From the NCBI GenBank assembly GCA_024699325.1, contig JAILPS010000028.1:1-64000 (forward strand): 64,000 nt of DNA, written 5' to 3'. Position 1 is the first letter of the stretch; each line of letters begins with the position of its first letter. The DNA comes from Lachnospiraceae bacterium. GTDB lineage: Bacteria > Bacillota > Clostridia > Lachnospirales > Lachnospiraceae. Below are positions 1 through 64,000 of the stretch, piece after piece. A program made the translations under genes and the position numbers. The notes beneath the pieces are model-generated. The model was not told the origin of the DNA, made no database searches, and was given only the letters and a program-made list of their open reading frames with translations.

Positions 1-1
1 C

Positions 2-1933
2 AACGCAATCCTAGAGGATTTAGGTTCTCCGGGATCTCTGTACTTCATCGCACAGACAGACTCAGAGGGCAATCTCAACTATTCCACATCAGGATATTCA
101 TATGTTCTCAACTATGACATAGACACACTTATCGCCAACGGCTCAGTGGTTCTGACAGGTGAGGATGTGGATAATGCACAGCCTGTAAGCGAGGAGAATT
201 CCACAACCAAAGCTGTAGAGTACAAGGTTGCTCTCTCTCTTAAGTCAGAGGGCACAACGAAGTTTGCAGAGGCCACCAAGAAGGCATACGAGGCAGGCGA
301 GACAATCGCTATCTACTTCGACGGCCAGTTTGTAAGCGTTCCCAAAGTAAGCACAGTAATCACAGGCGGTCAGGCTACAATCACAGGTATGGATAACTAC
401 GAGGAGGCTAAGGAGTTGGCCACAGTAATCCGTATCGGTGCCGTTCCTCTTGAGCTTACAGAGGTTCGTTCCAACGTTGTAGGTGCCAAGCTCGGCGAGA
501 GCGCGATTGAGACATCTCTCATCGCAGCTGCCATCGGTTTCGCGCTTATCATTCTGTTCATGGTCTGCGTTTACCGCATCATGGGTCTTGCAGCTTCCAT
601 AGCTTTAGTGCTCTACGGCGCGCTTGACATCGTGATCATGAGCGCATTTGGCGTGACACTCACACTTCCGGGTATCGCCGGCGTTATCCTCTCAGTAGGT
701 ATGGCGGTTGATGCCAACGTCATCATCTTCGCGCGTATCCGCGAGGAGCTTGCCAAGGGAGTTTCCGTTAAGACTGCAGTCAAGAACGGTTTCGATAAGG
801 CTTTATCAGCCATCTTAGACGGAAATATCACAACACTTATCGCAGCTGCTGTGTTATTTGTTATGGGTTCAGGTACTATCAAGGGCTTCGCTTCAACGCT
901 TGCCATTGGTATCATCTTATCCATGTTCACAGCTCTGTTTGTGACCAAGTTTATTCTTAACTCTCTTATCGCCATGGGCGCTAAGAACACAGGCCTTTAC
1001 GGCAAGGCTAAGGAGCTTAAGACATTTAACTTCGTAGGTAAGTCTAAGGTATTCTTTGCCATCTCAGCACTTCTCGTTGTTGGCGCTGTGGGCATGCTTA
1101 TCTACAACTCTACCTCAGGCTACATGTTAAACTACAATATCGACTTCATCGGCGGTACTTCATCAACGATTGAGCTCGAGAATGCAGTTGACCTTGAATA
1201 TATCGACAACACGGTTAAGCCTATTGTCGCTGATGCCCTTGGCATCTCAACAGCTGACATCCGTGCAAACACAGTTAATGACACAAACCAGATTGTTTTA
1301 AAGACGAAGACTCTGTCACAGGAAGAGAGAGAGAAGGTCTTAGACGCTCTCGAGGCTAAGCTTGGTGTTGACGCTTCAAGCGTTGAGATGGAAAACATTT
1401 CAGCTACTGTCGGCAACGAGATGAGAAAGAACGCAATCATCGCCGTTGCCATCGCAACAGTGTGCATGCTTCTCTACATCTGCATCAGATTTAAGGAGTT
1501 CTCATTTGGTTTGGGCTCAGTTCTGGCTCTGTTACACGACGTATTCGTAGTGCTTCTGTTCTACGCAGTGCTCAAGTGGTCAGTCGGAACAACATTTATC
1601 GCATGTATGCTCACAATCGTAGGTTACTCTATCAACGCCACAATCGTTATCTTTGACCGTATCAGAGAGAACATGAAGGTTATGGCCAAGGGCGAGACAC
1701 TTGCGGACGTGACCAACAAGTCAATCACACAGACCATGACACGAAGCATCAATACATCACTCACAACACTTGTGACCGTTGTCATTCTTGCCATCATGGG
1801 AGTTTCATCTATCAAGGAATTCGCCTATCCACTTATCGTAGGTATCGTATGCGGTACATATTCTTCAGTGTGCATCGCAGGAAACCTCTGGTATGTGCTT
1901 CACTCTAAGATTGAGGCTAAGAAGGCTGAATAA
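2..1933 (+). CDS. secDF: Protein translocase SecDF (fused SecD-SecF), 5'-truncated by the window edge
   Basis: The reading frame is open upstream of the listed GTG (146) to the window edge (NAILEDLGSPGSLYFIAQTDSEGNLNYS...). SecD motifs (GIAGVILSVGMAVDANVIIFARIREEL) are followed by SecF motifs (NYNIDFIGGTSS, TIVGYSINATIVIFDRIREN) in one polypeptide. Confidence 0.95.
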   Translation, partial: NAILEDLGSPGSLYFIAQTDSEGNLNYSTSGYSYVLNYDIDTLIANGSVVLTGEDVDNAQPVSEENSTTKAVEYKVALSLKSEGTTKFAEATKKAYEAGETIAIYFDGQFVSVPKVSTVITGGQATITGMDNYEEAKELATVIRIGAVPLELTEVRSNVVGAKLGESAIETSLIAAAIGFALIILFMVCVYRIMGLAASIALVLYGALDIVIMSAFGVTLTLPGIAGVILSVGMAVDANVIIFARIREELAKGVSVKTAVKNGFDKALSAILDGNITTLIAAAVLFVMGSGTIKGFASTLAIGIILSMFTALFVTKFILNSLIAMGAKNTGLYGKAKELKTFNFVGKSKVFFAISALLVVGAVGMLIYNSTSGYMLNYNIDFIGGTSSTIELENAVDLEYIDNTVKPIVADALGISTADIRANTVNDTNQIVLKTKTLSQEEREKVLDALEAKLGVDASSVEMENISATVGNEMRKNAIIAVAIATVCMLLYICIRFKEFSFGLGSVLALLHDVFVVLLFYAVLKWSVGTTFIACMLTIVGYSINATIVIFDRIRENMKVMAKGETLADVTNKSITQTMTRSINTSLTTLVTVVILAIMGVSSIKEFAYPLIVGIVCGTYSSVCIAGNLWYVLHSKIEAKKAE

Positions 1934-1944
1934 GCAGGTTTATT

Positions 1945-3081
1945 ATGTACGAACTTATAACTACCGACGGGGCTGCCAAGCGGGGAACGTTTGACACAGT
2001 CCACGGGAAAATCCAGACTCCGGTCTTCATGAACGTGGGAACAGTCGCCGCCATCAAGGGCGCCGTATCCACGGAGGATTTAGAGAGAATAGGGACGCAG
2101 GTTGAGCTGTCAAACACATATCACCTGCATGTGAGACCCGGCGACAAGGTCGTTCACGACTTAGGCGGTCTTCACAAATTCATGAACTGGAATAAGCCGA
2201 TACTAACGGACTCGGGCGGTTTCCAGGTGTTCTCCCTGGCGGGGCTCAGAAAGATCCGCGAGGAGGGTGTGACATTTCAGTCACATGTGGACGGACACCG
2301 CATATTCATGGGACCTGAGGAGAGCATGCAGATACAGAGTAATCTTGCATCGACCATCGCCATGGCATTTGACGAGTGCCCGCCGTCAACAGCTGACAGG
2401 GATTACATCGTGCCGTCGGTTGACAGAACCACGAGATGGCTTTACCGCTGTAAGGCGGAGATGGAGAGGTTGAACACTTTAGACACCACCATCAACAAGC
2501 ACCAGATGCTGTTTGGCATCAACCAGGGCGGAATTCTCCCGGACGTCAGAATTGCCCACGCGAAGGAGATTGTGAAGTTGGACTTAGACGGTTATGCAGT
2601 CGGCGGTCTGGCGGTTGGCGAGAGCCACGAGGAAATGTATCACATCCTCGACGAGGTTGTGCCCTTCCTGCCGCAGAACAAGCCCACATATCTCATGGGC
2701 GTCGGAACTCCGGCGAATATCTTAGAGGCGGTTGACAGGGGCGTGGACTTCTTCGACTGTGTCTATCCCACCAGAAACGGCCGCCACGGTCATGTGTACA
2801 CAAACCACGGCCGCATGAACATGACTAACGCCAGATACGAGCGCGATCCGAGACCAATCGACGAGAAGTGCAACTGTCCGACATGTCAGAGATATTCCAG
2901 AGCATATATCCGCCACCTTCTCAAGGCAGGGGAAATGCTAGGTCTTCGACTTTGCGTATTGCATAATCTATATTTTTATAATACAATGATGGCTGAGATC
3001 CGCGAGGCTATAGAACAGCACCGCTACAAGTCATACAAACTGGAGAAGCTGGCAGGTTTTGCCGAGGGCATCCCAGAATAG
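1945..3081 (+). CDS. tgt: Queuine/preQ1 tRNA-guanine transglycosylase
   Basis: TPVFMNVGTVAAIKG, LTDSGGFQVFSL, GGLAVGE, zinc-binding CNCPTCQRYSRAYIRHL. Confidence 0.97.
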   Translation: MYELITTDGAAKRGTFDTVHGKIQTPVFMNVGTVAAIKGAVSTEDLERIGTQVELSNTYHLHVRPGDKVVHDLGGLHKFMNWNKPILTDSGGFQVFSLAGLRKIREEGVTFQSHVDGHRIFMGPEESMQIQSNLASTIAMAFDECPPSTADRDYIVPSVDRTTRWLYRCKAEMERLNTLDTTINKHQMLFGINQGGILPDVRIAHAKEIVKLDLDGYAVGGLAVGESHEEMYHILDEVVPFLPQNKPTYLMGVGTPANILEAVDRGVDFFDCVYPTRNGRHGHVYTNHGRMNMTNARYERDPRPIDEKCNCPTCQRYSRAYIRHLLKAGEMLGLRLCVLHNLYFYNTMMAEIREAIEQHRYKSYKLEKLAGFAEGIPE

Positions 3082-3094
3082 AAAGGAATTAAAT

Positions 3095-3424
3095 ATGTAT
3101 AATTTATTAATGGCAGAGGCTGCCACTTCAAACAGTACAGGCAGTCTGATTACACTTATCATCATGTATGTTGTAATCTTTGGAGCATTGTACTTCATAA
3201 TGATCAGACCTCAGAAGAAGCAGCAGAAGAAGATAGGCGAGATGCTTTCAGCCCTTGAGGTGGGAGACAGCGTACTTACATCTTCAGGTTTCTACGGTGT
3301 GGTAATCGACATCACAGATGACACAGTTATCGTGGAGTTTGGTAACAATAAGAATTGCCGTATTCCTATGCAGAAGTCAGCAATCATTGAGTGTGAGAAG
3401 CCAGAGTCTGGCAGCGCTAACTAA
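3095..3424 (+). CDS. yajC: Preprotein translocase subunit YajC
   Basis: Single TM then IMIRPQKKQQKK and SVLTSSGFYGVV motifs. Start moved to ATG 3095 behind GAAAGGA; the listed ORF start at 3059 overlaps tgt. Confidence 0.93.
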   Translation: MYNLLMAEAATSNSTGSLITLIIMYVVIFGALYFIMIRPQKKQQKKIGEMLSALEVGDSVLTSSGFYGVVIDITDDTVIVEFGNNKNCRIPMQKSAIIECEKPESGSAN

Positions 3425-3431
3425 TCTACAT

Positions 3432-3460
3432 CGGGCTACCGCTTGGCGGTAGCCCGTTTT
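3432..3460 (+). terminator. Intrinsic terminator after yajC
   Basis: CGGGCTACCGC-TTG-GCGGTAGCCCG followed by TTTT. Confidence 0.75.
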
Positions 3461-3480
3461 GGCGTATTTAAGGTAGTTAT

Positions 3481-4002
3481 ATGAAGAAGATATATAGTTA
3501 TTACACGGTCGGCGATATATTAAAAAACGTATTTGAGCTTGTGTTTGCTGTGGCCATAGGAGCAGCATTTGCTTATTATAAGATATATGCGGCACTGGTG
3601 TTTTTGATCGTAATCATCGCTGTCCTGATCTATCTTGACATAAGGTTTATAATTATGGACGACAAAAAACTGTCCGATTTTAAGAGGACGGCCGTGTCCG
3701 AGAGCATAGATTATGAGCAGATTGGCGAGGTGACAACAGCTGTCAAGGACAAGAAGGTTTTCGTCTGCGTTTACGGTGCGGGCAAGGCCATCACATTTCC
3801 ATACAGGCCGAAGGCCTATGTGGCGCTTCTCAAGCATATGAATCTTCAGGATGATGTGATTTCAGGCATATTGGACAGCGTGGTCTATGACAGCCCTGTG
3901 CGCGTCGACGATTTTGTGATAAGAAAAAACACCGTGCTCATAGACGAGCTGTTTGGCAAGAGAGAATTTGTCAGAAGAGAGATTGTAAGAGATGGAAAAT
4001 AG
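3481..4002 (+). CDS. Hypothetical membrane protein (two N-terminal TM segments, soluble C-terminus)
   Basis: Uninterrupted ORF, overlaps the next CDS by 11 nt; hydrophobic segments near residues 13-50. Confidence 0.7.
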   Translation: MKKIYSYYTVGDILKNVFELVFAVAIGAAFAYYKIYAALVFLIVIIAVLIYLDIRFIIMDDKKLSDFKRTAVSESIDYEQIGEVTTAVKDKKVFVCVYGAGKAITFPYRPKAYVALLKHMNLQDDVISGILDSVVYDSPVRVDDFVIRKNTVLIDELFGKREFVRREIVRDGK

Positions 4003-5155
4003 AGACATATATTTGGATAATTCTGCCACCACGATGGCGTTTCCTGAGGTCTGTGAGCTGGTGGGCAGGACCATGTCCACCCTGTACGGAAACCCCTCAT
4101 CCCTGCACTCTAAGGGGATGGCGGCAGCTGCAGAGATTAAGACTGCCAGGGAGAGGATTGCGAAAACTCTCAAATGCGAGGAGAAGGAGATTGTGTTTAC
4201 CTCCTGCGGGACAGAGGCGGATAATCTGGCGATTATAGGAGGCGCGCTTGCAAACAGCCGTGCCGGAAAACACCTGATCACAAGCTCCATAGAGCATCCG
4301 GCAGTGTTAAATTCTATGAAAACCCTTGAGGATCTAGGCTTTGAGGTGACATATCTTCCGGTCGATGAGACCGCCAGAATTAGGCTTAGCGATTTAGAGG
4401 CTGCCATAAGGCCTGACACCATACTTGTGTCGCTTATGTATATCAACAACGAGGTGGGCTCAGTCATGCCCATAGCAGAGGCGGGAGCGCTCATAAAGAG
4501 AGTCAACCCCAGGACGCTCTTCCACGTGGACGCGGTTCAGGCGTACGGCAAGCGCGTGATTAAGCCATCGGCAGAAAAAATCGATATGCTAAGCGCCAGC
4601 GGCCACAAAATCCACGCCGGCAAGGGCGTAGGTTTTCTCTACATAAGGACGGGCGTGAAGGTTAAGCCCCTGATGGTCGGAGGAGGCCAGCAGAAGGGCA
4701 TGAGAAGCGGAACTGAGAATGTCCCGGGGATTGCCGCCATGGGGCTTGCATCCCAGATGCTCTATAAGAATATCGCAGAGGATCTTGACAGACTCTACGA
4801 GCTTAAGGAGTACTTCATAAGCCAGGTATCAACCATAGAGGGAGCCTATGTAAATGGTCTCACGGGAAGGGACAGCGCGCCCCACGTTATAAGCGTAAGT
4901 TTTTCCGGCATCAAGAGCCAGGTCTTCTTAAACGCGCTTAACCAGAAGGGCATATATGTGTCATCGGGCTCAGCCTGCTCTACAAACCACCCCGGTATCA
5001 GCGATACGCTTAAGGCCATGGGAGTGAAGAAGGAGCTGCTCGATTCCACCATAAGATTCAGCATGTCAGTGTTCACCGCGAAGGAGGATTTAGACTACAC
5101 ATTAGAGTCCATAAGAGAGGTCCTTCCCATGCTTAGAAAATTCACGAAGAGGTAA
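3992..5155 (+). CDS. Cysteine desulfurase, NifS/IscS family
   Basis: IYLDNSATT, SGHKIHAGKGVGFLYI (PLP Lys), SSGSACSTNHPGISDTLKAMG. Confidence 0.95.
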   Translation: MENRDIYLDNSATTMAFPEVCELVGRTMSTLYGNPSSLHSKGMAAAAEIKTARERIAKTLKCEEKEIVFTSCGTEADNLAIIGGALANSRAGKHLITSSIEHPAVLNSMKTLEDLGFEVTYLPVDETARIRLSDLEAAIRPDTILVSLMYINNEVGSVMPIAEAGALIKRVNPRTLFHVDAVQAYGKRVIKPSAEKIDMLSASGHKIHAGKGVGFLYIRTGVKVKPLMVGGGQQKGMRSGTENVPGIAAMGLASQMLYKNIAEDLDRLYELKEYFISQVSTIEGAYVNGLTGRDSAPHVISVSFSGIKSQVFLNALNQKGIYVSSGSACSTNHPGISDTLKAMGVKKELLDSTIRFSMSVFTAKEDLDYTLESIREVLPMLRKFTKR

Positions 5156-5158
5156 TAT

Positions 5159-6346
5159 ATGGAATTCAAATCATTTTTAATAAAATATGCGGAGATAGGC
5201 ATTAAGGGCAAGAACAGGTTCCTGTTTGAGGATGCTTTGGTTAAGCAGATGCGCCACGCCCTTAGAAACTGCGAGGGCGACATGAAGGTTTACAAGCAGC
5301 CCGGCAGAATCTACGCAGAGACTGAGACACACTGCGACTACGACGAGGTGGTTGCTGCCCTCAAGAGAGTGTTTGGAATAAGCGCCATCTGTCCTGTTGT
5401 GCAGTTAGAGGACGAGGGCTTTGAGAAGCTTGGAAGAGATGTGACGGATTATATCAGAGAGGTCTACGGCGCGGACTGCGACAAGACATTTAAGGTAAAT
5501 GCGAGACGTGCCCGCAAGGATTATCCCAAGACCAGCCAGGAGATCAACGAGGATCTGGGAGAGATACTGCTTGACGCGTTCCCTGGCATGAGAGTTGACG
5601 TTCACAAGCCCGACATTTTGTTAAATGTTGAGGTGAGAGAGCGCTTCATCTGCGTGTACTCCATAGTTATTCCGGGCCCCGGCGGCATGCCTGTCGGAAC
5701 CAACGGCAAGGCGATGCTCCTGCTCTCAGGCGGCATCGACAGCCCTGTGGCGGGCTACATGATTGCCAAGCGCGGCTGCAAGATTGACGCGACCTACTTC
5801 CACGCCCCGCCATACACCTCAGACCTGGCACGCCAGAAGGTTATCGACCTGGCGAGGATTGTGTCAAGATACAGCGGACCCGTGGTTTTAAACATTGTAA
5901 ACTTCACAGATATCCAGATGGCAATCTATGAGAAGTGCCCTCACGAGGAGCTGACCATAATCATGAGGCGCTACATGATGAGAATCGCCCAGGATTTGGC
6001 GCTTAAAAACGACTGCTTGGGACTTATAACAGGGGAGAGCATCGGCCAGGTTGCAAGCCAGACCATGCAGTCCATGCTGGTCACCAACGAGGTCTGTGAC
6101 ATTCCTGTATACCGCCCATGTGTGGGACTTGACAAGCAGGAGATTGTTGACATAAGCGAGAAGATTGGAGCCTATGAGACGTCAATCCTTCCGTACGAGG
6201 ACTGCTGCACCATATATGTTGCGAAGCACCCCGTTACCAAGCCAACTCTCAAGCACATCAAGAAGAGCGAGGCTCTGCTTAGCGACGTCATCGACGATCT
6301 CTACAAGCAGGCAATCGACACTGTTGAGACAATGTGGGTTAAATAA
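5159..6346 (+). CDS. thiI: tRNA 4-thiouridine sulfurtransferase ThiI
   Basis: THUMP-type N-terminus, PP-loop LLSGGIDSPVAGYMIAKRG, TGESIGQVASQTMQSM; adjacent to a cysteine desulfurase. Confidence 0.96.
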   Translation: MEFKSFLIKYAEIGIKGKNRFLFEDALVKQMRHALRNCEGDMKVYKQPGRIYAETETHCDYDEVVAALKRVFGISAICPVVQLEDEGFEKLGRDVTDYIREVYGADCDKTFKVNARRARKDYPKTSQEINEDLGEILLDAFPGMRVDVHKPDILLNVEVRERFICVYSIVIPGPGGMPVGTNGKAMLLLSGGIDSPVAGYMIAKRGCKIDATYFHAPPYTSDLARQKVIDLARIVSRYSGPVVLNIVNFTDIQMAIYEKCPHEELTIIMRRYMMRIAQDLALKNDCLGLITGESIGQVASQTMQSMLVTNEVCDIPVYRPCVGLDKQEIVDISEKIGAYETSILPYEDCCTIYVAKHPVTKPTLKHIKKSEALLSDVIDDLYKQAIDTVETMWVK

Positions 6347-6355
6347 AATGAAAAA

Positions 6356-6380
6356 GGCGGCCACTCTGTGAGTGACCGCC
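6356..6380 (-). terminator. Terminator between convergent thiI and HPr-like gene
   Basis: GGCGGcCACTC-TGT-GAGTGaCCGCC; on the minus strand it is followed by a T-run. Confidence 0.65.
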
Positions 6381-6391
6381 GTACATTTAAC

Positions 6392-6625
6392 TTATGAAAC
6401 GATATATGGCTTAAGTGTCTCAAGGATCTTAGATGTATCGCCCTGCTCGTGGATGTTTAAGTCGATTGGCTTAGATAAATCTAGGCTGAAGATACCCATG
6501 ATGGACTTAGCATCAATCACATATCTGCCTGATACGAGATCGAAATCTGTGTCAAACTTAGTAAGATCATTAACAAATGACTTAACCTTATCGATTGAAT
6601 TGAGAGAAATCTGTACTGTTGTCAT
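6392..6625 (-). CDS. HPr-family protein, apparently lacking the phosphorylatable His
   Basis: 77 aa; DAKSIMGIFSLDLSKPIDLNI matches the HPr Ser-46 region (KSIMGVMSL); the N-terminal GxHARPA block reads LNSIDKVKS. Confidence 0.75.
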   Translation of the reverse strand: MTTVQISLNSIDKVKSFVNDLTKFDTDFDLVSGRYVIDAKSIMGIFSLDLSKPIDLNIHEQGDTSKILETLKPYIVS

Positions 6626-6719
6626 TGTATTACCTCCAATATCTTTGATGTATAATTAACTGTCTTCATAGTAACTATTTGAGGTGAAAAAGTCAAGCAA
6701 AAAAGGAGCAAATTTGGCG

Positions 6720-8060
6720 ATGAAAAAAGCCGCATTTCACAACCTAGGATGTAAGGTCAACTATTACGAGACTGAGGCCATGCTTCAGAGCCTCGAGGAA
6801 AATGGTTACCAGATCGTCGACTTTGAGGACAAGGCCGACATATATATAGTCAACACCTGCTCAGTCACAAACATGGCCGACAGGAAATCCCGCCAGATGC
6901 TTCACAAGGCGAAGAAGAATAACCCGGAGGCGGTAGTAGTGGCAGTGGGCTGCTATGTGCAGGCGGTTGGAGAGCAGATTCTTAAGGACAACGGCGTCGA
7001 CATCGCCATAGGCAACGACCAGAAGGGCGAGCTGTCTGAGATACTAAGAAAATATTATGACGAGAACGGTGAGGCCTTCGTGGTGGAGGATTTAAAGCAC
7101 CCCAGATGCTATGAAAATATTTCCATAGTGAGGGAGGATAACCACACCAGAGCCTATATTAAGGTTCAGGACGGCTGCAACCAGTTCTGTTCATACTGCA
7201 TCATCCCCTATGTGAGGGGCCGCATCAGAAGCCGCATGGTGGGGGATGTCATAACAGAGATTACATCGCTTGTGGCGCAGGGAGTGAGCGAGGTGGTGCT
7301 CACAGGGATTCATCTGTCGTCCTACGGGCTTGAGAAGCTTCGCGCGTCAGGGGACTACGGCGGGCAGACATTTGCAACCAACTATCTGCTCGAGCTTATC
7401 GAGAGAGTTTCGGCCATCCCGGGGCTTAAGAGAGTGAGACTTGGTTCCCTGGAGCCTAGAATTATAACGGAGGATTTTGCGCTGAGATTAGCGCAGATAC
7501 CGCAGATCTGCCCGCATTTCCATCTGTCACTTCAGAGCGGTTGCGACAGCGTCCTAAAGCGCATGAACAGAATGTACACAGCGGCTGAGTACAGGGAGAA
7601 ATGTGAGATACTCAGAAGGTGTTTTGACAATCCCGCCATCACCACGGACGTGATCGTCGGTTTCCCGGGGGAGACGGAGGATGATTTTGAGACGACGAGG
7701 GAGTATCTTAAGGAGATTAAGCTCTACGAGACCCACATTTTTAAATATTCGCCCAGGAGGGGAACGCAGGCTGCCATCATGAAGCAGCAGGTTCCTGAGA
7801 GCGTTAAAAACGAGAGAAGCGCCACTCTTATCGAGCTTGGGGCAGGCAATGCCCATGATTTCAGAGAGAGCTACATAGGAAGGCGCGTCGAGGTTTTGTG
7901 GGAAGAAGTGGAGAGCGTGGAAGGAAGAGACTATCTAACGGGCTACACGAGAGAGTATATAAGAGCGGCTGTGCCTGCGGATGCGGGGCGTGAGCCGGGC
8001 TCTGTTACGGAGGTGACCGTGGAAGGTTTTCTCACGGACGAGATAATGATATGCAAATAA
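6720..8060 (+). CDS. mtaB: tRNA t6A37 methylthiotransferase MtaB (radical SAM, MiaB-like)
   Basis: NLGCKVNYYETEAM, radical SAM CNQFCSYCIIPYVRGRIRSR, LQSGCDSVLKRMNR. ATG 6720 preferred over upstream GTG 6684 (RBS AAAAGGAG). Confidence 0.93.
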   Translation: MKKAAFHNLGCKVNYYETEAMLQSLEENGYQIVDFEDKADIYIVNTCSVTNMADRKSRQMLHKAKKNNPEAVVVAVGCYVQAVGEQILKDNGVDIAIGNDQKGELSEILRKYYDENGEAFVVEDLKHPRCYENISIVREDNHTRAYIKVQDGCNQFCSYCIIPYVRGRIRSRMVGDVITEITSLVAQGVSEVVLTGIHLSSYGLEKLRASGDYGGQTFATNYLLELIERVSAIPGLKRVRLGSLEPRIITEDFALRLAQIPQICPHFHLSLQSGCDSVLKRMNRMYTAAEYREKCEILRRCFDNPAITTDVIVGFPGETEDDFETTREYLKEIKLYETHIFKYSPRRGTQAAIMKQQVPESVKNERSATLIELGAGNAHDFRESYIGRRVEVLWEEVESVEGRDYLTGYTREYIRAAVPADAGREPGSVTEVTVEGFLTDEIMICK

Positions 8061-8062
8061 AA

Positions 8063-8096
8063 ATGGGCAGATCGCTGATCTGCCCATTAATTTTTG
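8063..8096. terminator. Bidirectional terminator between convergent mtaB and purC
   Basis: ATGGGCAGATC-GCT-GATCTGCCCAT flanked by A- and T-rich runs. Confidence 0.75.
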
Positions 8097-8119
8097 TCAA
8101 GTTTCTAAAAGTCAAGTTT

Positions 8120-9001
8120 CTAAACCTCAAGTGGATGACCTGTGAGCTTCTCATAGCCCTCTAAATAGATGGAGATGGTCTTGTCCACAATCTCCTGTGG
8201 AAGAGTCCAACCATGTCCCTCGTTAGCTGGGTTCTTGAGCCAGTCGCGGGCGAACTGCTTGTCAAATGATGGCTGTGAGTGACCTGGCTCGTAAACATCT
8301 GCAGGCCAGAAACGTGAGCTGTCAGGAGTGAGCATCTCGTCGCCGATGATGATCTGTCCGTTCTCGTCGAGACCGAACTCAAACTTGGTGTCAGCGATGA
8401 TGATACCGCGGCTTAAAGCGTAGTCAGCGCACTTCTTGTAGAGAGCGATTGTGCAGTCGCGAAGTGTGGCAGCGTACTCCTCACCCTTGCCCGGGAACTG
8501 CTTCTCGAGAACCTCGATGCTCTTCTCATATGATATATTCTCGTCATGATCGCCAATCTCAGCCTTGGTTGAAGGTGTGTAGATAGGCTCAGGAAGCTTG
8601 TCAGACTCGCGAAGTCCCTCAGGAAGTCTGATGCCGCAGACTGTGCCGTTCTTGACATAGCTTGCCCAGCCGCTGCCTGTGATATAACCTCTGACGATGC
8701 ACTCTATAGGAAGCATGGTGAGCTTCTTGCACATCATGGAGTTGCCTGTAAACTGAGGCTGACGGAAATACTCCGGCATATCATTTACATCAACGCTGAT
8801 CATGTGGTTGGGAAGGATATCCTTCGTCATGTCAAACCAGAACTTGCTCATCTGTGTAAGCACTGCACCCTTCTTGGTAACTGTGTTGTGAAGGATAACG
8901 TCGAAACAGCTGATGCGGTCTGTGGCAACCATGATAAGGCTGTCGCCATTGTCATAAATCTCGCGAACCTTGCCCTCTTTGATTGGCTTAAATTCTTTCA
9001 T
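8120..9001 (-). CDS. purC: Phosphoribosylaminoimidazole-succinocarboxamide (SAICAR) synthase
   Basis: GKVREIYD, VATDRISCFDVIL, ECIVRGYITGSGW, IIADTKFEFG, DEMLTPDSSRFWP. Confidence 0.97.
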   Translation of the reverse strand: MKEFKPIKEGKVREIYDNGDSLIMVATDRISCFDVILHNTVTKKGAVLTQMSKFWFDMTKDILPNHMISVDVNDMPEYFRQPQFTGNSMMCKKLTMLPIECIVRGYITGSGWASYVKNGTVCGIRLPEGLRESDKLPEPIYTPSTKAEIGDHDENISYEKSIEVLEKQFPGKGEEYAATLRDCTIALYKKCADYALSRGIIIADTKFEFGLDENGQIIIGDEMLTPDSSRFWPADVYEPGHSQPSFDKQFARDWLKNPANEGHGWTLPQEIVDKTISIYLEGYEKLTGHPLEV

Positions 9002-9252
9002 GATAATCTCCTTTTGCCGGAATACACCGGCGTTTTTGTGTTTGCCTTATATACTTCTAAAGAATAATTAGAAGAATCGCGCTCATTATAGCATAATGAG
9101 GATTTTTTTCAAGAGTAAAGGGTTACAAACTGGAGGCAATATGTGCGCTTCATTTATATGAAAATGTCAAAACCACGGGATGGATTGACAAATACAGAAT
9201 ATTTGATAGTATAATAAATCGTTATCATTTTTGGAAAACATTTGGGGGAGAT

Positions 9253-9936
9253 ATGAAAAAATTAACTTTAGTCCATATGGTGGCAGTAGTACTGCTTGCA
9301 TGTTTTTGCCTGACGGGTTGCGGCAAATCTTTTGTGATAGAAAATGGTGTGCTTACAGAGTATCTGGGAGACAAAGAGAATGTAACTATTCCGAAAAATG
9401 TGGTAATGATAGGAGAAGGCGCATTTGAGGAATGTAAGAGCATTAAAACTGTCACAATACCTGAAGGTGTGGAAAGTATAGGGGACAGTGCATTTACGCA
9501 TTGTATCAATCTTACCAGTGTCGTGATTCCGGAAAGTGTTACAAGCATAGGCGATGAAGCGTTTTATTATTGCAATAAACTTGATGATTTGACTGTTCCA
9601 GAAAGTCTTAAAGATATAGGTGATATGGCATTTTCTATGTGCTATGGGCTTGAGGATGACAACGGTTTTATTATAGTCAACGGTGTTTTGTTTGAATATA
9701 ACGGTGCAGAGACTGAGTTGACAATTCCGGATGGAGTTACAAGGATTGGCAAATACGCTTTTTACAGCTGTATTAACCTTAAAGGTGTCACAATTCCCAA
9801 AAGTGTAATCCGCATAGATTACAGTGCTTTTGCCAACTGTTCTTCATTGACAGAAGTCAGAATTCCAGAAAGTCTGACAGATATTGATGAAAATGCTTTT
9901 TTAAATTGTCCTGAGTACAATATTGTAGTTTATTGA
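9253..9936 (+). CDS. BspA-type leucine-rich-repeat lipoprotein
   Basis: Signal peptide/lipobox LLACFCLTGCGK; repeated VTIPEGVESIGDSAFTHCINLTSVVIPESVTSIGDEAFYYC units. Confidence 0.88.
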   Translation: MKKLTLVHMVAVVLLACFCLTGCGKSFVIENGVLTEYLGDKENVTIPKNVVMIGEGAFEECKSIKTVTIPEGVESIGDSAFTHCINLTSVVIPESVTSIGDEAFYYCNKLDDLTVPESLKDIGDMAFSMCYGLEDDNGFIIVNGVLFEYNGAETELTIPDGVTRIGKYAFYSCINLKGVTIPKSVIRIDYSAFANCSSLTEVRIPESLTDIDENAFLNCPEYNIVVY

Positions 9937-9966
9937 CATATGTCAATTTTCGTTAGGATTTTGATT

Positions 9967-9994
9967 ACGGCAGTCTTTGACTGCCGTTTTTTTT
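9967..9994 (+). terminator. Intrinsic terminator after LRR lipoprotein
   Basis: ACGGCAGTC-TTT-GACTGCCGT then a T8 run. Confidence 0.85.
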
Positions 9995-10004
9995 AATGTT
10001 AATG

Positions 10005-10032
10005 TTGCAAATTTTTCTCAGTTACGTATAAT
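10005..10032 (+). promoter_or_regulatory. Putative sigma-A promoter for iorAB-paaK
   Basis: TTGCAA-16 nt-TATAAT. Confidence 0.55.
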
Positions 10033-10091
10033 AGTATGTTAGTTGTAATGTTTGGTGAAGTTAGTAAAACTAAAGGCAGGTATATATTTGT

Positions 10092-11888
10092 ATGAAGAAA
10101 CAATATGTTATGGGTAATGGAGCTATAGCTCTGGGCGCTCTAAGCGCGGGAGTGAACTTAGTTAGCGGTTACCCCGGAACTCCCTCGTCTGAGATAATCG
10201 AAACCATCTCCAAAACGCCACATGAAAATGTGTATCTGGAGTGGTCGGTCAACGAGAAGGTTGCCATGGAGGTTGCAGCGGCCGCTTCCTACAGCGGAGC
10301 CAGAAGCATGGTCACCATGAAGCAGATGGGACTTAATGTTGCCGGCGACCCTCTCATGAGTATGGCCTATGTCGGAGTCAAGGGAGGATTAGTTGTGGTC
10401 AGCGCGGACGACCCGGGCCCGATATCCTCACAGACTGAGCAGGACACCAGAAGATATGCATCATTTGCGAGAATTCCCGTGTTTGATCCATCGTCTCCGG
10501 AGGAGGCCTTTGAGATGGTTCAGGACGCATTTGAATACTCTGAAAAATACGCGACCCCGGTGCTGTTTCGCCCCACAACGAGAGTGTGCCACGCGTACGC
10601 TTCCGTGACCACTAAAGAGGAGTTTAGCGGCAGAGCGGTCGAGGGTTTTGTTAAGGACAGCAGTAAGTGGGTTATTTTCCCGAGACTGTCTTTTGCAAAC
10701 CACGCGAAGATGGAGGAGAGAAATGTTCGCATAGCCGAGGATTTCTCAGGCTACCGCTTCAACACATGTGAGGGAAGCGGCTCGAAGGCCGTCATAACCT
10801 CAGGCATAAGCTACGCCTACGCGAAGGAGTATTTAAAAAAGCACAGTGACGTGAGACTGATCAAGCTTGGAACACCTTACCCCTTCCCTGAGAGGTTTGT
10901 TTTGGAGAGTTTAGAGGGCGTGAGCGAGGTGCTAAGCTTCGAGGAGCTAAGCCCCTTCCTGGAGGAAAATGTTTTACAGTTAATCGGCAAATACCACTTG
11001 AATCTCACCGTGCACGGCAAGCTTGACGGAAGTGTTCCACACAGCGGCGAGAACAGTGCAGACAGCGCCGCCAAGATTATCGGAGCGTTCCTTGGAGCCT
11101 CAGACGAGGCCACAGGAATCGATGTGTCAGATATGCCTAAGCTTCCAGCAAGACCTCCCGTTTTGTGCGCAGGATGTCCCCACAGGGCATCGTTCTACGC
11201 GGTCAAGAAGGCGATGGGCAAACAGAAGAGCTATTTCTGCGGAGATATCGGCTGCTACACACTTGGCAACGCGAAGCCTCTTGACATGGTCGACACCTGT
11301 CTGTGCATGGGCGCCGGCATCACTATGGCGCAGGGCTTTGACCACATTGACGGCGAGGGAACATGCTTTGCCTTCGTGGGCGACAGCACATTTTTCGCCT
11401 CAGGAATAACAGGAGTGGTTAACGCCGTATATAACGAGGCCGATATGGTTTTGTGCGTGCTTGACAACTCGACCACCGCCATGACAGGCCACCAGCCGCA
11501 CCCTGGAACAGGTCGCAACATGATGGGCGACATCGTGGAGAAGGTGAGCATCGAGAAGATATTGGAGGGCATTGGCCTTAAGAAGATCATAACGGTGGAT
11601 CCGCTTGACTTAGACGCAAGCGTGGCTGCGGTTAAGGAGTGCGTGGCGCTTCCGGGAGTGAAGGCCATAATATTTAAATCGCCATGTATCGCCATCACCA
11701 AGCCTAAGGGCAAGATGAAGATAGATGACAAATGCATAGGCTGCAAGAAGTGCATCAGAGAGATCGGATGCCCGGCGCTTATCATGGTTGACGGCAAGGT
11801 CACCATCGACGAGAGTCTGTGCACGGGCTGCGGACTGTGCAGCCAGATCTGCCCTGTGGGCGCGATTGGAGGTGCTTGCCATGAATAA
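10092..11888 (+). CDS. iorA: Indolepyruvate ferredoxin oxidoreductase alpha subunit
   Basis: GNGAIALGALSAGVNLVSGYPGTPSSEI, TPP-binding GDSTFFASGITGVVNAVYN, C-terminal 2[4Fe-4S] CIGCKKCIREIGCP / CTGCGLCSQICPVGAI. Confidence 0.95.
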   Translation: MKKQYVMGNGAIALGALSAGVNLVSGYPGTPSSEIIETISKTPHENVYLEWSVNEKVAMEVAAAASYSGARSMVTMKQMGLNVAGDPLMSMAYVGVKGGLVVVSADDPGPISSQTEQDTRRYASFARIPVFDPSSPEEAFEMVQDAFEYSEKYATPVLFRPTTRVCHAYASVTTKEEFSGRAVEGFVKDSSKWVIFPRLSFANHAKMEERNVRIAEDFSGYRFNTCEGSGSKAVITSGISYAYAKEYLKKHSDVRLIKLGTPYPFPERFVLESLEGVSEVLSFEELSPFLEENVLQLIGKYHLNLTVHGKLDGSVPHSGENSADSAAKIIGAFLGASDEATGIDVSDMPKLPARPPVLCAGCPHRASFYAVKKAMGKQKSYFCGDIGCYTLGNAKPLDMVDTCLCMGAGITMAQGFDHIDGEGTCFAFVGDSTFFASGITGVVNAVYNEADMVLCVLDNSTTAMTGHQPHPGTGRNMMGDIVEKVSIEKILEGIGLKKIITVDPLDLDASVAAVKECVALPGVKAIIFKSPCIAITKPKGKMKIDDKCIGCKKCIREIGCPALIMVDGKVTIDESLCTGCGLCSQICPVGAIGGACHE

Positions 11889-12474
11889 GGATGTGCTTAT
11901 ATGCGGTGTCGGCGGACAGGGAACAGTCCTCGCATCGAAGCTTATAGCGGCGGCAGCCATGGCCGAGGGCAACACGGTCCACTCTGCTGAGACCATTGGA
12001 ATGGCCCAGAGAGGCGGTCCCGTAACCAGCCATGTGAGAATTGGAGATGAGGCGTATTCGCCCCTCATCCCTCACGGAAATGCTGATGTGCTCATAGCAT
12101 TTGAGCCTGCTGAGGCGGTTAGAAACCTGGGATATCTTAAGAAGGGCGGCGTGGTTATAGTTAACTCTAACCCCACCAAGCCTGTAACCGAGTCCCTTCA
12201 GGAGACCGGCTACGACGGCAGGGACATGATAGATTATCTCAAGAAGAAGTGCGCATGTGTCGTTGTGGACGGCGCAGGGCTTTGCGCTTCATTTGGCTCA
12301 GTTAAGTTTTTAAATGTGGCGCTTCTTGGCGTGGCATACGGAACGGGCAGGCTTGGCGTGTCCGAGGAGAGCATACTTAAGGAAATTGAGGCCAGAGTGC
12401 CTGCAAAATTCATAGAATTAAACAAATCCGCATTTATTAAGGGCAGGGAGATAGGAGAAGGTTATGAGAATTAG
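11881..12474 (+). CDS. iorB: Indolepyruvate ferredoxin oxidoreductase beta subunit
   Basis: DVLICGVGGQGTVLASKLIAAAA, ETIGMAQRGGPVTSHVRIG. Start placed at ATG 11881, overlapping iorA by 8 nt. Confidence 0.94.
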   Translation: MNKDVLICGVGGQGTVLASKLIAAAAMAEGNTVHSAETIGMAQRGGPVTSHVRIGDEAYSPLIPHGNADVLIAFEPAEAVRNLGYLKKGGVVIVNSNPTKPVTESLQETGYDGRDMIDYLKKKCACVVVDGAGLCASFGSVKFLNVALLGVAYGTGRLGVSEESILKEIEARVPAKFIELNKSAFIKGREIGEGYEN

Positions 12475-13705
12475 TGAAGAGCAGCTTAAAAAGGTTGACG
12501 CACAGATTAAGAGACTTATCAAGACCGACAGCTACTACGGCAAAATGTACCGCGACTTAGGCTTCACAGGCTGTGCAAGCGAGGAGGAGTTTCTTAGAAT
12601 TCCATTTTCAAGCAAGGAGGATTTAAGAAATGCTTACCCCTTGGGAATTCAGGCAGTGCCTGACGAGGAGGTAGTAAGAATTCACTCCTCATCAGGAACC
12701 ACTGGAAAGCCTGTAATCATCCCTTACACAGCGAAGGATGTTGATGACTGGGCCACAATGTTTGCAAGATGCTATGAACTGGCGGGCATCACGAAGAAGG
12801 ACCGCATCCAGATTACCCCCGGCTACGGACTGTGGACGGCAGGTATCGGCTTCCAGGCAGGCTGCGAGAAGCTTGGCGCCATGGCCATCCCCATGGGACC
12901 GGGAAACACAGAGAAGCAGCTGCAGATGATGCAGGATTTAGGCTCAACAGTAATATGTGCGACATCATCATATGCACTTCTCCTCGCAGAGGAGATTAAC
13001 AAGCGCGGCCTCAAGGATAAGATTAAGCTAAAGAAGGGCGTCATCGGCTCAGAGAGATGGAGCGACAAGAAGCGCGAATATATCGCAAACGAGCTTGGCA
13101 TCGAGCTCTACGATATCTACGGTCTCACAGAGATCTACGGGCCTGGCATCGGCGTCAACTGCTCTAAGCAGACAGGAATGCACTGCTTCGACGACTATCT
13201 CTACATAGAAATCATCAACCCCAAGACAGGCGAGCCTGTTCCTGACGGAGAGATGGGCGAGATTGTAATCACAACTCTCGTTAAGGAGGGTGCTCCATTA
13301 CTCCGTTTCAGAACACATGACATGAGCCGCATCATCCCGGGCGACTGCCCATGCGGCTGCAAGTATCCGAGACTTGATGTCATCCAGGGCAGAAGCGATG
13401 ACATGTTCAAGGTTCACGGCGTAAACATGTTCCCAAGCCAGGTTGAGGAGATCCTGGGCATGGTTGAGGGCGTTTCAAGCGAATACAAGATTGATATCGC
13501 CCACGACGATGAGACGAACAGGGATATCATCATGCTCACCGCTGAGGCTGACGGCAGGGTCAACTTCCAGGATACAGCAGATGCTGTAAGGAGCCTGTTT
13601 AAATCCCGCATGAGCGTCACCCCAAGAGTCAACATTGTGCCACTTCAGACACTGCCTCGTTCAGAGAAGAAGACCAAGCGCGTCTTTGACCACAGAGAAG
13701 AGTGA
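12464..13705 (+). CDS. paaK: Phenylacetate-CoA ligase family (PaaK-like)
   Basis: HSSSGTTGKPVIIPYT, YDIYGLTEIYGPGIGVNC, LRFRTHDMSRII; overlaps iorB. Confidence 0.93.
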   Translation: MRISEEQLKKVDAQIKRLIKTDSYYGKMYRDLGFTGCASEEEFLRIPFSSKEDLRNAYPLGIQAVPDEEVVRIHSSSGTTGKPVIIPYTAKDVDDWATMFARCYELAGITKKDRIQITPGYGLWTAGIGFQAGCEKLGAMAIPMGPGNTEKQLQMMQDLGSTVICATSSYALLLAEEINKRGLKDKIKLKKGVIGSERWSDKKREYIANELGIELYDIYGLTEIYGPGIGVNCSKQTGMHCFDDYLYIEIINPKTGEPVPDGEMGEIVITTLVKEGAPLLRFRTHDMSRIIPGDCPCGCKYPRLDVIQGRSDDMFKVHGVNMFPSQVEEILGMVEGVSSEYKIDIAHDDETNRDIIMLTAEADGRVNFQDTADAVRSLFKSRMSVTPRVNIVPLQTLPRSEKKTKRVFDHREE

Positions 13706-13711
13706 TAAGCG

Positions 13712-13742
13712 ACCCGGAATGCACGGCATTCCGGGTTTTTTT
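13712..13742 (+). terminator. Intrinsic terminator after paaK
   Basis: ACCCGGAATGC-ACG-GCATTCCGGGT plus T-run. Confidence 0.85.
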
Positions 13743-13859
13743 GCACGAATTGCACCATAAAATATTTGAAATATGTGGGTTGTAAATACATATTTTTTAT
13801 GGTAAAATCGCCTTAATTGGGCATATGTCCAAATATGGAGAGGATAAAGGAGAACGATT

Positions 13860-16268
13860 ATGAATTACGGTTATTTTGATGAGGCGAACAGAGAGTACGT
13901 CATCACCAATCCGGCAACACCAGCGCCATGGGCGAACTATCTGGGTTCACCTGCATATGGTGCACTTATATCTAACAACGCCGGCGGCTACAGCTTCGTG
14001 CAGAGTGGTGCCAACGGACGTATCCTTAGATATCATTTTAATGCTGATGACACACCTGGACGTTACATCTATCTTCGCGATGATGAGACAGCAGATTACT
14101 GGTCAGCTTCATGGATGCCGGTAGGCAAGGATTTGTCACAGTATAAGAGCGAGTGCCACCACGGTACAGCTTACACAAACATGATAGCTCAGTACTCAGG
14201 CATCAAGTCTGAGGCTCTCTACTATGTTCCGCTTGACAAGACATACGAGGTTTGGAGACTTAAGGTAACTAACGAGTCTGATAAGGCTAGAACCATCTCA
14301 GCATTTGGTTACGCAGAGCTCACCAACGATTCCAACTATGAGCAGGATCAGGTTAACCTTCAGTATACACTGTTCATCACAAGAACAAGGTTCTTCGACA
14401 ACAAGATCGTTCAGACAATCAACGAGAACTGCACAGGCGCCATGAAGGAAGGCTATCCAACAACAGAGCGTGAGAGATTCTTCGGCCTTGTTGGCAACCC
14501 TGTTGCATCATATAACGGCGATAAGGATGCATTTATCGGCCCATGGCACGGATACGGCAACCCTCAGGCTGTTGTAAACGGCAAGTGTGACAATAAGCTC
14601 AACTACAACTCTAACGGTGTTGGAGCTCTTCACACAGTTATCAAGCTCGCTCCAGGCGAGTCTAAGGAGATCGCTTTCATCCTTGGAAGATACAACGTCA
14701 CAGACGCACAGAAGATTATGGACGGCTATGCAGACCTCGAGAACACAGTTCAGACAGAGCTTGCAGCCCTCAAGAAGTTCTGGCACTCTAAGCTTGAGAA
14801 CTTCCAGGTTAAGACTCCGGATCCACTGTTTGATACCATGGTTAACACATGGAACGCTTACCAGTGCTTCATGACATTCATATGGTCAAGAGCCGCATCA
14901 TTTACATACTGCGGTTTGAGAAATGGTTACGGTTACCGTGACACAGTTCAGGATATCCAGGGCGTTATCCACCTTGATCCAGAGGCAGCAGCAGACAAGA
15001 TCCGCTTCATGCTCTCAGCTCAGGTTGACAACGGCGGCGGACTTCCACTTGTAAAGTTCACACACAATGCAGGCCACGAGGACACACCTGATGATGTCTC
15101 CTATGTTCAGGCTACAGGTCACCCTGCATACAGAGCAGACGATGCTCTCTGGCTCTTCCCTACAATCAAGAAGTACTTAGGCGAGTCCGGCAACGCTGCA
15201 TTCCTCAAAGAGGTTATCCCTTATGCCAACAAGGATGAGGGCACAGTATATGATCACTTAAAGAGAGCCATCCGTTTCTCAGAGGAGAGACTTGGAAACC
15301 ACGGCATGCCTGCAGGTCTTCACGCAGACTGGAATGACTGCTTAAGACTGGGCAAGAAGGGTGAGTCATCATTCGTTGCCATGCAGCTCTACTATGCATA
15401 TTCAGTTCTCAAGGAGTTCGCTTTAGAGCTTAACGACACAGCATATGTTGCAGAGCTTGACGAGAAGCAGGCTAAGTTTGGCAAGCTTGTTCAGGATCTG
15501 TGCTGGGAGGATGACAGATATCTTCGCGGCTACAAGGAGGACGGTCAGGTTATCGGTTCTAAGAACGATCCTGAGGCTAACATGTGGCTCAATCCACAGG
15601 CTTGGTCAGTAATCTCAGGTCTGGCAACACCTGATCAGAGAGATAAGGCTCTTGAGTCTGTTCACAGAGAGTTAAACACACCTTACGGTGTTAGAGTTAT
15701 GGCTCCTTCATACAAGGATCACGCATTTGACGGTGCGCTTGCACTTCTGTTCAACGGTTCTACGAAGGAGAACGGCGGTATCTTCTCACAGCCACAGGGC
15801 TGGATCATCCTTGCAGAGTCACTTGCAGGACATGGAAACCGCGCTTATGAGTACTTCAAGGAGAGCTCACCATCTACCATGAACGACAAGGCTGAGATCA
15901 GAAAGCTCGAGCCATATGTTCACGGACAGTTTACAGAGTCTACAGAGTCTCCATACGAGGGACGCTCACATGTACACTGGCTCACAGGTACAGCTTCAAC
16001 CACCATGGTTGGTATGGTTGAGGGTATGATGGGAATGAGACCTGACCTTCACGGACTCACAGTTGCACCTGCAATCCCTTCTGACTGGAAGGAGCTTAGC
16101 ATGAGCAAGACATTCCGCGGCAAGCATCTGAATATCGTTGTCAAGAACCCTAACGGCGCTCAGGGCGGCTATAAGGAAATGTTCTTAAACGGCGAGAAGA
16201 TGGAGAACAACTACGTTCCTGCAGACAAACTTCTGGCAGAGAACGAGGTAGTTCTTGTAATGTCATAA
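13860..16268 (+). CDS. GH94 glycoside phosphorylase (cellobiose/chitobiose phosphorylase-like; substrate unresolved)
   Basis: MNYGYFDEANREYVITNPATPAPWANYLG, GYRDTVQDIQGV, catalytic-Asp block HADWNDCLRLG, ENGGIFSQPQGW, WLTGTAS. Confidence 0.9.
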   Translation: MNYGYFDEANREYVITNPATPAPWANYLGSPAYGALISNNAGGYSFVQSGANGRILRYHFNADDTPGRYIYLRDDETADYWSASWMPVGKDLSQYKSECHHGTAYTNMIAQYSGIKSEALYYVPLDKTYEVWRLKVTNESDKARTISAFGYAELTNDSNYEQDQVNLQYTLFITRTRFFDNKIVQTINENCTGAMKEGYPTTERERFFGLVGNPVASYNGDKDAFIGPWHGYGNPQAVVNGKCDNKLNYNSNGVGALHTVIKLAPGESKEIAFILGRYNVTDAQKIMDGYADLENTVQTELAALKKFWHSKLENFQVKTPDPLFDTMVNTWNAYQCFMTFIWSRAASFTYCGLRNGYGYRDTVQDIQGVIHLDPEAAADKIRFMLSAQVDNGGGLPLVKFTHNAGHEDTPDDVSYVQATGHPAYRADDALWLFPTIKKYLGESGNAAFLKEVIPYANKDEGTVYDHLKRAIRFSEERLGNHGMPAGLHADWNDCLRLGKKGESSFVAMQLYYAYSVLKEFALELNDTAYVAELDEKQAKFGKLVQDLCWEDDRYLRGYKEDGQVIGSKNDPEANMWLNPQAWSVISGLATPDQRDKALESVHRELNTPYGVRVMAPSYKDHAFDGALALLFNGSTKENGGIFSQPQGWIILAESLAGHGNRAYEYFKESSPSTMNDKAEIRKLEPYVHGQFTESTESPYEGRSHVHWLTGTASTTMVGMVEGMMGMRPDLHGLTVAPAIPSDWKELSMSKTFRGKHLNIVVKNPNGAQGGYKEMFLNGEKMENNYVPADKLLAENEVVLVMS

Positions 16269-16289
16269 TGGCAACTTAAGACTATTTAG

Positions 16290-16316
16290 GCTCCCGGGGA
16301 CACCCGGGAGCTTTTT
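16290..16316 (+). terminator. Intrinsic terminator after GH94
   Basis: GCTCCCGGG-GACA-CCCGGGAGC then TTTTT. Confidence 0.85.
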
Positions 16317-16328
16317 AGAGAGGCATAT

Positions 16329-16943
16329 ATGAGCAAGATTAATAAGATTACACAGGTCACACAAAACAGATTCCTGAACATGTTCGAGATGGACGTGGAG
16401 GACAACACAGGTCATCCCTTTAAGTATTACATGGCCTCAAGGGAGAAGAACATTGACAGTCTGATGATCAACACGAAAAAGCTCAACTCCAACGGCGTGT
16501 GCATATTTGCAGTCAAACAGGAGGAGGTTGAGAAGGTTGTCATGGTAAGACAGTACCGTTTTCCGCTTGACGACTATATCTATGAGCTGCCCGCAGGGCT
16601 TGTCGAGGCGGGGGAGGACTATCACGACGCCGGCGCAAGAGAACTTAAGGAAGAGACCGGGCTCACATTTAACCCTGTAAGGACCAAGGAGGGCTTTACC
16701 AGGCCGTATTTTAACTCCTGCGGCATGAGCGATGAGACCAACGCCACGGTATTTGGCACGGCAACGGGAAGCGTATCAACCGAGGGACTTGAGCAGACAG
16801 AGAACTTAAGCGTCGTTTTGGTTGACCGCGGGGAGGCCAGAAGAATTCTTCGCGAGGAAAACATTGCCATCATGGGCGCGTACATGCTCATGTACTTCAT
16901 AAACAGCGAAGAGGGACATGCTCTCGATGCATTTGTGGAGTAA
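16329..16943 (+). CDS. NUDIX hydrolase (ADP-ribose pyrophosphatase-like)
   Basis: Nudix box: AGLVEAGEDYHDAGARELKEETGL. Confidence 0.9.
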   Translation: MSKINKITQVTQNRFLNMFEMDVEDNTGHPFKYYMASREKNIDSLMINTKKLNSNGVCIFAVKQEEVEKVVMVRQYRFPLDDYIYELPAGLVEAGEDYHDAGARELKEETGLTFNPVRTKEGFTRPYFNSCGMSDETNATVFGTATGSVSTEGLEQTENLSVVLVDRGEARRILREENIAIMGAYMLMYFINSEEGHALDAFVE

Positions 16944-17024
16944 TCCTTAAGATAATCGTAAATTGTCAAAATCCCGTAATAGTGCTAACATTTACGTAGA
17001 GTTATTGTAAGGAGGGATAAAACT

Positions 17025-18188
17025 GTGGCAAAATGTTGTCCGCTGTGCGACCAGCCTATAGAGGGAAATTTTTGTAAGGGATGTTTCAGGTTTGTAAAGC
17101 CTGTTGAGATTAAGTCGGGCGCCAAGATCAACGTGGGGCACGATCTGGAAAATGATGATAACTGCGATTATCACGGCACCACTGAGGAGTTTCACGAGGA
17201 GTATGCCTCAGATGCCGAGCACTACAGCTACCACGAGAAGGAGGGTTTTACCCCCCACGAGGACTATCAGAACGTGGCTGACAGTGAAGAGGATTATGAC
17301 AGAATAGTCAGCAACGACTATGTGGGAGATTTTACCACCAAGGGAAACTACGGCGCATCTGTAAACAACTCTGCGGCCTCGTCGTCAACCAGGACATATA
17401 ACTATCCCAGGACGTTTGAGACCACCAGGGCGAAGGTTTATAAGTCTGATCAGAAGGCGGGAGCTATAGGCGCAGTAATATTTATTGCTGCAATTGTGAT
17501 AGTCATTTTTGCATTTAAGTTTGTGACGGAGGACATGCTCGGCGGCTACAAGGAATACGAATACGACGAAGTGGTTGTAGCAGAGACTGCTTTTGAACTG
17601 AGCGATGACGAATACGCGGCTATGTGTGTGAAACTGGGCTATGACGAATATGGCTATAAGGCGCTCACCCACAGCGAGGCTGTAGACACAGGCTTACAGG
17701 ACACCCCGTGGTATCCCATGAATATGTCCATGAAGCAGTACAGAACCAGCGTGCTCTCGATTCTCAAGAAGAATGGCATTGATCCTAAGATCATGGCACT
17801 TGAGGAATATGATGAGAATCTCTACTTAGACAGGGATGGCTCAGAGGTGGCGTTATTCTATGTCGAGGATTCGTATTATCTGGTGGATGACTACACATAT
17901 ATGGTGATTGTGGGAAACAGCATCACAGGCGATATGCTCTACGCCTATTCCATCTTAACTGATGAGGAGGATATATTGGATGTCACCATGGCCATGCTTG
18001 AGGCCGGCGGATACGTTAGCGAGAACGTGGAGGATGACAGAGGGTATTTAAAGAACATCACCGACATGAGCAACTACAGTGACGACAGCGGCTACTACTA
18101 CGATGTCGGAAGGTTTGGAGACTGCTATGTGAGCAGCGCCTACGATGAGGATTACGGCAGTTTTATCGTGTATGTGTATGCTTGGTAG
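17025..18188 (+). CDS. Zinc-ribbon, single-pass membrane protein of unknown function
   Basis: GTG start behind GGAGGG; N-terminal CCPLC...CKGC; one TM (AIGAVIFIAAIVIVIFAFKFV); acidic/Tyr-rich flanks. Confidence 0.75.
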   Translation: MAKCCPLCDQPIEGNFCKGCFRFVKPVEIKSGAKINVGHDLENDDNCDYHGTTEEFHEEYASDAEHYSYHEKEGFTPHEDYQNVADSEEDYDRIVSNDYVGDFTTKGNYGASVNNSAASSSTRTYNYPRTFETTRAKVYKSDQKAGAIGAVIFIAAIVIVIFAFKFVTEDMLGGYKEYEYDEVVVAETAFELSDDEYAAMCVKLGYDEYGYKALTHSEAVDTGLQDTPWYPMNMSMKQYRTSVLSILKKNGIDPKIMALEEYDENLYLDRDGSEVALFYVEDSYYLVDDYTYMVIVGNSITGDMLYAYSILTDEEDILDVTMAMLEAGGYVSENVEDDRGYLKNITDMSNYSDDSGYYYDVGRFGDCYVSSAYDEDYGSFIVYVYAW

Positions 18189-18210
18189 TTTGAATTAGAA
18201 TATAATTATT

Positions 18211-18240
18211 AAAGCGCTGCAGGATTCCTGCAGCGCTTTT
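18211..18240. terminator. Bidirectional terminator between convergent genes
   Basis: AAAGCGCTGCAGG-ATT-CCTGCAGCGCTTT. Confidence 0.8.
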
Positions 18241-18242
18241 GG

Positions 18243-20552
18243 TTATACCTCCAAAACGTAGCTTTTTCCAGCTTCTGTGTAGAAGGTGTTTTTGTTGTCG
18301 ATGACTGTCACAGGAACCTCGTGGTCGTCGCAGGTTACCTTGACCGGATGGCTGTATGCGACTGTGGCGGTGTTGCCTGACTTGGAATATATCTCGGCGC
18401 TTGTGAGCACACCGTTCTTCCAGGAAATGCTTACCTCGAAGCCGCCTCTTGCCAACAGTCCGCTCACGTAGCCCTGTGGCCACTGTGGTGGAAGGGCGGG
18501 CAGAAGAGAGATGACATCTCCCTGGCTCTGGAGAATGGCCTCCGCAATACCTGCCGTGGCTCCGAAGTTTCCGTCAATCTGGAACGGAGGGTGGGAGTCG
18601 AGCATATTCATGTTGGTGGATCTGGTGAGTAATAGCATAATGTTTTCAAAAACCTTCTCGCCGTCAAGAAGTCTCGCCCAGAAGTTTATGATCCATGCCC
18701 TTGACCAGCCTGTGTGGCCGCCGCCGTGGCTTAATCGCCTCTCTATGGTTGCCCTTGCGGCTTCTGCAAGCTTAGGAGTTCTGAAGGAGGATATCTGGTC
18801 GGCAGGGTAGAGGGCAAACAGCTGTGAAATATGTCTGTGTCCGATCTCCACCTCGTCGTAGTCCACTGCCCACTCCTGTATCTGGCCGTATTTGCCAATC
18901 TTGGGCTTGGGGAGTCTGTCTCTAAGCTCTCTGAGCTTATCTGTAAATTCATCTGAGCAGTCGAGGATTCTGGCCGCATCTATGCAGTCGCTAAACAGCT
19001 GGAAGATGATCTCTGAATCCATGGATGGACCAATGCACATGCTGCCCTTGGAGCCGCTCTGTGTGAGATAGGTGTTCTCAGGGGAAACACTCGGGCCGGT
19101 CACGAGATTGCCGTGGCTGTCCTCAAACATGTAGTCCACGAAGAAGCGGGCTGCCTCGCAGATGGTGTCGTATTTGCTTCTTAGGAATTCCTTATCCTGC
19201 GTGAAGCGGTAGTGCTCGAAGATATGTAAGCACAGCCACGCGGCGCCCATGGGCCAGATAGTTGCAGGAATCCATATATCCTGCGGTGCGCAGTCGCCCC
19301 AGAGGTCTGTGTTGTGATGCGCAACAAAACCGCCGCAGTCATACATTTCCCTGGCTGTGATGCGCCCGTTAGGTCTCATCTTCTCGATAAGGTCGAAGAG
19401 AGGAGTGTGGAATTCGCTCAGGTTTGTGACCTCCACAGGCCAGTAGTTCATCTCTGTGTTTATGTTGATGGTGAAGCGTCCGCCCCAGGCAGGCCATGCA
19501 TCCTTATTCCATATACCCTGAAGGTTTAGAGGAAGTGAGCCCGGACGGCTTCCGCTTATCATGAGATATCTTCCGAAGTTGTAGTAGAGCTCCACCAGCC
19601 CGTTGTCTGTAAACTTCATGGGCTCGCTGTCAGTGTTTGCGCGAAGTCTCTCAATTCGCTCGTCGGTTGAGAGGTTATTAAGCTCCTCACTTCCGGCCTG
19701 ATCTAAGCACAGCTCACTTCTGTAGAATATGGGCTGGTAATCCTCCAGATGTCTGTCGAGAACCGCCTCGTAGCCCCTTCTTGAAGCCTCGTCCACGTCC
19801 GTAATGCACTGCATGACGTAGTTGTCCATGTAATAGCTGGTTCTCGCTGCGACATAAACAGTCACATCGTCGCAGTCCTTAGCCTCTAGCTTCATGCCGA
19901 TGTTTGACACGCTTCCGCCGTGGGCGTTAACCCTCACAGCTGTGCTGAAACATATTCCGTCCTCACCGCCGCATCCGCCGCTAAGGAAAATAGTGTTGGA
20001 GTTCATGGGACGGTTGTCGTCATAGTAGTCATCCCTTCCGTCAAGCCACACCTTAAAGCTTATGCTTGATGGCTTGTCGGCGCTTATGTGTACAACCAGA
20101 ACATTGTCAGGATATGACACGAAATATTCTCTCTTGTAGTTCACGCCCTGTAAACTATAGGAAACTGAGGCAACCGCGGTCTTAAGATCTAAATCGCGCC
20201 TGTAATCATGTGCCTCCCCCTCGTTGAGGCTATACTCAAACTTCAGGTCCGTCAGAGGCATGTAGTGGCGGCAGTTTGGCGTAACTCCCATCATGCCGTC
20301 CACGGACAGCTTCTCAGCCTCCTCAATCTTCTCCTCGAGAAGAAGTTCCCTGATCTTTGGAAAATAATCAGGACAGCTTGGGTTATTGCGGTTTCTAGGG
20401 CCGCCGCTCCAAACAGAATCCTCATTAAGGCCCACAAAATCATTATTCAGATGGCCATAAACCATACCGCCGATTCTTCCGTTTCCAATGGGGAGCGCGT
20501 GATCAAAATCAACCGCCGCATCCTTATACCATAATACTGTGTTGCTAGCCAT
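18243..20552 (-). CDS. GH95 family alpha-L-fucosidase/alpha-L-galactosidase, predicted cytosolic
   Basis: LPIGNGRIGGMVYG, NTEMNYWPVEVTNLSE, HPPFQIDGNFGATAGIAEAI. Start placed at ATG 20552 behind GGAGGT (listed ORF start 20570). No signal peptide. Confidence 0.92.
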   Translation of the reverse strand: MASNTVLWYKDAAVDFDHALPIGNGRIGGMVYGHLNNDFVGLNEDSVWSGGPRNRNNPSCPDYFPKIRELLLEEKIEEAEKLSVDGMMGVTPNCRHYMPLTDLKFEYSLNEGEAHDYRRDLDLKTAVASVSYSLQGVNYKREYFVSYPDNVLVVHISADKPSSISFKVWLDGRDDYYDDNRPMNSNTIFLSGGCGGEDGICFSTAVRVNAHGGSVSNIGMKLEAKDCDDVTVYVAARTSYYMDNYVMQCITDVDEASRRGYEAVLDRHLEDYQPIFYRSELCLDQAGSEELNNLSTDERIERLRANTDSEPMKFTDNGLVELYYNFGRYLMISGSRPGSLPLNLQGIWNKDAWPAWGGRFTININTEMNYWPVEVTNLSEFHTPLFDLIEKMRPNGRITAREMYDCGGFVAHHNTDLWGDCAPQDIWIPATIWPMGAAWLCLHIFEHYRFTQDKEFLRSKYDTICEAARFFVDYMFEDSHGNLVTGPSVSPENTYLTQSGSKGSMCIGPSMDSEIIFQLFSDCIDAARILDCSDEFTDKLRELRDRLPKPKIGKYGQIQEWAVDYDEVEIGHRHISQLFALYPADQISSFRTPKLAEAARATIERRLSHGGGHTGWSRAWIINFWARLLDGEKVFENIMLLLTRSTNMNMLDSHPPFQIDGNFGATAGIAEAILQSQGDVISLLPALPPQWPQGYVSGLLARGGFEVSISWKNGVLTSAEIYSKSGNTATVAYSHPVKVTCDDHEVPVTVIDNKNTFYTEAGKSYVLEV

Positions 20553-20648
20553 AAGCGTACCTCCAGGCACATAATATAAGTGATTCTACCACATTTGTAA
20601 AAAAATAACAACGAAACTATTAAACATTTTGTCAGGGGCTGTGTCCGC

Positions 20649-20677
20649 TTGACATACACTTTAGTTTTAGATAGAAT
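20649..20677 (+). promoter_or_regulatory. Sigma-A promoter for mnmA
   Basis: TTGACA-17 nt-TAGAAT. Confidence 0.75.
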
Positions 20678-20722
20678 CAATTTATTATATAACGCGAAAC
20701 GTGAGAATTACGGGAGAATGTG

Positions 20723-21823
20723 ATGGAGAAGGTCGTTGTCGGAATGAGCGGTGGAGTGGACTCAAGCGTCGCCGCTTATCTGTTAAAAAAGCAGGGCTGT
20801 GAGGTGGTTGGTGTGACCATGCAGATATGGTCGCCTGAAGGCGGGAGTCCAGAGAGAGAGGGCGGCTGCTGCAGTGCCAGTGCCATAACCGACGCAGAAA
20901 ATGTTGCCCGCCAGCTGGGGATAGAGCACCACGTGATCAACTGCAGGGATGCTTTTGAAAACAGAATCATCGATAATTTTATGAGCGAATATATTGCCGG
21001 AAGGACGCCCAATCCATGCGTTTTATGTAACAGGAAGGTCAAGTGGAGTTCGCTTTTGGAGGCGGCTGACAGATTTGGCGCGGGCTATGTTGCAACCGGG
21101 CACTATGCAAGGATCTCTAAGCTCTCAAATGGCAGACTGGCCATAAGCGCATCTGCCACGGCCGAGAAGGATCAGACCTATGCTCTGTACAATCTTACAC
21201 AGGAGCAGCTAAAGAGGACTCTCATGCCGGTGGGCGACTACCATAAGGAAGAGATCAGAAGGATTGCTGATGAGGCGGGACTTGTAACCGCCCACAAGCC
21301 TGACAGCCAGGACATATGCTTCGTGGACGACGGCGACTACGCGGGCTACATCCTTAAGCATTCAGACTACGAGGATGAACCGGGCAATTTCGTGGATTTA
21401 AACGGCAATATTCTCGGAACACACAGGGGAATAATTCACTACACGGTTGGCCAGAGGAAGGGTTTAGGCATAGCATTTGGCGAGCCCAGATTCGTCGTGA
21501 CCATTCGTCCACAGACAAGAGAGGTGGTGTTAGGGACCGCACAGGAGGTGTTCTCAGACGAACTCTTAGCGGATAAGATAAACTATATGGGGGTGGAGCG
21601 CTTTGCTCCGGGCCACAGAGCTCTGGCTAAAATCCGCTACAGCCACAGGGGCAGCATGTGCACCATATACCCTGAGGAGGATGCTCTAAGAGTTGTTTTT
21701 GACGAGCCTGTAAGAGCCATAACGCCAGGCCAGGCAATCGTTTTTTACGACGGCGAAACAGTGGCCGCAGGGGGCACTATAGTAGGAGATAAAAGATTTA
21801 TAAAACAGATGTCCAATGAATAA
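20723..21823 (+). CDS. mnmA: tRNA-specific 2-thiouridylase MnmA
   Basis: VVGMSGGVDSSVAAYLLKKQG, TPNPCVLCNRKVKW, DSQDICFVDDGDY, HYTVGQRKGLGIA. Confidence 0.97.
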   Translation: MEKVVVGMSGGVDSSVAAYLLKKQGCEVVGVTMQIWSPEGGSPEREGGCCSASAITDAENVARQLGIEHHVINCRDAFENRIIDNFMSEYIAGRTPNPCVLCNRKVKWSSLLEAADRFGAGYVATGHYARISKLSNGRLAISASATAEKDQTYALYNLTQEQLKRTLMPVGDYHKEEIRRIADEAGLVTAHKPDSQDICFVDDGDYAGYILKHSDYEDEPGNFVDLNGNILGTHRGIIHYTVGQRKGLGIAFGEPRFVVTIRPQTREVVLGTAQEVFSDELLADKINYMGVERFAPGHRALAKIRYSHRGSMCTIYPEEDALRVVFDEPVRAITPGQAIVFYDGETVAAGGTIVGDKRFIKQMSNE

Positions 21824-21960
21824 CCCAAATGTTAAATGTATAAAAACTATTGCATAAAAACGCTAATATTTAAGGTATTTTAAATATCTAATATTGGTTA
21901 TAATGTAACATAACATGATTCTGCATAGGGGAGAACTATGCGAGATTAGGAGGTCTTTTT

Positions 21961-23976
21961 ATGGACGAGACAAAAATTGAAAACCAGTCCGAGCCTAATG
22001 TATCTGACGACACACAGACTCAGCCGGTTTACACTGCGTCTAAGAAGAACACAAAACACGTAAGAGGAATCGGCGACTATGTATTTATTGTACTTAGAGC
22101 TTTGATAATTCTGCTTGTGTGCTCTATGTTCTTTGCCGCATTTAACCCTGCGTATATCTTTACGAAGGCTAATGGAAACAGCATTAACAACATTTCTTCT
22201 GTTTTCACCGCAGCATTATCTAAGAGCAGTATCGTTGTCAATGATATCAGCAACGCCATAACTAAGGGGGTTTTGGACGCTGCACCATTTAATACGCTTC
22301 ACATTGCCTGCATAATAATTGTTCTGGCGATTATTGTTATCGCAGGAGCAGGCTGCGTGTCAGTTGGCAACAACAGAATGAAGCATCTTGCAACCAAGAT
22401 TGCTGTGGGCGGAGGTTTACTTCTTCTCATCGGCTGCTTCATGGTCAATTCATTCTACAACGGTATTGAGGGTATGATCCACACATCAGACTCGACTGAG
22501 ACATCATATCAGGTTGAGATGAAGAGTCAGACCAACAAGTTCACATCAACATATCTGTGGGATGAGGCGAGCGGCACATATGTCAAGAGCGATTACGCTT
22601 ACAATGACTCAGCAGTTTACGAGATCGTAATCACCAACAACTCAGGTATCGACCTTGTGGGCTGGGCTCTCGAGATCAATGTAGGATCAGGCTACGACAT
22701 TAACGACGTCAAGAAGGTTAACCAGTGGTTCTCACTTCAGCAGCTCTCAAGAGGCGAGACCAAGTACGAATATAATGTTTCTTATAATGAGGAGTCCGGA
22801 ATTCTCTACATCACACCTGATGACTATGAGGTTAAGGACGGCGTTCTTGTCAAGACAACAGATGCAGCTGTAACAGACGCATCTACTATCAAGGCCGGAA
22901 CTCTTAAGATTACATTTATCGCTGAGAATATTCCTGAGGGAACAGAGGTTTCTGTTTACGACGGTGCCGCAACTTCGACAGTTGAGTATGCATATCCTAA
23001 GGGACTTACATTATACTTCGTATTTGCAATCCTTGTTATCGTGCTTGCAATAGCACTTGAGTTCCTTGTACCTAAGGCACTCCATTCAGAGGGATATGAG
23101 ATGGAGACACAGTATCAGCTGTTCTTAATGTTCCTTCCATTCATCCTTCTGATTTTCGCATTCTCATACCTGCCACTTTACGGTTGGAGATATGCGTTCT
23201 ATCAGGATGCCAACTCACCTCTCACAGGTGACAACTTCGTTGGCTTCTATTGGTTCAAGACACTGTTTGCTAACTCAACAAGAAGAGCTCGTTTCTTCCG
23301 AGTTATGATAAACACATTTGCAATGTCTGGTTTAGGACTTATCACAAGCTGGCTGCCTATGGCATTCGCCATCTTCTTAAACGAAGTTAAGAGCACCAAG
23401 TTCAAGAGATTCGTTCAGACATTCTCAACTATTCCAAACTTCATTTCATGGGTATTGATTTATGGTATCGCTTTCGCACTCTTCAATACCAATGGACTTT
23501 GGAACAGTGTATTTGGCGGAACAAGCAATGCACTTCAGAATCCTGACCACATGTGGCTTAAGATGCTTGCATGGGGAACATGGAAGGGTATTGGATGGAG
23601 CGCCATCATCTATATCTCAGGTATCGCCGGTATCGATCAGCAGCTCTACGAGGCGGCTTCAATCGATGGCGCGGACCGTTTCCAGAGAATGTGGAACATC
23701 ACACTCCCTGGTCTGCTTCCTACATACGTTGTAATGCTGGTAATGCAGATTGCAGGTATCCTGAGCAACGGTATGGATCAGTACCTCGTATTCTCTAATA
23801 CATTTACTTCTGAGCCACTCGAAGTACTTGATCTTTACGTTTATAAGGTTGCGTTCGAGGATAACCTCGTGCCTCTGTCTACTGTAGTAGGTATGGGTAA
23901 GTCAGTTATCAGTATTGTGTTATTCTTTGCAGCTAACTCAGCGGCAAAGGCAATCCGTGGAAACGGTATAGTATAA
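21961..23976 (+). CDS. LplB-type sugar ABC transporter permease with an N-terminal ~370-aa extension (3 extra TMs plus ectodomain)
   Basis: C-terminal ~300 aa is a binding-protein-dependent permease (YQLFLMFLPFILLIFAFSYLPLYGW, EAASIDGADRFQRMWNITLPGLLP EAA loop). N-terminal TMs ~40-60, ~113-135, ~144-163; ectodomain ~167-347; TM ~348-370. Confidence 0.9.
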   Translation: MDETKIENQSEPNVSDDTQTQPVYTASKKNTKHVRGIGDYVFIVLRALIILLVCSMFFAAFNPAYIFTKANGNSINNISSVFTAALSKSSIVVNDISNAITKGVLDAAPFNTLHIACIIIVLAIIVIAGAGCVSVGNNRMKHLATKIAVGGGLLLLIGCFMVNSFYNGIEGMIHTSDSTETSYQVEMKSQTNKFTSTYLWDEASGTYVKSDYAYNDSAVYEIVITNNSGIDLVGWALEINVGSGYDINDVKKVNQWFSLQQLSRGETKYEYNVSYNEESGILYITPDDYEVKDGVLVKTTDAAVTDASTIKAGTLKITFIAENIPEGTEVSVYDGAATSTVEYAYPKGLTLYFVFAILVIVLAIALEFLVPKALHSEGYEMETQYQLFLMFLPFILLIFAFSYLPLYGWRYAFYQDANSPLTGDNFVGFYWFKTLFANSTRRARFFRVMINTFAMSGLGLITSWLPMAFAIFLNEVKSTKFKRFVQTFSTIPNFISWVLIYGIAFALFNTNGLWNSVFGGTSNALQNPDHMWLKMLAWGTWKGIGWSAIIYISGIAGIDQQLYEAASIDGADRFQRMWNITLPGLLPTYVVMLVMQIAGILSNGMDQYLVFSNTFTSEPLEVLDLYVYKVAFEDNLVPLSTVVGMGKSVISIVLFFAANSAAKAIRGNGIV

Positions 23977-23990
23977 GGAGGTGAGCATAG

Positions 23991-24950
23991 ATGGCAAAGA
24001 CTGAAGCAGAAAAAAATGAAATCTTATATGCGAAGACTCATAAGCGCATGTACAGACTGTCTAACAGTGATATTGTATTCACCATAATCAATTATGCGTT
24101 CTTTACAATATTTACAATTAGCTGTATCTTCCCTTTCTACTATCTGTTTATCAACACGATTTCAGATAACTCACTTGTAACCAAGGGTGCAGTTAAGTTT
24201 ATTCCTCAGGGAATACATTTCCAGAACTATGCGTCACTCCTTCAGCAGAGTGATATCATCCAGGCTTTTGGAGTATCAGTTGTTCGTACTATTTTAGGTA
24301 CCATCCTCATGGTGCTCGCATCAGCTCTTATCGGATATCTCGTAACACAGGAGAGAATGTGGCAGAGAAAGTTCTGGTATCGTTTCATGGTTATCACAAT
24401 GTACTTCAACGCAGGTACAATCCCGTGGTTCATGAACATGAAGTTATTAGGTCTCGAGGGTAACTTCTTAGCATACATCATCCCAGGTATTGTTGCTCCA
24501 TACAACATTATTCTGGTAAAGACATACATCGAGTCCATCCCTGCAGAGCTCGAGGAGAGCGCCTTCATCGATGGTGCCGGATACTTCAAGGTATTCTTGA
24601 AGATTATATGGCCACTGTGTACGCCAATCCTTGCGACAATCGCAATATTTGGTGCCGTAGGTCACTGGAATTCATTCACTGACTCCCTTATGTTGATGAG
24701 ATCAGCTGATTCACAGGGCCTAAGAACACTGCAGCACTTACTCTATGATTACCTGCAGAAGGCTAACAACTTAGCGGCTCAGATGAGACAGTCCGGCGGT
24801 GCGGCAGCTACATCAGCGGCAACACAGCTCGATTCAACGGTCGTTCAGTACACGGTATGTATGGCGTCAATCATCCCGATCCTTTTGGTTTATCCGTTCA
24901 TGACAAGATACTTCACGTCAGGTATCATGCTCGGCGCGGTTAAGGGTTGA
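23991..24950 (+). CDS. LplC/YtcP-type sugar ABC transporter permease
   Basis: EESAFIDGAGYFKVFLKIIWPLCTPILATIAIFGAVGHWNSFTDSL, C-terminal MTRYFTSGIMLGAVKG. Confidence 0.93.
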   Translation: MAKTEAEKNEILYAKTHKRMYRLSNSDIVFTIINYAFFTIFTISCIFPFYYLFINTISDNSLVTKGAVKFIPQGIHFQNYASLLQQSDIIQAFGVSVVRTILGTILMVLASALIGYLVTQERMWQRKFWYRFMVITMYFNAGTIPWFMNMKLLGLEGNFLAYIIPGIVAPYNIILVKTYIESIPAELEESAFIDGAGYFKVFLKIIWPLCTPILATIAIFGAVGHWNSFTDSLMLMRSADSQGLRTLQHLLYDYLQKANNLAAQMRQSGGAAATSAATQLDSTVVQYTVCMASIIPILLVYPFMTRYFTSGIMLGAVKG

Positions 24951-24973
24951 TTTAAAAACTATTTTGTAATTTA

Positions 24974-25001
24974 CCTGGCGAAGCAGTCTTCGCCAGGATT
25001 T
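24974..25001 (+). other. Intra-operon stem-loop between permease and binding-protein gene
   Basis: CCTGGCGAAG-CAGT-CTTCGCCAGG followed by only a short ATTTTG. Confidence 0.7.
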
Positions 25002-25017
25002 TGAAGGAGGATTAATT

Positions 25018-26790
25018 ATGATAAAGGAGTCGAAGAGATTTGCTGCTCTCGGTCTTGCAACCGCCATGGTTGCCACAGCATTTACAGGCTGTACAAGTGG
25101 TAATAACACCACCGAGACTACAACTGCAGCAGGTAATACTTCAGCAGAAACAACAACAGCGGGCAACGCAGTAGATCCATCTGCAGAGCCTATAACCATC
25201 ACCATGTTCAGCCAGGTGGCTAACTTCTCAGGCATCCAGCCTGGATGGAGTGGCAGCGTGTTCCTTGACAAGTTCAATGTCAAAATCAACATGGAGCCTG
25301 ACACAAATGGTGCTCTTGCAACTAAGATGCAGGATGGTAACTTAGGAGATATCGTTGTCTGGGGCAGCAGATCTGAGGATTATTTCACAGCTATCAAGAA
25401 CGGTTATCTTCTCAACTGGAACACAGACAACCTTCTCGACAACTATGGCCCATACATCAAGGAGAACTTAGCTACAGCTCTTGAGTACAATGCCAGCGTT
25501 AACGATGGTGTTGTTTATGGCTTCACAGGTACAGTTTCACTTGAGGGAAGCCCTAACGCAGACGGTCTGTTCTACACATGGGATACAAGATGGGATCTCT
25601 ATAATGAGCTCGGACAGCCTGAGATTAACGACCTGGATGATCTTATGAACCTCATGCTTGAGATGAAGAAGATCTATCCAACAGACGAGAACGGCAACGA
25701 GACATATGCTCTGTCTATGTGGCCTGACTGGGACGGCAACATGGTTATGTACGTTAAGGCTTTTGCAACAGCTTACTACGGATATGACGAGTGGGGATTT
25801 GGTCTCTACGATGTAGATACAGGTGTTCTTCACGGAGCACTCGAGGAGAATGGTCCTTACTACACATCACTTAAGTTCATCAACAAGTTATATCAGAACG
25901 GTCTTATCGATCCTGACTCAAGCTCTCAGGATTATCAGAAGATGACTACTAAGATGAAGGCCGGCGGATGCTTCTTCTCAATCTTCAACTACGCAGGTTC
26001 ATCTGTTTACAACACAGCTGAGCACGTTGCAGAGAACAGAATGATGCTTCCTCTTATCCCTAACGATGCCACACCACTTATCTATGGTTCATCTACAACA
26101 GGTAGCGGTTATGAGTGGACAATCTGCTCTAAGACACAGTATCCTGAGCTCTGCATGCAGATCATCAACTGGCTTGCAACTCCAGAGGGTGCTCTTACAT
26201 ACTGGTATGGTCCTCAGGGCGTATGCTGGGACTATGATGCAGACGGCAAGCTCTACTTAACAGATTTTGGTAAGAAGTGCAAGAATGACCGTACAACTGA
26301 TATGTCAGAGGTTGGTTATGCCGGAACATACAACGATGGTTCTCTTCAGGTTAACGCTAACATCTGGGGCACAGCATCTTACATCCCTAACGATCCTAAC
26401 GGTCAGGTATTCTACTCTGACATGTGGGAGAGCAGCTTGACAGATGCACAGTGCGATATTGAGGCACTTTGGAGAGAGTTCACAGGTGAGACTCTCGCTA
26501 TGTACTACTTAAACAACAAGGAAGGCGCTAAGTTATCACTTCCTACAGGCGTTTCTCACACAGATCCTAGCAAGAAGAATGACCTCTATGTTGACTGGAA
26601 GAACGTAGCAGAGACAATCAAGACTGGTTCTTGGAAGTGTATCTACGCTGCTTCAGACGAGGAGTTTGATCAGTTATTCGCAAGCATGCTCAAGGATGCT
26701 CAGGCTTACAACTATGATGCATGTATCGAGTACTCAGCAGCTCAGGCTGAAGTTCGTCATCAGATGGAAGAACTTCTCAAGTCTTTCTAA
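25018..26790 (+). CDS. Extracellular sugar-binding lipoprotein (LplA-like), copy 1
   Basis: Lipobox TAFTGCTSG; SBP architecture (GDIVVWGSRSEDYFTAIKNGYLLNW, MKAGGCFFSIFNY). Confidence 0.9.
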   Translation: MIKESKRFAALGLATAMVATAFTGCTSGNNTTETTTAAGNTSAETTTAGNAVDPSAEPITITMFSQVANFSGIQPGWSGSVFLDKFNVKINMEPDTNGALATKMQDGNLGDIVVWGSRSEDYFTAIKNGYLLNWNTDNLLDNYGPYIKENLATALEYNASVNDGVVYGFTGTVSLEGSPNADGLFYTWDTRWDLYNELGQPEINDLDDLMNLMLEMKKIYPTDENGNETYALSMWPDWDGNMVMYVKAFATAYYGYDEWGFGLYDVDTGVLHGALEENGPYYTSLKFINKLYQNGLIDPDSSSQDYQKMTTKMKAGGCFFSIFNYAGSSVYNTAEHVAENRMMLPLIPNDATPLIYGSSTTGSGYEWTICSKTQYPELCMQIINWLATPEGALTYWYGPQGVCWDYDADGKLYLTDFGKKCKNDRTTDMSEVGYAGTYNDGSLQVNANIWGTASYIPNDPNGQVFYSDMWESSLTDAQCDIEALWREFTGETLAMYYLNNKEGAKLSLPTGVSHTDPSKKNDLYVDWKNVAETIKTGSWKCIYAASDEEFDQLFASMLKDAQAYNYDACIEYSAAQAEVRHQMEELLKSF

Positions 26791-26810
26791 TTTAGTTTCT
26801 AATCATTATT

Positions 26811-26840
26811 CCCGGCCACGCAACAGTGGTCGGGATTTTT
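26811..26840 (+). terminator. Intrinsic terminator after binding protein 1
   Basis: CCCGGCCAC-GCAACA-GTGGTCGGG then ATTTTT. Confidence 0.75.
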
Positions 26841-26930
26841 AATTATATTTTAATTGATTATTGCATAGGTTATGTGTTAGTATTTTAAATGTCTGGTTAT
26901 CAAACCACAGACCTGTGAGAGGTATTTATT

Positions 26931-27668
26931 ATGGAGTTATTTAGTGTTGATGGATTTCTGTTTCAGTTTATGAGGCGACTGCTAGATATTCTGAAACTGA
27001 ATTTCTGCTGGCTTATATGCAGTCTCCCGATTGTGACCATAGGTCCGGCTACTGTCGCTGCATTTTCAGTCTCTCTGAAAATGGTGGACGAATCAGAAGG
27101 CTACGTTATGAGGCAGTTTTTTAAGGAATTTAAGGCTAATCTAAAGATTGGCTTCCCGCTTGGAATATGTTTCCTTGTGGGGCTATACGCCATATATCTG
27201 GACACTCAGCTCATATCTGCAGGTAACCAGGGGCTGATTAAGGGTTATGTTCCCTTCGTGTTCATGGCGGTTACCATCATAACCATATATATTTTTATCT
27301 CTGTGTTCATATATTCCTTCGCCCTTGCGGCCAGATACGAGAATACATTTTTAAGGACGGTAAAGAACTCTCACGAGATATTCCTAAGACATTTCCCTAA
27401 GACTCTGGCGATAATTTTTATTGTGGCGATAGAGCTGGTATTTATCCTGTGGAACAGGGTAACCATTTATTTTGGAATTCTTATAGGGCCTGCCTGCATC
27501 ATCTACACCATAAGCGGCATGGCGCTTCCGATATTCAGGCAGATTGAGCGCGACGGCGGTGCAGTGCTTAAGGAGTATCAGAAGAGCGAAGAAGCGGTTT
27601 TTGAGGACCATCCGGAGAACGATTCCATAGCCGCTAAGGCACATATGAACCTAAAATCTAAGAAATAG
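26931..27668 (+). CDS. YesL/DUF624-family membrane protein
   Basis: FMRRLLDILKLNFCWLICSLPIVTIGPATVAAF, multiple TM, next to LplABC-type genes. Confidence 0.85.
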   Translation: MELFSVDGFLFQFMRRLLDILKLNFCWLICSLPIVTIGPATVAAFSVSLKMVDESEGYVMRQFFKEFKANLKIGFPLGICFLVGLYAIYLDTQLISAGNQGLIKGYVPFVFMAVTIITIYIFISVFIYSFALAARYENTFLRTVKNSHEIFLRHFPKTLAIIFIVAIELVFILWNRVTIYFGILIGPACIIYTISGMALPIFRQIERDGGAVLKEYQKSEEAVFEDHPENDSIAAKAHMNLKSKK

Positions 27669-27674
27669 TTATGT

Positions 27675-27705
27675 ACAGGGTCCGGCTAATCCGGGCCCTG
27701 TTCTA
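27675..27705 (+). terminator. Terminator-like hairpin after yesL-like gene
   Basis: ACAGGGTCCGG-CTAAT-CCGGGCCCTGT; weak T-run. Confidence 0.55.
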
Positions 27706-27723
27706 ATCTTAAGAATTAAAATG

Positions 27724-27753
27724 TTGCGACAGAATGTATTTTCGTTTTATAAT
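27724..27753 (+). promoter_or_regulatory. Putative promoter for binding protein 2
   Basis: TTGCGA-18 nt-TATAAT. Confidence 0.5.
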
Positions 27754-27761
27754 ATAATAAT

Positions 27762-29815
27762 GTTTATGATTAGGTAGTATATTTAAAGGGGGTTGTTATG
27801 AAAACTAAGAGCAAAAGGATACTTGCCTGTGCCATGAGTGGACTTATGGTGGCAGGTGCGTTTGCAGGTTGTAGTCAGACTGACACGGGCACTACAACGG
27901 CGGCTGAGCAGGCGAAGCAGACAACTGCAGCACAGAAGGAGGAGGCCACTGAGGAGGTTACCGAGGCTCCTGAGATAGGTAATATATCAGGAACTGTGGC
28001 GGATGACGGGCCTGTAAAACTTAGGTTGTTTGGCCAAGTTACAAGTTACACCGGCATACAGCCTGGATGGATGGGGCAGATCCTCAGGGAAAAGTTTAAT
28101 GTGGAGCTGGAATACATCAATAATGTAAATGGTACGTTTGGTGTTCTCATGGATCAGGAGGACCTGGGAGATATTGTGGTCTGGGGATGTTATTGCGAGG
28201 ACTATCAGACTGCGATTGATAAAGGGCTTCTTCTTGACCTAAATAAGGATAATCTTCTTGAAAATCATGGCTCATATATAAAGGCTAATCTCACAGATTC
28301 CCTTGATGACAATATGGCAAAGAGCGGTGGTGTGTGCTATGGATTTAACGGCAGTTGCAGTGCCGAGAACAGTGTCAATGCAGAGGATTTGTTTCAGGAG
28401 TTTGATGTGAGATGGGATCTCTACAACGAGCTGGGACAGCCCGCCGTGGCTGATTATGACGATCTGCTTCAGTTGATGATCGACATGAAAAAACTCTGTC
28501 CTGTTGATGAGAAAGGCAACGAGACATATGCATTTCCAGTATTTAGAGATTGGGATATTTACAATCAGGCTATGACAATTAGCTTAGCCAGTGCCTACTC
28601 AGGCTCCGATTTTGATCTTTTCTTTATGAAGGATGGGGCTACAGGTGAAGTGAGCGCCGTGACACAGAAGAACGGCCCGTATTATGAGGCACTTAAGTTT
28701 GTGAATGCGCTCTACAGAAACGGTCTGGTTAATCCCAATGCCAAGCAAGAGGATTATACTGTGGTTTCCGACGATGTGAAAGCCGGAAGATATCTTATGA
28801 GCCCGACCGATTATCTGGGAAGAGATTTATATAACACAGATGAGCATATAGCAGAGAACAAGATGATGCTTCCAATTATGCCGTCTGAGGCTAAGATGCC
28901 AGTCCGTTGTTCCAATACGGTAGGTAACAGAGGTATATTTACAATAGGAGCCAAGACTGAACATGCTGAGCTTTGCATGGAGATACTCAACTGGCTGGCA
29001 ACTCCTGAGGGAACACTCACAATTATTTACGGTCCAAGAGGCATATGCTGGGATGTTGATGCTGACGGTTATCTATATCTGACAGATCTGGGAAGAACAT
29101 ACAACCTAGAAGATAGATATACAGAGATTACTTATGACGATATTATAAGCATTTATGGCGAAGGTATTCTTATGCTTAATGCCAACGTGTGGTCATATTC
29201 ATCACAAATTCCGTCTGATACAGCGGGCTTAGACCTTGCAGAGGGACAGTCTTATTATTTTGGCAGATGGAAGAACGAGCAGGGTGAGGCTTCATGTGAT
29301 CTGGAGGAGGCATGGAGAACGTATGCCGGATGCAACAGCGTTGATGAATACATTCTGAAGAATGATAATTCCTTGTACATGCCATACCACGAATATATTC
29401 AGCTGCCGGAGAGCGGAGACATTGCCAGCAAATATGAGGCGGTAGGCAAGGTTGTTGTGGACGGCTCGTGGGCATGCATATATGCTGACAGCGATGAGAA
29501 GTTTGAGGAGCTGTTTGACAAGATGGCGGCTGACGCAGATGCAGCGGGCTTAGAGGAGTGCTATCAGTATATCGTTGAAAGCTTTAAGTAATAAGGTTTA
29601 TGATTAGGTAGTATATTTAAAAAGGGGGTTTTTATGAAAACTAAGAGCAAAAGGATACTTGCCTGTGCCATGAGTGGACTTATGGTGGCAGGTGCGTTTG
29701 CAGGTTGTAGTCAGGCTGACACGGGCACTACAACGGCGGCTGAGCAGGCGAAGCAGACAACTGCAGCGCAGAAGGAGGAGACCACAGAGGAGGTTACCGA
29801 GGCACTGCCTGAGAC
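27762..29815 (+). repeat. Direct repeat: 5'UTR and leader of copy 2 (27762-~27970) duplicated at copy 3 (29596-~29800)
   Basis: GTTTATGATTAGGTAGTATATTTAAA plus ~170 nt of near-identical coding sequence at both genes. Confidence 0.9.
27798..29591 (+). CDS. Extracellular sugar-binding lipoprotein, copy 2
   Basis: Lipobox GAFAGCSQ; paralogous to 25018-26790 (ITSYTGIQPGWMGQIL / FSGIQPGWSGSVF). Confidence 0.9.
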   Translation: MKTKSKRILACAMSGLMVAGAFAGCSQTDTGTTTAAEQAKQTTAAQKEEATEEVTEAPEIGNISGTVADDGPVKLRLFGQVTSYTGIQPGWMGQILREKFNVELEYINNVNGTFGVLMDQEDLGDIVVWGCYCEDYQTAIDKGLLLDLNKDNLLENHGSYIKANLTDSLDDNMAKSGGVCYGFNGSCSAENSVNAEDLFQEFDVRWDLYNELGQPAVADYDDLLQLMIDMKKLCPVDEKGNETYAFPVFRDWDIYNQAMTISLASAYSGSDFDLFFMKDGATGEVSAVTQKNGPYYEALKFVNALYRNGLVNPNAKQEDYTVVSDDVKAGRYLMSPTDYLGRDLYNTDEHIAENKMMLPIMPSEAKMPVRCSNTVGNRGIFTIGAKTEHAELCMEILNWLATPEGTLTIIYGPRGICWDVDADGYLYLTDLGRTYNLEDRYTEITYDDIISIYGEGILMLNANVWSYSSQIPSDTAGLDLAEGQSYYFGRWKNEQGEASCDLEEAWRTYAGCNSVDEYILKNDNSLYMPYHEYIQLPESGDIASKYEAVGKVVVDGSWACIYADSDEKFEELFDKMAADADAAGLEECYQYIVESFK

Positions 29816-31412
29816 TGTGTCTCACGACGAGACGGTTACGCTTACAGTGTTTTGTGGCTTAGGCGGTTACAGAGGCATACAGCCAGGATGGATGGGACAG
29901 ATCCTTGAGGAGAAGTTTAATGTTAAGTTTGACTATGTACTTGATTACGAACGTATCCAGCTGTTTCTCATGAATCAGCAGGACCTGGGAGATATTGTGG
30001 TCTGGGGAGATTATGACGAGGACTATCAGACTGCGATTGATAAAGGGCTTCTTCTTGACCTAAATAAGGATAATCTTCTTGAAAATTATGGCTCATTTAT
30101 AAAGGCTAATCTCACAGCCTCTCTTGATGACAATATGGCAAGAAGTGGCGGCGTATGCTATGGATTTAGCGGTAATAATGCTCTTGAAAATAGTGTAGAT
30201 TACTATGATGGAACATTTATAAGATGGGATGTCAGATGGGACCTCTATAACGAGTTGGGACAGCGCGCTGTGGCTGATTATGACGATCTGCTTCAGCTTA
30301 TGATTGACATGAAGGCACTCTGTCCTACAGACAGTGAGGGCAATGAGACTTTTGCGCTGCCTATACACAGCGAGTTTGATGATTATTATCTTACAAATGC
30401 AGTGCTTCTCGCCAAAGCGTATGCTGGAGTGGACTTTAAGGACTATGCCGTATATAGCGGGATTACAGGAGAGTATTCTAATATTCTCGCTGAGGATGGG
30501 CCATATTATGAGGCTCTTAGATTCCTTAACGCTCTCTACAGGAATGGTTTAATTAATGCAGATGCTAAGGATTTGAATTATCTGGATGTTAAAGATCAGC
30601 TTTTAGCTGGAAGATATTTGATGAGCACGGTCTATTATCTGGGCGGAGATGTTTATAACACAGATGAGCATATCGCAGATAATAAGATGATGCTTCCAAT
30701 TATGCCATCTGATGCGAGAGGGATTGTTTACTGCGATAAAACTGTAGGAGACGGCGGAGTATTTTCAATTAGCGCCAAGACAGAACATAAGGAGCTTTGC
30801 ATGGAGATACTCAACTGGCTGGCAACTCCTGAGGGAACACTCACAATTATTTACGGTCCAAGAGGCATATGCTGGGATGTTGATGCTGACGGTAAACTCT
30901 ATCTGACTGATACAGGAAGAGCTTGCAGGAATGACATGAACACTGAGATTACATATAATGGCGTGACATATCCATTTCGTGAAGGATTACTCATGATTAA
31001 CAATAATATATGGAAATACAGCTCTCTTATTCCGTCCGACACATTGGACTTAAATCTTGCTGCCGGTAATACATTTTACTGCGAAAGCTGGGATAATGAG
31101 CAGGGCGCGGCTTCATGCGATTTAGAGGAGAGTTGGAGGACATATTCAGGATGTAAAAATAGTGAGGAGTTCATTCTTAAGAACGACAATACTGTATATA
31201 TTCCTTACAGCGGATATATTGCTGTGCCAGATAGCGATGTCCTGGCTTCTAAGTATGAGACGGTAGGCATGATTATTGCAGACGGTTCATGGGAGTGCGT
31301 ATATGCAGACAGCGAGAAGAAGTTTGAGAAGCTCTTCGACAAGATGACTGCTGATGCATATGCAGCGGGACTACAAGAATGCTACGAGTATTGTATTGAC
31401 AACGTGGAATAA
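29634..31412 (+). CDS. Extracellular sugar-binding lipoprotein, copy 3
   Basis: Leader nearly identical to copy 2; shared blocks ELCMEILNWLATPEGTLTIIYGPRGICWDVDADG. Confidence 0.9.
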   Translation: MKTKSKRILACAMSGLMVAGAFAGCSQADTGTTTAAEQAKQTTAAQKEETTEEVTEALPETVSHDETVTLTVFCGLGGYRGIQPGWMGQILEEKFNVKFDYVLDYERIQLFLMNQQDLGDIVVWGDYDEDYQTAIDKGLLLDLNKDNLLENYGSFIKANLTASLDDNMARSGGVCYGFSGNNALENSVDYYDGTFIRWDVRWDLYNELGQRAVADYDDLLQLMIDMKALCPTDSEGNETFALPIHSEFDDYYLTNAVLLAKAYAGVDFKDYAVYSGITGEYSNILAEDGPYYEALRFLNALYRNGLINADAKDLNYLDVKDQLLAGRYLMSTVYYLGGDVYNTDEHIADNKMMLPIMPSDARGIVYCDKTVGDGGVFSISAKTEHKELCMEILNWLATPEGTLTIIYGPRGICWDVDADGKLYLTDTGRACRNDMNTEITYNGVTYPFREGLLMINNNIWKYSSLIPSDTLDLNLAAGNTFYCESWDNEQGAASCDLEESWRTYSGCKNSEEFILKNDNTVYIPYSGYIAVPDSDVLASKYETVGMIIADGSWECVYADSEKKFEKLFDKMTADAYAAGLQECYEYCIDNVE

Positions 31413-31424
31413 TATGTTTAACTG

Positions 31425-31453
31425 TGCCGAAGCCTTGGGGCTTCGGCATTTTT
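31425..31453 (+). terminator. Intrinsic terminator after binding protein 3
   Basis: TGCCGAAGCC-TTGG-GGCTTCGGCA then TTTTT. Confidence 0.85.
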
Positions 31454-31597
31454 ATGTAAAATAGCCCAATAATCTCTTGACAAAAATATATGGTCAATTA
31501 TAATTAAGCGTGGAATAATTAGATATTTTTGCATTACATTTTTTACAAATAATCTAATTGTGTACGTAGTTATGTTTAAATAAAGAGGGATTTACCT

Positions 31598-32809
31598 ATG
31601 ACGGACAACATCACAACCAAGGACGCTGAAGAACCTGTTGAGAGCATGGAGGAGTGGATGCAGAGGCATCTCACGCGTGATCTTCTGTGGACGCTTCCGG
31701 TTCCAAGCCGCGCATTTTTGAAGGAGATGGGCTGGAATAACGGCTGCTATCAGGTGGTCGTATCCACAGGTTATAAGAAGAAGAAGCTGGCGAAGGGCTA
31801 CAGGCTTAGCGATATGCTTCTTCTCAACAAAAACGAAAACATCAGAATAAGCTATTACTACGATTCGGGCTTCGAATTCATCCTGCTTCTCGACCGCGTG
31901 GCGGTTAATAAGTTGGACAGTATCGTGAAGCACTGGAAGAGTATGCCACCTCAGGAGAACAGTGTCTTCTATGACCTGTTTTTTTCTTATGGCCGCGTGG
32001 TCAGCGACCCGAAGGATATCGGAATATCCTACAACCAGGCCAGAAAACTCATGGACAGACAGTTCTTCAGCCAGAAGGGCGAGCACATTCTGGGCACTGC
32101 TGAGATGGAGCTTTTAGAGGAAATGCAGACTCACGAGGAGTTAGACGTTGAGAAGGCGGATGAATACTGCGATTTGCTGTTTTCAAGTGTTCAGGCCATA
32201 AACCACAGCAAGCTCACGGAGATTCTAGACGATATCTACTCCTACCTAAGCTACTGCAAGACTACTGAGGAGCAGGTTAAACTGTTTTTGCTGGATCTGT
32301 TCATGCTTATCAGAGAGAAGCTGCACGCAGCCTACAGCGGCGATAAGATATTTGAGGAATCCACCAGATATTACCTTAACGTAATCTACTCGAAGAATTA
32401 TCTCTACGAGATTATCGAGACCTTCAGGGATTCTCTTGAGGTCGTTATGTACATTATCGGCGGTCCAAGCCGTGACAATGTGTTAAATGACATCCTAAAC
32501 TATGTGGCTCACAACTATGACAGAAGCCTGAAGCTTGAAACCCTGGCACCTCTGTTTGGCTACAACAGCGCATATCTGGGCAAGATTTTCCGCAAGGGTG
32601 TGGGCGTTCCATTTACAAGGTATGTGGACATGGTCAGGATTGAGAGGGCGAAGGAGCTTCTCATGAGGGGCAACGACAAGGTCTACAAGATATCCGAGAC
32701 GGTGGGATATCACAGCGTGGATTACTTCCACAGGAAGTTCCAGAAGTACGTGGGCATGAGCCCTGCGGAGTATAGAAGAAATTACCTCGAGACAGGACGC
32801 GAGGAATAG
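31598..32809 (+). CDS. AraC-family regulator (YesN-like output and linker, no receiver domain)
   Basis: C-terminal double HTH: LKLETLAPLFGYNSAYLGKIFRKGVGVPFTRYVDMVRIERAKELL...VGYHSVDYFHRKFQKYVGMSPAEYRR; no N-terminal REC motifs. Confidence 0.88.
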   Translation: MTDNITTKDAEEPVESMEEWMQRHLTRDLLWTLPVPSRAFLKEMGWNNGCYQVVVSTGYKKKKLAKGYRLSDMLLLNKNENIRISYYYDSGFEFILLLDRVAVNKLDSIVKHWKSMPPQENSVFYDLFFSYGRVVSDPKDIGISYNQARKLMDRQFFSQKGEHILGTAEMELLEEMQTHEELDVEKADEYCDLLFSSVQAINHSKLTEILDDIYSYLSYCKTTEEQVKLFLLDLFMLIREKLHAAYSGDKIFEESTRYYLNVIYSKNYLYEIIETFRDSLEVVMYIIGGPSRDNVLNDILNYVAHNYDRSLKLETLAPLFGYNSAYLGKIFRKGVGVPFTRYVDMVRIERAKELLMRGNDKVYKISETVGYHSVDYFHRKFQKYVGMSPAEYRRNYLETGREE

Positions 32810-32826
32810 TTATAGGGGAGGACAAA

Positions 32827-34758
32827 ATGGCGCGTGAAAAATATGATGCCAGCAGTATCAAAGTTTTAGAGGGACTTGAGGCGGTAAGAAAACGTCCGGG
32901 TATGTACATCGGAAGTGTTTCGACCTCAGGAATGAACCATCTTATATACGAGATTGTGGACAATGCGGTGGACGAGCATTTAGCCGGCTACTGCACGGAG
33001 ATCCATGTGACCATACAGGATGACTACTCAGTTATCGTAAGCGATAACGGCCGAGGAATTCCTGTAGGCATGCACGAGAAGGGAGTTCCGGCGGAGCGAC
33101 TGGTGTTCACCACGCTGCACGCGGGCGGTAAGTTTGACAACAACGCCTACAAGACCAGCGGCGGTCTCCACGGCGTGGGCTCTTCGGTTGTAAATGCTTT
33201 GTCAGAGTATTTAGAGGTCAGAGTCATGACCGGCGGGAAGATTTACTACGACGCATACCAGAAGGGTGAGCCTGACATGCTTCTTGACGAGAACGGGCTT
33301 CTTCCAATCATCGGAACCACGAAGAAGACAGGAACCACCATCACATTTCTTCCGGACAGCGAAATATTTGGCAAGATTAAATACAATGTGCCCATGATCA
33401 AGAGCCGTCTGCACGAGACGACATATCTCAATCCCGGCCTTAGAGTATTCTTCAACTGCGAAATCAAGGGCGAGGAGGAGAAGGCTGAGTTTTACGAGAC
33501 CGAGGGCATTCAGGCATATGTGAAGGAACTTAACAAGGGTAAGGCTGCCAAGACGGAGGTCATTCACTATCAGGGCAATTCTGAGGACATAGAGGTCGAG
33601 ATTGCCTTCCAGTTTGTGGACACATTTGAGGAGAAGATTCTCGGATACTGTAATAATATATACACCTCTGACGGTGGTACGCACATCACAGGCTTCAAGA
33701 CCAGATTCACACAGGTCATAAACACCTACGCCAGAGAGCTTGGAATGCTCAAGGAGAAGGATAATAACTTCACGGGAGCGGACACCAGATGCGGACTCAC
33801 GGCCATAGTTGCAATCAAACACCACGATCCCCTGTTTGAGGGACAGACCAAGACTAAGCTTGGAAGCGCGGACGCTGCCAGAGCGGTCAACAACGTGACC
33901 GGCGAGCAGATGGTGCTGTACTGTGATAAGAATCTCGACACTTTAAAGAGCATGATAGAGTGCGCCATGAAGTCTGCGAAGCTTCGCAAGGAGGAGGAGA
34001 AGGCCAAGAGCAACCTCCTCGGCAAGCAGAAGTATTCCTTCGACGGCAATGGAAAACTCGCCAACTGTGAGAGCAGAAATGCTGAGAAATGCGAGATATT
34101 CATAGTCGAGGGAGACAGTGCCGGCGGCTCTGCCAAGAAGGCCAGAAACCGCCAGTATCAGGCCATCATGCCGATAAGAGGTAAGATTCTCAACGTCGAG
34201 AAGGCGTCCATAGATAAGGTTTTAGCTAACGCGGAGATCAAATCCATGGTTCAGGCGTTTGGCTGCGGCTTCTCAGAGGGATACGGCAACGATTTTGACA
34301 TCTCCAAGCTTCGCTACAACAAGATTATAATCATGGCCGATGCCGACGTGGATGGAGCGCATATCAGCACGCTTCTTCTCACATTTTTCTACAGATTCAT
34401 GCCTGAGCTTATCAGCGAGGGACATGTGTATATCGCCATGCCGCCTCTTTACAAGGTCATTCCTTCAGGAAACGGCAAGCAGGAGTATCTGTTTGACGAC
34501 AAGTCGCTCGAGGATTACAGAAACAAGCACAAAAACAAGAAGTTTATTCTTCAGAGATACAAGGGTCTCGGAGAGATGGACGCAGACCAGCTCTGGGAGA
34601 CGACCATGAACCCTGAGGAGAGAAACCTTAAGCAGGTCAACATCGAGGACGGCCGCATGGCCAACGAGGTGACCGAGGTGCTCATGGGAAGCGATGTGGA
34701 GCCAAGACGTGAGTTCATCTACACACACGCCAGGGAAGCAGAGCTAGACATAACCTGA
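32827..34758 (+). CDS. parE: Type IIA DNA topoisomerase subunit B (GyrB/ParE family; topo IV-like assignment)
   Basis: LEGLEAVRKRPGMYIGS, EIVDNAVDEHLAGYC, GGLHGVGSSVVNALS, EGDSAGGSAKKARNR, PLRGKILNVEKA-type PIRGKILNVEKA. Confidence 0.72.
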   Translation: MAREKYDASSIKVLEGLEAVRKRPGMYIGSVSTSGMNHLIYEIVDNAVDEHLAGYCTEIHVTIQDDYSVIVSDNGRGIPVGMHEKGVPAERLVFTTLHAGGKFDNNAYKTSGGLHGVGSSVVNALSEYLEVRVMTGGKIYYDAYQKGEPDMLLDENGLLPIIGTTKKTGTTITFLPDSEIFGKIKYNVPMIKSRLHETTYLNPGLRVFFNCEIKGEEEKAEFYETEGIQAYVKELNKGKAAKTEVIHYQGNSEDIEVEIAFQFVDTFEEKILGYCNNIYTSDGGTHITGFKTRFTQVINTYARELGMLKEKDNNFTGADTRCGLTAIVAIKHHDPLFEGQTKTKLGSADAARAVNNVTGEQMVLYCDKNLDTLKSMIECAMKSAKLRKEEEKAKSNLLGKQKYSFDGNGKLANCESRNAEKCEIFIVEGDSAGGSAKKARNRQYQAIMPIRGKILNVEKASIDKVLANAEIKSMVQAFGCGFSEGYGNDFDISKLRYNKIIIMADADVDGAHISTLLLTFFYRFMPELISEGHVYIAMPPLYKVIPSGNGKQEYLFDDKSLEDYRNKHKNKKFILQRYKGLGEMDADQLWETTMNPEERNLKQVNIEDGRMANEVTEVLMGSDVEPRREFIYTHAREAELDIT

Positions 34759-34794
34759 TAATCTTAGAAACTAGAACTTATTTGGGAGAGGGAA

Positions 34795-37041
34795 ATGGCT
34801 GAAAATATTTATCAAACCGAATTTTCTGCAGAAATGCAGCAAGCATATATAAACTATTCGATGTCCGTAATCACGGCCCGCGCGGTGCCGGATGTCAGAG
34901 ACGGACTAAAGCCTGTTCAGAGGCGTGTTCTCTACGCCATGGACGAGTTGGGCTTAAACTATGACAAGCCTCACAGAAAGTCTGCCCGTATCGTCGGCGA
35001 TACCATGGGTAAGTATCACCCCCACGGCGACAGCTCAATCTATGAGACATTGGTCGTGCTTAGCCAGGATTTTAAGAAGGGGATGGCTCTCGTTGACGGC
35101 CACGGAAACTTCGGCTCCATAGAGGGAGACGGGGCGGCTGCCATGCGATACACGGAGGCCAGACTCAAGAAGTTTACGCAGGATGTGTATCTTGCAGACC
35201 TCGACAAAAACACTGTGGATTTTATGCCGAACTTCGATGAGACAGAGAAGGAGCCCACGGTTCTGCCTGTAAGGATTCCTAACGTTTTGGTGAACGGCTC
35301 AGAGGGTATCGCAGTCGGCATGACAACCTCCATTCCGCCCCACAACCTGGGAGAGGTTGTTGACGCTGTTAAATATATGCTCGACTACCCGGATGCCTCT
35401 ACAGAGGAGCTCATGAACTTCGTGAAGGGTCCTGACTTCCCCACAGGCGGAATAGTGACCAACAAGGATGAGCTGGCTGAGATCTACGAGACCGGCAAGG
35501 GAAAGATTAAGCTAAGAGGCCGCGCCGAGATTGTTAGGGGCAAGAAGAAGAGCGATAAGGACTGTATTGTCATCACAGAGATACCATACACCATGGTGGG
35601 CGCCAATATCGCGAAGTTTTTAAGCGATGTTGTGGAGCTGGTGGAGACGCATAAGCTTCCAGACATCACAGATATATCCAACCAGAGCAAGGACAATGTA
35701 CGAATTGTCATCGAGCTTAAGAAGGGCGCAGACGCCGAGAAAACACTTCAGGGACTCTATAAGAAGACCAAACTCGAGGACACATTTGGCGTAAACAATC
35801 TGGTCATCTGCGACGGAAAGCCTAAGGTTTTAGGACTTAAGGAGATCATCGCGGAGAATATTAAGTTCCAGTTTGAGATAAATACCAGAAAATACACCAC
35901 ACTTCTCGCAAAGGAGAGGGATAAGAAGGAGATTCAGGAAGGTCTCATCAAGGCTGTGGACATCATTGACCTGATCATCGAGATAATCAGGGGCAGTAAG
36001 AATATCGCCATGGCGAAGGACTGCTTAGTTAACGGCAACACCACCGACATCAATTTTAAGACCAGAACCAGCAAGTCAGCGGCCTCCAAGCTTAGATTTA
36101 CCGAGGCGCAGGCGCAGGCAATCCTGGAGCTTCGCTTGAGTAAGCTCATCGGTTTAGAGATCTTAGCACTTCAGAAGGAGCACGAGGATACTCTTAAGAG
36201 GATTGCAGACTACGAGGATATTCTAAACAACAAGAAATCCATGGTTAAGACCATCAAGAAGGATTTAGACGCCATCAGGAAGGAATATGCTGTAGCGAGA
36301 ATTACAACCATCGAGAACAGCGAGGCCGCAGTTTACGAGGAGGAGCCTGAGCAGGAGATGCCTCTTGTGTTTGCCATGAACCGTTTTGGCTACATGAAGA
36401 CACTCGAGCCTACAGTTTTTGCCAAGAACGAGGAGGCGGTACGCTTAGAGAGTAAGACCGTGTTTGACGTCATGAGTAACGCAAGCATTGCCGTGTTCAC
36501 GCGCGAGGGAACCATGCATCAGATTAAGGTGAAGGACATCCCAACCTGCAAGCCTAAGGACAAGGGCGTGCCCGTGGACAACCTCTGCAACTACGACAGC
36601 AAGACCGAGAATATAATCGCGGTTTACCCTGTGAGCGCATTTGAAAACAACAATATTATCTTCATAACCGAGAAGGGTCTCGGCAAGGCCGTAAGCGGCA
36701 CAGAATTTATAAGCATCAAGAAGACCATTGCCAGCGGAAAACTCTCTGAGGGTGACGCCTATGCGGGCGTAGTGCTTGGCGATAAGAAACACGTGGCAAT
36801 CCTCACAGACGCCGGAACAGGTGTCAGATATGATATAAGTGAGCTTCCTGTACAGAAGAAGACTGCGCTTGGCGTGAAGGCAGTCAAGATGGCGGCAAAC
36901 ACCAGGGCGAAGGCGGCCTACGGACTCGATCCGAAGGAGGAGCTTAGCGTATCATTTGAGACCAGGACGGTTCTGGTATCTGCGCTCAAAAACAGAAAGA
37001 AGGATGCCAAGCCTGAAAAACTCACATATGTCTCAGAGTAA
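34795..37041 (+). CDS. parC: Type IIA DNA topoisomerase subunit A (topo IV-like)
   Basis: [39 protein letters not shown]; shorter than typical GyrA and no QRRGGKG GyrA-box seen in the C-terminal domain. Confidence 0.72.
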
Positions 37042-37076
37042 TGTCTTAATATTTTGTGTATTTTTTGTGAGTTTGC

Positions 37077-37105
37077 TTGTCATATCAGACTATGCGTGAT
37101 ATAAT
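37077..37105 (+). promoter_or_regulatory. Sigma-A promoter for trigger-factor-like lipoprotein
   Basis: TTGTCA-17 nt-TATAAT. Confidence 0.7.
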
Positions 37106-37157
37106 CGGCGGGACGTCAAAGTCGCTATTTTATTTATGAATTAAGAGAGGGTAAATA

Positions 37158-38345
37158 ATGAAATCTAAGAAGATAATTGTCGCAGGCTTATCTGTGGCAA
37201 TGGTTATGGGAGTCATGACAGGCTGTGACGGCAAGACCGACACAACTGACACAACTACAACTACAGTGGCAGGGCTTATAAACGGCACTGACGCAACTAT
37301 CGGAGATCCGGCTGCAGACGCAACTACAACCGCAGCTTCTGAGGCAGTTACATATGAGCTTGTTTATGTTGACAAGATGACGATCGACTACTCTAAGTAT
37401 GTTGATGTCTCTAACTGGAAGAATGCATCTGTCAAGGCTGAGGATGTTGAGCTTACAGACTTCGAGAAGCAGTACTATGTTGCATATGCCCTTGAGACCA
37501 CCCTTGGCATCACACGCGAGGATATCACAGACAGAACAGTTCAGGCCGGCGACACAGTTACCATTGATTTTAAGGGTTATGTTGACGGTGAGGAGTTAGA
37601 GAACGGAAGCGGAGAGGGCGCAGAGCTCACAATCGGTTCCGGCCAGTTCATTGAAGGCTTTGAATCAGGGCTTGTAGGCGCAGCAATCGGAGAGACAGTA
37701 ACTCTTGAGCTCGCATTTCCTGATCCATATCCAAACAACGAGGAGCTCAGCGGCGTTCCTGTTAAATTCGACGTTACAGTCAAAGCTATAAGCGGCTACG
37801 GCGAAGTCGCAGACGATGCAATCGCTTCAGCCACAGCATCTCTTGAGAAGAGCTACGCCACATATGATGAGTATGCGGCATCAGTAATTGAGACAGCTCA
37901 GACAGAGCGCACACAGAATGCTGTATGGCAGGCGGTTATCGACAACTGCGAGCAGCTCGCTGTAAATGAGGAGCTTCAGGAGGAGTATATAAGCACATAC
38001 CTCTACTACTTCAGCTCTATGTCACAGTACTACGGCGTGGATATGGAGACTTTCCTGTATTATTACTACGGCTTCGATACAGTCGATGCCTTCAAGGAGG
38101 CACTTGCCCCTTCAGCTGAGCAGTATGCATTCCAGGCAATGGTAGTTCTTGGCATCGCTGATATGGAGAATATCACTGTGACAGAGGATGACATTATCGA
38201 TGACTACAACACAGAGCTCCAGAACACATACGCAGGCGACGAGGCAGCTATGACAGCAGCCGGAAACACCAAGGATGCGTTCATGTATGACAGAGTTTTA
38301 GAGCAGGTTGAGTCTCTCATCTACGAGACAATCCAGGTTCAGTAA
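37158..38345 (+). CDS. Lipoprotein with trigger-factor-like FKBP PPIase and C-terminal chaperone-like region
   Basis: Lipobox GVMTGCDG; GDTVTIDFKGYVDGEELENGSGEGAELTIGSGQFIEGFESGLVGAAIGETVTLELAFPDPYPNNEELSGVPVKFDVTV. Confidence 0.85.
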   Translation: MKSKKIIVAGLSVAMVMGVMTGCDGKTDTTDTTTTTVAGLINGTDATIGDPAADATTTAASEAVTYELVYVDKMTIDYSKYVDVSNWKNASVKAEDVELTDFEKQYYVAYALETTLGITREDITDRTVQAGDTVTIDFKGYVDGEELENGSGEGAELTIGSGQFIEGFESGLVGAAIGETVTLELAFPDPYPNNEELSGVPVKFDVTVKAISGYGEVADDAIASATASLEKSYATYDEYAASVIETAQTERTQNAVWQAVIDNCEQLAVNEELQEEYISTYLYYFSSMSQYYGVDMETFLYYYYGFDTVDAFKEALAPSAEQYAFQAMVVLGIADMENITVTEDDIIDDYNTELQNTYAGDEAAMTAAGNTKDAFMYDRVLEQVESLIYETIQVQ

Positions 38346-38360
38346 TCACTTGATTTCAGG

Positions 38361-38388
38361 GCGGGTGGCGTTTGCCATCCGCTTTTTT
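38361..38388 (+). terminator. Intrinsic terminator
   Basis: GCGGGTGGC-GTTT-GCCATCCGC then T6. Confidence 0.8.
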
Positions 38389-38400
38389 GACGCAAAAAAT

Positions 38401-38423
38401 CCCAGGCAGCTTAACTGCCCGGG
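38401..38423 (-). terminator. Terminator of argG
   Basis: CCCaGGCAG-CTTAA-CTGCCcGGG; on the minus strand it is followed by a T-run. Confidence 0.75.
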
Positions 38424-38437
38424 ATGCGTTGTAAATA

Positions 38438-39664
38438 TTAGTTGTTGTCGTTCTCGGCTGCAGCCTTCTTCATGGCGCGAACCTTGAGTGAGAGACCGAA
38501 GAGGTTGATGAATCCCTCTGCGTCGTGGTGGTCATAGAGCTCTCCGGTTGTGAATGAAGCTAAGCTCTCTGAGTAGAGGCTGTACGGAGAGGTTGTGCCC
38601 TGCTTGATGATGTTGCCCTTATAGAGCTTCATCTTGCATTCGCCTGTCATGTACTGCTCAGTAGACTCGATGAATGCCTGAAGAGCCTCGCGAAGAGGTG
38701 TGAACCACTTGCCCTCGTATACAACGTCTGCGAACTTAGAGCCGACAACCTTCTTGAAAGCAAATGTGTCTCGGTCGGAGATGAGCTCCTCGAGCTGCTT
38801 ATGTGCCTCCATGAGGATTGTTCCGCCGGGAGTCTCGTAAACGCCACGTGACTTCATACCAACAACGCGGTTCTCGACGATGTCGATGATGCCGATACCG
38901 TGCTTGCCGCCGAGGATGTTTAACTCCTTAATGATGTCAGAAACCTTCATCTTCTTGCCGTTAAGAGCAACAGGAACGCCCTTCTCGAAGGAAATGCTTA
39001 ACTCCTCTGCCTCGTCAGGTGCCTTCTCAGGTGAGTTGCCGAGAACTAAGAGGTGATCATAGTTAGGTGCGTTGGAAGGATCCTCGAGCTCGAGACCCTC
39101 GTGGCTTATATGCCAGAGGTTTCTGTCACGGCTGTAGCTTGAATCTGCCTCGAATGGAAGCTTAATTCCGTGATCCTCACAGTATTTAATCTCGTCTTCT
39201 CTTGACTGCATCTTCCATGTCTCGTTGAGACGCCATGGAGCGATGATCTTGATGTCAGGAGCGAGAGCCTTAATGCCAAGCTCGAAACGAACCTGGTCGT
39301 TACCCTTACCTGTAGCGCCGTGGCAGATGGCAACTGCGCCCTCCTTGCGGGCAATCTCAACCAGCTTCTTGGCGATGAGAGGTCTTGCCATTGATGTACC
39401 TAAGAGGTACTTATTCTCATAAACTGCTCCAGCCTGTACGCATGGAACGATATAGTCGTCGCAGAACTCGTCAACAACATCTAAGATGTAGAGTTTCTCT
39501 GCTCCACAGTATTTAGCTCTCTCCTCGAGACCGTCGAGCTCCTTGCCCTGTCCAACATCGATACAGCAGCAGATTACATCGTAGTTATAGTTCTCCTTGA
39601 GCCATGGGATGATGGCTGTGGTGTCAAGACCACCGGAATACGCCAGAACAACCTTTTCCTTCAT
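38438..39664 (-). CDS. argG: Argininosuccinate synthase
   Basis: [55 protein letters not shown]. Confidence 0.97.
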
Positions 39665-39928
39665 AGTTAAATCTCCTTTTCGTGCATTATATAAATATAT
39701 AAAGCGTCGTGCCCCACGCGATGCGCCTTAAGAGCGCAAATACAGGACAGCACAATCACCAAATAGTCTATATCAATTTTTAATAAAATGCAATGAGAAA
39801 TTTCATGGGATATAATTCGTACTTCATATCTGTATAATTGACTTATGGGAGCCGTAGAGATATAATTTAGAGCAGTATATGTCAGGTTTTGCCTAGAACC
39901 TGACAGTTTTGGAAGATGGAGGTTTCTT

Positions 39929-40492
39929 ATGGCAGAGGTTTATGCATTTCTTGCAGATGGTTTTGAGCTTGTGGAATGTCTGGCGGTTGTGGACGTTTTG
40001 AGAAGAGGCAGGGTTGATATACAGACGGTTTCCATAACAGGTAACAGGGTTGTGACCTGCTCGCACGGTGTCCCTGTGACTGCTGACAAGCTGTGGGAGG
40101 AGATTGACGCTTCTGACGCTAAAATGCTGTTCCTTCCGGGCGGCAAGAAGGGCACGGATTCTCTGGCTGTCTTTAAGCCGCTTATCGATGCGCTCAAGAA
40201 GGCGGCTGCAGACCCTGACAGAAGGGTTGCGGCTATATGCGCTGCGCCAAGCGTTTTGGGACAGAACGGACTGTTGGTTGGAAGAGAGTGCACATGCTAT
40301 CCGGGTTTTGAGGATAAGCTTATAGAGGCAGAGTATGTTCCGCATAAGGGAGTTGTGACGGACGGAAACATCACAACCGCAAGAGGCATGGGCGTGAGCA
40401 CCGATATGGGACTTGAACTTCTGGCACTTCTCAGAGACAGAGCATTATCCGACACCATTAAGGCACAGATTCAGCACCCTGACACGCTGTAG
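39929..40492 (+). CDS. DJ-1/PfpI family protein
   Basis: EVYAFLADGFELVECLAVVDVLRR, FLPGGKKGTDSL, nucleophile elbow AAICAAPSVLG. Confidence 0.93.
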   Translation: MAEVYAFLADGFELVECLAVVDVLRRGRVDIQTVSITGNRVVTCSHGVPVTADKLWEEIDASDAKMLFLPGGKKGTDSLAVFKPLIDALKKAAADPDRRVAAICAAPSVLGQNGLLVGRECTCYPGFEDKLIEAEYVPHKGVVTDGNITTARGMGVSTDMGLELLALLRDRALSDTIKAQIQHPDTL

Positions 40493-40543
40493 TATTTTCA
40501 TAAATTAATTCAAAAAATACTAGCAATATCAGATTGCTTGTGC

Positions 40544-40549
40544 TATAAT
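40544..40549 (+). promoter_or_regulatory. Extended -10 element upstream of tig
   Basis: TGCTATAAT, ~110 nt before the tig ATG; poor -35. Confidence 0.5.
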
Positions 40550-40660
40550 ACCACTCTGTGTGACCACGTTTAGGGGCGAGTGCGCTCATCTCCGGGTCAA
40601 ACATATATTATTTTTTTAAGGAAGGTGGCAGCCATCCGGCGTGCCAGAGGAGGTTTTTTA

Positions 40661-41956
40661 ATGAGCGTTCAGGTAGAAAAGCTTGAGAAGAGTACAGCAA
40701 AACTGACAATTGAGGTATCTGCAGAGAAGTTTGAGGAAGGCCTCGAGAAGTCATATCAGAAGAATAAGTCACGTTTCAATATCCAGGGTTTCAGAAAGGG
40801 TCATGCTCCAAGGAAGTTCGTTGAGAAGTTCTACGGCGCTGAGGTTCTTTACGAGGATGCAGCTAATGCAATCATCCCTGAGGCATATCAGGAGGCATAT
40901 GAGGAGGCTTCTAAGGAGTTAGAGATCGCTTCACGTCCTGAGATTGACGTTACACAGATTGAGAAGGGCAAGAGCTTCATCTTCACAGCTACAGTTGCAA
41001 CGAAGCCTGTTGTAACTCTTGGACAGTACAAGGGTGTAGAGGTTGAGAAGACATCTGTAGAGGTTACAGACGAGGATGTTGAGAACGAGATTAAGAAGGT
41101 ACAGGAGGCTAACTCACGTACAATTAACGTTACAGACAGAGCAGTAGAAACAGGCGATACAGCAGTTATCGACTTCGAGGGCTTCGTTGACGGCGTTGCA
41201 TTTGACGGCGGCAAGGGCTCAGATTACTCTCTTGTAATCGGCTCACACAGCTTCATCGACACATTTGAGGATCAGATCGTTGGCCACAGCATCGGCGACG
41301 AGTTTGATGTCAACGTGACATTCCCTGCAGAGTACGGCGTGGCAGATCTTGCCGGCAAGCCTGCAGTATTCAAGGTAGCAGTTAAGGCTATCAAGACCAA
41401 GGAGCTTCCAGAGGTTGACGACGAGTTTGTAAGCGAGGTAGCTGATGACTGTGAGACAGTTGAGGCATATAAGGAGTCACTTAAGAAGCAGTTAGCTGAG
41501 AAGAAGGAGAAGGAGGCTAAGCAGGCTAAGGAAGATGCAGCAGTTAACAAGGTTGTTGAGTCTTCTACAGTTGAGATTTCAGACCTTCACATCCGCGACA
41601 TGGTTAAGAACATGATCGATGAGATGGCTCAGAACCTTCAGCAGCAGGGTATCTCCATGGATATGTACCTTCAGTACACAGGTATGACCAACGAGCAGCT
41701 TGAGCAGCAGATGGCACCAAGAGCAGAGGATAGAATTAAGTCAAGAGAGGTTCTTGAGGCAGTTGCAGTTGCTGAGAACATCACAGTATCTGACGAGGAG
41801 TTAGACGCTAAGTTTGCAGAAATCGGCTCACGTTACAACATGGAAGTTGAGAAGGTTAAGAGCGCACTTGGCGAGGCTGGTGCTAAGAGCGTAGCTGAGG
41901 ACGTTAAGGTTTCCAAGGCTGTAGAGCTCATCGCAGACAGCGCAGTGGAGAAGTAA
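40661..41956 (+). CDS. tig: Trigger factor
   Basis: SVQVEKLEKSTAKLTIEVSAEKFEEGLEKSYQKNKSRFNIQGFRKGHAPRKFVEKFYG; FKBP domain. Start at ATG 40661 behind GAGGAGG. Confidence 0.97.
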   Translation: MSVQVEKLEKSTAKLTIEVSAEKFEEGLEKSYQKNKSRFNIQGFRKGHAPRKFVEKFYGAEVLYEDAANAIIPEAYQEAYEEASKELEIASRPEIDVTQIEKGKSFIFTATVATKPVVTLGQYKGVEVEKTSVEVTDEDVENEIKKVQEANSRTINVTDRAVETGDTAVIDFEGFVDGVAFDGGKGSDYSLVIGSHSFIDTFEDQIVGHSIGDEFDVNVTFPAEYGVADLAGKPAVFKVAVKAIKTKELPEVDDEFVSEVADDCETVEAYKESLKKQLAEKKEKEAKQAKEDAAVNKVVESSTVEISDLHIRDMVKNMIDEMAQNLQQQGISMDMYLQYTGMTNEQLEQQMAPRAEDRIKSREVLEAVAVAENITVSDEELDAKFAEIGSRYNMEVEKVKSALGEAGAKSVAEDVKVSKAVELIADSAVEK

Positions 41957-41983
41957 TAAAACTCCACAGAACAGGAGGGTTTT

Positions 41984-42568
41984 ATGTCATTAGTTCCATA
42001 TGTCATTGAGCAGACCGGTCACGGCGAGCGCTCATATGATATCTATTCAAGATTACTCAAGGACAGAATCATTTTCCTCGGTGAGGAGGTTAACGACGTT
42101 ACCGCTTCCATCATCGTGGCCGAGCTTCTGTTTTTGGAGGCTGAGGATCCCGACAAGGATATAAGCCTGTATATCAACAGCCCGGGCGGTTCAGTTACCG
42201 CTGGTATGGCTATCTATGACACGATGCAGTACATCAAGTGTGATGTGTCAACCATCTGCATCGGCATGGCAGCCAGCATGGGCGCATTCCTTCTTGCAGG
42301 CGGTAAGAAGGGCAAGCGTTACGCGCTTCCAAACTCTGAGATCATGATTCACCAGCCTTCAGGCGGTGCTAGAGGTCAGGCTACAGAGATTCGCATCGTA
42401 GCTGAGCAGATCTTAAAGACCAAGGAGCAGTTAAACCGCATCCTTGCAGAGAACTGCGGACAGGATATTGCTAAGGTTGCCGAGGATACAGAGCGCGACA
42501 ACTACATGACAGCTAACGAGGCTTTAGAGTATGGTCTCATCGACGCAGTCATGACTAACAGACAGTAA
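41984..42568 (+). CDS. clpP: ATP-dependent Clp protease proteolytic subunit
   Basis: [13 protein letters not shown] (Ser), [17 protein letters not shown] (His). Confidence 0.98.
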
Positions 42569-42580
42569 TAATATTTCTAT

Positions 42581-42616
42581 GATATGCGACATATGTTTAA
42601 ACATAAGTCGCATATC
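42581..42616. repeat. 36-bp near-perfect loopless palindrome between clpP and clpX
   Basis: GATATGCGACATATGTTT|AAACATAAGTCGCATATC, one mismatched pair. Confidence 0.9.
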
Positions 42617-42664
42617 TATTATCAAGTATCTGCTTGACTTTTGTAATAACTATTTGGAGAAAAT

Positions 42665-43972
42665 ATGGCTAATAAGATCAATGTTAACGGCGAAGAGTAC
42701 TGCAGCTTCTGCGGCAAGCCTAAGAGACGTGTTAAACAGCTTATAACAGGACAGCCCGGCGTCTATATCTGCAACGAATGTGTACATTTGTGCATGGATA
42801 TAATAAGCGAGGGCGCTGAGTTCGAGGAGATTGGTGGCTTAAACCTTTTAAAGCCCGCGCAGATTAAGGCGCATCTGGACGAATATGTCGTAGGTCAGGA
42901 TGAGGCTAAGGTCACACTTTCAGTCGCTGTTTACAATCACTACAAGAGAATAATGCGCCGCGTGGACGATGTGGAGCTCCAGAAGAGCAATGTTTTGCTT
43001 CTCGGACCTACAGGCTGCGGTAAGACATTTCTCGCACAATCACTGGCTAAGATACTTAATGTTCCATTTGCCATCGCAGACGCCACAACCCTCACAGAGG
43101 CTGGCTATGTCGGCGAGGATGTTGAGAACATTCTGCTCAAGCTTATCCAGGCAGCTGACTATGATATCGAGCGTGCCCAGATGGGCATTATCTATATAGA
43201 CGAGATTGACAAGATCGCCAAGAAGGGCGAGAACGTTTCCATCACCAGAGATGTCTCAGGAGAGGGCGTTCAGCAGGCACTTCTCAAGATTCTCGAGGGA
43301 ACAGTGGCTTCAGTTCCACCACAGGGCGGACGCAAGCACCCTCAGCAGGAGATGATCACAATCGACACAACCAATATTCTGTTTGTCTGCGGCGGTGCTT
43401 TTGATGGCCTTGAGAAGATCATCGAGAGACGTGAGGGCAAGAAGAACATAGGATTCAACTCGACAGTCACAGCCAAGGTTGACAAAAACACAGGAGAGCT
43501 GTTTAAGGACGTACTTCCTGAGGATCTGGTCAAGTTTGGCATCATTCCGGAGTTTATCGGCCGTGTGCCAGTCGTGTGCGCGCTTGATCTGCTTGACAGG
43601 GATGCGCTTCTGTCCATTCTCACAACGCCTAAGAATGCGCTGGTTAAGCAGTATGAGGCGCTTATGGCCCTCGACGATGTCAAGCTTGAGTTTACTCAGG
43701 ACGCATTAGAGAGCATAGCGGATCTCTCGCTTGAGAGAAAAACAGGAGCCAGAGGACTTCGCTCAATCATTGAGAAGGTTATGATGAAGCCTATGTTTGA
43801 CGCTCCTTCCGATCCTACGATCGGAGGCTGCACTATCACGAAGGAAGTGGTTGAGGGCACGGCTGACGCTGTGTATACATACCGCGACCCGAATGAAGTT
43901 GCCAAAAACGAGAGAGCCAGAGCTTTTGAGCAGACCCAGATAGAGGCTGCCCTTGTCTCAGGTAACAACTGA
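42665..43972 (+). CDS. clpX: ATP-dependent Clp protease ATP-binding subunit
   Basis: [15 protein letters not shown]...CNECVHLC zinc finger, [28 protein letters not shown]. Confidence 0.98.
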
Positions 43973-43984
43973 TTATAACGACTT

Positions 43985-44011
43985 AGGGCTGCTGTATACC
44001 ACAGCAGCCCT
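43985..44011. other. Stem-loop between clpX and lon, no T-run
   Basis: AGGGCTGCTGT-ATACC-ACAGCAGCCCT. Confidence 0.75.
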
Positions 44012-44034
44012 GCTTAAATTCAGAGGATTTATAT

Positions 44035-46353
44035 ATGAATAATAAGTTACTTCCATATATCACGCTTAATTCGCTCACGGTGTTTCCGGGAATCACAACC
44101 ATTTTAGATGTGGACAGAAAACAGAGCATAGAGGCTAATCTGGCATTTGACAATTCGCCTAAGCAGGCTCTGTTTCTGATTAACGACCCGGGCAGCACGC
44201 GTGAAGATGATCCGAAGGTAAGCGATTTTTATAAATACTGCATGGTTGGCCGCGTGAACAGCCTGAACAACCTGGCAAATGGTGGCATTAGACTCACCAT
44301 CGAGGGAATGCAGAGAGCCAGACTCCTAGGCTTTGACGGCGTTTTGGCAGAGTACGCAGACGACTACATGGACTTAATTCCAGACGAGGACACAGAGGAC
44401 CCTGAGGAGATTAGAAACCTGAGGGAGGATTTAGAGACCACCCTCAGCTACATGGTTGAAAACCTCAACAAAAATGCCACGTCAAATGCTATATCAGCCC
44501 TGTTAAACAAGTCCGATGTGGAGACCGGGACCATGATGAATGCCGTGATTGCGAGGGTTCCATTTAACCCTGAGCAGAGATATGGCTTTATCACGAGGAC
44601 AGGATTTACAGAGAGGCTTAAGTACCTTGTCGACACGCTGATGAATGACATATCGCACATTAAGGTTAAGGCAAACATCCGCGAGAAGGTGAAGCTTAAG
44701 ATAGACAAAAACCAGCGCGACTATGTTCTTCGCGAGGAGATGAAGACCATTCAGGACGAGCTCGGCGAAGGTCAGGCTGCACAGAACCAGGAGCTTCGCG
44801 ACAGAGCGGCAGCTCTTGATGCGCCAGAGGAGGTCATAACCCGCGTCAATAAGGAGATTGCCAGACTTGAGCAGATGCCTTTTGGAGGCCAGGAGGGCGT
44901 GGTTTTAAGAAATTACATTGAGGCGGTTCTCGACATGCCATGGAACAGGGTGACTGAGGAGAATAACGATATTGCCCACGCTGAAGAGATTTTAGAGGAG
45001 GACCACTACGGTCTTGAGAAGGTCAAGAACAGAGTCCTTGAGTATCTTGCGGTGAGAAACCTAAACGGCGGCAATGAGAGCACCATAATGTGCCTTGTGG
45101 GTCCTCCAGGAACCGGCAAGACAAGCATTGCCAAGAGTATCGCCAGAGCTCTCGGAAGAGAGTATGTAAGAATCAGTCTCGGCGGCGTTCACGACGAGGC
45201 AGAGATAAGAGGGCACAGAAAAACCTATGTGGGAGCCATGCCCGGACGTATCGCCAACGCCATCAAGATGGCGAAGGTTTCAAACCCTGTCATATTGCTT
45301 GATGAGCTCGATAAGCTCAGCGCCGACCACAGGGGTGACCCTGCAAGCGCGCTGCTTGAGGTGCTGGATTCTGAGCAGAATGTGGCCTTCAGGGATCATT
45401 TTATCGAGCTTCCAATAGACTTAAGCCGCGTAATATTTATAGCTACAGCCAACGACCCATCCACAATCCCCGGTCCGCTTCGCGACCGCGTGGAGATGAT
45501 ACAGGTGGAGAGCTACACAGCCAACGAGAAGATGCACATCGCGAGAAAATACCTCGTGGACAAGCAGATTAAGAAGCATGGCCTGACCTCGGACAACCTG
45601 ACCATCACGGACGATGCGATAGATGCCATGATACATCTCTACACAAGAGAGGCGGGCGTCAGAGAATTAGAGCGAAAGATCGGCATGATCTGCCGCAAGG
45701 TCGCAAGGCGCATGCTTGAGAGCGACGTTGACAGTTACAGGATAACTAAGGACGAGCTCTACGATTACTTAGGCAAGGCGATATTTAAGGACGAGAAGCC
45801 GAAACTTAAGGACGAGGTGGGCATTGTCAGAGGCCTCGCATGGACGAGCGTGGGCGGAGATACGCTTGAAGTGGAGGTCAACGTCCTAAACGGACATGGA
45901 GACCTGACACTTACGGGCAAGCTCGGCGATGTCATGAAGGAATCGGCCCAGACTGCCTTAAGCTATGTCAGAAGCGTGGGGCCTGAATACAATGTGGACA
46001 GCGAATATTTCGACAAGCACGACATTCACCTGCACGTGCCGGAGGGCGCGGTTCCCAAGGATGGCCCAAGCGCAGGAATAACCATAGCCACAGCCATGCT
46101 AAGCGCAGTCACAGGTAAGCCTGTAAGGGGCGACGTTGCCATGACAGGAGAGGTTACGCTTAGAGGAAGGGTTCTTCCGATCGGAGGACTCAGAGAGAAG
46201 CTTCTCGCCGCCAACGTGGCAGGCATGAAGAGAGTTTTGGTGCCGGAGGCCAACGAGCCGGATGTGGCAGAGATTTCACAGGAGATAATCGGCGACATGG
46301 AGATCAGGTTCGTGTCAGAGATGAGTCAGGTTTTAGAGGGAGCAATGTTATGA
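44035..46353 (+). CDS. lon: ATP-dependent endopeptidase Lon
   Basis: GPPGTGKTSIAKSIARALGREYVRISLGGVHDEAEIRGHRKTYVGAMPG; PKDGPSAGITIATAMLS catalytic Ser. Confidence 0.98.
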   Translation: MNNKLLPYITLNSLTVFPGITTILDVDRKQSIEANLAFDNSPKQALFLINDPGSTREDDPKVSDFYKYCMVGRVNSLNNLANGGIRLTIEGMQRARLLGFDGVLAEYADDYMDLIPDEDTEDPEEIRNLREDLETTLSYMVENLNKNATSNAISALLNKSDVETGTMMNAVIARVPFNPEQRYGFITRTGFTERLKYLVDTLMNDISHIKVKANIREKVKLKIDKNQRDYVLREEMKTIQDELGEGQAAQNQELRDRAAALDAPEEVITRVNKEIARLEQMPFGGQEGVVLRNYIEAVLDMPWNRVTEENNDIAHAEEILEEDHYGLEKVKNRVLEYLAVRNLNGGNESTIMCLVGPPGTGKTSIAKSIARALGREYVRISLGGVHDEAEIRGHRKTYVGAMPGRIANAIKMAKVSNPVILLDELDKLSADHRGDPASALLEVLDSEQNVAFRDHFIELPIDLSRVIFIATANDPSTIPGPLRDRVEMIQVESYTANEKMHIARKYLVDKQIKKHGLTSDNLTITDDAIDAMIHLYTREAGVRELERKIGMICRKVARRMLESDVDSYRITKDELYDYLGKAIFKDEKPKLKDEVGIVRGLAWTSVGGDTLEVEVNVLNGHGDLTLTGKLGDVMKESAQTALSYVRSVGPEYNVDSEYFDKHDIHLHVPEGAVPKDGPSAGITIATAMLSAVTGKPVRGDVAMTGEVTLRGRVLPIGGLREKLLAANVAGMKRVLVPEANEPDVAEISQEIIGDMEIRFVSEMSQVLEGAML

Positions 46354-46964
46354 TAATCAAAAACGTTAATTTGGAGACCGTGTGCGGCATAACCAGCAAG
46401 CTTCCGGAAAACTCCGAGGCGGAGATAGCATTTGCAGGCAAGTCAAATGTCGGCAAGTCCTCCCTCATAAATGCTCTGATAAACAGGAAGGCGTACGCCA
46501 GAACCTCCTCAGAGCCCGGCAAAACCCAGACTGTCAACTTCTACAAGGTTTGCGGAAGGTTTGATATGGACGGTTTGGACAGAGAATTCTACTATGTCGA
46601 CCTTCCTGGCTACGGCTACGCCAGGGTGTCTGCAGGCGAGCGCGAAAAGTGGGGCAAAATGATAGAAAACTATCTCCACACCTCGCCGAAGCTTAGATGC
46701 GTGTTTTTGTTGGTTGACATCAGACATGAACCATCCGCCAACGACAGACAGATGTTTGAGTGGATTGTGGCCAACGGTTTCAGACCGGTTGTCATAGGCA
46801 CCAAGCTTGATAAAATCAACAGAAGTCAGATTGCCAAGCAGACTAAGCTTATAAGAACGGGACTTGGCATGGATAAAGAAGATATCTTCTTTGCATTTTC
46901 TGCGCAGAGCAAGCAGGGCAGGGAGGAGATCTGGAAATACATTGAGGGAGTGATTTCACAGTGA
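46350..46964 (+). CDS. engB: Ribosome biogenesis GTPase EngB/YsxC/YihA
   Basis: FAGKSNVGKSSLINALINRK, PGKTQTVNFY, DLPGYGYA. Confidence 0.96.
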   Translation: MIIKNVNLETVCGITSKLPENSEAEIAFAGKSNVGKSSLINALINRKAYARTSSEPGKTQTVNFYKVCGRFDMDGLDREFYYVDLPGYGYARVSAGEREKWGKMIENYLHTSPKLRCVFLLVDIRHEPSANDRQMFEWIVANGFRPVVIGTKLDKINRSQIAKQTKLIRTGLGMDKEDIFFAFSAQSKQGREEIWKYIEGVISQ

Positions 46965-47794
46965 AATTAGCAATATTTTACGACCATGTGCTGGAGGCTT
47001 CCGAGCAGAGAGGATTAAGTGTCCGCGAGGTGTTAAAGCGGGCGAAGAGCTTTGGCTATGATGCGCTCGAGTGCAGCATGGAGAGCTTAAGCGCTAACCC
47101 GGAGCTCACAAGAGAGATGTTTGATTCTGTGGGCATGAGCGTTGCCGGAGTGTATAAGTATTTTAACTTAGGTAACGACCCGCTTGACGACGGTCCCGCA
47201 GGCCTTATAAACACCGCAGTCTACTATAGGGCGGACAGCATATTAGTTAACCCCGGGTTTGTAAGCCGCGAGGTGGACGAGAGAGCCATGACCAGAAGGG
47301 TTGGAAGCAGCCAGATGAGAAACATGGCATATGCCATGAAAAATATTGTTCAGTACGCCGCAAAGTGGGGGATTGAGGTGACCATGGAGGATTTGGACGA
47401 CGCAGCTGCGCCCTATGCCTCAGACGTTCAGCTTGAGTGGTTTTTGCAGAATGTTCCTGGACTTAAGATATGCTTCGACACGGGCAATTTCATGTATGCA
47501 GATGTGGATGAGAGAGAGGCATTTATAAGGCTCAGAAACAATATCTGCCACCTTCATCTGAAGGACAGGGCACTTCACGGTGCGCCTGGTGAGGAGCCCA
47601 AGGTAAGCGTCACAGGCGTGAATATGTTTAGCGCCCCTGTGGGAAGCGGAATACTTCACATACGCGAGATATTAGAGGAGCTTAAGGCGATGGGCTATGA
47701 TGGAACCCTGGGGGTTGAGCATTTTGGCGCGCCGGATATGCTTGGCTACATGGAGAAGTCAGCACAGTATGTGAGAAGAATATGGAATAGTTAA
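46961..47794 (+). CDS. Sugar phosphate isomerase/epimerase (xylose isomerase-like TIM barrel)
   Basis: GTG start overlapping the engB stop; EVTMEDLDD, ICFDTGNFMYADVDE, ICHLHLKD, GVEHFG metal-ligand pattern. Confidence 0.85.
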   Translation: MKLAIFYDHVLEASEQRGLSVREVLKRAKSFGYDALECSMESLSANPELTREMFDSVGMSVAGVYKYFNLGNDPLDDGPAGLINTAVYYRADSILVNPGFVSREVDERAMTRRVGSSQMRNMAYAMKNIVQYAAKWGIEVTMEDLDDAAAPYASDVQLEWFLQNVPGLKICFDTGNFMYADVDEREAFIRLRNNICHLHLKDRALHGAPGEEPKVSVTGVNMFSAPVGSGILHIREILEELKAMGYDGTLGVEHFGAPDMLGYMEKSAQYVRRIWNS

Positions 47795-47802
47795 ATGATA
47801 AA

Positions 47803-47830
47803 AAGAGCCTTCCCGCGTGGGAAGGCTCTT
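47803..47830. terminator. Bidirectional terminator between convergent genes
   Basis: AAGAGCCTTCCC-GCGT-GGGAAGGCTCTT. Confidence 0.8.
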
Positions 47831-47833
47831 GTA

Positions 47834-49924
47834 TTATAGTCTGTAGTAGCCGTTTCTAAGGCTTGTGAGATTCACGTTGTAATAAGGGTCTGAGTCCATG
47901 CGCGAGCCCCACTTCTCAAGAAGTCTGGCCTTCTCGCTCTCAAAGCGCTCCTTATTCTTATCGCTAAGATCTGAGCCTCGGGACTTGGATTCGTAGTGGT
48001 GCATTCTTACAAATGCATCGTAAACCACGAGGTATCCAGCGGAGCCAATCTTCAAACAGAGGTCGACATCGTTATATGCGACAACGAACTCCTCGTCGAG
48101 ACCGCCGACCTTGTCCCACACACTTCTCTTAATCAGCATGCAGGCTGCGGTCACGCCGCTCATATCCTGGCTCACGATTGCCCTGCCAAGATAGCCCATA
48201 TCGTCGGCGCCGTAGTGAAGGAATACATGGTGAGCAGCGTGCTCAACGCCTATCAAAACTCCGGCGTGCTGAACTGTGTCGTCTGCGTATAGAAGCTTCG
48301 GTCCTACAGCTCCCACATCATCCCTCATGCAGTAGCCCATCATGCTGGTGAATAGGTCGGGGCTTATAACCTCGGTGTCGTTGTTTAGAAGTAAGAGGTA
48401 TTCGCCCTTGGCAAATGTTGCGCCGAAGTTGTTGATGGCAGAGTAGTTAAACTCCCTCTCCCAGGTCACAACGCGGATCTTGTCGCTTCTCTGCTCGAGA
48501 GTCCTGTAGTATTCGAAGGTCTCGGCATTCTCGCTGTTGTTCTCCACAACGATGATCTCGTAGTTTTTATATGTAATCCTCTCGAGAAGAGAGCTTACAC
48601 AGCGCTCCAAATCATCCACATGGTCCTTGTTAGGAATGATTACAGATATCAGAGGCTCATTGTCAATGTGGAAATCCGTCCTGTACCAGCCCAGGTAATC
48701 TGCGCGGCTTACACATCCGGGAATACCCTTCCTGTCGTAGTAAGCCTGGATAGCCTTCACGCCTGCGTCAAAAGCGTAGGTCTTGGATGCGCCCGCCGCA
48801 GCTGTTGAGGCGCGGTGGCTTCTCCAGGAGTAGAGCATCTTCGGAATGTGATGTGTTTTTCTTGCCACGTCCGTGCAGCGAAGAATAAAATCGTGGTCCT
48901 GTGCGCCGTCGTATTCAGAATTAAACGGTCCGACCTGGTCGACTATGGACTTTCTCACCATAAACATATGGCAGATATAGTTGTTGCAGGTTAGGAGGTC
49001 AATGTTGAAGTCGGGCTTGAAGTTCGGGTCATAGTGCTTGCCGGTATCGTCGTCGAGCTTGTCCTCGTCGCAGTAGATGGCGTCGATTTCTGAGTTCTCG
49101 TTCATGGCGCTCACATATTCAAACAGAGCATTTGGCGCGATGTAATCGTCCTGATCCATGAGGGCAATCCACTCTCCGGTGGCAATCTTAAGGGCGACGT
49201 TGGTGTTGCCTGAGATGCCGCGGTTGTCGCGAAGTCTGGCGTTTACAATTCTTGAATCCTTCTTGGCATATGCGGAGAGCATTCTGGAGAGCTGCTCGTC
49301 TGTGCCTGTGCCGTTGGCAAGACATAACTGCCAGTTGCCGTAGGTCTGAGCCTTCACGGAGGCAATCATGGCCTTGATGTGCTCAGGCTTCGGATTATAC
49401 ACAGGGACGATGATGGAGATGAGAGGAGAGTAGCCAAGAGCTGTGTTTCTCTGGCTGTTAAGAGTCTTCTCATCAGCTGACTGCTTCTTATAGAAGTGTG
49501 CGTACTGCGTCTCTATGAAGAACTTGGTCTGCTTAAATGCCTGCTTCTTGTTGTCTGATTTTAAAAATGCCTTGAAGGCGTTTAAATTATCTCTAGCCTG
49601 CGTGTTAAATGCTCTCACATAGGCGTCTGCAGATGTGATGGTTTTGCTCACGGTGTCGGTCTCATCCTGGGCATCGCTCATCCTGATGGTTCCTGCCACG
49701 CTAAATTCTGCGTGGAAGCCCAAGCGGTTGTCGCTCGCTCCCTCTGCCATGGCTGCCACAACGTCAGGGCGCTCGATCAAAACAATACTGCCATCCTCAA
49801 GTGGTGAGCCGTCCTTGTTGGTGAGCTCAACCTTCAGGCGGTGTGTAACATTCTCGGGAACTGCCCAGCCGTTAACTGTGATAACTCCCTCCTTAATATC
49901 CACCTGATCAATATAATATTTCAT
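47834..49924 (-). CDS. Glycosyltransferase with two GT2 (GT-A) domains and an N-terminal beta-rich domain
   Basis: PLISIIVPVYNPKPEHIKAMIASVKAQTY...DQDDYIAPNALFEY and PLISVIIPNKDHVDDLERCVSSLLERITYKNYEIIVVENNS...LLLNNDTEVI. Confidence 0.9.
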   Translation of the reverse strand: MKYYIDQVDIKEGVITVNGWAVPENVTHRLKVELTNKDGSPLEDGSIVLIERPDVVAAMAEGASDNRLGFHAEFSVAGTIRMSDAQDETDTVSKTITSADAYVRAFNTQARDNLNAFKAFLKSDNKKQAFKQTKFFIETQYAHFYKKQSADEKTLNSQRNTALGYSPLISIIVPVYNPKPEHIKAMIASVKAQTYGNWQLCLANGTGTDEQLSRMLSAYAKKDSRIVNARLRDNRGISGNTNVALKIATGEWIALMDQDDYIAPNALFEYVSAMNENSEIDAIYCDEDKLDDDTGKHYDPNFKPDFNIDLLTCNNYICHMFMVRKSIVDQVGPFNSEYDGAQDHDFILRCTDVARKTHHIPKMLYSWRSHRASTAAAGASKTYAFDAGVKAIQAYYDRKGIPGCVSRADYLGWYRTDFHIDNEPLISVIIPNKDHVDDLERCVSSLLERITYKNYEIIVVENNSENAETFEYYRTLEQRSDKIRVVTWEREFNYSAINNFGATFAKGEYLLLLNNDTEVISPDLFTSMMGYCMRDDVGAVGPKLLYADDTVQHAGVLIGVEHAAHHVFLHYGADDMGYLGRAIVSQDMSGVTAACMLIKRSVWDKVGGLDEEFVVAYNDVDLCLKIGSAGYLVVYDAFVRMHHYESKSRGSDLSDKNKERFESEKARLLEKWGSRMDSDPYYNVNLTSLRNGYYRL

Positions 49925-50014
49925 ATGTATACCTCTTTTCGGCTTGAAAATATTAAAAAATCTGATGTAAGTCTAGCATAAATGACAAACATTTGCAAAC
50001 ATTTAAAATAATGC

Positions 50015-50043
50015 TTGACACTTACGTAACGTAAGGGTTTATA
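50015..50043 (+). promoter_or_regulatory. rfbA promoter with palindromic operator in the spacer
   Basis: TTGACA (50015-50020), 17-nt spacer containing CTTACGTAACGTAAG (50021-50035), TTTATA (50038-50043). Confidence 0.7.
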
Positions 50044-50083
50044 GTGTAGCAAGTGAACAAAACCGAAAAGAGAGGTATACTAC

Positions 50084-50974
50084 ATGAAGGGAATTATTTT
50101 AGCAGGCGGCAGCGGCACAAGATTATATCCGCTGACCAGAGTTACATCCAAGCAGCTTTTGCCAATCTATGACAAGCCGATGATCTATTATCCGCTTTCA
50201 GTTCTCATGAATGCGGGCATCAGAGATATATTGATCATATCAACACCACAGGACACGCCAAGATTTAAGGATCTGCTGGCAGATGGTCACCAGTACGGCA
50301 TCAACCTGTCATATGCGGTTCAGCCGTCACCTGACGGACTGGCTCAGGCGTTCATCATCGGAGCGGATTTCATAGGTGATGACACTGTTGCCATGGTGCT
50401 AGGCGACAATATTTTCGCAGGTCACGGACTTAACGACAGACTGAAGGCTGCGGTTGACAACGCAAATTCAGGCAAGGGCGCCACGGTTTTCGGCTACTAT
50501 GTTGACGATCCTGAGCGCTTCGGAATTGTGGAGTTTGACAAAAACGGCAAGGCGATCTCCATCGAGGAGAAGCCTGTAAAGCCTAAGAGCAACTACTGTG
50601 TCACAGGTCTGTACTTCTACGACAACAGGGTTGTGGAGTATGCGAAGAATCTTAAGCCGTCGGCAAGAGGCGAGCTTGAGATCACGGACTTAAACCGCAT
50701 TTACTTAGAGGATGGCACTCTCAATGTTGAGCTTCTGGGTCAGGGCTTTACATGGCTTGACACAGGAACACACGAGTCGTTAGTTGATGCCACCAACTTC
50801 GTCAAGACGGTTGAGACACATCAGCACAGAAAGATCGCCTGCCTGGAGGAGATTGCATACTTAAACGGCTGGATTGACCGTGAGCAGGTTATGGAGATCT
50901 ACGAGGTTCTCAAAAAGAACCAGTACGGACAGTATTTAAAGGACGTCTTAGACGGCAAATATATTGACAAATAA
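50084..50974 (+). CDS. rfbA: Glucose-1-phosphate thymidylyltransferase
   Basis: [39 protein letters not shown]. Confidence 0.98.
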
Positions 50975-50993
50975 TATATTAGAAGGAGCAGCA

Positions 50994-51578
50994 ATGAGCA
51001 AGATTACAGTTACCAAATGTGACATCGAGGGCTTATACGTTATCGAGCCCAAGGTATTCCCTGATGCAAGAGGATATTTTGTGGAGACCTACAACCAGAG
51101 GGATTTTGAGGAAGAGGGACTTAACATGGTGTTCGTTCAGGACAATCAGTCCATGTCCAAGAAGGGCGTGCTTAGAGGCCTTCACTTCCAGAAGGAGTTC
51201 CCACAGGGCAAGCTTGTAAGAGTTATCCGCGGCGCTGTTTTTGATGTCGCAGTTGACTACAGACCTGGCAGCAAGACCTACGGACAGTGGTTTGGCGTGG
51301 AGCTTACCGCAGAGAATAAGAAGCAGTTCTATATAAGCGAGGGCTTCGCACACGGCTTCATCGTTCTCTCAGACGAGGCAGAGTTCTGCTACAAGGTTAC
51401 AGACTTCTATCATCCGGGGGATGAGGGCGGTCTGGCGTGGAACGACCCTAAGATCGGCATCACATGGCCGGGCGTTAAGGGTGAATACAACGGCACACCA
51501 AGCGCAGAGGGCTACACCATGGAGGATGGCACACCTCTGACACTGTCTGACAAGGATCAGAAGTGGCCTGGTTTATAA
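50994..51578 (+). CDS. rfbC: dTDP-4-dehydrorhamnose 3,5-epimerase
   Basis: GYFVETYNQRDF, VLRGLHFQ, GFAHGFIVLSDEAEFCYKVTDFY. Start at ATG 50994. Confidence 0.97.
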   Translation: MSKITVTKCDIEGLYVIEPKVFPDARGYFVETYNQRDFEEEGLNMVFVQDNQSMSKKGVLRGLHFQKEFPQGKLVRVIRGAVFDVAVDYRPGSKTYGQWFGVELTAENKKQFYISEGFAHGFIVLSDEAEFCYKVTDFYHPGDEGGLAWNDPKIGITWPGVKGEYNGTPSAEGYTMEDGTPLTLSDKDQKWPGL

Positions 51579-51611
51579 TATTTGGCTAGAAGATATATTA
51601 AGGAGAACGAT

Positions 51612-52631
51612 ATGACAATTATAGTTACCGGCGGCGCCGGATTCATCGGAAGCAATTTTGTATTTCACATGTTAAACAAGTACCCTGACTACAGAATCAT
51701 CTGTCTGGATAAGCTCACATACGCAGGAAACTTAAGCACACTCGCGCCTGTTATGGACAATCCAAACTTCAGATTCGTGAAGGCAGACATCTGCAACAGG
51801 GAGGCTGTTTACAAGTTATTCGAGGAGGAGCACCCTGACATCGTGGTCAACTTTGCAGCAGAGTCCCACGTTGACCGCTCAATCGAGGACCCAGGCATCT
51901 TCCTTCAGACCAACATCATGGGAACCGCAACACTTATGGACGCCTGCCGCAAGTACGGCATCACAAGATACCATCAGGTGAGCACGGACGAGGTGTACGG
52001 AGATCTGCCTCTCGACAGACCTGACCTCTTCTTCACAGAGGAGACACCTATCCACACAAGCAGCCCTTATTCATCATCCAAGGCATCAGCAGACCTTCTC
52101 GTTATGGCATATAACAGAACCTACGGCCTGCCTGTGACCATCAGCCGCTGCTCAAACAACTACGGACCATATCACTTCCCGGAGAAGCTCATCCCTCTTA
52201 TGATCGCCAACGCATTAAATGACAAGCCACTTCCTGTTTACGGCGAGGGCTTAAATGTTCGCGACTGGCTCTATGTTGAGGACCACTGTAAGGCCATCGA
52301 TTTAATCATCCACAAGGGAAGAGTTGGAGAAGTTTACAACATCGGCGGACACAACGAGATGAAGAATATCGACATTGTCAAGCTTATCTGCAAGTATCTG
52401 GGCAAGCCTGAGAGCCTCATCGTTCACGTCGGAGACCGCAAGGGCCACGACATGAGATACGCAATCGACCCTACCAAGATCCACAACGAGCTGGGCTGGC
52501 TTCCGGAGACGAAGTTCGCAGACGGCATCGTGAAGACCATCGAGTGGTATTTAAACAACAGAGAGTGGTGGGAGACCATCATCTCAGGAGAGTATCAGAA
52601 CTATTATGACAAGATGTACAGCAATCGCTAG
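51612..52631 (+). CDS. rfbB: dTDP-glucose 4,6-dehydratase
   Basis: IIVTGGAGFIGSNFVFHML, AAESHVDRSI, YSSSKASADLLV, ISRCSNNYGPYHFPEKLIPL. Start at ATG 51612. Confidence 0.98.
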   Translation: MTIIVTGGAGFIGSNFVFHMLNKYPDYRIICLDKLTYAGNLSTLAPVMDNPNFRFVKADICNREAVYKLFEEEHPDIVVNFAAESHVDRSIEDPGIFLQTNIMGTATLMDACRKYGITRYHQVSTDEVYGDLPLDRPDLFFTEETPIHTSSPYSSSKASADLLVMAYNRTYGLPVTISRCSNNYGPYHFPEKLIPLMIANALNDKPLPVYGEGLNVRDWLYVEDHCKAIDLIIHKGRVGEVYNIGGHNEMKNIDIVKLICKYLGKPESLIVHVGDRKGHDMRYAIDPTKIHNELGWLPETKFADGIVKTIEWYLNNREWWETIISGEYQNYYDKMYSNR

Positions 52632-52640
52632 GAGGTACGC

Positions 52641-53558
52641 ATGAGAGTATTAGTTACAGGTGTCAACGGCCAGCTAGGCCACGACGTTGTAAATGAGCTT
52701 GTTAAGCGCGGTTTTGAGGCTACGGGAAGCGATATCACACCTGAGTATGCAGGCGCAGCTGACGCAAGCGCTGTCACAACGGCTAAATACATCCAGATGG
52801 ACATAACCGACGAGGGAGAGGTCAGAGCCAGAACCATCTATGACCAGCCTGAGGCCATCATCCACTGCGCAGCGTGGACAGCAGTCGACGCCGCTGAGGA
52901 GCCTGAAAACCTCGGCAAGGTTAAGGCAGTAAACTTCGTGGGAACGAAGAATCTTGCGAAGGTTGCATCAGACCTCGACATCCCGATTATGTACATATCC
53001 ACGGACTACGTGTTTGACGGCCAGGGCGAGAAGCCATGGGAGCCTGACTGCACGGACTACGCACCTCTCAATGTCTACGGCAATACCAAGCTCATGGGCG
53101 AGAGAACCATCACAGCAAACACTGACAAGTTCTTCATCGTGAGAATCGCCTGGGTTTTCGGCGTCAACGGCAAGAATTTCATCAAGACTATGTTAAATGT
53201 GGGCAAGACACACGACACAGTCCGCGTGGTTAACGACCAGATTGGAACTCCAACCTACACATTTGACTTAGCACGCCTCTTAGTGGACATGATCCAGACC
53301 GACAAATACGGCTACTATCACGCCACCAACGAGGGCGGATATATAAGCTGGTACGACTTCACCTGCGAGATCTACAAGCAGGCCGGCATGGACACGAAGG
53401 TGGTTCCTGTGACCACAGCAGAGTACGGCTTAAGCAAGGCTGCGAGACCATTCAACTCAAGACTTGACAAGTCCAAGCTTGCAGAGGCTGGATTTACTCC
53501 ACTCCCTACATGGCAGGATGCACTTAACCGCTATCTGAAGGAGATAGGAGAGATATAG
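52641..53558 (+). CDS. rfbD: dTDP-4-dehydrorhamnose reductase
   Basis: VLVTGVNGQLGHDVVNEL, STDYVFDG, YGNTKLMGE, RIAWVFG. Confidence 0.97.
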   Translation: MRVLVTGVNGQLGHDVVNELVKRGFEATGSDITPEYAGAADASAVTTAKYIQMDITDEGEVRARTIYDQPEAIIHCAAWTAVDAAEEPENLGKVKAVNFVGTKNLAKVASDLDIPIMYISTDYVFDGQGEKPWEPDCTDYAPLNVYGNTKLMGERTITANTDKFFIVRIAWVFGVNGKNFIKTMLNVGKTHDTVRVVNDQIGTPTYTFDLARLLVDMIQTDKYGYYHATNEGGYISWYDFTCEIYKQAGMDTKVVPVTTAEYGLSKAARPFNSRLDKSKLAEAGFTPLPTWQDALNRYLKEIGEI

Positions 53559-53563
53559 TAACT

Positions 53564-53588
53564 AAGCCCTGTGAAAAACAGGGCTTTT
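53564..53588 (+). terminator. Intrinsic terminator of rfb operon
   Basis: AAGCCCTGT-GAAAA-ACAGGGCTT then TT. Confidence 0.7.
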
Positions 53589-53684
53589 ACTGCCTAAAAT
53601 GGCATTTTGATATATCTGACTATGTGATATTATGTCAAACGACCAATGATTATGACAAGCATTTATATGCAGAGGGAGAGAATT

Positions 53685-54344
53685 ATGAAGAGAAGAACAC
53701 TTATGGTTTTGGCGGCGGCCCTGATGTTTTTTTCAGGCTGTGCGAGACGTACTTACACACCGGCACCTGTGGTTGATCCAGTGGTTAATCCTGTTGTCGA
53801 GGAGGTTATATACAACGTGACATCATCTAAGATGTTTGACGGCACGGGAGCCACGCTTCAGACAGACACATATGTTTATGAGAACGGCGCGGTTACCATA
53901 ACAACAGCGCACCACGACACAGGGGAATACACAGCGACCAGATATACATTCAATGACGCAGGAGAGCTGTCACAGTACGCTTACAGCGATGACGGTTCAA
54001 CATGGGATGTTGTCTACGACATTTACTACAACGATGTTGACAAGTACTACTACGGCTACGCAGAGTATGTTAACGGTGTTGCTGAGGCCGACTATGTTTA
54101 TGTCTCATATCCGACTAACGGGACCATGGCGCTCGATTTCTATGAAAATGATGTGCAGTCCACAACATATGAATATGTCGCCGACTACAGCGGATGGTAT
54201 TATCTGACATATGCGGCTGATCACACAACAGGTCTTGGCTACACATACACAAACAGCTATGACGCCACAGGCTACATAACAGGGGCGACCATCACATCAT
54301 CTGACGGCTACGAATCATACGTTATGGATTACTATTACGAATAG
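53685..54344 (+). CDS. Tyr-rich lipoprotein of unknown function
   Basis: Lipobox FFSGCARR; repeated YTFNDAGELSQYAYSDDG / YTNSYDATGYITGATITSSDG-type units. Confidence 0.75.
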   Translation: MKRRTLMVLAAALMFFSGCARRTYTPAPVVDPVVNPVVEEVIYNVTSSKMFDGTGATLQTDTYVYENGAVTITTAHHDTGEYTATRYTFNDAGELSQYAYSDDGSTWDVVYDIYYNDVDKYYYGYAEYVNGVAEADYVYVSYPTNGTMALDFYENDVQSTTYEYVADYSGWYYLTYAADHTTGLGYTYTNSYDATGYITGATITSSDGYESYVMDYYYE

Positions 54345-54357
54345 TTTTAAGGCTTAG

Positions 54358-54385
54358 GAGAGGGCATTGATTGCCCTCTCTTTTT
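54358..54385 (+). terminator. Intrinsic terminator
   Basis: GAGAGGGCA-TTGAT-TGCCCTCTC then T5. Confidence 0.8.
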
Positions 54386-54467
54386 GTGCCATTAAGTTGC
54401 ACAAACTTAAACGATTTCGTGGTGCTTTTTGCCCTCTAAGCCCTCCAAAACTTGGCTATTATGTACA

Positions 54468-54496
54468 TTGAAAAGGGTCAAATGCCCATTTATAAT
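54468..54496 (+). promoter_or_regulatory. Sigma-A promoter for the GH53 gene
   Basis: TTGAAA-17 nt-TATAAT. Confidence 0.75.
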
Positions 54497-54570
54497 GGTA
54501 AATAGCGTAAAGGTACGTACAAATGTCCCAATTAGTTGCACAGTTGTTGCACAAGGGATTAAGGAGGCTT

Positions 54571-57500
54571 ATGATGAGGAAGGGTTTTAAAAATGCTCTA
54601 TGTGCGGTTCTCACCGTGGCCATGGCTGTTCCATGCGTGGATTACGGTCTGGTTGCAAGAGCAGCGAGTTTGAGCGTGGGAGACGACGTGATAGTTAACG
54701 GCGATTTCTCCACAGATATCTGGGATAGCAGCGGAACATGGTCTGTTGGCAGTTTTTCAGATGCCACACTTAACACGGAGGCATGCTGGGTAACAAAAGA
54801 TACGGCGCTTCACATGTACACGGAGGGCGGAGGAACAGAGTTCACCCTGTCACAGTCCGTGGAGTTGGACGCAGGCACATACACATTTGCGGCTGATATT
54901 ATTGGCTCCGGCTTCTCGGTTTCTGCAGCCGTAGGTTCAGATACAGGAAGCTCACACGCAGTCAGCAGTGAAAGCGCATACACAGAGGTCAGCGACTCAT
55001 TTACAGTTAGCTCTGAGGGAACATACACCTTCTATCTGTACATAACAGACACATCTGCGGGGGCGTGGGGATATATTGACGACGTGAGCCTCACACTTAC
55101 AACCGCAGCATCCACCTCCACAACTACAGAATCTACAGCGGTTCTGGCGGATATCGCAGTTGACAAGGTGTCAAACCTCAACGACGATTTTATAATGGGC
55201 GTGGATATTTCTTCATACATATCAGAACTCGAATCAGGGGTTACATATTCATACACATATGGTAATCAGACTATCACAGTTGATGAGAACAGCCCTGAAA
55301 ACATGATTAAGATACTGGCGCTTGGCGGCGTCAACTACATAAGAGTGCGCGTCTGGGTTGACCCTGCTGACTCTGACGGCAAAAGCTACGGCGGCGGTCA
55401 CAACGATGTGGCAACAGCTGTGAAGATTGCCCAGGCAATCGTGGCTTCGGGCTACAAGGACAGCGTGAAAATGCTTGTGGACTTCCACTACTCAGACTTC
55501 TGGACAGACCCTGGCAAGCAGTATGTTCCGAAGGCGTGGAGTTCATATACCACAGACCAGAAGGCGACTGCGGTTGGTGAGTTTACAAAATCAGCTCTTA
55601 ATTCAATCATGGCGACAGGCGTAACGGTTGGAATGGTTCAGATAGGAAACGAGACCACAACAGGCATCTGCGGCGAGACCTACTCAGACTGGAGCGGCAT
55701 GGCCAAGATATTTAACGCCGGCGCTGCTGCTGTCAGGGAGATTGATAAGGATATTCTTATTGCGGTACATTTCACAAACCCTGAGAAGACTTCAACCATC
55801 GAGGGGCTTGCAGACAGCTTAAACAACTACAGCGTGGACTACGATGTTTTTGCGACATCATATTATCCATACTGGCACGGAAGCCTGTCAAACCTCACAA
55901 CCATACTCACATATGTTTCAAACACCTATGGCAAGAAGGTTATGGTTGCGGAGACCAGCTATGCCAACACCATGGACGACACAGACGGACATGGCAACAC
56001 CATCAGCGAGAGCTCAGATGTGGGCGATTACTGTTCATATTCCTTCACGGTTCAGGGACAGGCCAGAGAGTGGGCAACTATAGTTGACGCGGTAAATGAT
56101 GTAAACACAAACATGGGCGTCACAGGAAGCTCGGCTGATTTTGACAGTACCTACGGTATCGGCGTATTCTACTGGGAGCCTGCGTGGATCACAGTTGGCG
56201 ACACAACAGGACTTACAGGCACAGATTTTGATGAGAGATACGCCGCAAACCAGACTATCTGGGAGACCTACGGCTCAGGCTGGGCTTCAAGCTACTCAGG
56301 CGGATACGATTCAGACGCCGGCACATGGTACGGCGGAAGCGCGGTTGACAACCAGGCTCTGTTTGGCGCGGACGGAGTGGCACTTTCATCAATCCAGATG
56401 TTTAACTATGCGAGAACAGGCTCATATGTGGATGACAGCACAATAGGCGTTGAGAGCATAGATGTGGACAGCGATATAGAGATTGAGGCCGGAGAGAGCG
56501 TGACATTTCCTTCGACTGTCAGCGTCACATACACAGACGACAGCAAAGTTAGCGAGTCAGTTACATGGACAGGCGCATCTGCAGTCGACACAGACACTGT
56601 GGGAGAGTACGAGGTCACAGGTTATGTGACATTTTCTAAGACAGTGTCCACAGGCACATATGCGGGCCTTACGGGCGCGGATGTGAGCATCACAGTTACG
56701 GTTGTGCCCTACAACATGCTAAAGGATATAGATTCTGCAAACTACAGTTTTGAGAGCGGAAGCACGTCGGCTTTCTCCATCACAAACATGGACGTTAAAT
56801 ACGAGACAGCTAACGCTTATGATGGCAACTATTCACTCCACTGGTATCAGTCAAGCGCCACAACTGTGGGAACCACATACGGCGGCGCATCAGGAACGGG
56901 CATAGCGCTTGAGGCGGGAACCTACACCTTCGAGGCTATGGCGCAGGGCTATGCAGGAGACACAGTGACCATGTCAGCCACTGACGGAAGCAGCACTTTG
57001 GCTACAGGGGACGCCGAAACTCTTACAGGATGGCAGAGCTGGAAGACACCTTCTGTCACATTTACGCTCGACAGCGACACAACAGTTTACTTCTACATGG
57101 AGGTTGGCGTTTCAGACGGCGGCTGGGGCAATATCGACTGCTTAAAACTCTATGGAAATGTAGCAAGCACATACACAGTTTCAACATATTCCATGACAAC
57201 CGGAGGCGTTACAGGTGTTGCAACCCTTACAGGCGGTGGGGCGTACAGCGAGGGAAGCTCTGTGACAGTCACAGCACCTGAGGTCGATGCTATGGAGTTT
57301 GCAGGCTGGTATGCTTACAGCGGCAGCTCATACACGGGAAGTGCCCTTAGCACGGATCTGGCTTACACATTTACAGTATCTGAAGATACGGCTCTTGCGG
57401 CAGTTTATGACGCATCAGGAAGCAGATGCATCACGGTTATAGACGGCGACTCACAGGAGAGCAGCTATTATGAGATAGGTACAGAGTTTAGCGTGACTGC

Positions 57501-58398
57501 CCAGTCAGAGGATGGCTTCGCATACTGGATCAACGACGCGGGCTCAATCATGAGCACCAGCGCCACATACACATTTACAGTTGTTTATGACAGAACAATC
57601 GAGGCTGTTTACGGCGACAGCGACACGGTTTTGGTAAACTTCATCTCTGGTTACGACCAGATTGTTGAGAGTTTACATGTGTCAAGTGTGAGCGCCATAA
57701 CACTCCCTGACGGACCGGCTAAGACCGGCTATGACTTCGCGGGATGGTCACTTGACAAGAGCAATGTTCTCACAAGCGCAGAGCTTTCAGAGGCATTTGA
57801 CGAGGCTTTGTCAGGGGACAAAATCTTAAATATCTACGCTATCTACACTGTAAGTTCAGACAAGGTTAGCATAACCATCATAAACGGCTCTGGCCAGGAG
57901 ACAGAGGAGTACACGGTTAACGATGTGGTCAGCGCGGTGGCAGACGAGGTGGATGGACAGACATTCTCCTACTGGATGTCAGGAAGCACAATCCTTAGTT
58001 ACAATTCAACATATAAATTCTTCGCATATGAGACCATGACCTTGACAGCGGTTTACGATGCTGATACAATCGAGGACGCTGCTACAGCTATAATAGCTGA
58101 CGTTGTAGAAAACTCGGACGGAAGCGCTTCGTTCGTATCAATACTTAGCGCACCTTCTGACGCCTCAGAGGTTGTAATCGCAGGCATAATTGCAAGCAAG
58201 ACAAGCAGCGATTTTGACGAGAGCAGTGCTGACTATGTCAGAGGACTGTCAACCACCTCGACAAGCATCAGATACACCTGGACATACGGATTTAGCACCT
58301 CAAGCACCATATATGTGAAGGCATATATGGTATATAAGGACGCGCAGGGCAATCTCCACACAGTTGTGGGAGATGTTGTAAGCCAGAACGAGAATTAA
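54571..58398 (+). CDS. Secreted multidomain GH53 endo-beta-1,4-galactanase (CBM-like, GH53, Ig-like, CBM61-like, InlB-type repeats)
   Basis: ATG 54571 behind AAGGAGG; signal peptide; GH53 motifs MGVDISSY, INYIRVRVWVDP-type VNYIRVRVWVDP, DFHYSDFWTDPGKQ, QIGNET (acid/base), VMVAETSY (nucleophile); downstream VESIDVDSDIEIEAGESVTFPSTVSV and KTGYDFAGWSLDKSN repeats. Confidence 0.92.
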   Translation: MMRKGFKNALCAVLTVAMAVPCVDYGLVARAASLSVGDDVIVNGDFSTDIWDSSGTWSVGSFSDATLNTEACWVTKDTALHMYTEGGGTEFTLSQSVELDAGTYTFAADIIGSGFSVSAAVGSDTGSSHAVSSESAYTEVSDSFTVSSEGTYTFYLYITDTSAGAWGYIDDVSLTLTTAASTSTTTESTAVLADIAVDKVSNLNDDFIMGVDISSYISELESGVTYSYTYGNQTITVDENSPENMIKILALGGVNYIRVRVWVDPADSDGKSYGGGHNDVATAVKIAQAIVASGYKDSVKMLVDFHYSDFWTDPGKQYVPKAWSSYTTDQKATAVGEFTKSALNSIMATGVTVGMVQIGNETTTGICGETYSDWSGMAKIFNAGAAAVREIDKDILIAVHFTNPEKTSTIEGLADSLNNYSVDYDVFATSYYPYWHGSLSNLTTILTYVSNTYGKKVMVAETSYANTMDDTDGHGNTISESSDVGDYCSYSFTVQGQAREWATIVDAVNDVNTNMGVTGSSADFDSTYGIGVFYWEPAWITVGDTTGLTGTDFDERYAANQTIWETYGSGWASSYSGGYDSDAGTWYGGSAVDNQALFGADGVALSSIQMFNYARTGSYVDDSTIGVESIDVDSDIEIEAGESVTFPSTVSVTYTDDSKVSESVTWTGASAVDTDTVGEYEVTGYVTFSKTVSTGTYAGLTGADVSITVTVVPYNMLKDIDSANYSFESGSTSAFSITNMDVKYETANAYDGNYSLHWYQSSATTVGTTYGGASGTGIALEAGTYTFEAMAQGYAGDTVTMSATDGSSTLATGDAETLTGWQSWKTPSVTFTLDSDTTVYFYMEVGVSDGGWGNIDCLKLYGNVASTYTVSTYSMTTGGVTGVATLTGGGAYSEGSSVTVTAPEVDAMEFAGWYAYSGSSYTGSALSTDLAYTFTVSEDTALAAVYDASGSRCITVIDGDSQESSYYEIGTEFSVTAQSEDGFAYWINDAGSIMSTSATYTFTVVYDRTIEAVYGDSDTVLVNFISGYDQIVESLHVSSVSAITLPDGPAKTGYDFAGWSLDKSNVLTSAELSEAFDEALSGDKILNIYAIYTVSSDKVSITIINGSGQETEEYTVNDVVSAVADEVDGQTFSYWMSGSTILSYNSTYKFFAYETMTLTAVYDADTIEDAATAIIADVVENSDGSASFVSILSAPSDASEVVIAGIIASKTSSDFDESSADYVRGLSTTSTSIRYTWTYGFSTSSTIYVKAYMVYKDAQGNLHTVVGDVVSQNEN

Positions 58399-58407
58399 GG
58401 AGAGAAC

Positions 58408-58527
58408 ATGGTTAAGGAAGAGTACGTAACAGCTCAGATTGAGCTCACAGTTTTTGAAAATGAAGATATAATCGTAACCTCAGGCGGCAACGACACTCCT
58501 GTTCAGGGCGGAGGAAGTGACGCATGA
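58408..58527 (+). CDS. 39-aa peptide with EDIIVTSGG motif (absent from supplied ORF track)
   Basis: RBS AAGGAGAG, ATG 58408, stop TGA overlapping the dtd ATG (ATGA). Translation: [39 protein letters not shown]. Confidence 0.75.
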
Positions 58528-58973
58528 GATTCGTTATACAGCGCGTAAAGCATGCCAGCGTGACGGTTGACGGCGAGGTTATAGGCAAGGTGGGCACGGG
58601 ATTCATGGTGCTTATCGGAGTGTCAGGTAACGACACTGAGGCCATAGCGGACAAGATGGTTAAGAAGCTTTTGGGGCTTAGAATATTTGAGGACGGGGAT
58701 GGCAAAACCAACCTAAGTCTCACGGATGTCGGAGGCGAGCTTCTTCTTATATCACAGTTTACCCTTTATGCGGACTGCAAGAAGGGCAACAGGCCATCAT
58801 TTATAAGGGCCGGGGCGCCTGACATGGCTGAGGCAATGTACGAATACATTATAGGGAAGTGCCGCGAGAGCGGCATAGGAGTTGAGACGGGAAGCTTCGG
58901 CGCGGATATGAAGGTCGAGCTATTAAACGACGGACCGTTCACGGTTTTATTAGACTCCGACGAAATATGTTAA
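58524..58973 (+). CDS. dtd: D-aminoacyl-tRNA deacylase
   Basis: [65 protein letters not shown]. Confidence 0.97.
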
Positions 58974-58975
58974 TT

Positions 58976-59001
58976 AACGGGGGCTTTTGGCCCCCGTTTT
59001 G
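58976..59001 (+). terminator. Intrinsic terminator after dtd
   Basis: AACGGGGGC-TTTTG-GCCCCCGTT. Confidence 0.75.
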
Positions 59002-60324
59002 TTATCTTCTCCATATTTTCATATATTCTGCCTGGCGTATAAGCTCGTCTCGAAAATCCGGATGAGCAATGGAAATGAGCCTCTCGGCGCGCTCCCATGA
59101 TGTTGTGCCCTCGAGGTTCACAACGCCGTACTCCGTGGCGATGTAGTAGACCTGGCTTCTGGGCGATGTGATGATCTCCCCGTTAAATGAGGGCACGATG
59201 CAGGAGTGCACGGTTCCGTCCTTGTCCGTGTAGGTGGAGTTTAAACATATGAATGCCTTGCCACCCTTGGAGATGGATGCGCCCTCTAGGAAGTCCAGCT
59301 GGCCGCCGCTTCCGGATATCTGGCGGTTTCCGATGCTCTCGGAGCTGACCTGACCGTAGAGATCTACGCACAGACAGCTGTTTATGGACACCATGTTGTC
59401 GATTTTGCCGATGAGCTCTGGAGTGTTCACATACTCCAGCGGATAGGCCTTAATTCCAGGGTTGTTATCCAACCAGTCGTAGAGCTCAGGCGAGCCTATG
59501 GCGAAGCCCAAAACACCCTTGCCACGGGCCTGATTCTTATATTTGTTGGTGAGCTTGCCCGCCTTAAACATGTCGAGATATGCGTCTCCGCAAAGCTCCG
59601 TGTGCATTCCCAGATCCTTAAGGTCTGACTCTGCAATCAGGCGCCCCACAGCGTCCGGCATGGAGCCCACACCTATCTGGATGGTGGATCGGTCGCGGAT
59701 GTAGGAGATGATATTCTCCGCAATCCGGCGTTCAACCGCAGATATAGGTTTTCTGGGCTTGGCCTTAAACGGCTCGTGCTCGCCCTCTATGACGAAGTCC
59801 ACATCGGAAATATGTACACAGTCGTCGTACCCTCCGCGCACATTCGGGAGGTGTTCGTTGATCTCTAAGATGACGACCTTCGCTTTCCTCAAAATATCCG
59901 CCGCAGTTCCCGTGTTTATGGAAAAACTGAAATATCCGTGCCTGTCCATGGGAGGCACAGCCATGACCGCCACATCCACGTCTAAGAAGAAGTGATAGTA
60001 CGCTCCGAGATTGTGGAAAATCATGGGAGAGTAGTAGCACATTCCCTTGTCGCACAGCCTGCGCTCGTAGCTTGAGCAGTGCCATGTGTTGTACACAAAA
60101 TGCTTCTTGTCAGGGTCACACTCTGCAATCTCTATAGGCCCGTCAAGCATGTTGCCGCGAACCTTCACGTCATGAAGCTCATCGCGCCTCTTAGCCAGCG
60201 CCCTGTCAAACAGAACGGGCTTGGCGGTGGCAGTTGAGTAGTCAACCCACATGCCGCTTTTTATAAGGGCAGCCGCCTCCTCAGGCGTCCTGAGCTTACT
60301 TCTGTATTCGCCGTAATAGTCCAT
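59002..60324 (-). CDS. Acetyl-CoA hydrolase/transferase family (butyryl-CoA:acetate or 4-hydroxybutyrate CoA-transferase-like)
   Basis: QISGSGGQLDFLEGASISKGGKAFICL, VVNLEGTTSWERAERLISIAHPDFRDEL. Start at ATG 60324 behind AGGGGG preferred over 60351. Confidence 0.88.
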   Translation of the reverse strand: MDYYGEYRSKLRTPEEAAALIKSGMWVDYSTATAKPVLFDRALAKRRDELHDVKVRGNMLDGPIEIAECDPDKKHFVYNTWHCSSYERRLCDKGMCYYSPMIFHNLGAYYHFFLDVDVAVMAVPPMDRHGYFSFSINTGTAADILRKAKVVILEINEHLPNVRGGYDDCVHISDVDFVIEGEHEPFKAKPRKPISAVERRIAENIISYIRDRSTIQIGVGSMPDAVGRLIAESDLKDLGMHTELCGDAYLDMFKAGKLTNKYKNQARGKGVLGFAIGSPELYDWLDNNPGIKAYPLEYVNTPELIGKIDNMVSINSCLCVDLYGQVSSESIGNRQISGSGGQLDFLEGASISKGGKAFICLNSTYTDKDGTVHSCIVPSFNGEIITSPRSQVYYIATEYGVVNLEGTTSWERAERLISIAHPDFRDELIRQAEYMKIWRR

Positions 60325-60497
60325 AATACCCCCTAAAACATTAGTTTTCACGTTCGAAAAAATCCTGCCTTCATTATACAGTCTGAGGCGGTTTCACGCA
60401 ACGATAAAAGGCAAAAATTTATATTTGCTTTATTGCATTTGATATATTTGTGTGCTATAATCCGACAACGTTTGCAAAACAAATGGAGAGTGGCATT

Positions 60498-61838
60498 ATG
60501 CGCGATTTGACTAAGGGTAATCCCAGGTCCGTCATCATGGCATTTGCAGTGCCTGTAATGATTGGATATATGCTCCAGCTGTGCTACAGTCTGGCAGATA
60601 CTAGAATAGTTTCAAGCCTCATAGGCGAGGAGGCTCTTAGCGCTGTGGGCGCCACCACCTCCCTCTCAGGCATGATCATAGGTTTCCTAAACGGCTTGAC
60701 CAACGGCTTCGCGGTCATCGTCGCCAGATATTTTGGTGCGAAGGACTGGAAGAATCTCAAGAGAAGCGTGGCAGCGTCGCTGACCTGTGGTATAATTATA
60801 TCAATAATTCTGACCACCGCCTGTCTTCTGGGACTAAACACAATACTTCACGTCTTAAATGTGCCCGAGAAGGTCTACGATATGGCGTACAGGTATATTT
60901 TCATAATATTTGCCGGAATGACCATGTCCATGCTCTACAACATAAGCGCGGCATTTCTAAGAGCCATCGGCGACACCATAACGCCCATGGTCTTCCTGTT
61001 CGTATCAGTTGTGTTAAATATTGGCGGTGACATATTCTGCATAAGAGTCCTGGACCTTGGCGTCAGGGGTGCTGCCATCGCGACGGTTGTCGCTCAGACC
61101 ATAGCCTGCGTCGCCAGCCTCACATACATGATTAAGCGCTACGAGATACTCAGGGTTTCCCGTGAGGACTTCGATTTTGGCTCACACATGGTTAAGCTAA
61201 TCCTCGGCGGAGGCTTGAGCATGGGCTTCATGAACTGTCTCGTAAACATCGGAAGCGTGTCGCTGCAAAGCGGCATCAACAACTTAGGACAGGAGTACAT
61301 CGTAGCTCAGACAGCCGCAAGAAAACTTACAGAGGTCTACATGATGATGTTCTCCGTGCTGGGCCAGACCATGGCGTCCTACTGCAGCCAGAACTTCGGG
61401 GCAGGCCTCAAGGACCGCATCAGGGAGGGCTTAAAACAGGCTCTCATCATAGGCTTCATATGGTGCGGCCTGGTGGTTTTATGCACATATCTGACAGGGG
61501 ACATTCTTATCAGACTTGTGTGCGGTGACATCTCTAAGACCAGCATTGACGCGGCTGTTTTATATCTGAAGGTGGACACGGTGCTCTACTGGGTGACCAT
61601 GATCATATGCATACTTCGCAATTCCCTTCAGGGGCTCGGAGATCACGTGACGCCCATCGTTTCAAGCTCCATAGAGTGCGTCGGCAAGATATTAATAGTT
61701 ATGTTTATGGTTCCAAGGCTTGAATACATGGGCGTCATACTTGCGGAACCAATTGTCTGGTGCGTAATGGTTATACCACTTATAATAATGATTTTGAAAA
61801 ACCCCAGCGTGAGAGGGTTTAGAAAGGAGCAGGCATGA
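60498..61838 (+). CDS. MATE family efflux transporter
   Basis: 12-TM MATE pattern: GNPRSVIMAFAVPVMIGYMLQLCYSLADTRIVSSLIGEEALSAVGAT. Start at ATG 60498. Confidence 0.93.
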   Translation: MRDLTKGNPRSVIMAFAVPVMIGYMLQLCYSLADTRIVSSLIGEEALSAVGATTSLSGMIIGFLNGLTNGFAVIVARYFGAKDWKNLKRSVAASLTCGIIISIILTTACLLGLNTILHVLNVPEKVYDMAYRYIFIIFAGMTMSMLYNISAAFLRAIGDTITPMVFLFVSVVLNIGGDIFCIRVLDLGVRGAAIATVVAQTIACVASLTYMIKRYEILRVSREDFDFGSHMVKLILGGGLSMGFMNCLVNIGSVSLQSGINNLGQEYIVAQTAARKLTEVYMMMFSVLGQTMASYCSQNFGAGLKDRIREGLKQALIIGFIWCGLVVLCTYLTGDILIRLVCGDISKTSIDAAVLYLKVDTVLYWVTMIICILRNSLQGLGDHVTPIVSSSIECVGKILIVMFMVPRLEYMGVILAEPIVWCVMVIPLIIMILKNPSVRGFRKEQA

Positions 61839-62245
61839 AGGTAGCGGTAAGGTATTACACAAAAACAGGAAACACCAAGAGGCTCGCAGAGAGCATCGCA
61901 GCGGTTTGCGGCGTTGAGGCTAAGCCCATAAGCATCCCTGTAAATGAGGAGGTTGACGTTTTATTCTTAGGCAATTCCTACTATGCATTTAACATTGACC
62001 CTGAGGTTAGGGACTTCGTGGCAGGACTTGATAAGAGCAAGGTCGGCAAAATCGTAAACTTCGGCTCAGCGGCAATGCTTAACTCAACATACAAAAAGGT
62101 TAAGGCAGTGGCTGACAAGGTTGGCATCCCCATGGACGAGAGGGAGTTTCACTGCAAGGGCGAATTCAAGGGAATTCACAAGGGCAGACCAAACGACGAT
62201 GACGTGAAGGCGGCCGGGGAGTTTGCGAAGGGTATTATAGGTTAG
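61835..62245 (+). CDS. Flavodoxin-like protein
   Basis: VRYYTKTGNTKRLAESIA FMN phosphate-binding loop; starts within the MATE stop. Confidence 0.85.
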   Translation: MKVAVRYYTKTGNTKRLAESIAAVCGVEAKPISIPVNEEVDVLFLGNSYYAFNIDPEVRDFVAGLDKSKVGKIVNFGSAAMLNSTYKKVKAVADKVGIPMDEREFHCKGEFKGIHKGRPNDDDVKAAGEFAKGIIG

Positions 62246-62249
62246 ATTG

Positions 62250-62280
62250 AAACCGTCACGTTTTGCGTGGCGGTTTTATT
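62250..62280 (+). terminator. Intrinsic terminator
   Basis: AAACCGTCACG-TTTTG-CGTGGCGGTTT. Confidence 0.7.
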
Positions 62281-62363
62281 ACATTCTCCTTGTCCCACAA
62301 CATTTATAGTGGTAAGATGATTATATATTTTAGACGTGAAAATACATCAGAAGGGAGCGTATT

Positions 62364-63098
62364 ATGAACGAGAGAGAGACACTTAAACAGTGGGTTGAGG
62401 AGTCGAATTACATCGTGTTTTTTGGCGGTGCGGGGGTGAGTACGGAGAGCAATATTCCGGATTTCAGGAGTACGGACGGTCTGTACAATCAGACATATGC
62501 GTATCCGCCGGAGACCATACTTAGCCACACATTTTACATGCGAAAAACCGAGGAGTTTTACAGGTTTTACAGGGATAAGATGCTCTATACGGACGCTAAG
62601 CCCAATAAGGCGCATCTGGCTCTGGCTAAGCTTGAGGAGGAGGGGAAGGTTCGCGCGGTGATCACGCAGAATATCGACGGGCTTCACCAGCAGGCTGGAA
62701 GCAAGGAGGTTCTAGAGCTTCACGGAAGCGTTCTCAGGAATTACTGCATGAAGTGCGGGAAGGCGGCGGACCTTAACGAGCTTATAAGGCACATGAACGA
62801 GAGCCCTGACGGGGTGCCCAGGTGCGACTGCGGCGGAATATTTAAGCCTGATGTGGTGCTCTATGAGGAGGGGCTTGACAGCAGCATTATAAGCAGGAGC
62901 GTGCACCATATCGCCAAAGCGGATATGTTGATTATAGGAGGAACCAGTCTGGCGGTTTACCCTGCGGCCGGGCTTATCGATTATTTTAACGGCAAGCATC
63001 TGGTGCTTATAAACAGGGATGCGACGGCCAGGGATACCCACGCGGACCTCGTGATAAGGGAGCCGATTGGGCAGGTTTTAGGAGAGTTTTTGGAGTAA
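62364..63098 (+). CDS. cobB: NAD-dependent protein deacylase, Sir2 family
   Basis: FFGGAGVSTESNIPDFRSTDGLYNQ, TQNIDGLHQQAGS, CMKCGK...CDCGGIFKPDVVLYEE. Confidence 0.96.
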   Translation: MNERETLKQWVEESNYIVFFGGAGVSTESNIPDFRSTDGLYNQTYAYPPETILSHTFYMRKTEEFYRFYRDKMLYTDAKPNKAHLALAKLEEEGKVRAVITQNIDGLHQQAGSKEVLELHGSVLRNYCMKCGKAADLNELIRHMNESPDGVPRCDCGGIFKPDVVLYEEGLDSSIISRSVHHIAKADMLIIGGTSLAVYPAAGLIDYFNGKHLVLINRDATARDTHADLVIREPIGQVLGEFLE

Positions 63099-63099
63099 T

Positions 63100-64000
63100 A
63101 TGTTATTTGGGCTAAATGATGTGACGGTGAGCCGTGGAGGCAGACAGATACTGTCGCATATCGATTTTTACATTCAGGGAACTGAGAAAATAGCACTTGT
63201 GGGACCAAATGGAGCGGGCAAATCCTCGCTCCTTTTGGTGCTTGCGGGGGAGCTAAATATTGACAGGGACGATAAGAGAAGCATGGAGGCCGTGACGACT
63301 AGCAGGAAGCTGACGGTCTCAATCGTCCACCAGACGGTGTTTGAGAACATTCATGAGACTGTCGGGGAGTATTTTGAGAGGGCGTATTTTGAGAAAAATG
63401 ATACTCTTAGCGTCGACGAGCGGGACGGCTTTGACAAAAACCTAAGGCGCATGGACGGCGAAACCGACGAGAGGGAGAGGTTTCTGTTTGAGCTCGAGTG
63501 CGACAAAATGCTTTGCGGCTTTGGCTTTGACAAGACCGACAAAAACAGGGAGGTTGGAAGCTTCTCAGGGGGTCAGCAGACGAAGCTTGAGCTTATCGGG
63601 AAGCTTATGTGTAAGCCGGATGTGCTGCTTTTAGATGAGCCCACAAACCACCTGGATATGCAGTCCGTGGAGTGGTTAGAGGAGTATCTGAAGGCCTACA
63701 AGGGCGCGGTTGTTTTTGTGAGCCACGACCGCTTTTTCATCGACAGGGTGGCCGATGTCATATGTGAGGTGAGCGGCGGGCAGCTTAGCCGCTACCCCGG
63801 AAACTACACATCTTACAGGCAGGCGAAGGACAAAAACTACCAGATAGCGAAGAAAACCTATGACAGATACATGGAGGAGAAGCTAAGGCTTGAGGAGGTC
63901 ATTAAGCGCTTCAAGAATAAGCCCACGAAGGCATCCATGGCCAGGGCCAAGAAGAAACAGCTAGAGAGGATGGGAGTGCCAAAGAATCCGGGGAGTCCTC
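63100..64000 (+). CDS. ABC-F family ATP-binding protein, 3'-truncated by the window edge
   Basis: MLFGLNDVTVSRGGRQILSHIDFYIQGTEKIALVGPNGAGKSSLLLVLAGE..., SFSGGQQTKLELIGKL, LLLDEPTNHLD; no TM; absent from the supplied ORF track because it has no stop in the window. Confidence 0.92.
   Translation, partial: MLFGLNDVTVSRGGRQILSHIDFYIQGTEKIALVGPNGAGKSSLLLVLAGELNIDRDDKRSMEAVTTSRKLTVSIVHQTVFENIHETVGEYFERAYFEKNDTLSVDERDGFDKNLRRMDGETDERERFLFELECDKMLCGFGFDKTDKNREVGSFSGGQQTKLELIGKLMCKPDVLLLDEPTNHLDMQSVEWLEEYLKAYKGAVVFVSHDRFFIDRVADVICEVSGGQLSRYPGNYTSYRQAKDKNYQIAKKTYDRYMEEKLRLEEVIKRFKNKPTKASMARAKKKQLERMGVPKNPGSP

Follow-up and report, generated by a model that had tools for sequence, protein, structure and literature searches.

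Organization of the locus

The window analysed here is a stretch of 64,000 nucleotides from a Lachnospiraceae bacterium. Its forward strand encodes, at 21961..23976, an LplB-type ABC sugar permease of 671 aa, in which an N-terminal module of four transmembrane helices (TMs) and an ectodomain are combined with a permease core. The genes that follow on the same strand encode a partner permease of 319 aa (PF00528; 23991..24950), a solute-binding lipoprotein (SBP1, SBP_bac_1; 25018..26790), a DUF624/MusI-family membrane protein (26931..27668), two further solute-binding lipoproteins that are 66% identical to each other (SBP2, 27798..29591; SBP3, 29634..31412), and an AraC-family regulator (31598..32809). 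SBP2 and SBP3 form a tandem pair (27798-31412) with near-identical leader peptides, and share ~41-42% identical residues with SBP1. The loci of relatives that were examined contain one SBP each, compared with three in the window. The DUF624/MusI-like membrane protein, which also follows an SBP or permease gene in the relatives' loci, is a constant partner of four-TM permease operons across genera.

On the reverse strand, a GH95 fucosidase/galactosidase-type enzyme without recognisable signal peptide is encoded at 18243..20570, with mnmA located between this gene and the permease. A GH94 phosphorylase (13860..16268, forward strand) may belong to one catabolic region with the permease; the linkage of the two is not conserved in loci L017 and L062. 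The window also encodes a 387-aa protein (17025-18188) that contains a single TM and, at its N-terminus, a zinc-ribbon-like motif (CPLCDQPIEGNFCKGC).

Architecture and membrane topology of the permease

The only Pfam family detected in the 671-aa permease is BPD_transp_1 (PF00528), at residues 471-659 (59.2 bits, cut-off 26.4), and the best structurally solved relative, AlgM1 from an alginate importer (4tqu), aligns with residues 382-670 (5e-38). Since both matches are confined to the later part of the protein, the first ~380 residues are additional. The later part is an ordinary six-TM core of the LplB/AlgM1 type (23107..23973, forward strand). The EAA loop in this core (EAASIDGA), and the location of the gene in an operon with a partner permease and lipoprotein SBPs, identify the protein as LplB-type. 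A reading made earlier from the sequence only had considered such an extension atypical of LplB proteins, which is borne out by the genome itself, where the closest paralogue has 331 aa. The 671-aa reading frame from which that reading started, and the coordinates 22459-23001 given to residues 167-347, are identical to those that we recomputed.

Hydropathy peaks are located at residues 41-59, 115-133, 147-165 and 352-370, followed by the first core TM at 387-405. The first three peaks correspond to extra TM1-TM3 (22081..22455, forward strand), with an outer loop of 55 aa between TM1 and TM2, and the fourth to extra TM4 (23014..23070, forward strand). Because the core begins after the fourth helix (around residue 382), there are four extra TMs, and not three as had been counted before, giving approximately ten TMs in total and leaving the core in its normal orientation. 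An AF2 model of the full-length permease, which had low confidence (pLDDT 47) and was used for secondary structure alone, contains helices at 37-60, 107-133, 138-172 and 347-369, and strands only in the segment 183-334.

The loop at residues 134-146, on the cytoplasmic side, contains three Lys/Arg and no Asp/Glu residues. The insert between TM3 and TM4 (residues 166-351, 186 residues) is acidic, with 12 Lys/Arg and 28 Asp/Glu. With the positively charged loops in the cytoplasm and the 186-residue insert acidic, the ectodomain of ~170 aa is predicted to be extracytoplasmic, in agreement with the location outside the cytosol that had been proposed for residues 167-347. The domain itself spans residues 180-340 (22498..22982, forward strand; predicted strands 183-334), and is connected to the membrane by short linkers at both ends.

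Distribution and origin of the insertion

We searched 396 genomes of the family Lachnospiraceae with a profile of the N-terminal part of the permease. The four-TM module is present in ~30 genera, in permeases of ~480-540 aa with the same core. The length of the loop between TM3 and TM4 is bimodal, with 18-36 aa in the relatives without ectodomain and 172-182 aa in the genus of the window. Permeases with the ectodomain were found only in the window's genus, in all five species seen (G000-G003 and RUI154). In a sample of the phylum (398 genomes), the ectodomain profile matched nothing beyond the window's own genome. Full-length homologues of the permease are encoded in four other genomes of the genus, which, along with the bimodal loop length, shows that the 671-aa architecture is not a chance product; the copies in G001-G003 were found again in contigs of named Lachnospiraceae MAGs.

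In a tree of the core sequences, the ectodomain-bearing permeases are monophyletic (100/99) and nested among permeases without ectodomain, including their sister G358 (93/97). Because the ectodomain clade is single and nested in this way, the gain of the domain was a single event, an insertion into the outer loop. Both the architecture of the permease and this insertion history are solid. Among four members of the genus, the core is 72.6% identical, TM1-TM3 45.7%, and the ectodomain 35.7%. The motifs GWA, YxxN, P-x-x-Y, AG and DG of the ectodomain are invariant in the genus at pairwise identities of 31-38%.

The ectodomain is also mobile. A second carrier, encoded in G002 (L058:8971-11088), is a 705-aa protein in which a zinc ribbon at the N-terminus, a TM and WD40-like repeats are followed by the ectodomain at the C-terminus, an arrangement that again places the domain outside the cell. 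The gene is located in a run of genes for zinc-ribbon membrane proteins.

A different elaboration is found in a permease of the same subfamily from G385 (L057:4306-7416; 1037 aa), in which about three tandem four-TM modules precede the core (HMM matches at 264-372, 395-516 and 568-732, and a weak one at 197-238).

In ~13 genera, the gene just upstream of the permease without ectodomain encodes a separate secreted, membrane-anchored surface protein (for example L059:8180-9073, L060:9419-11254, L061:9866-10735, L041:523-1434, and others). In these proteins, at least one beta-rich domain, with ITFTVSGFxxD as its closing motif, is joined by a low-complexity linker to a C-terminal TM and the sequence KKKK; the proteins have no Pfam family or solved relative. 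They are not homologous to the ectodomain, the hhalign score of 12.0 being at the level of shuffled alignments. The genus of the window keeps a copy of the anchored protein, away from the permease (G000:C26). It is tempting to see the ectodomain and the anchored upstream protein as two solutions for the same purpose, a relation that is unproven.

Relation of the ectodomain to CBM2

Searches of Pfam, NCBIfam and the PDB with the single ectodomain sequence gave no match, and Pfam CBM_2 (PF00553) did not match any of five ectodomain members up to E = 10. For a more sensitive comparison, CBM2 domains of Lachnospiraceae were gathered with PF00553, aligned, and compared with the ectodomain alignment profile to profile. 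The two profiles match with hhalign probability 96.7 and score 59.6. Column shuffles of the ectodomain alignment scored 12.3 +/- 2.0 (150 shuffles, maximum 19.6), the reversed alignment 22.2, and Big_2 Ig-like domains of the same family 13.7.

Searches in both directions agree with this match. We ran the CBM2 HMM over 1108 open reading frames, from the window and from loci left out when the HMM was built. The N-terminal domain of a GH9 cellulase ranked first, and seven ectodomain proteins occupied ranks 2-8 (E 1.6e-5 to 1.9e-3), with the next open reading frame at E = 1. In the reverse direction, the ectodomain profile gave weak matches outside the genus in the 396 family genomes. Five of the seven best out-of-genus matches examined are CBM2-type domains. 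Pfam CBM_2 is found in three of the seven (L124, L126 and L128), a fourth (L127) overlaps a CBM_2 match collected with PF00553, and the fifth is the GH9 N-terminal domain, recognised by the CBM2 HMM (1.4e-9). The remaining two are an HD-domain protein and a protein without assignment. A match to an anti-sigma-factor-like protein (G614, L052), considered as another relative of the ectodomain, was rejected as a chance match.

AF2 models the ectodomain as all-beta, with moderate confidence (pLDDT 65, pTM 0.65). When this model was used as a Foldseek query, mainly CBM3 and CBM2 structures came out on top, none of them at E <= 0.001; Cellulomonas fimi CBM2a was matched with probability 1.00 and a TM-score of 0.55 by target length. 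The matches include clostridial RsgI-type sensors with CBM3-like domains (4b9c, 4b97).

A divergent CBM2-like domain is the best reading of the ectodomain, and is well supported at the level of remote homology, although by Pfam's own threshold the domain is outside CBM2 (PF00553). The initial suggestion of a CBM2/Ig-like domain is thus upheld as remote CBM2 homology with a predicted all-beta fold, but not as membership of the Pfam family.

Candidate residues of a binding face

In C. fimi CBM2a, the surface aromatics that stack on sugars are W17, W54 and W72. In a joint alignment of CBM2 with six ectodomain members, the W17 site is occupied by W, Y, W, W and F in five members, and holds no aromatic in the sixth. 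All six have an aromatic residue around the W54 site, most of them in a Y-x-[Y/F]-N motif, with a register that is uncertain by two residues, and all six have Tyr at the W72 site.

In the window permease, residues 269-272 (YEYN; 22765..22776, forward strand) align with the 'WN' binding-site motif of CBM2, within a register of about two residues either way, and Tyr269 and Asn272 are invariant in the genus alignment. Tyr289 in ITPDDY (22825..22827, forward strand), likewise invariant in the genus, aligns with the DYN motif, or third binding aromatic, of CBM2. Trp235 in the invariant GWA motif (22663..22665, forward strand) is aligned with the VxGW core Trp of CBM2. The aromatic residues aligned with the three CBM2 sites favour a binding face that has been kept, short of proof.

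Likely cargo

A GH29 alpha-L-fucosidase is encoded within 15 kb of the four-TM permease in 11 of the 26 genomes that have both, against an expectation of 0.45 (Poisson P 2.5e-12); these genomes are of different genera, yet not fully independent. Loci L059 and L060 are examples of this arrangement. In the genus of the window, GH95 adjoins the permease in three of four loci (G000, G001 and G003, divergently upstream), and is absent from its vicinity in G002. A GH95 gene is also near the permease in G514. In G001, the GH95 gene next to the permease (G001:C104:3910-5054) is in two pieces, split by a TGA codon, which reflects either decay or an assembly error. Across the wider four-TM family, GH95 is linked in one of 13 genomes, which is at chance level, and GH29 alone is significant there.

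Because GH29 is near members of the permease family more often than expected by chance, and GH95 lies beside the loci of the genus, fucosylated oligosaccharides are the likely cargo of the four-TM permease subfamily. For the genus of the window, fragments of xyloglucan or of mucin are both possible.

Possible functions of the ectodomain

The computations establish how the permease is built and placed in the membrane, how its domain was gained, the remote relation of this domain to CBM2, and the association of the subfamily with fucosidases; that the domain binds glycans, which ligand it takes and how this affects transport are inferred. In the explanation that fits best, an LplB-type subfamily with four extra N-terminal TMs would import fucosylated oligosaccharides, and a CBM2-like domain, predicted to be a beta-sandwich, entered the short outer loop between TM3 and TM4 in a single insertion before the window's genus diversified. 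The domain would then stand at the mouth of the channel, adjoining the docking site of the SBP lipoprotein, where a face of Tyr, Trp and Phe residues would most likely give it a weak affinity for glycan chains. Such weak binding could raise the local concentration of glycan for the SBP and the channel. Capture of glycans by the CBM2-like ectodomain of the permease is probable, if only just. Capture of insoluble polymers is unlikely, because the ectodomain is membrane-proximal, beneath the Gram-positive wall. More tentative is a fuller version, which we regard as possible rather than probable: a working CBM2-type module in the channel subunit would hand fucosylated plant or mucin glycans to the SBP and the channel, while related genera would use the anchored, neighbour-encoded protein in trans.

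The CBM2-like fold could instead have been reused to dock or stabilise the SBP lipoprotein without binding glycans, converging on the role of MalF P2. The ectodomain adjoins the expected docking face of the SBP and is held at both ends, and its faster divergence (35.7% identity, against 72.6% in the core) could be that of a domain in contact with a partner. The window moreover encodes three SBPs for one permease pair, among which sorting might help. However, aromatic residues at the CBM2 sites, superfluous for docking, are largely kept, the beta-propeller protein of G002 carries the ectodomain without an adjacent SBP, and the position of the domain is unlike that of P2. We consider this explanation rather unlikely, though the strongest of the alternatives.

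Binding to the cell's own wall polymers, or sensing of glycans, would fix the importer in place or report to the cell instead of feeding the channel. That the other carrier is a surface protein with zinc ribbon, TM and beta-propeller, and not a transporter, is in line with such a role, as is the presence of the RsgI-type sensors among the Foldseek matches. The permease has no signalling domain, however, and the insert is located in the transport subunit of a catabolic operon, which makes this role improbable. Even less credible is a tolerated passenger without function, since restriction to a single genus and fast divergence are offset by retention in all five species sampled and by motifs that stay invariant despite the low pairwise identity.

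We retain glycan capture as the preferred reading, in which a CBM2-related outer domain may let the importer of this gut or rumen bacterium take part in catching the glycans that it feeds on. Substrate capture in type I ABC importers is a task ascribed to the SBP. If our reading is true, the CBM-derived domain in the channel subunit would add a second element for capture or docking, recruited from enzymes that degrade plant walls. A title and abstract search of the literature, of incomplete coverage, found no description of a fusion between a permease and a CBM. The sister permeases without ectodomain provide a natural control for experiments on the domain, and the fucosidase linkage points to a cargo that can be tested for a transporter subfamily that is uncharacterised and is common in Lachnospiraceae of the gut and rumen.

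Comparison with known systems

MalF and the window permease are both subunits of sugar ABC importers, and in both three TMs are followed by a large extracytoplasmic domain. P2 of MalF contacts the binding protein (Daus and colleagues, as cited in PMC3150292). The MalF-like topology proposed in the sequence-only reading does not hold, since P2 is located inside the core, between core TM1 and TM2, whereas the CBM2-like ectodomain of the window permease lies ahead of core TM1. Permease residues 426-634 are covered by the MalF profile, whose position 264 falls on residue 426, and the NCBIfam MalF model scores 38.4 bits, below its cut-off of 392. P2 ends around MalF residue 275. As position 264 corresponds to residue 426, the end of P2 would fall near permease residue 437, in the loop that joins core TM1 to TM2, ~90 residues after the ectodomain. 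This loop is of ordinary size in the window permease (residues 406-454, 49 aa). Homology between the ectodomain and P2 is ruled out by position and by profile score, and the two are at most analogous.

With LplB/AlgM1-type permeases, the window permease shares the six-TM core, the EAA loop, and the gene order of partner permease and SBP, and differs in the ~380 N-terminal residues, which add four TMs and the ectodomain. The four-TM-extended permeases of other Lachnospiraceae share with it the module, the core and the order of genes, and are likewise associated with fucosidases, but have the short loop in place of the ectodomain. With CBM2 (PF00553), the ectodomain has in common the profile-profile match, the core GW motif and the DY motif, and, with less certainty, the aromatic positions and a predicted beta sandwich. 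Two insertions of ~20 aa, one ahead of the W54 site and one behind the third aromatic, set it apart from CBM2, and its carrier is a permease, whereas CBM2 is carried by extracellular hydrolases.
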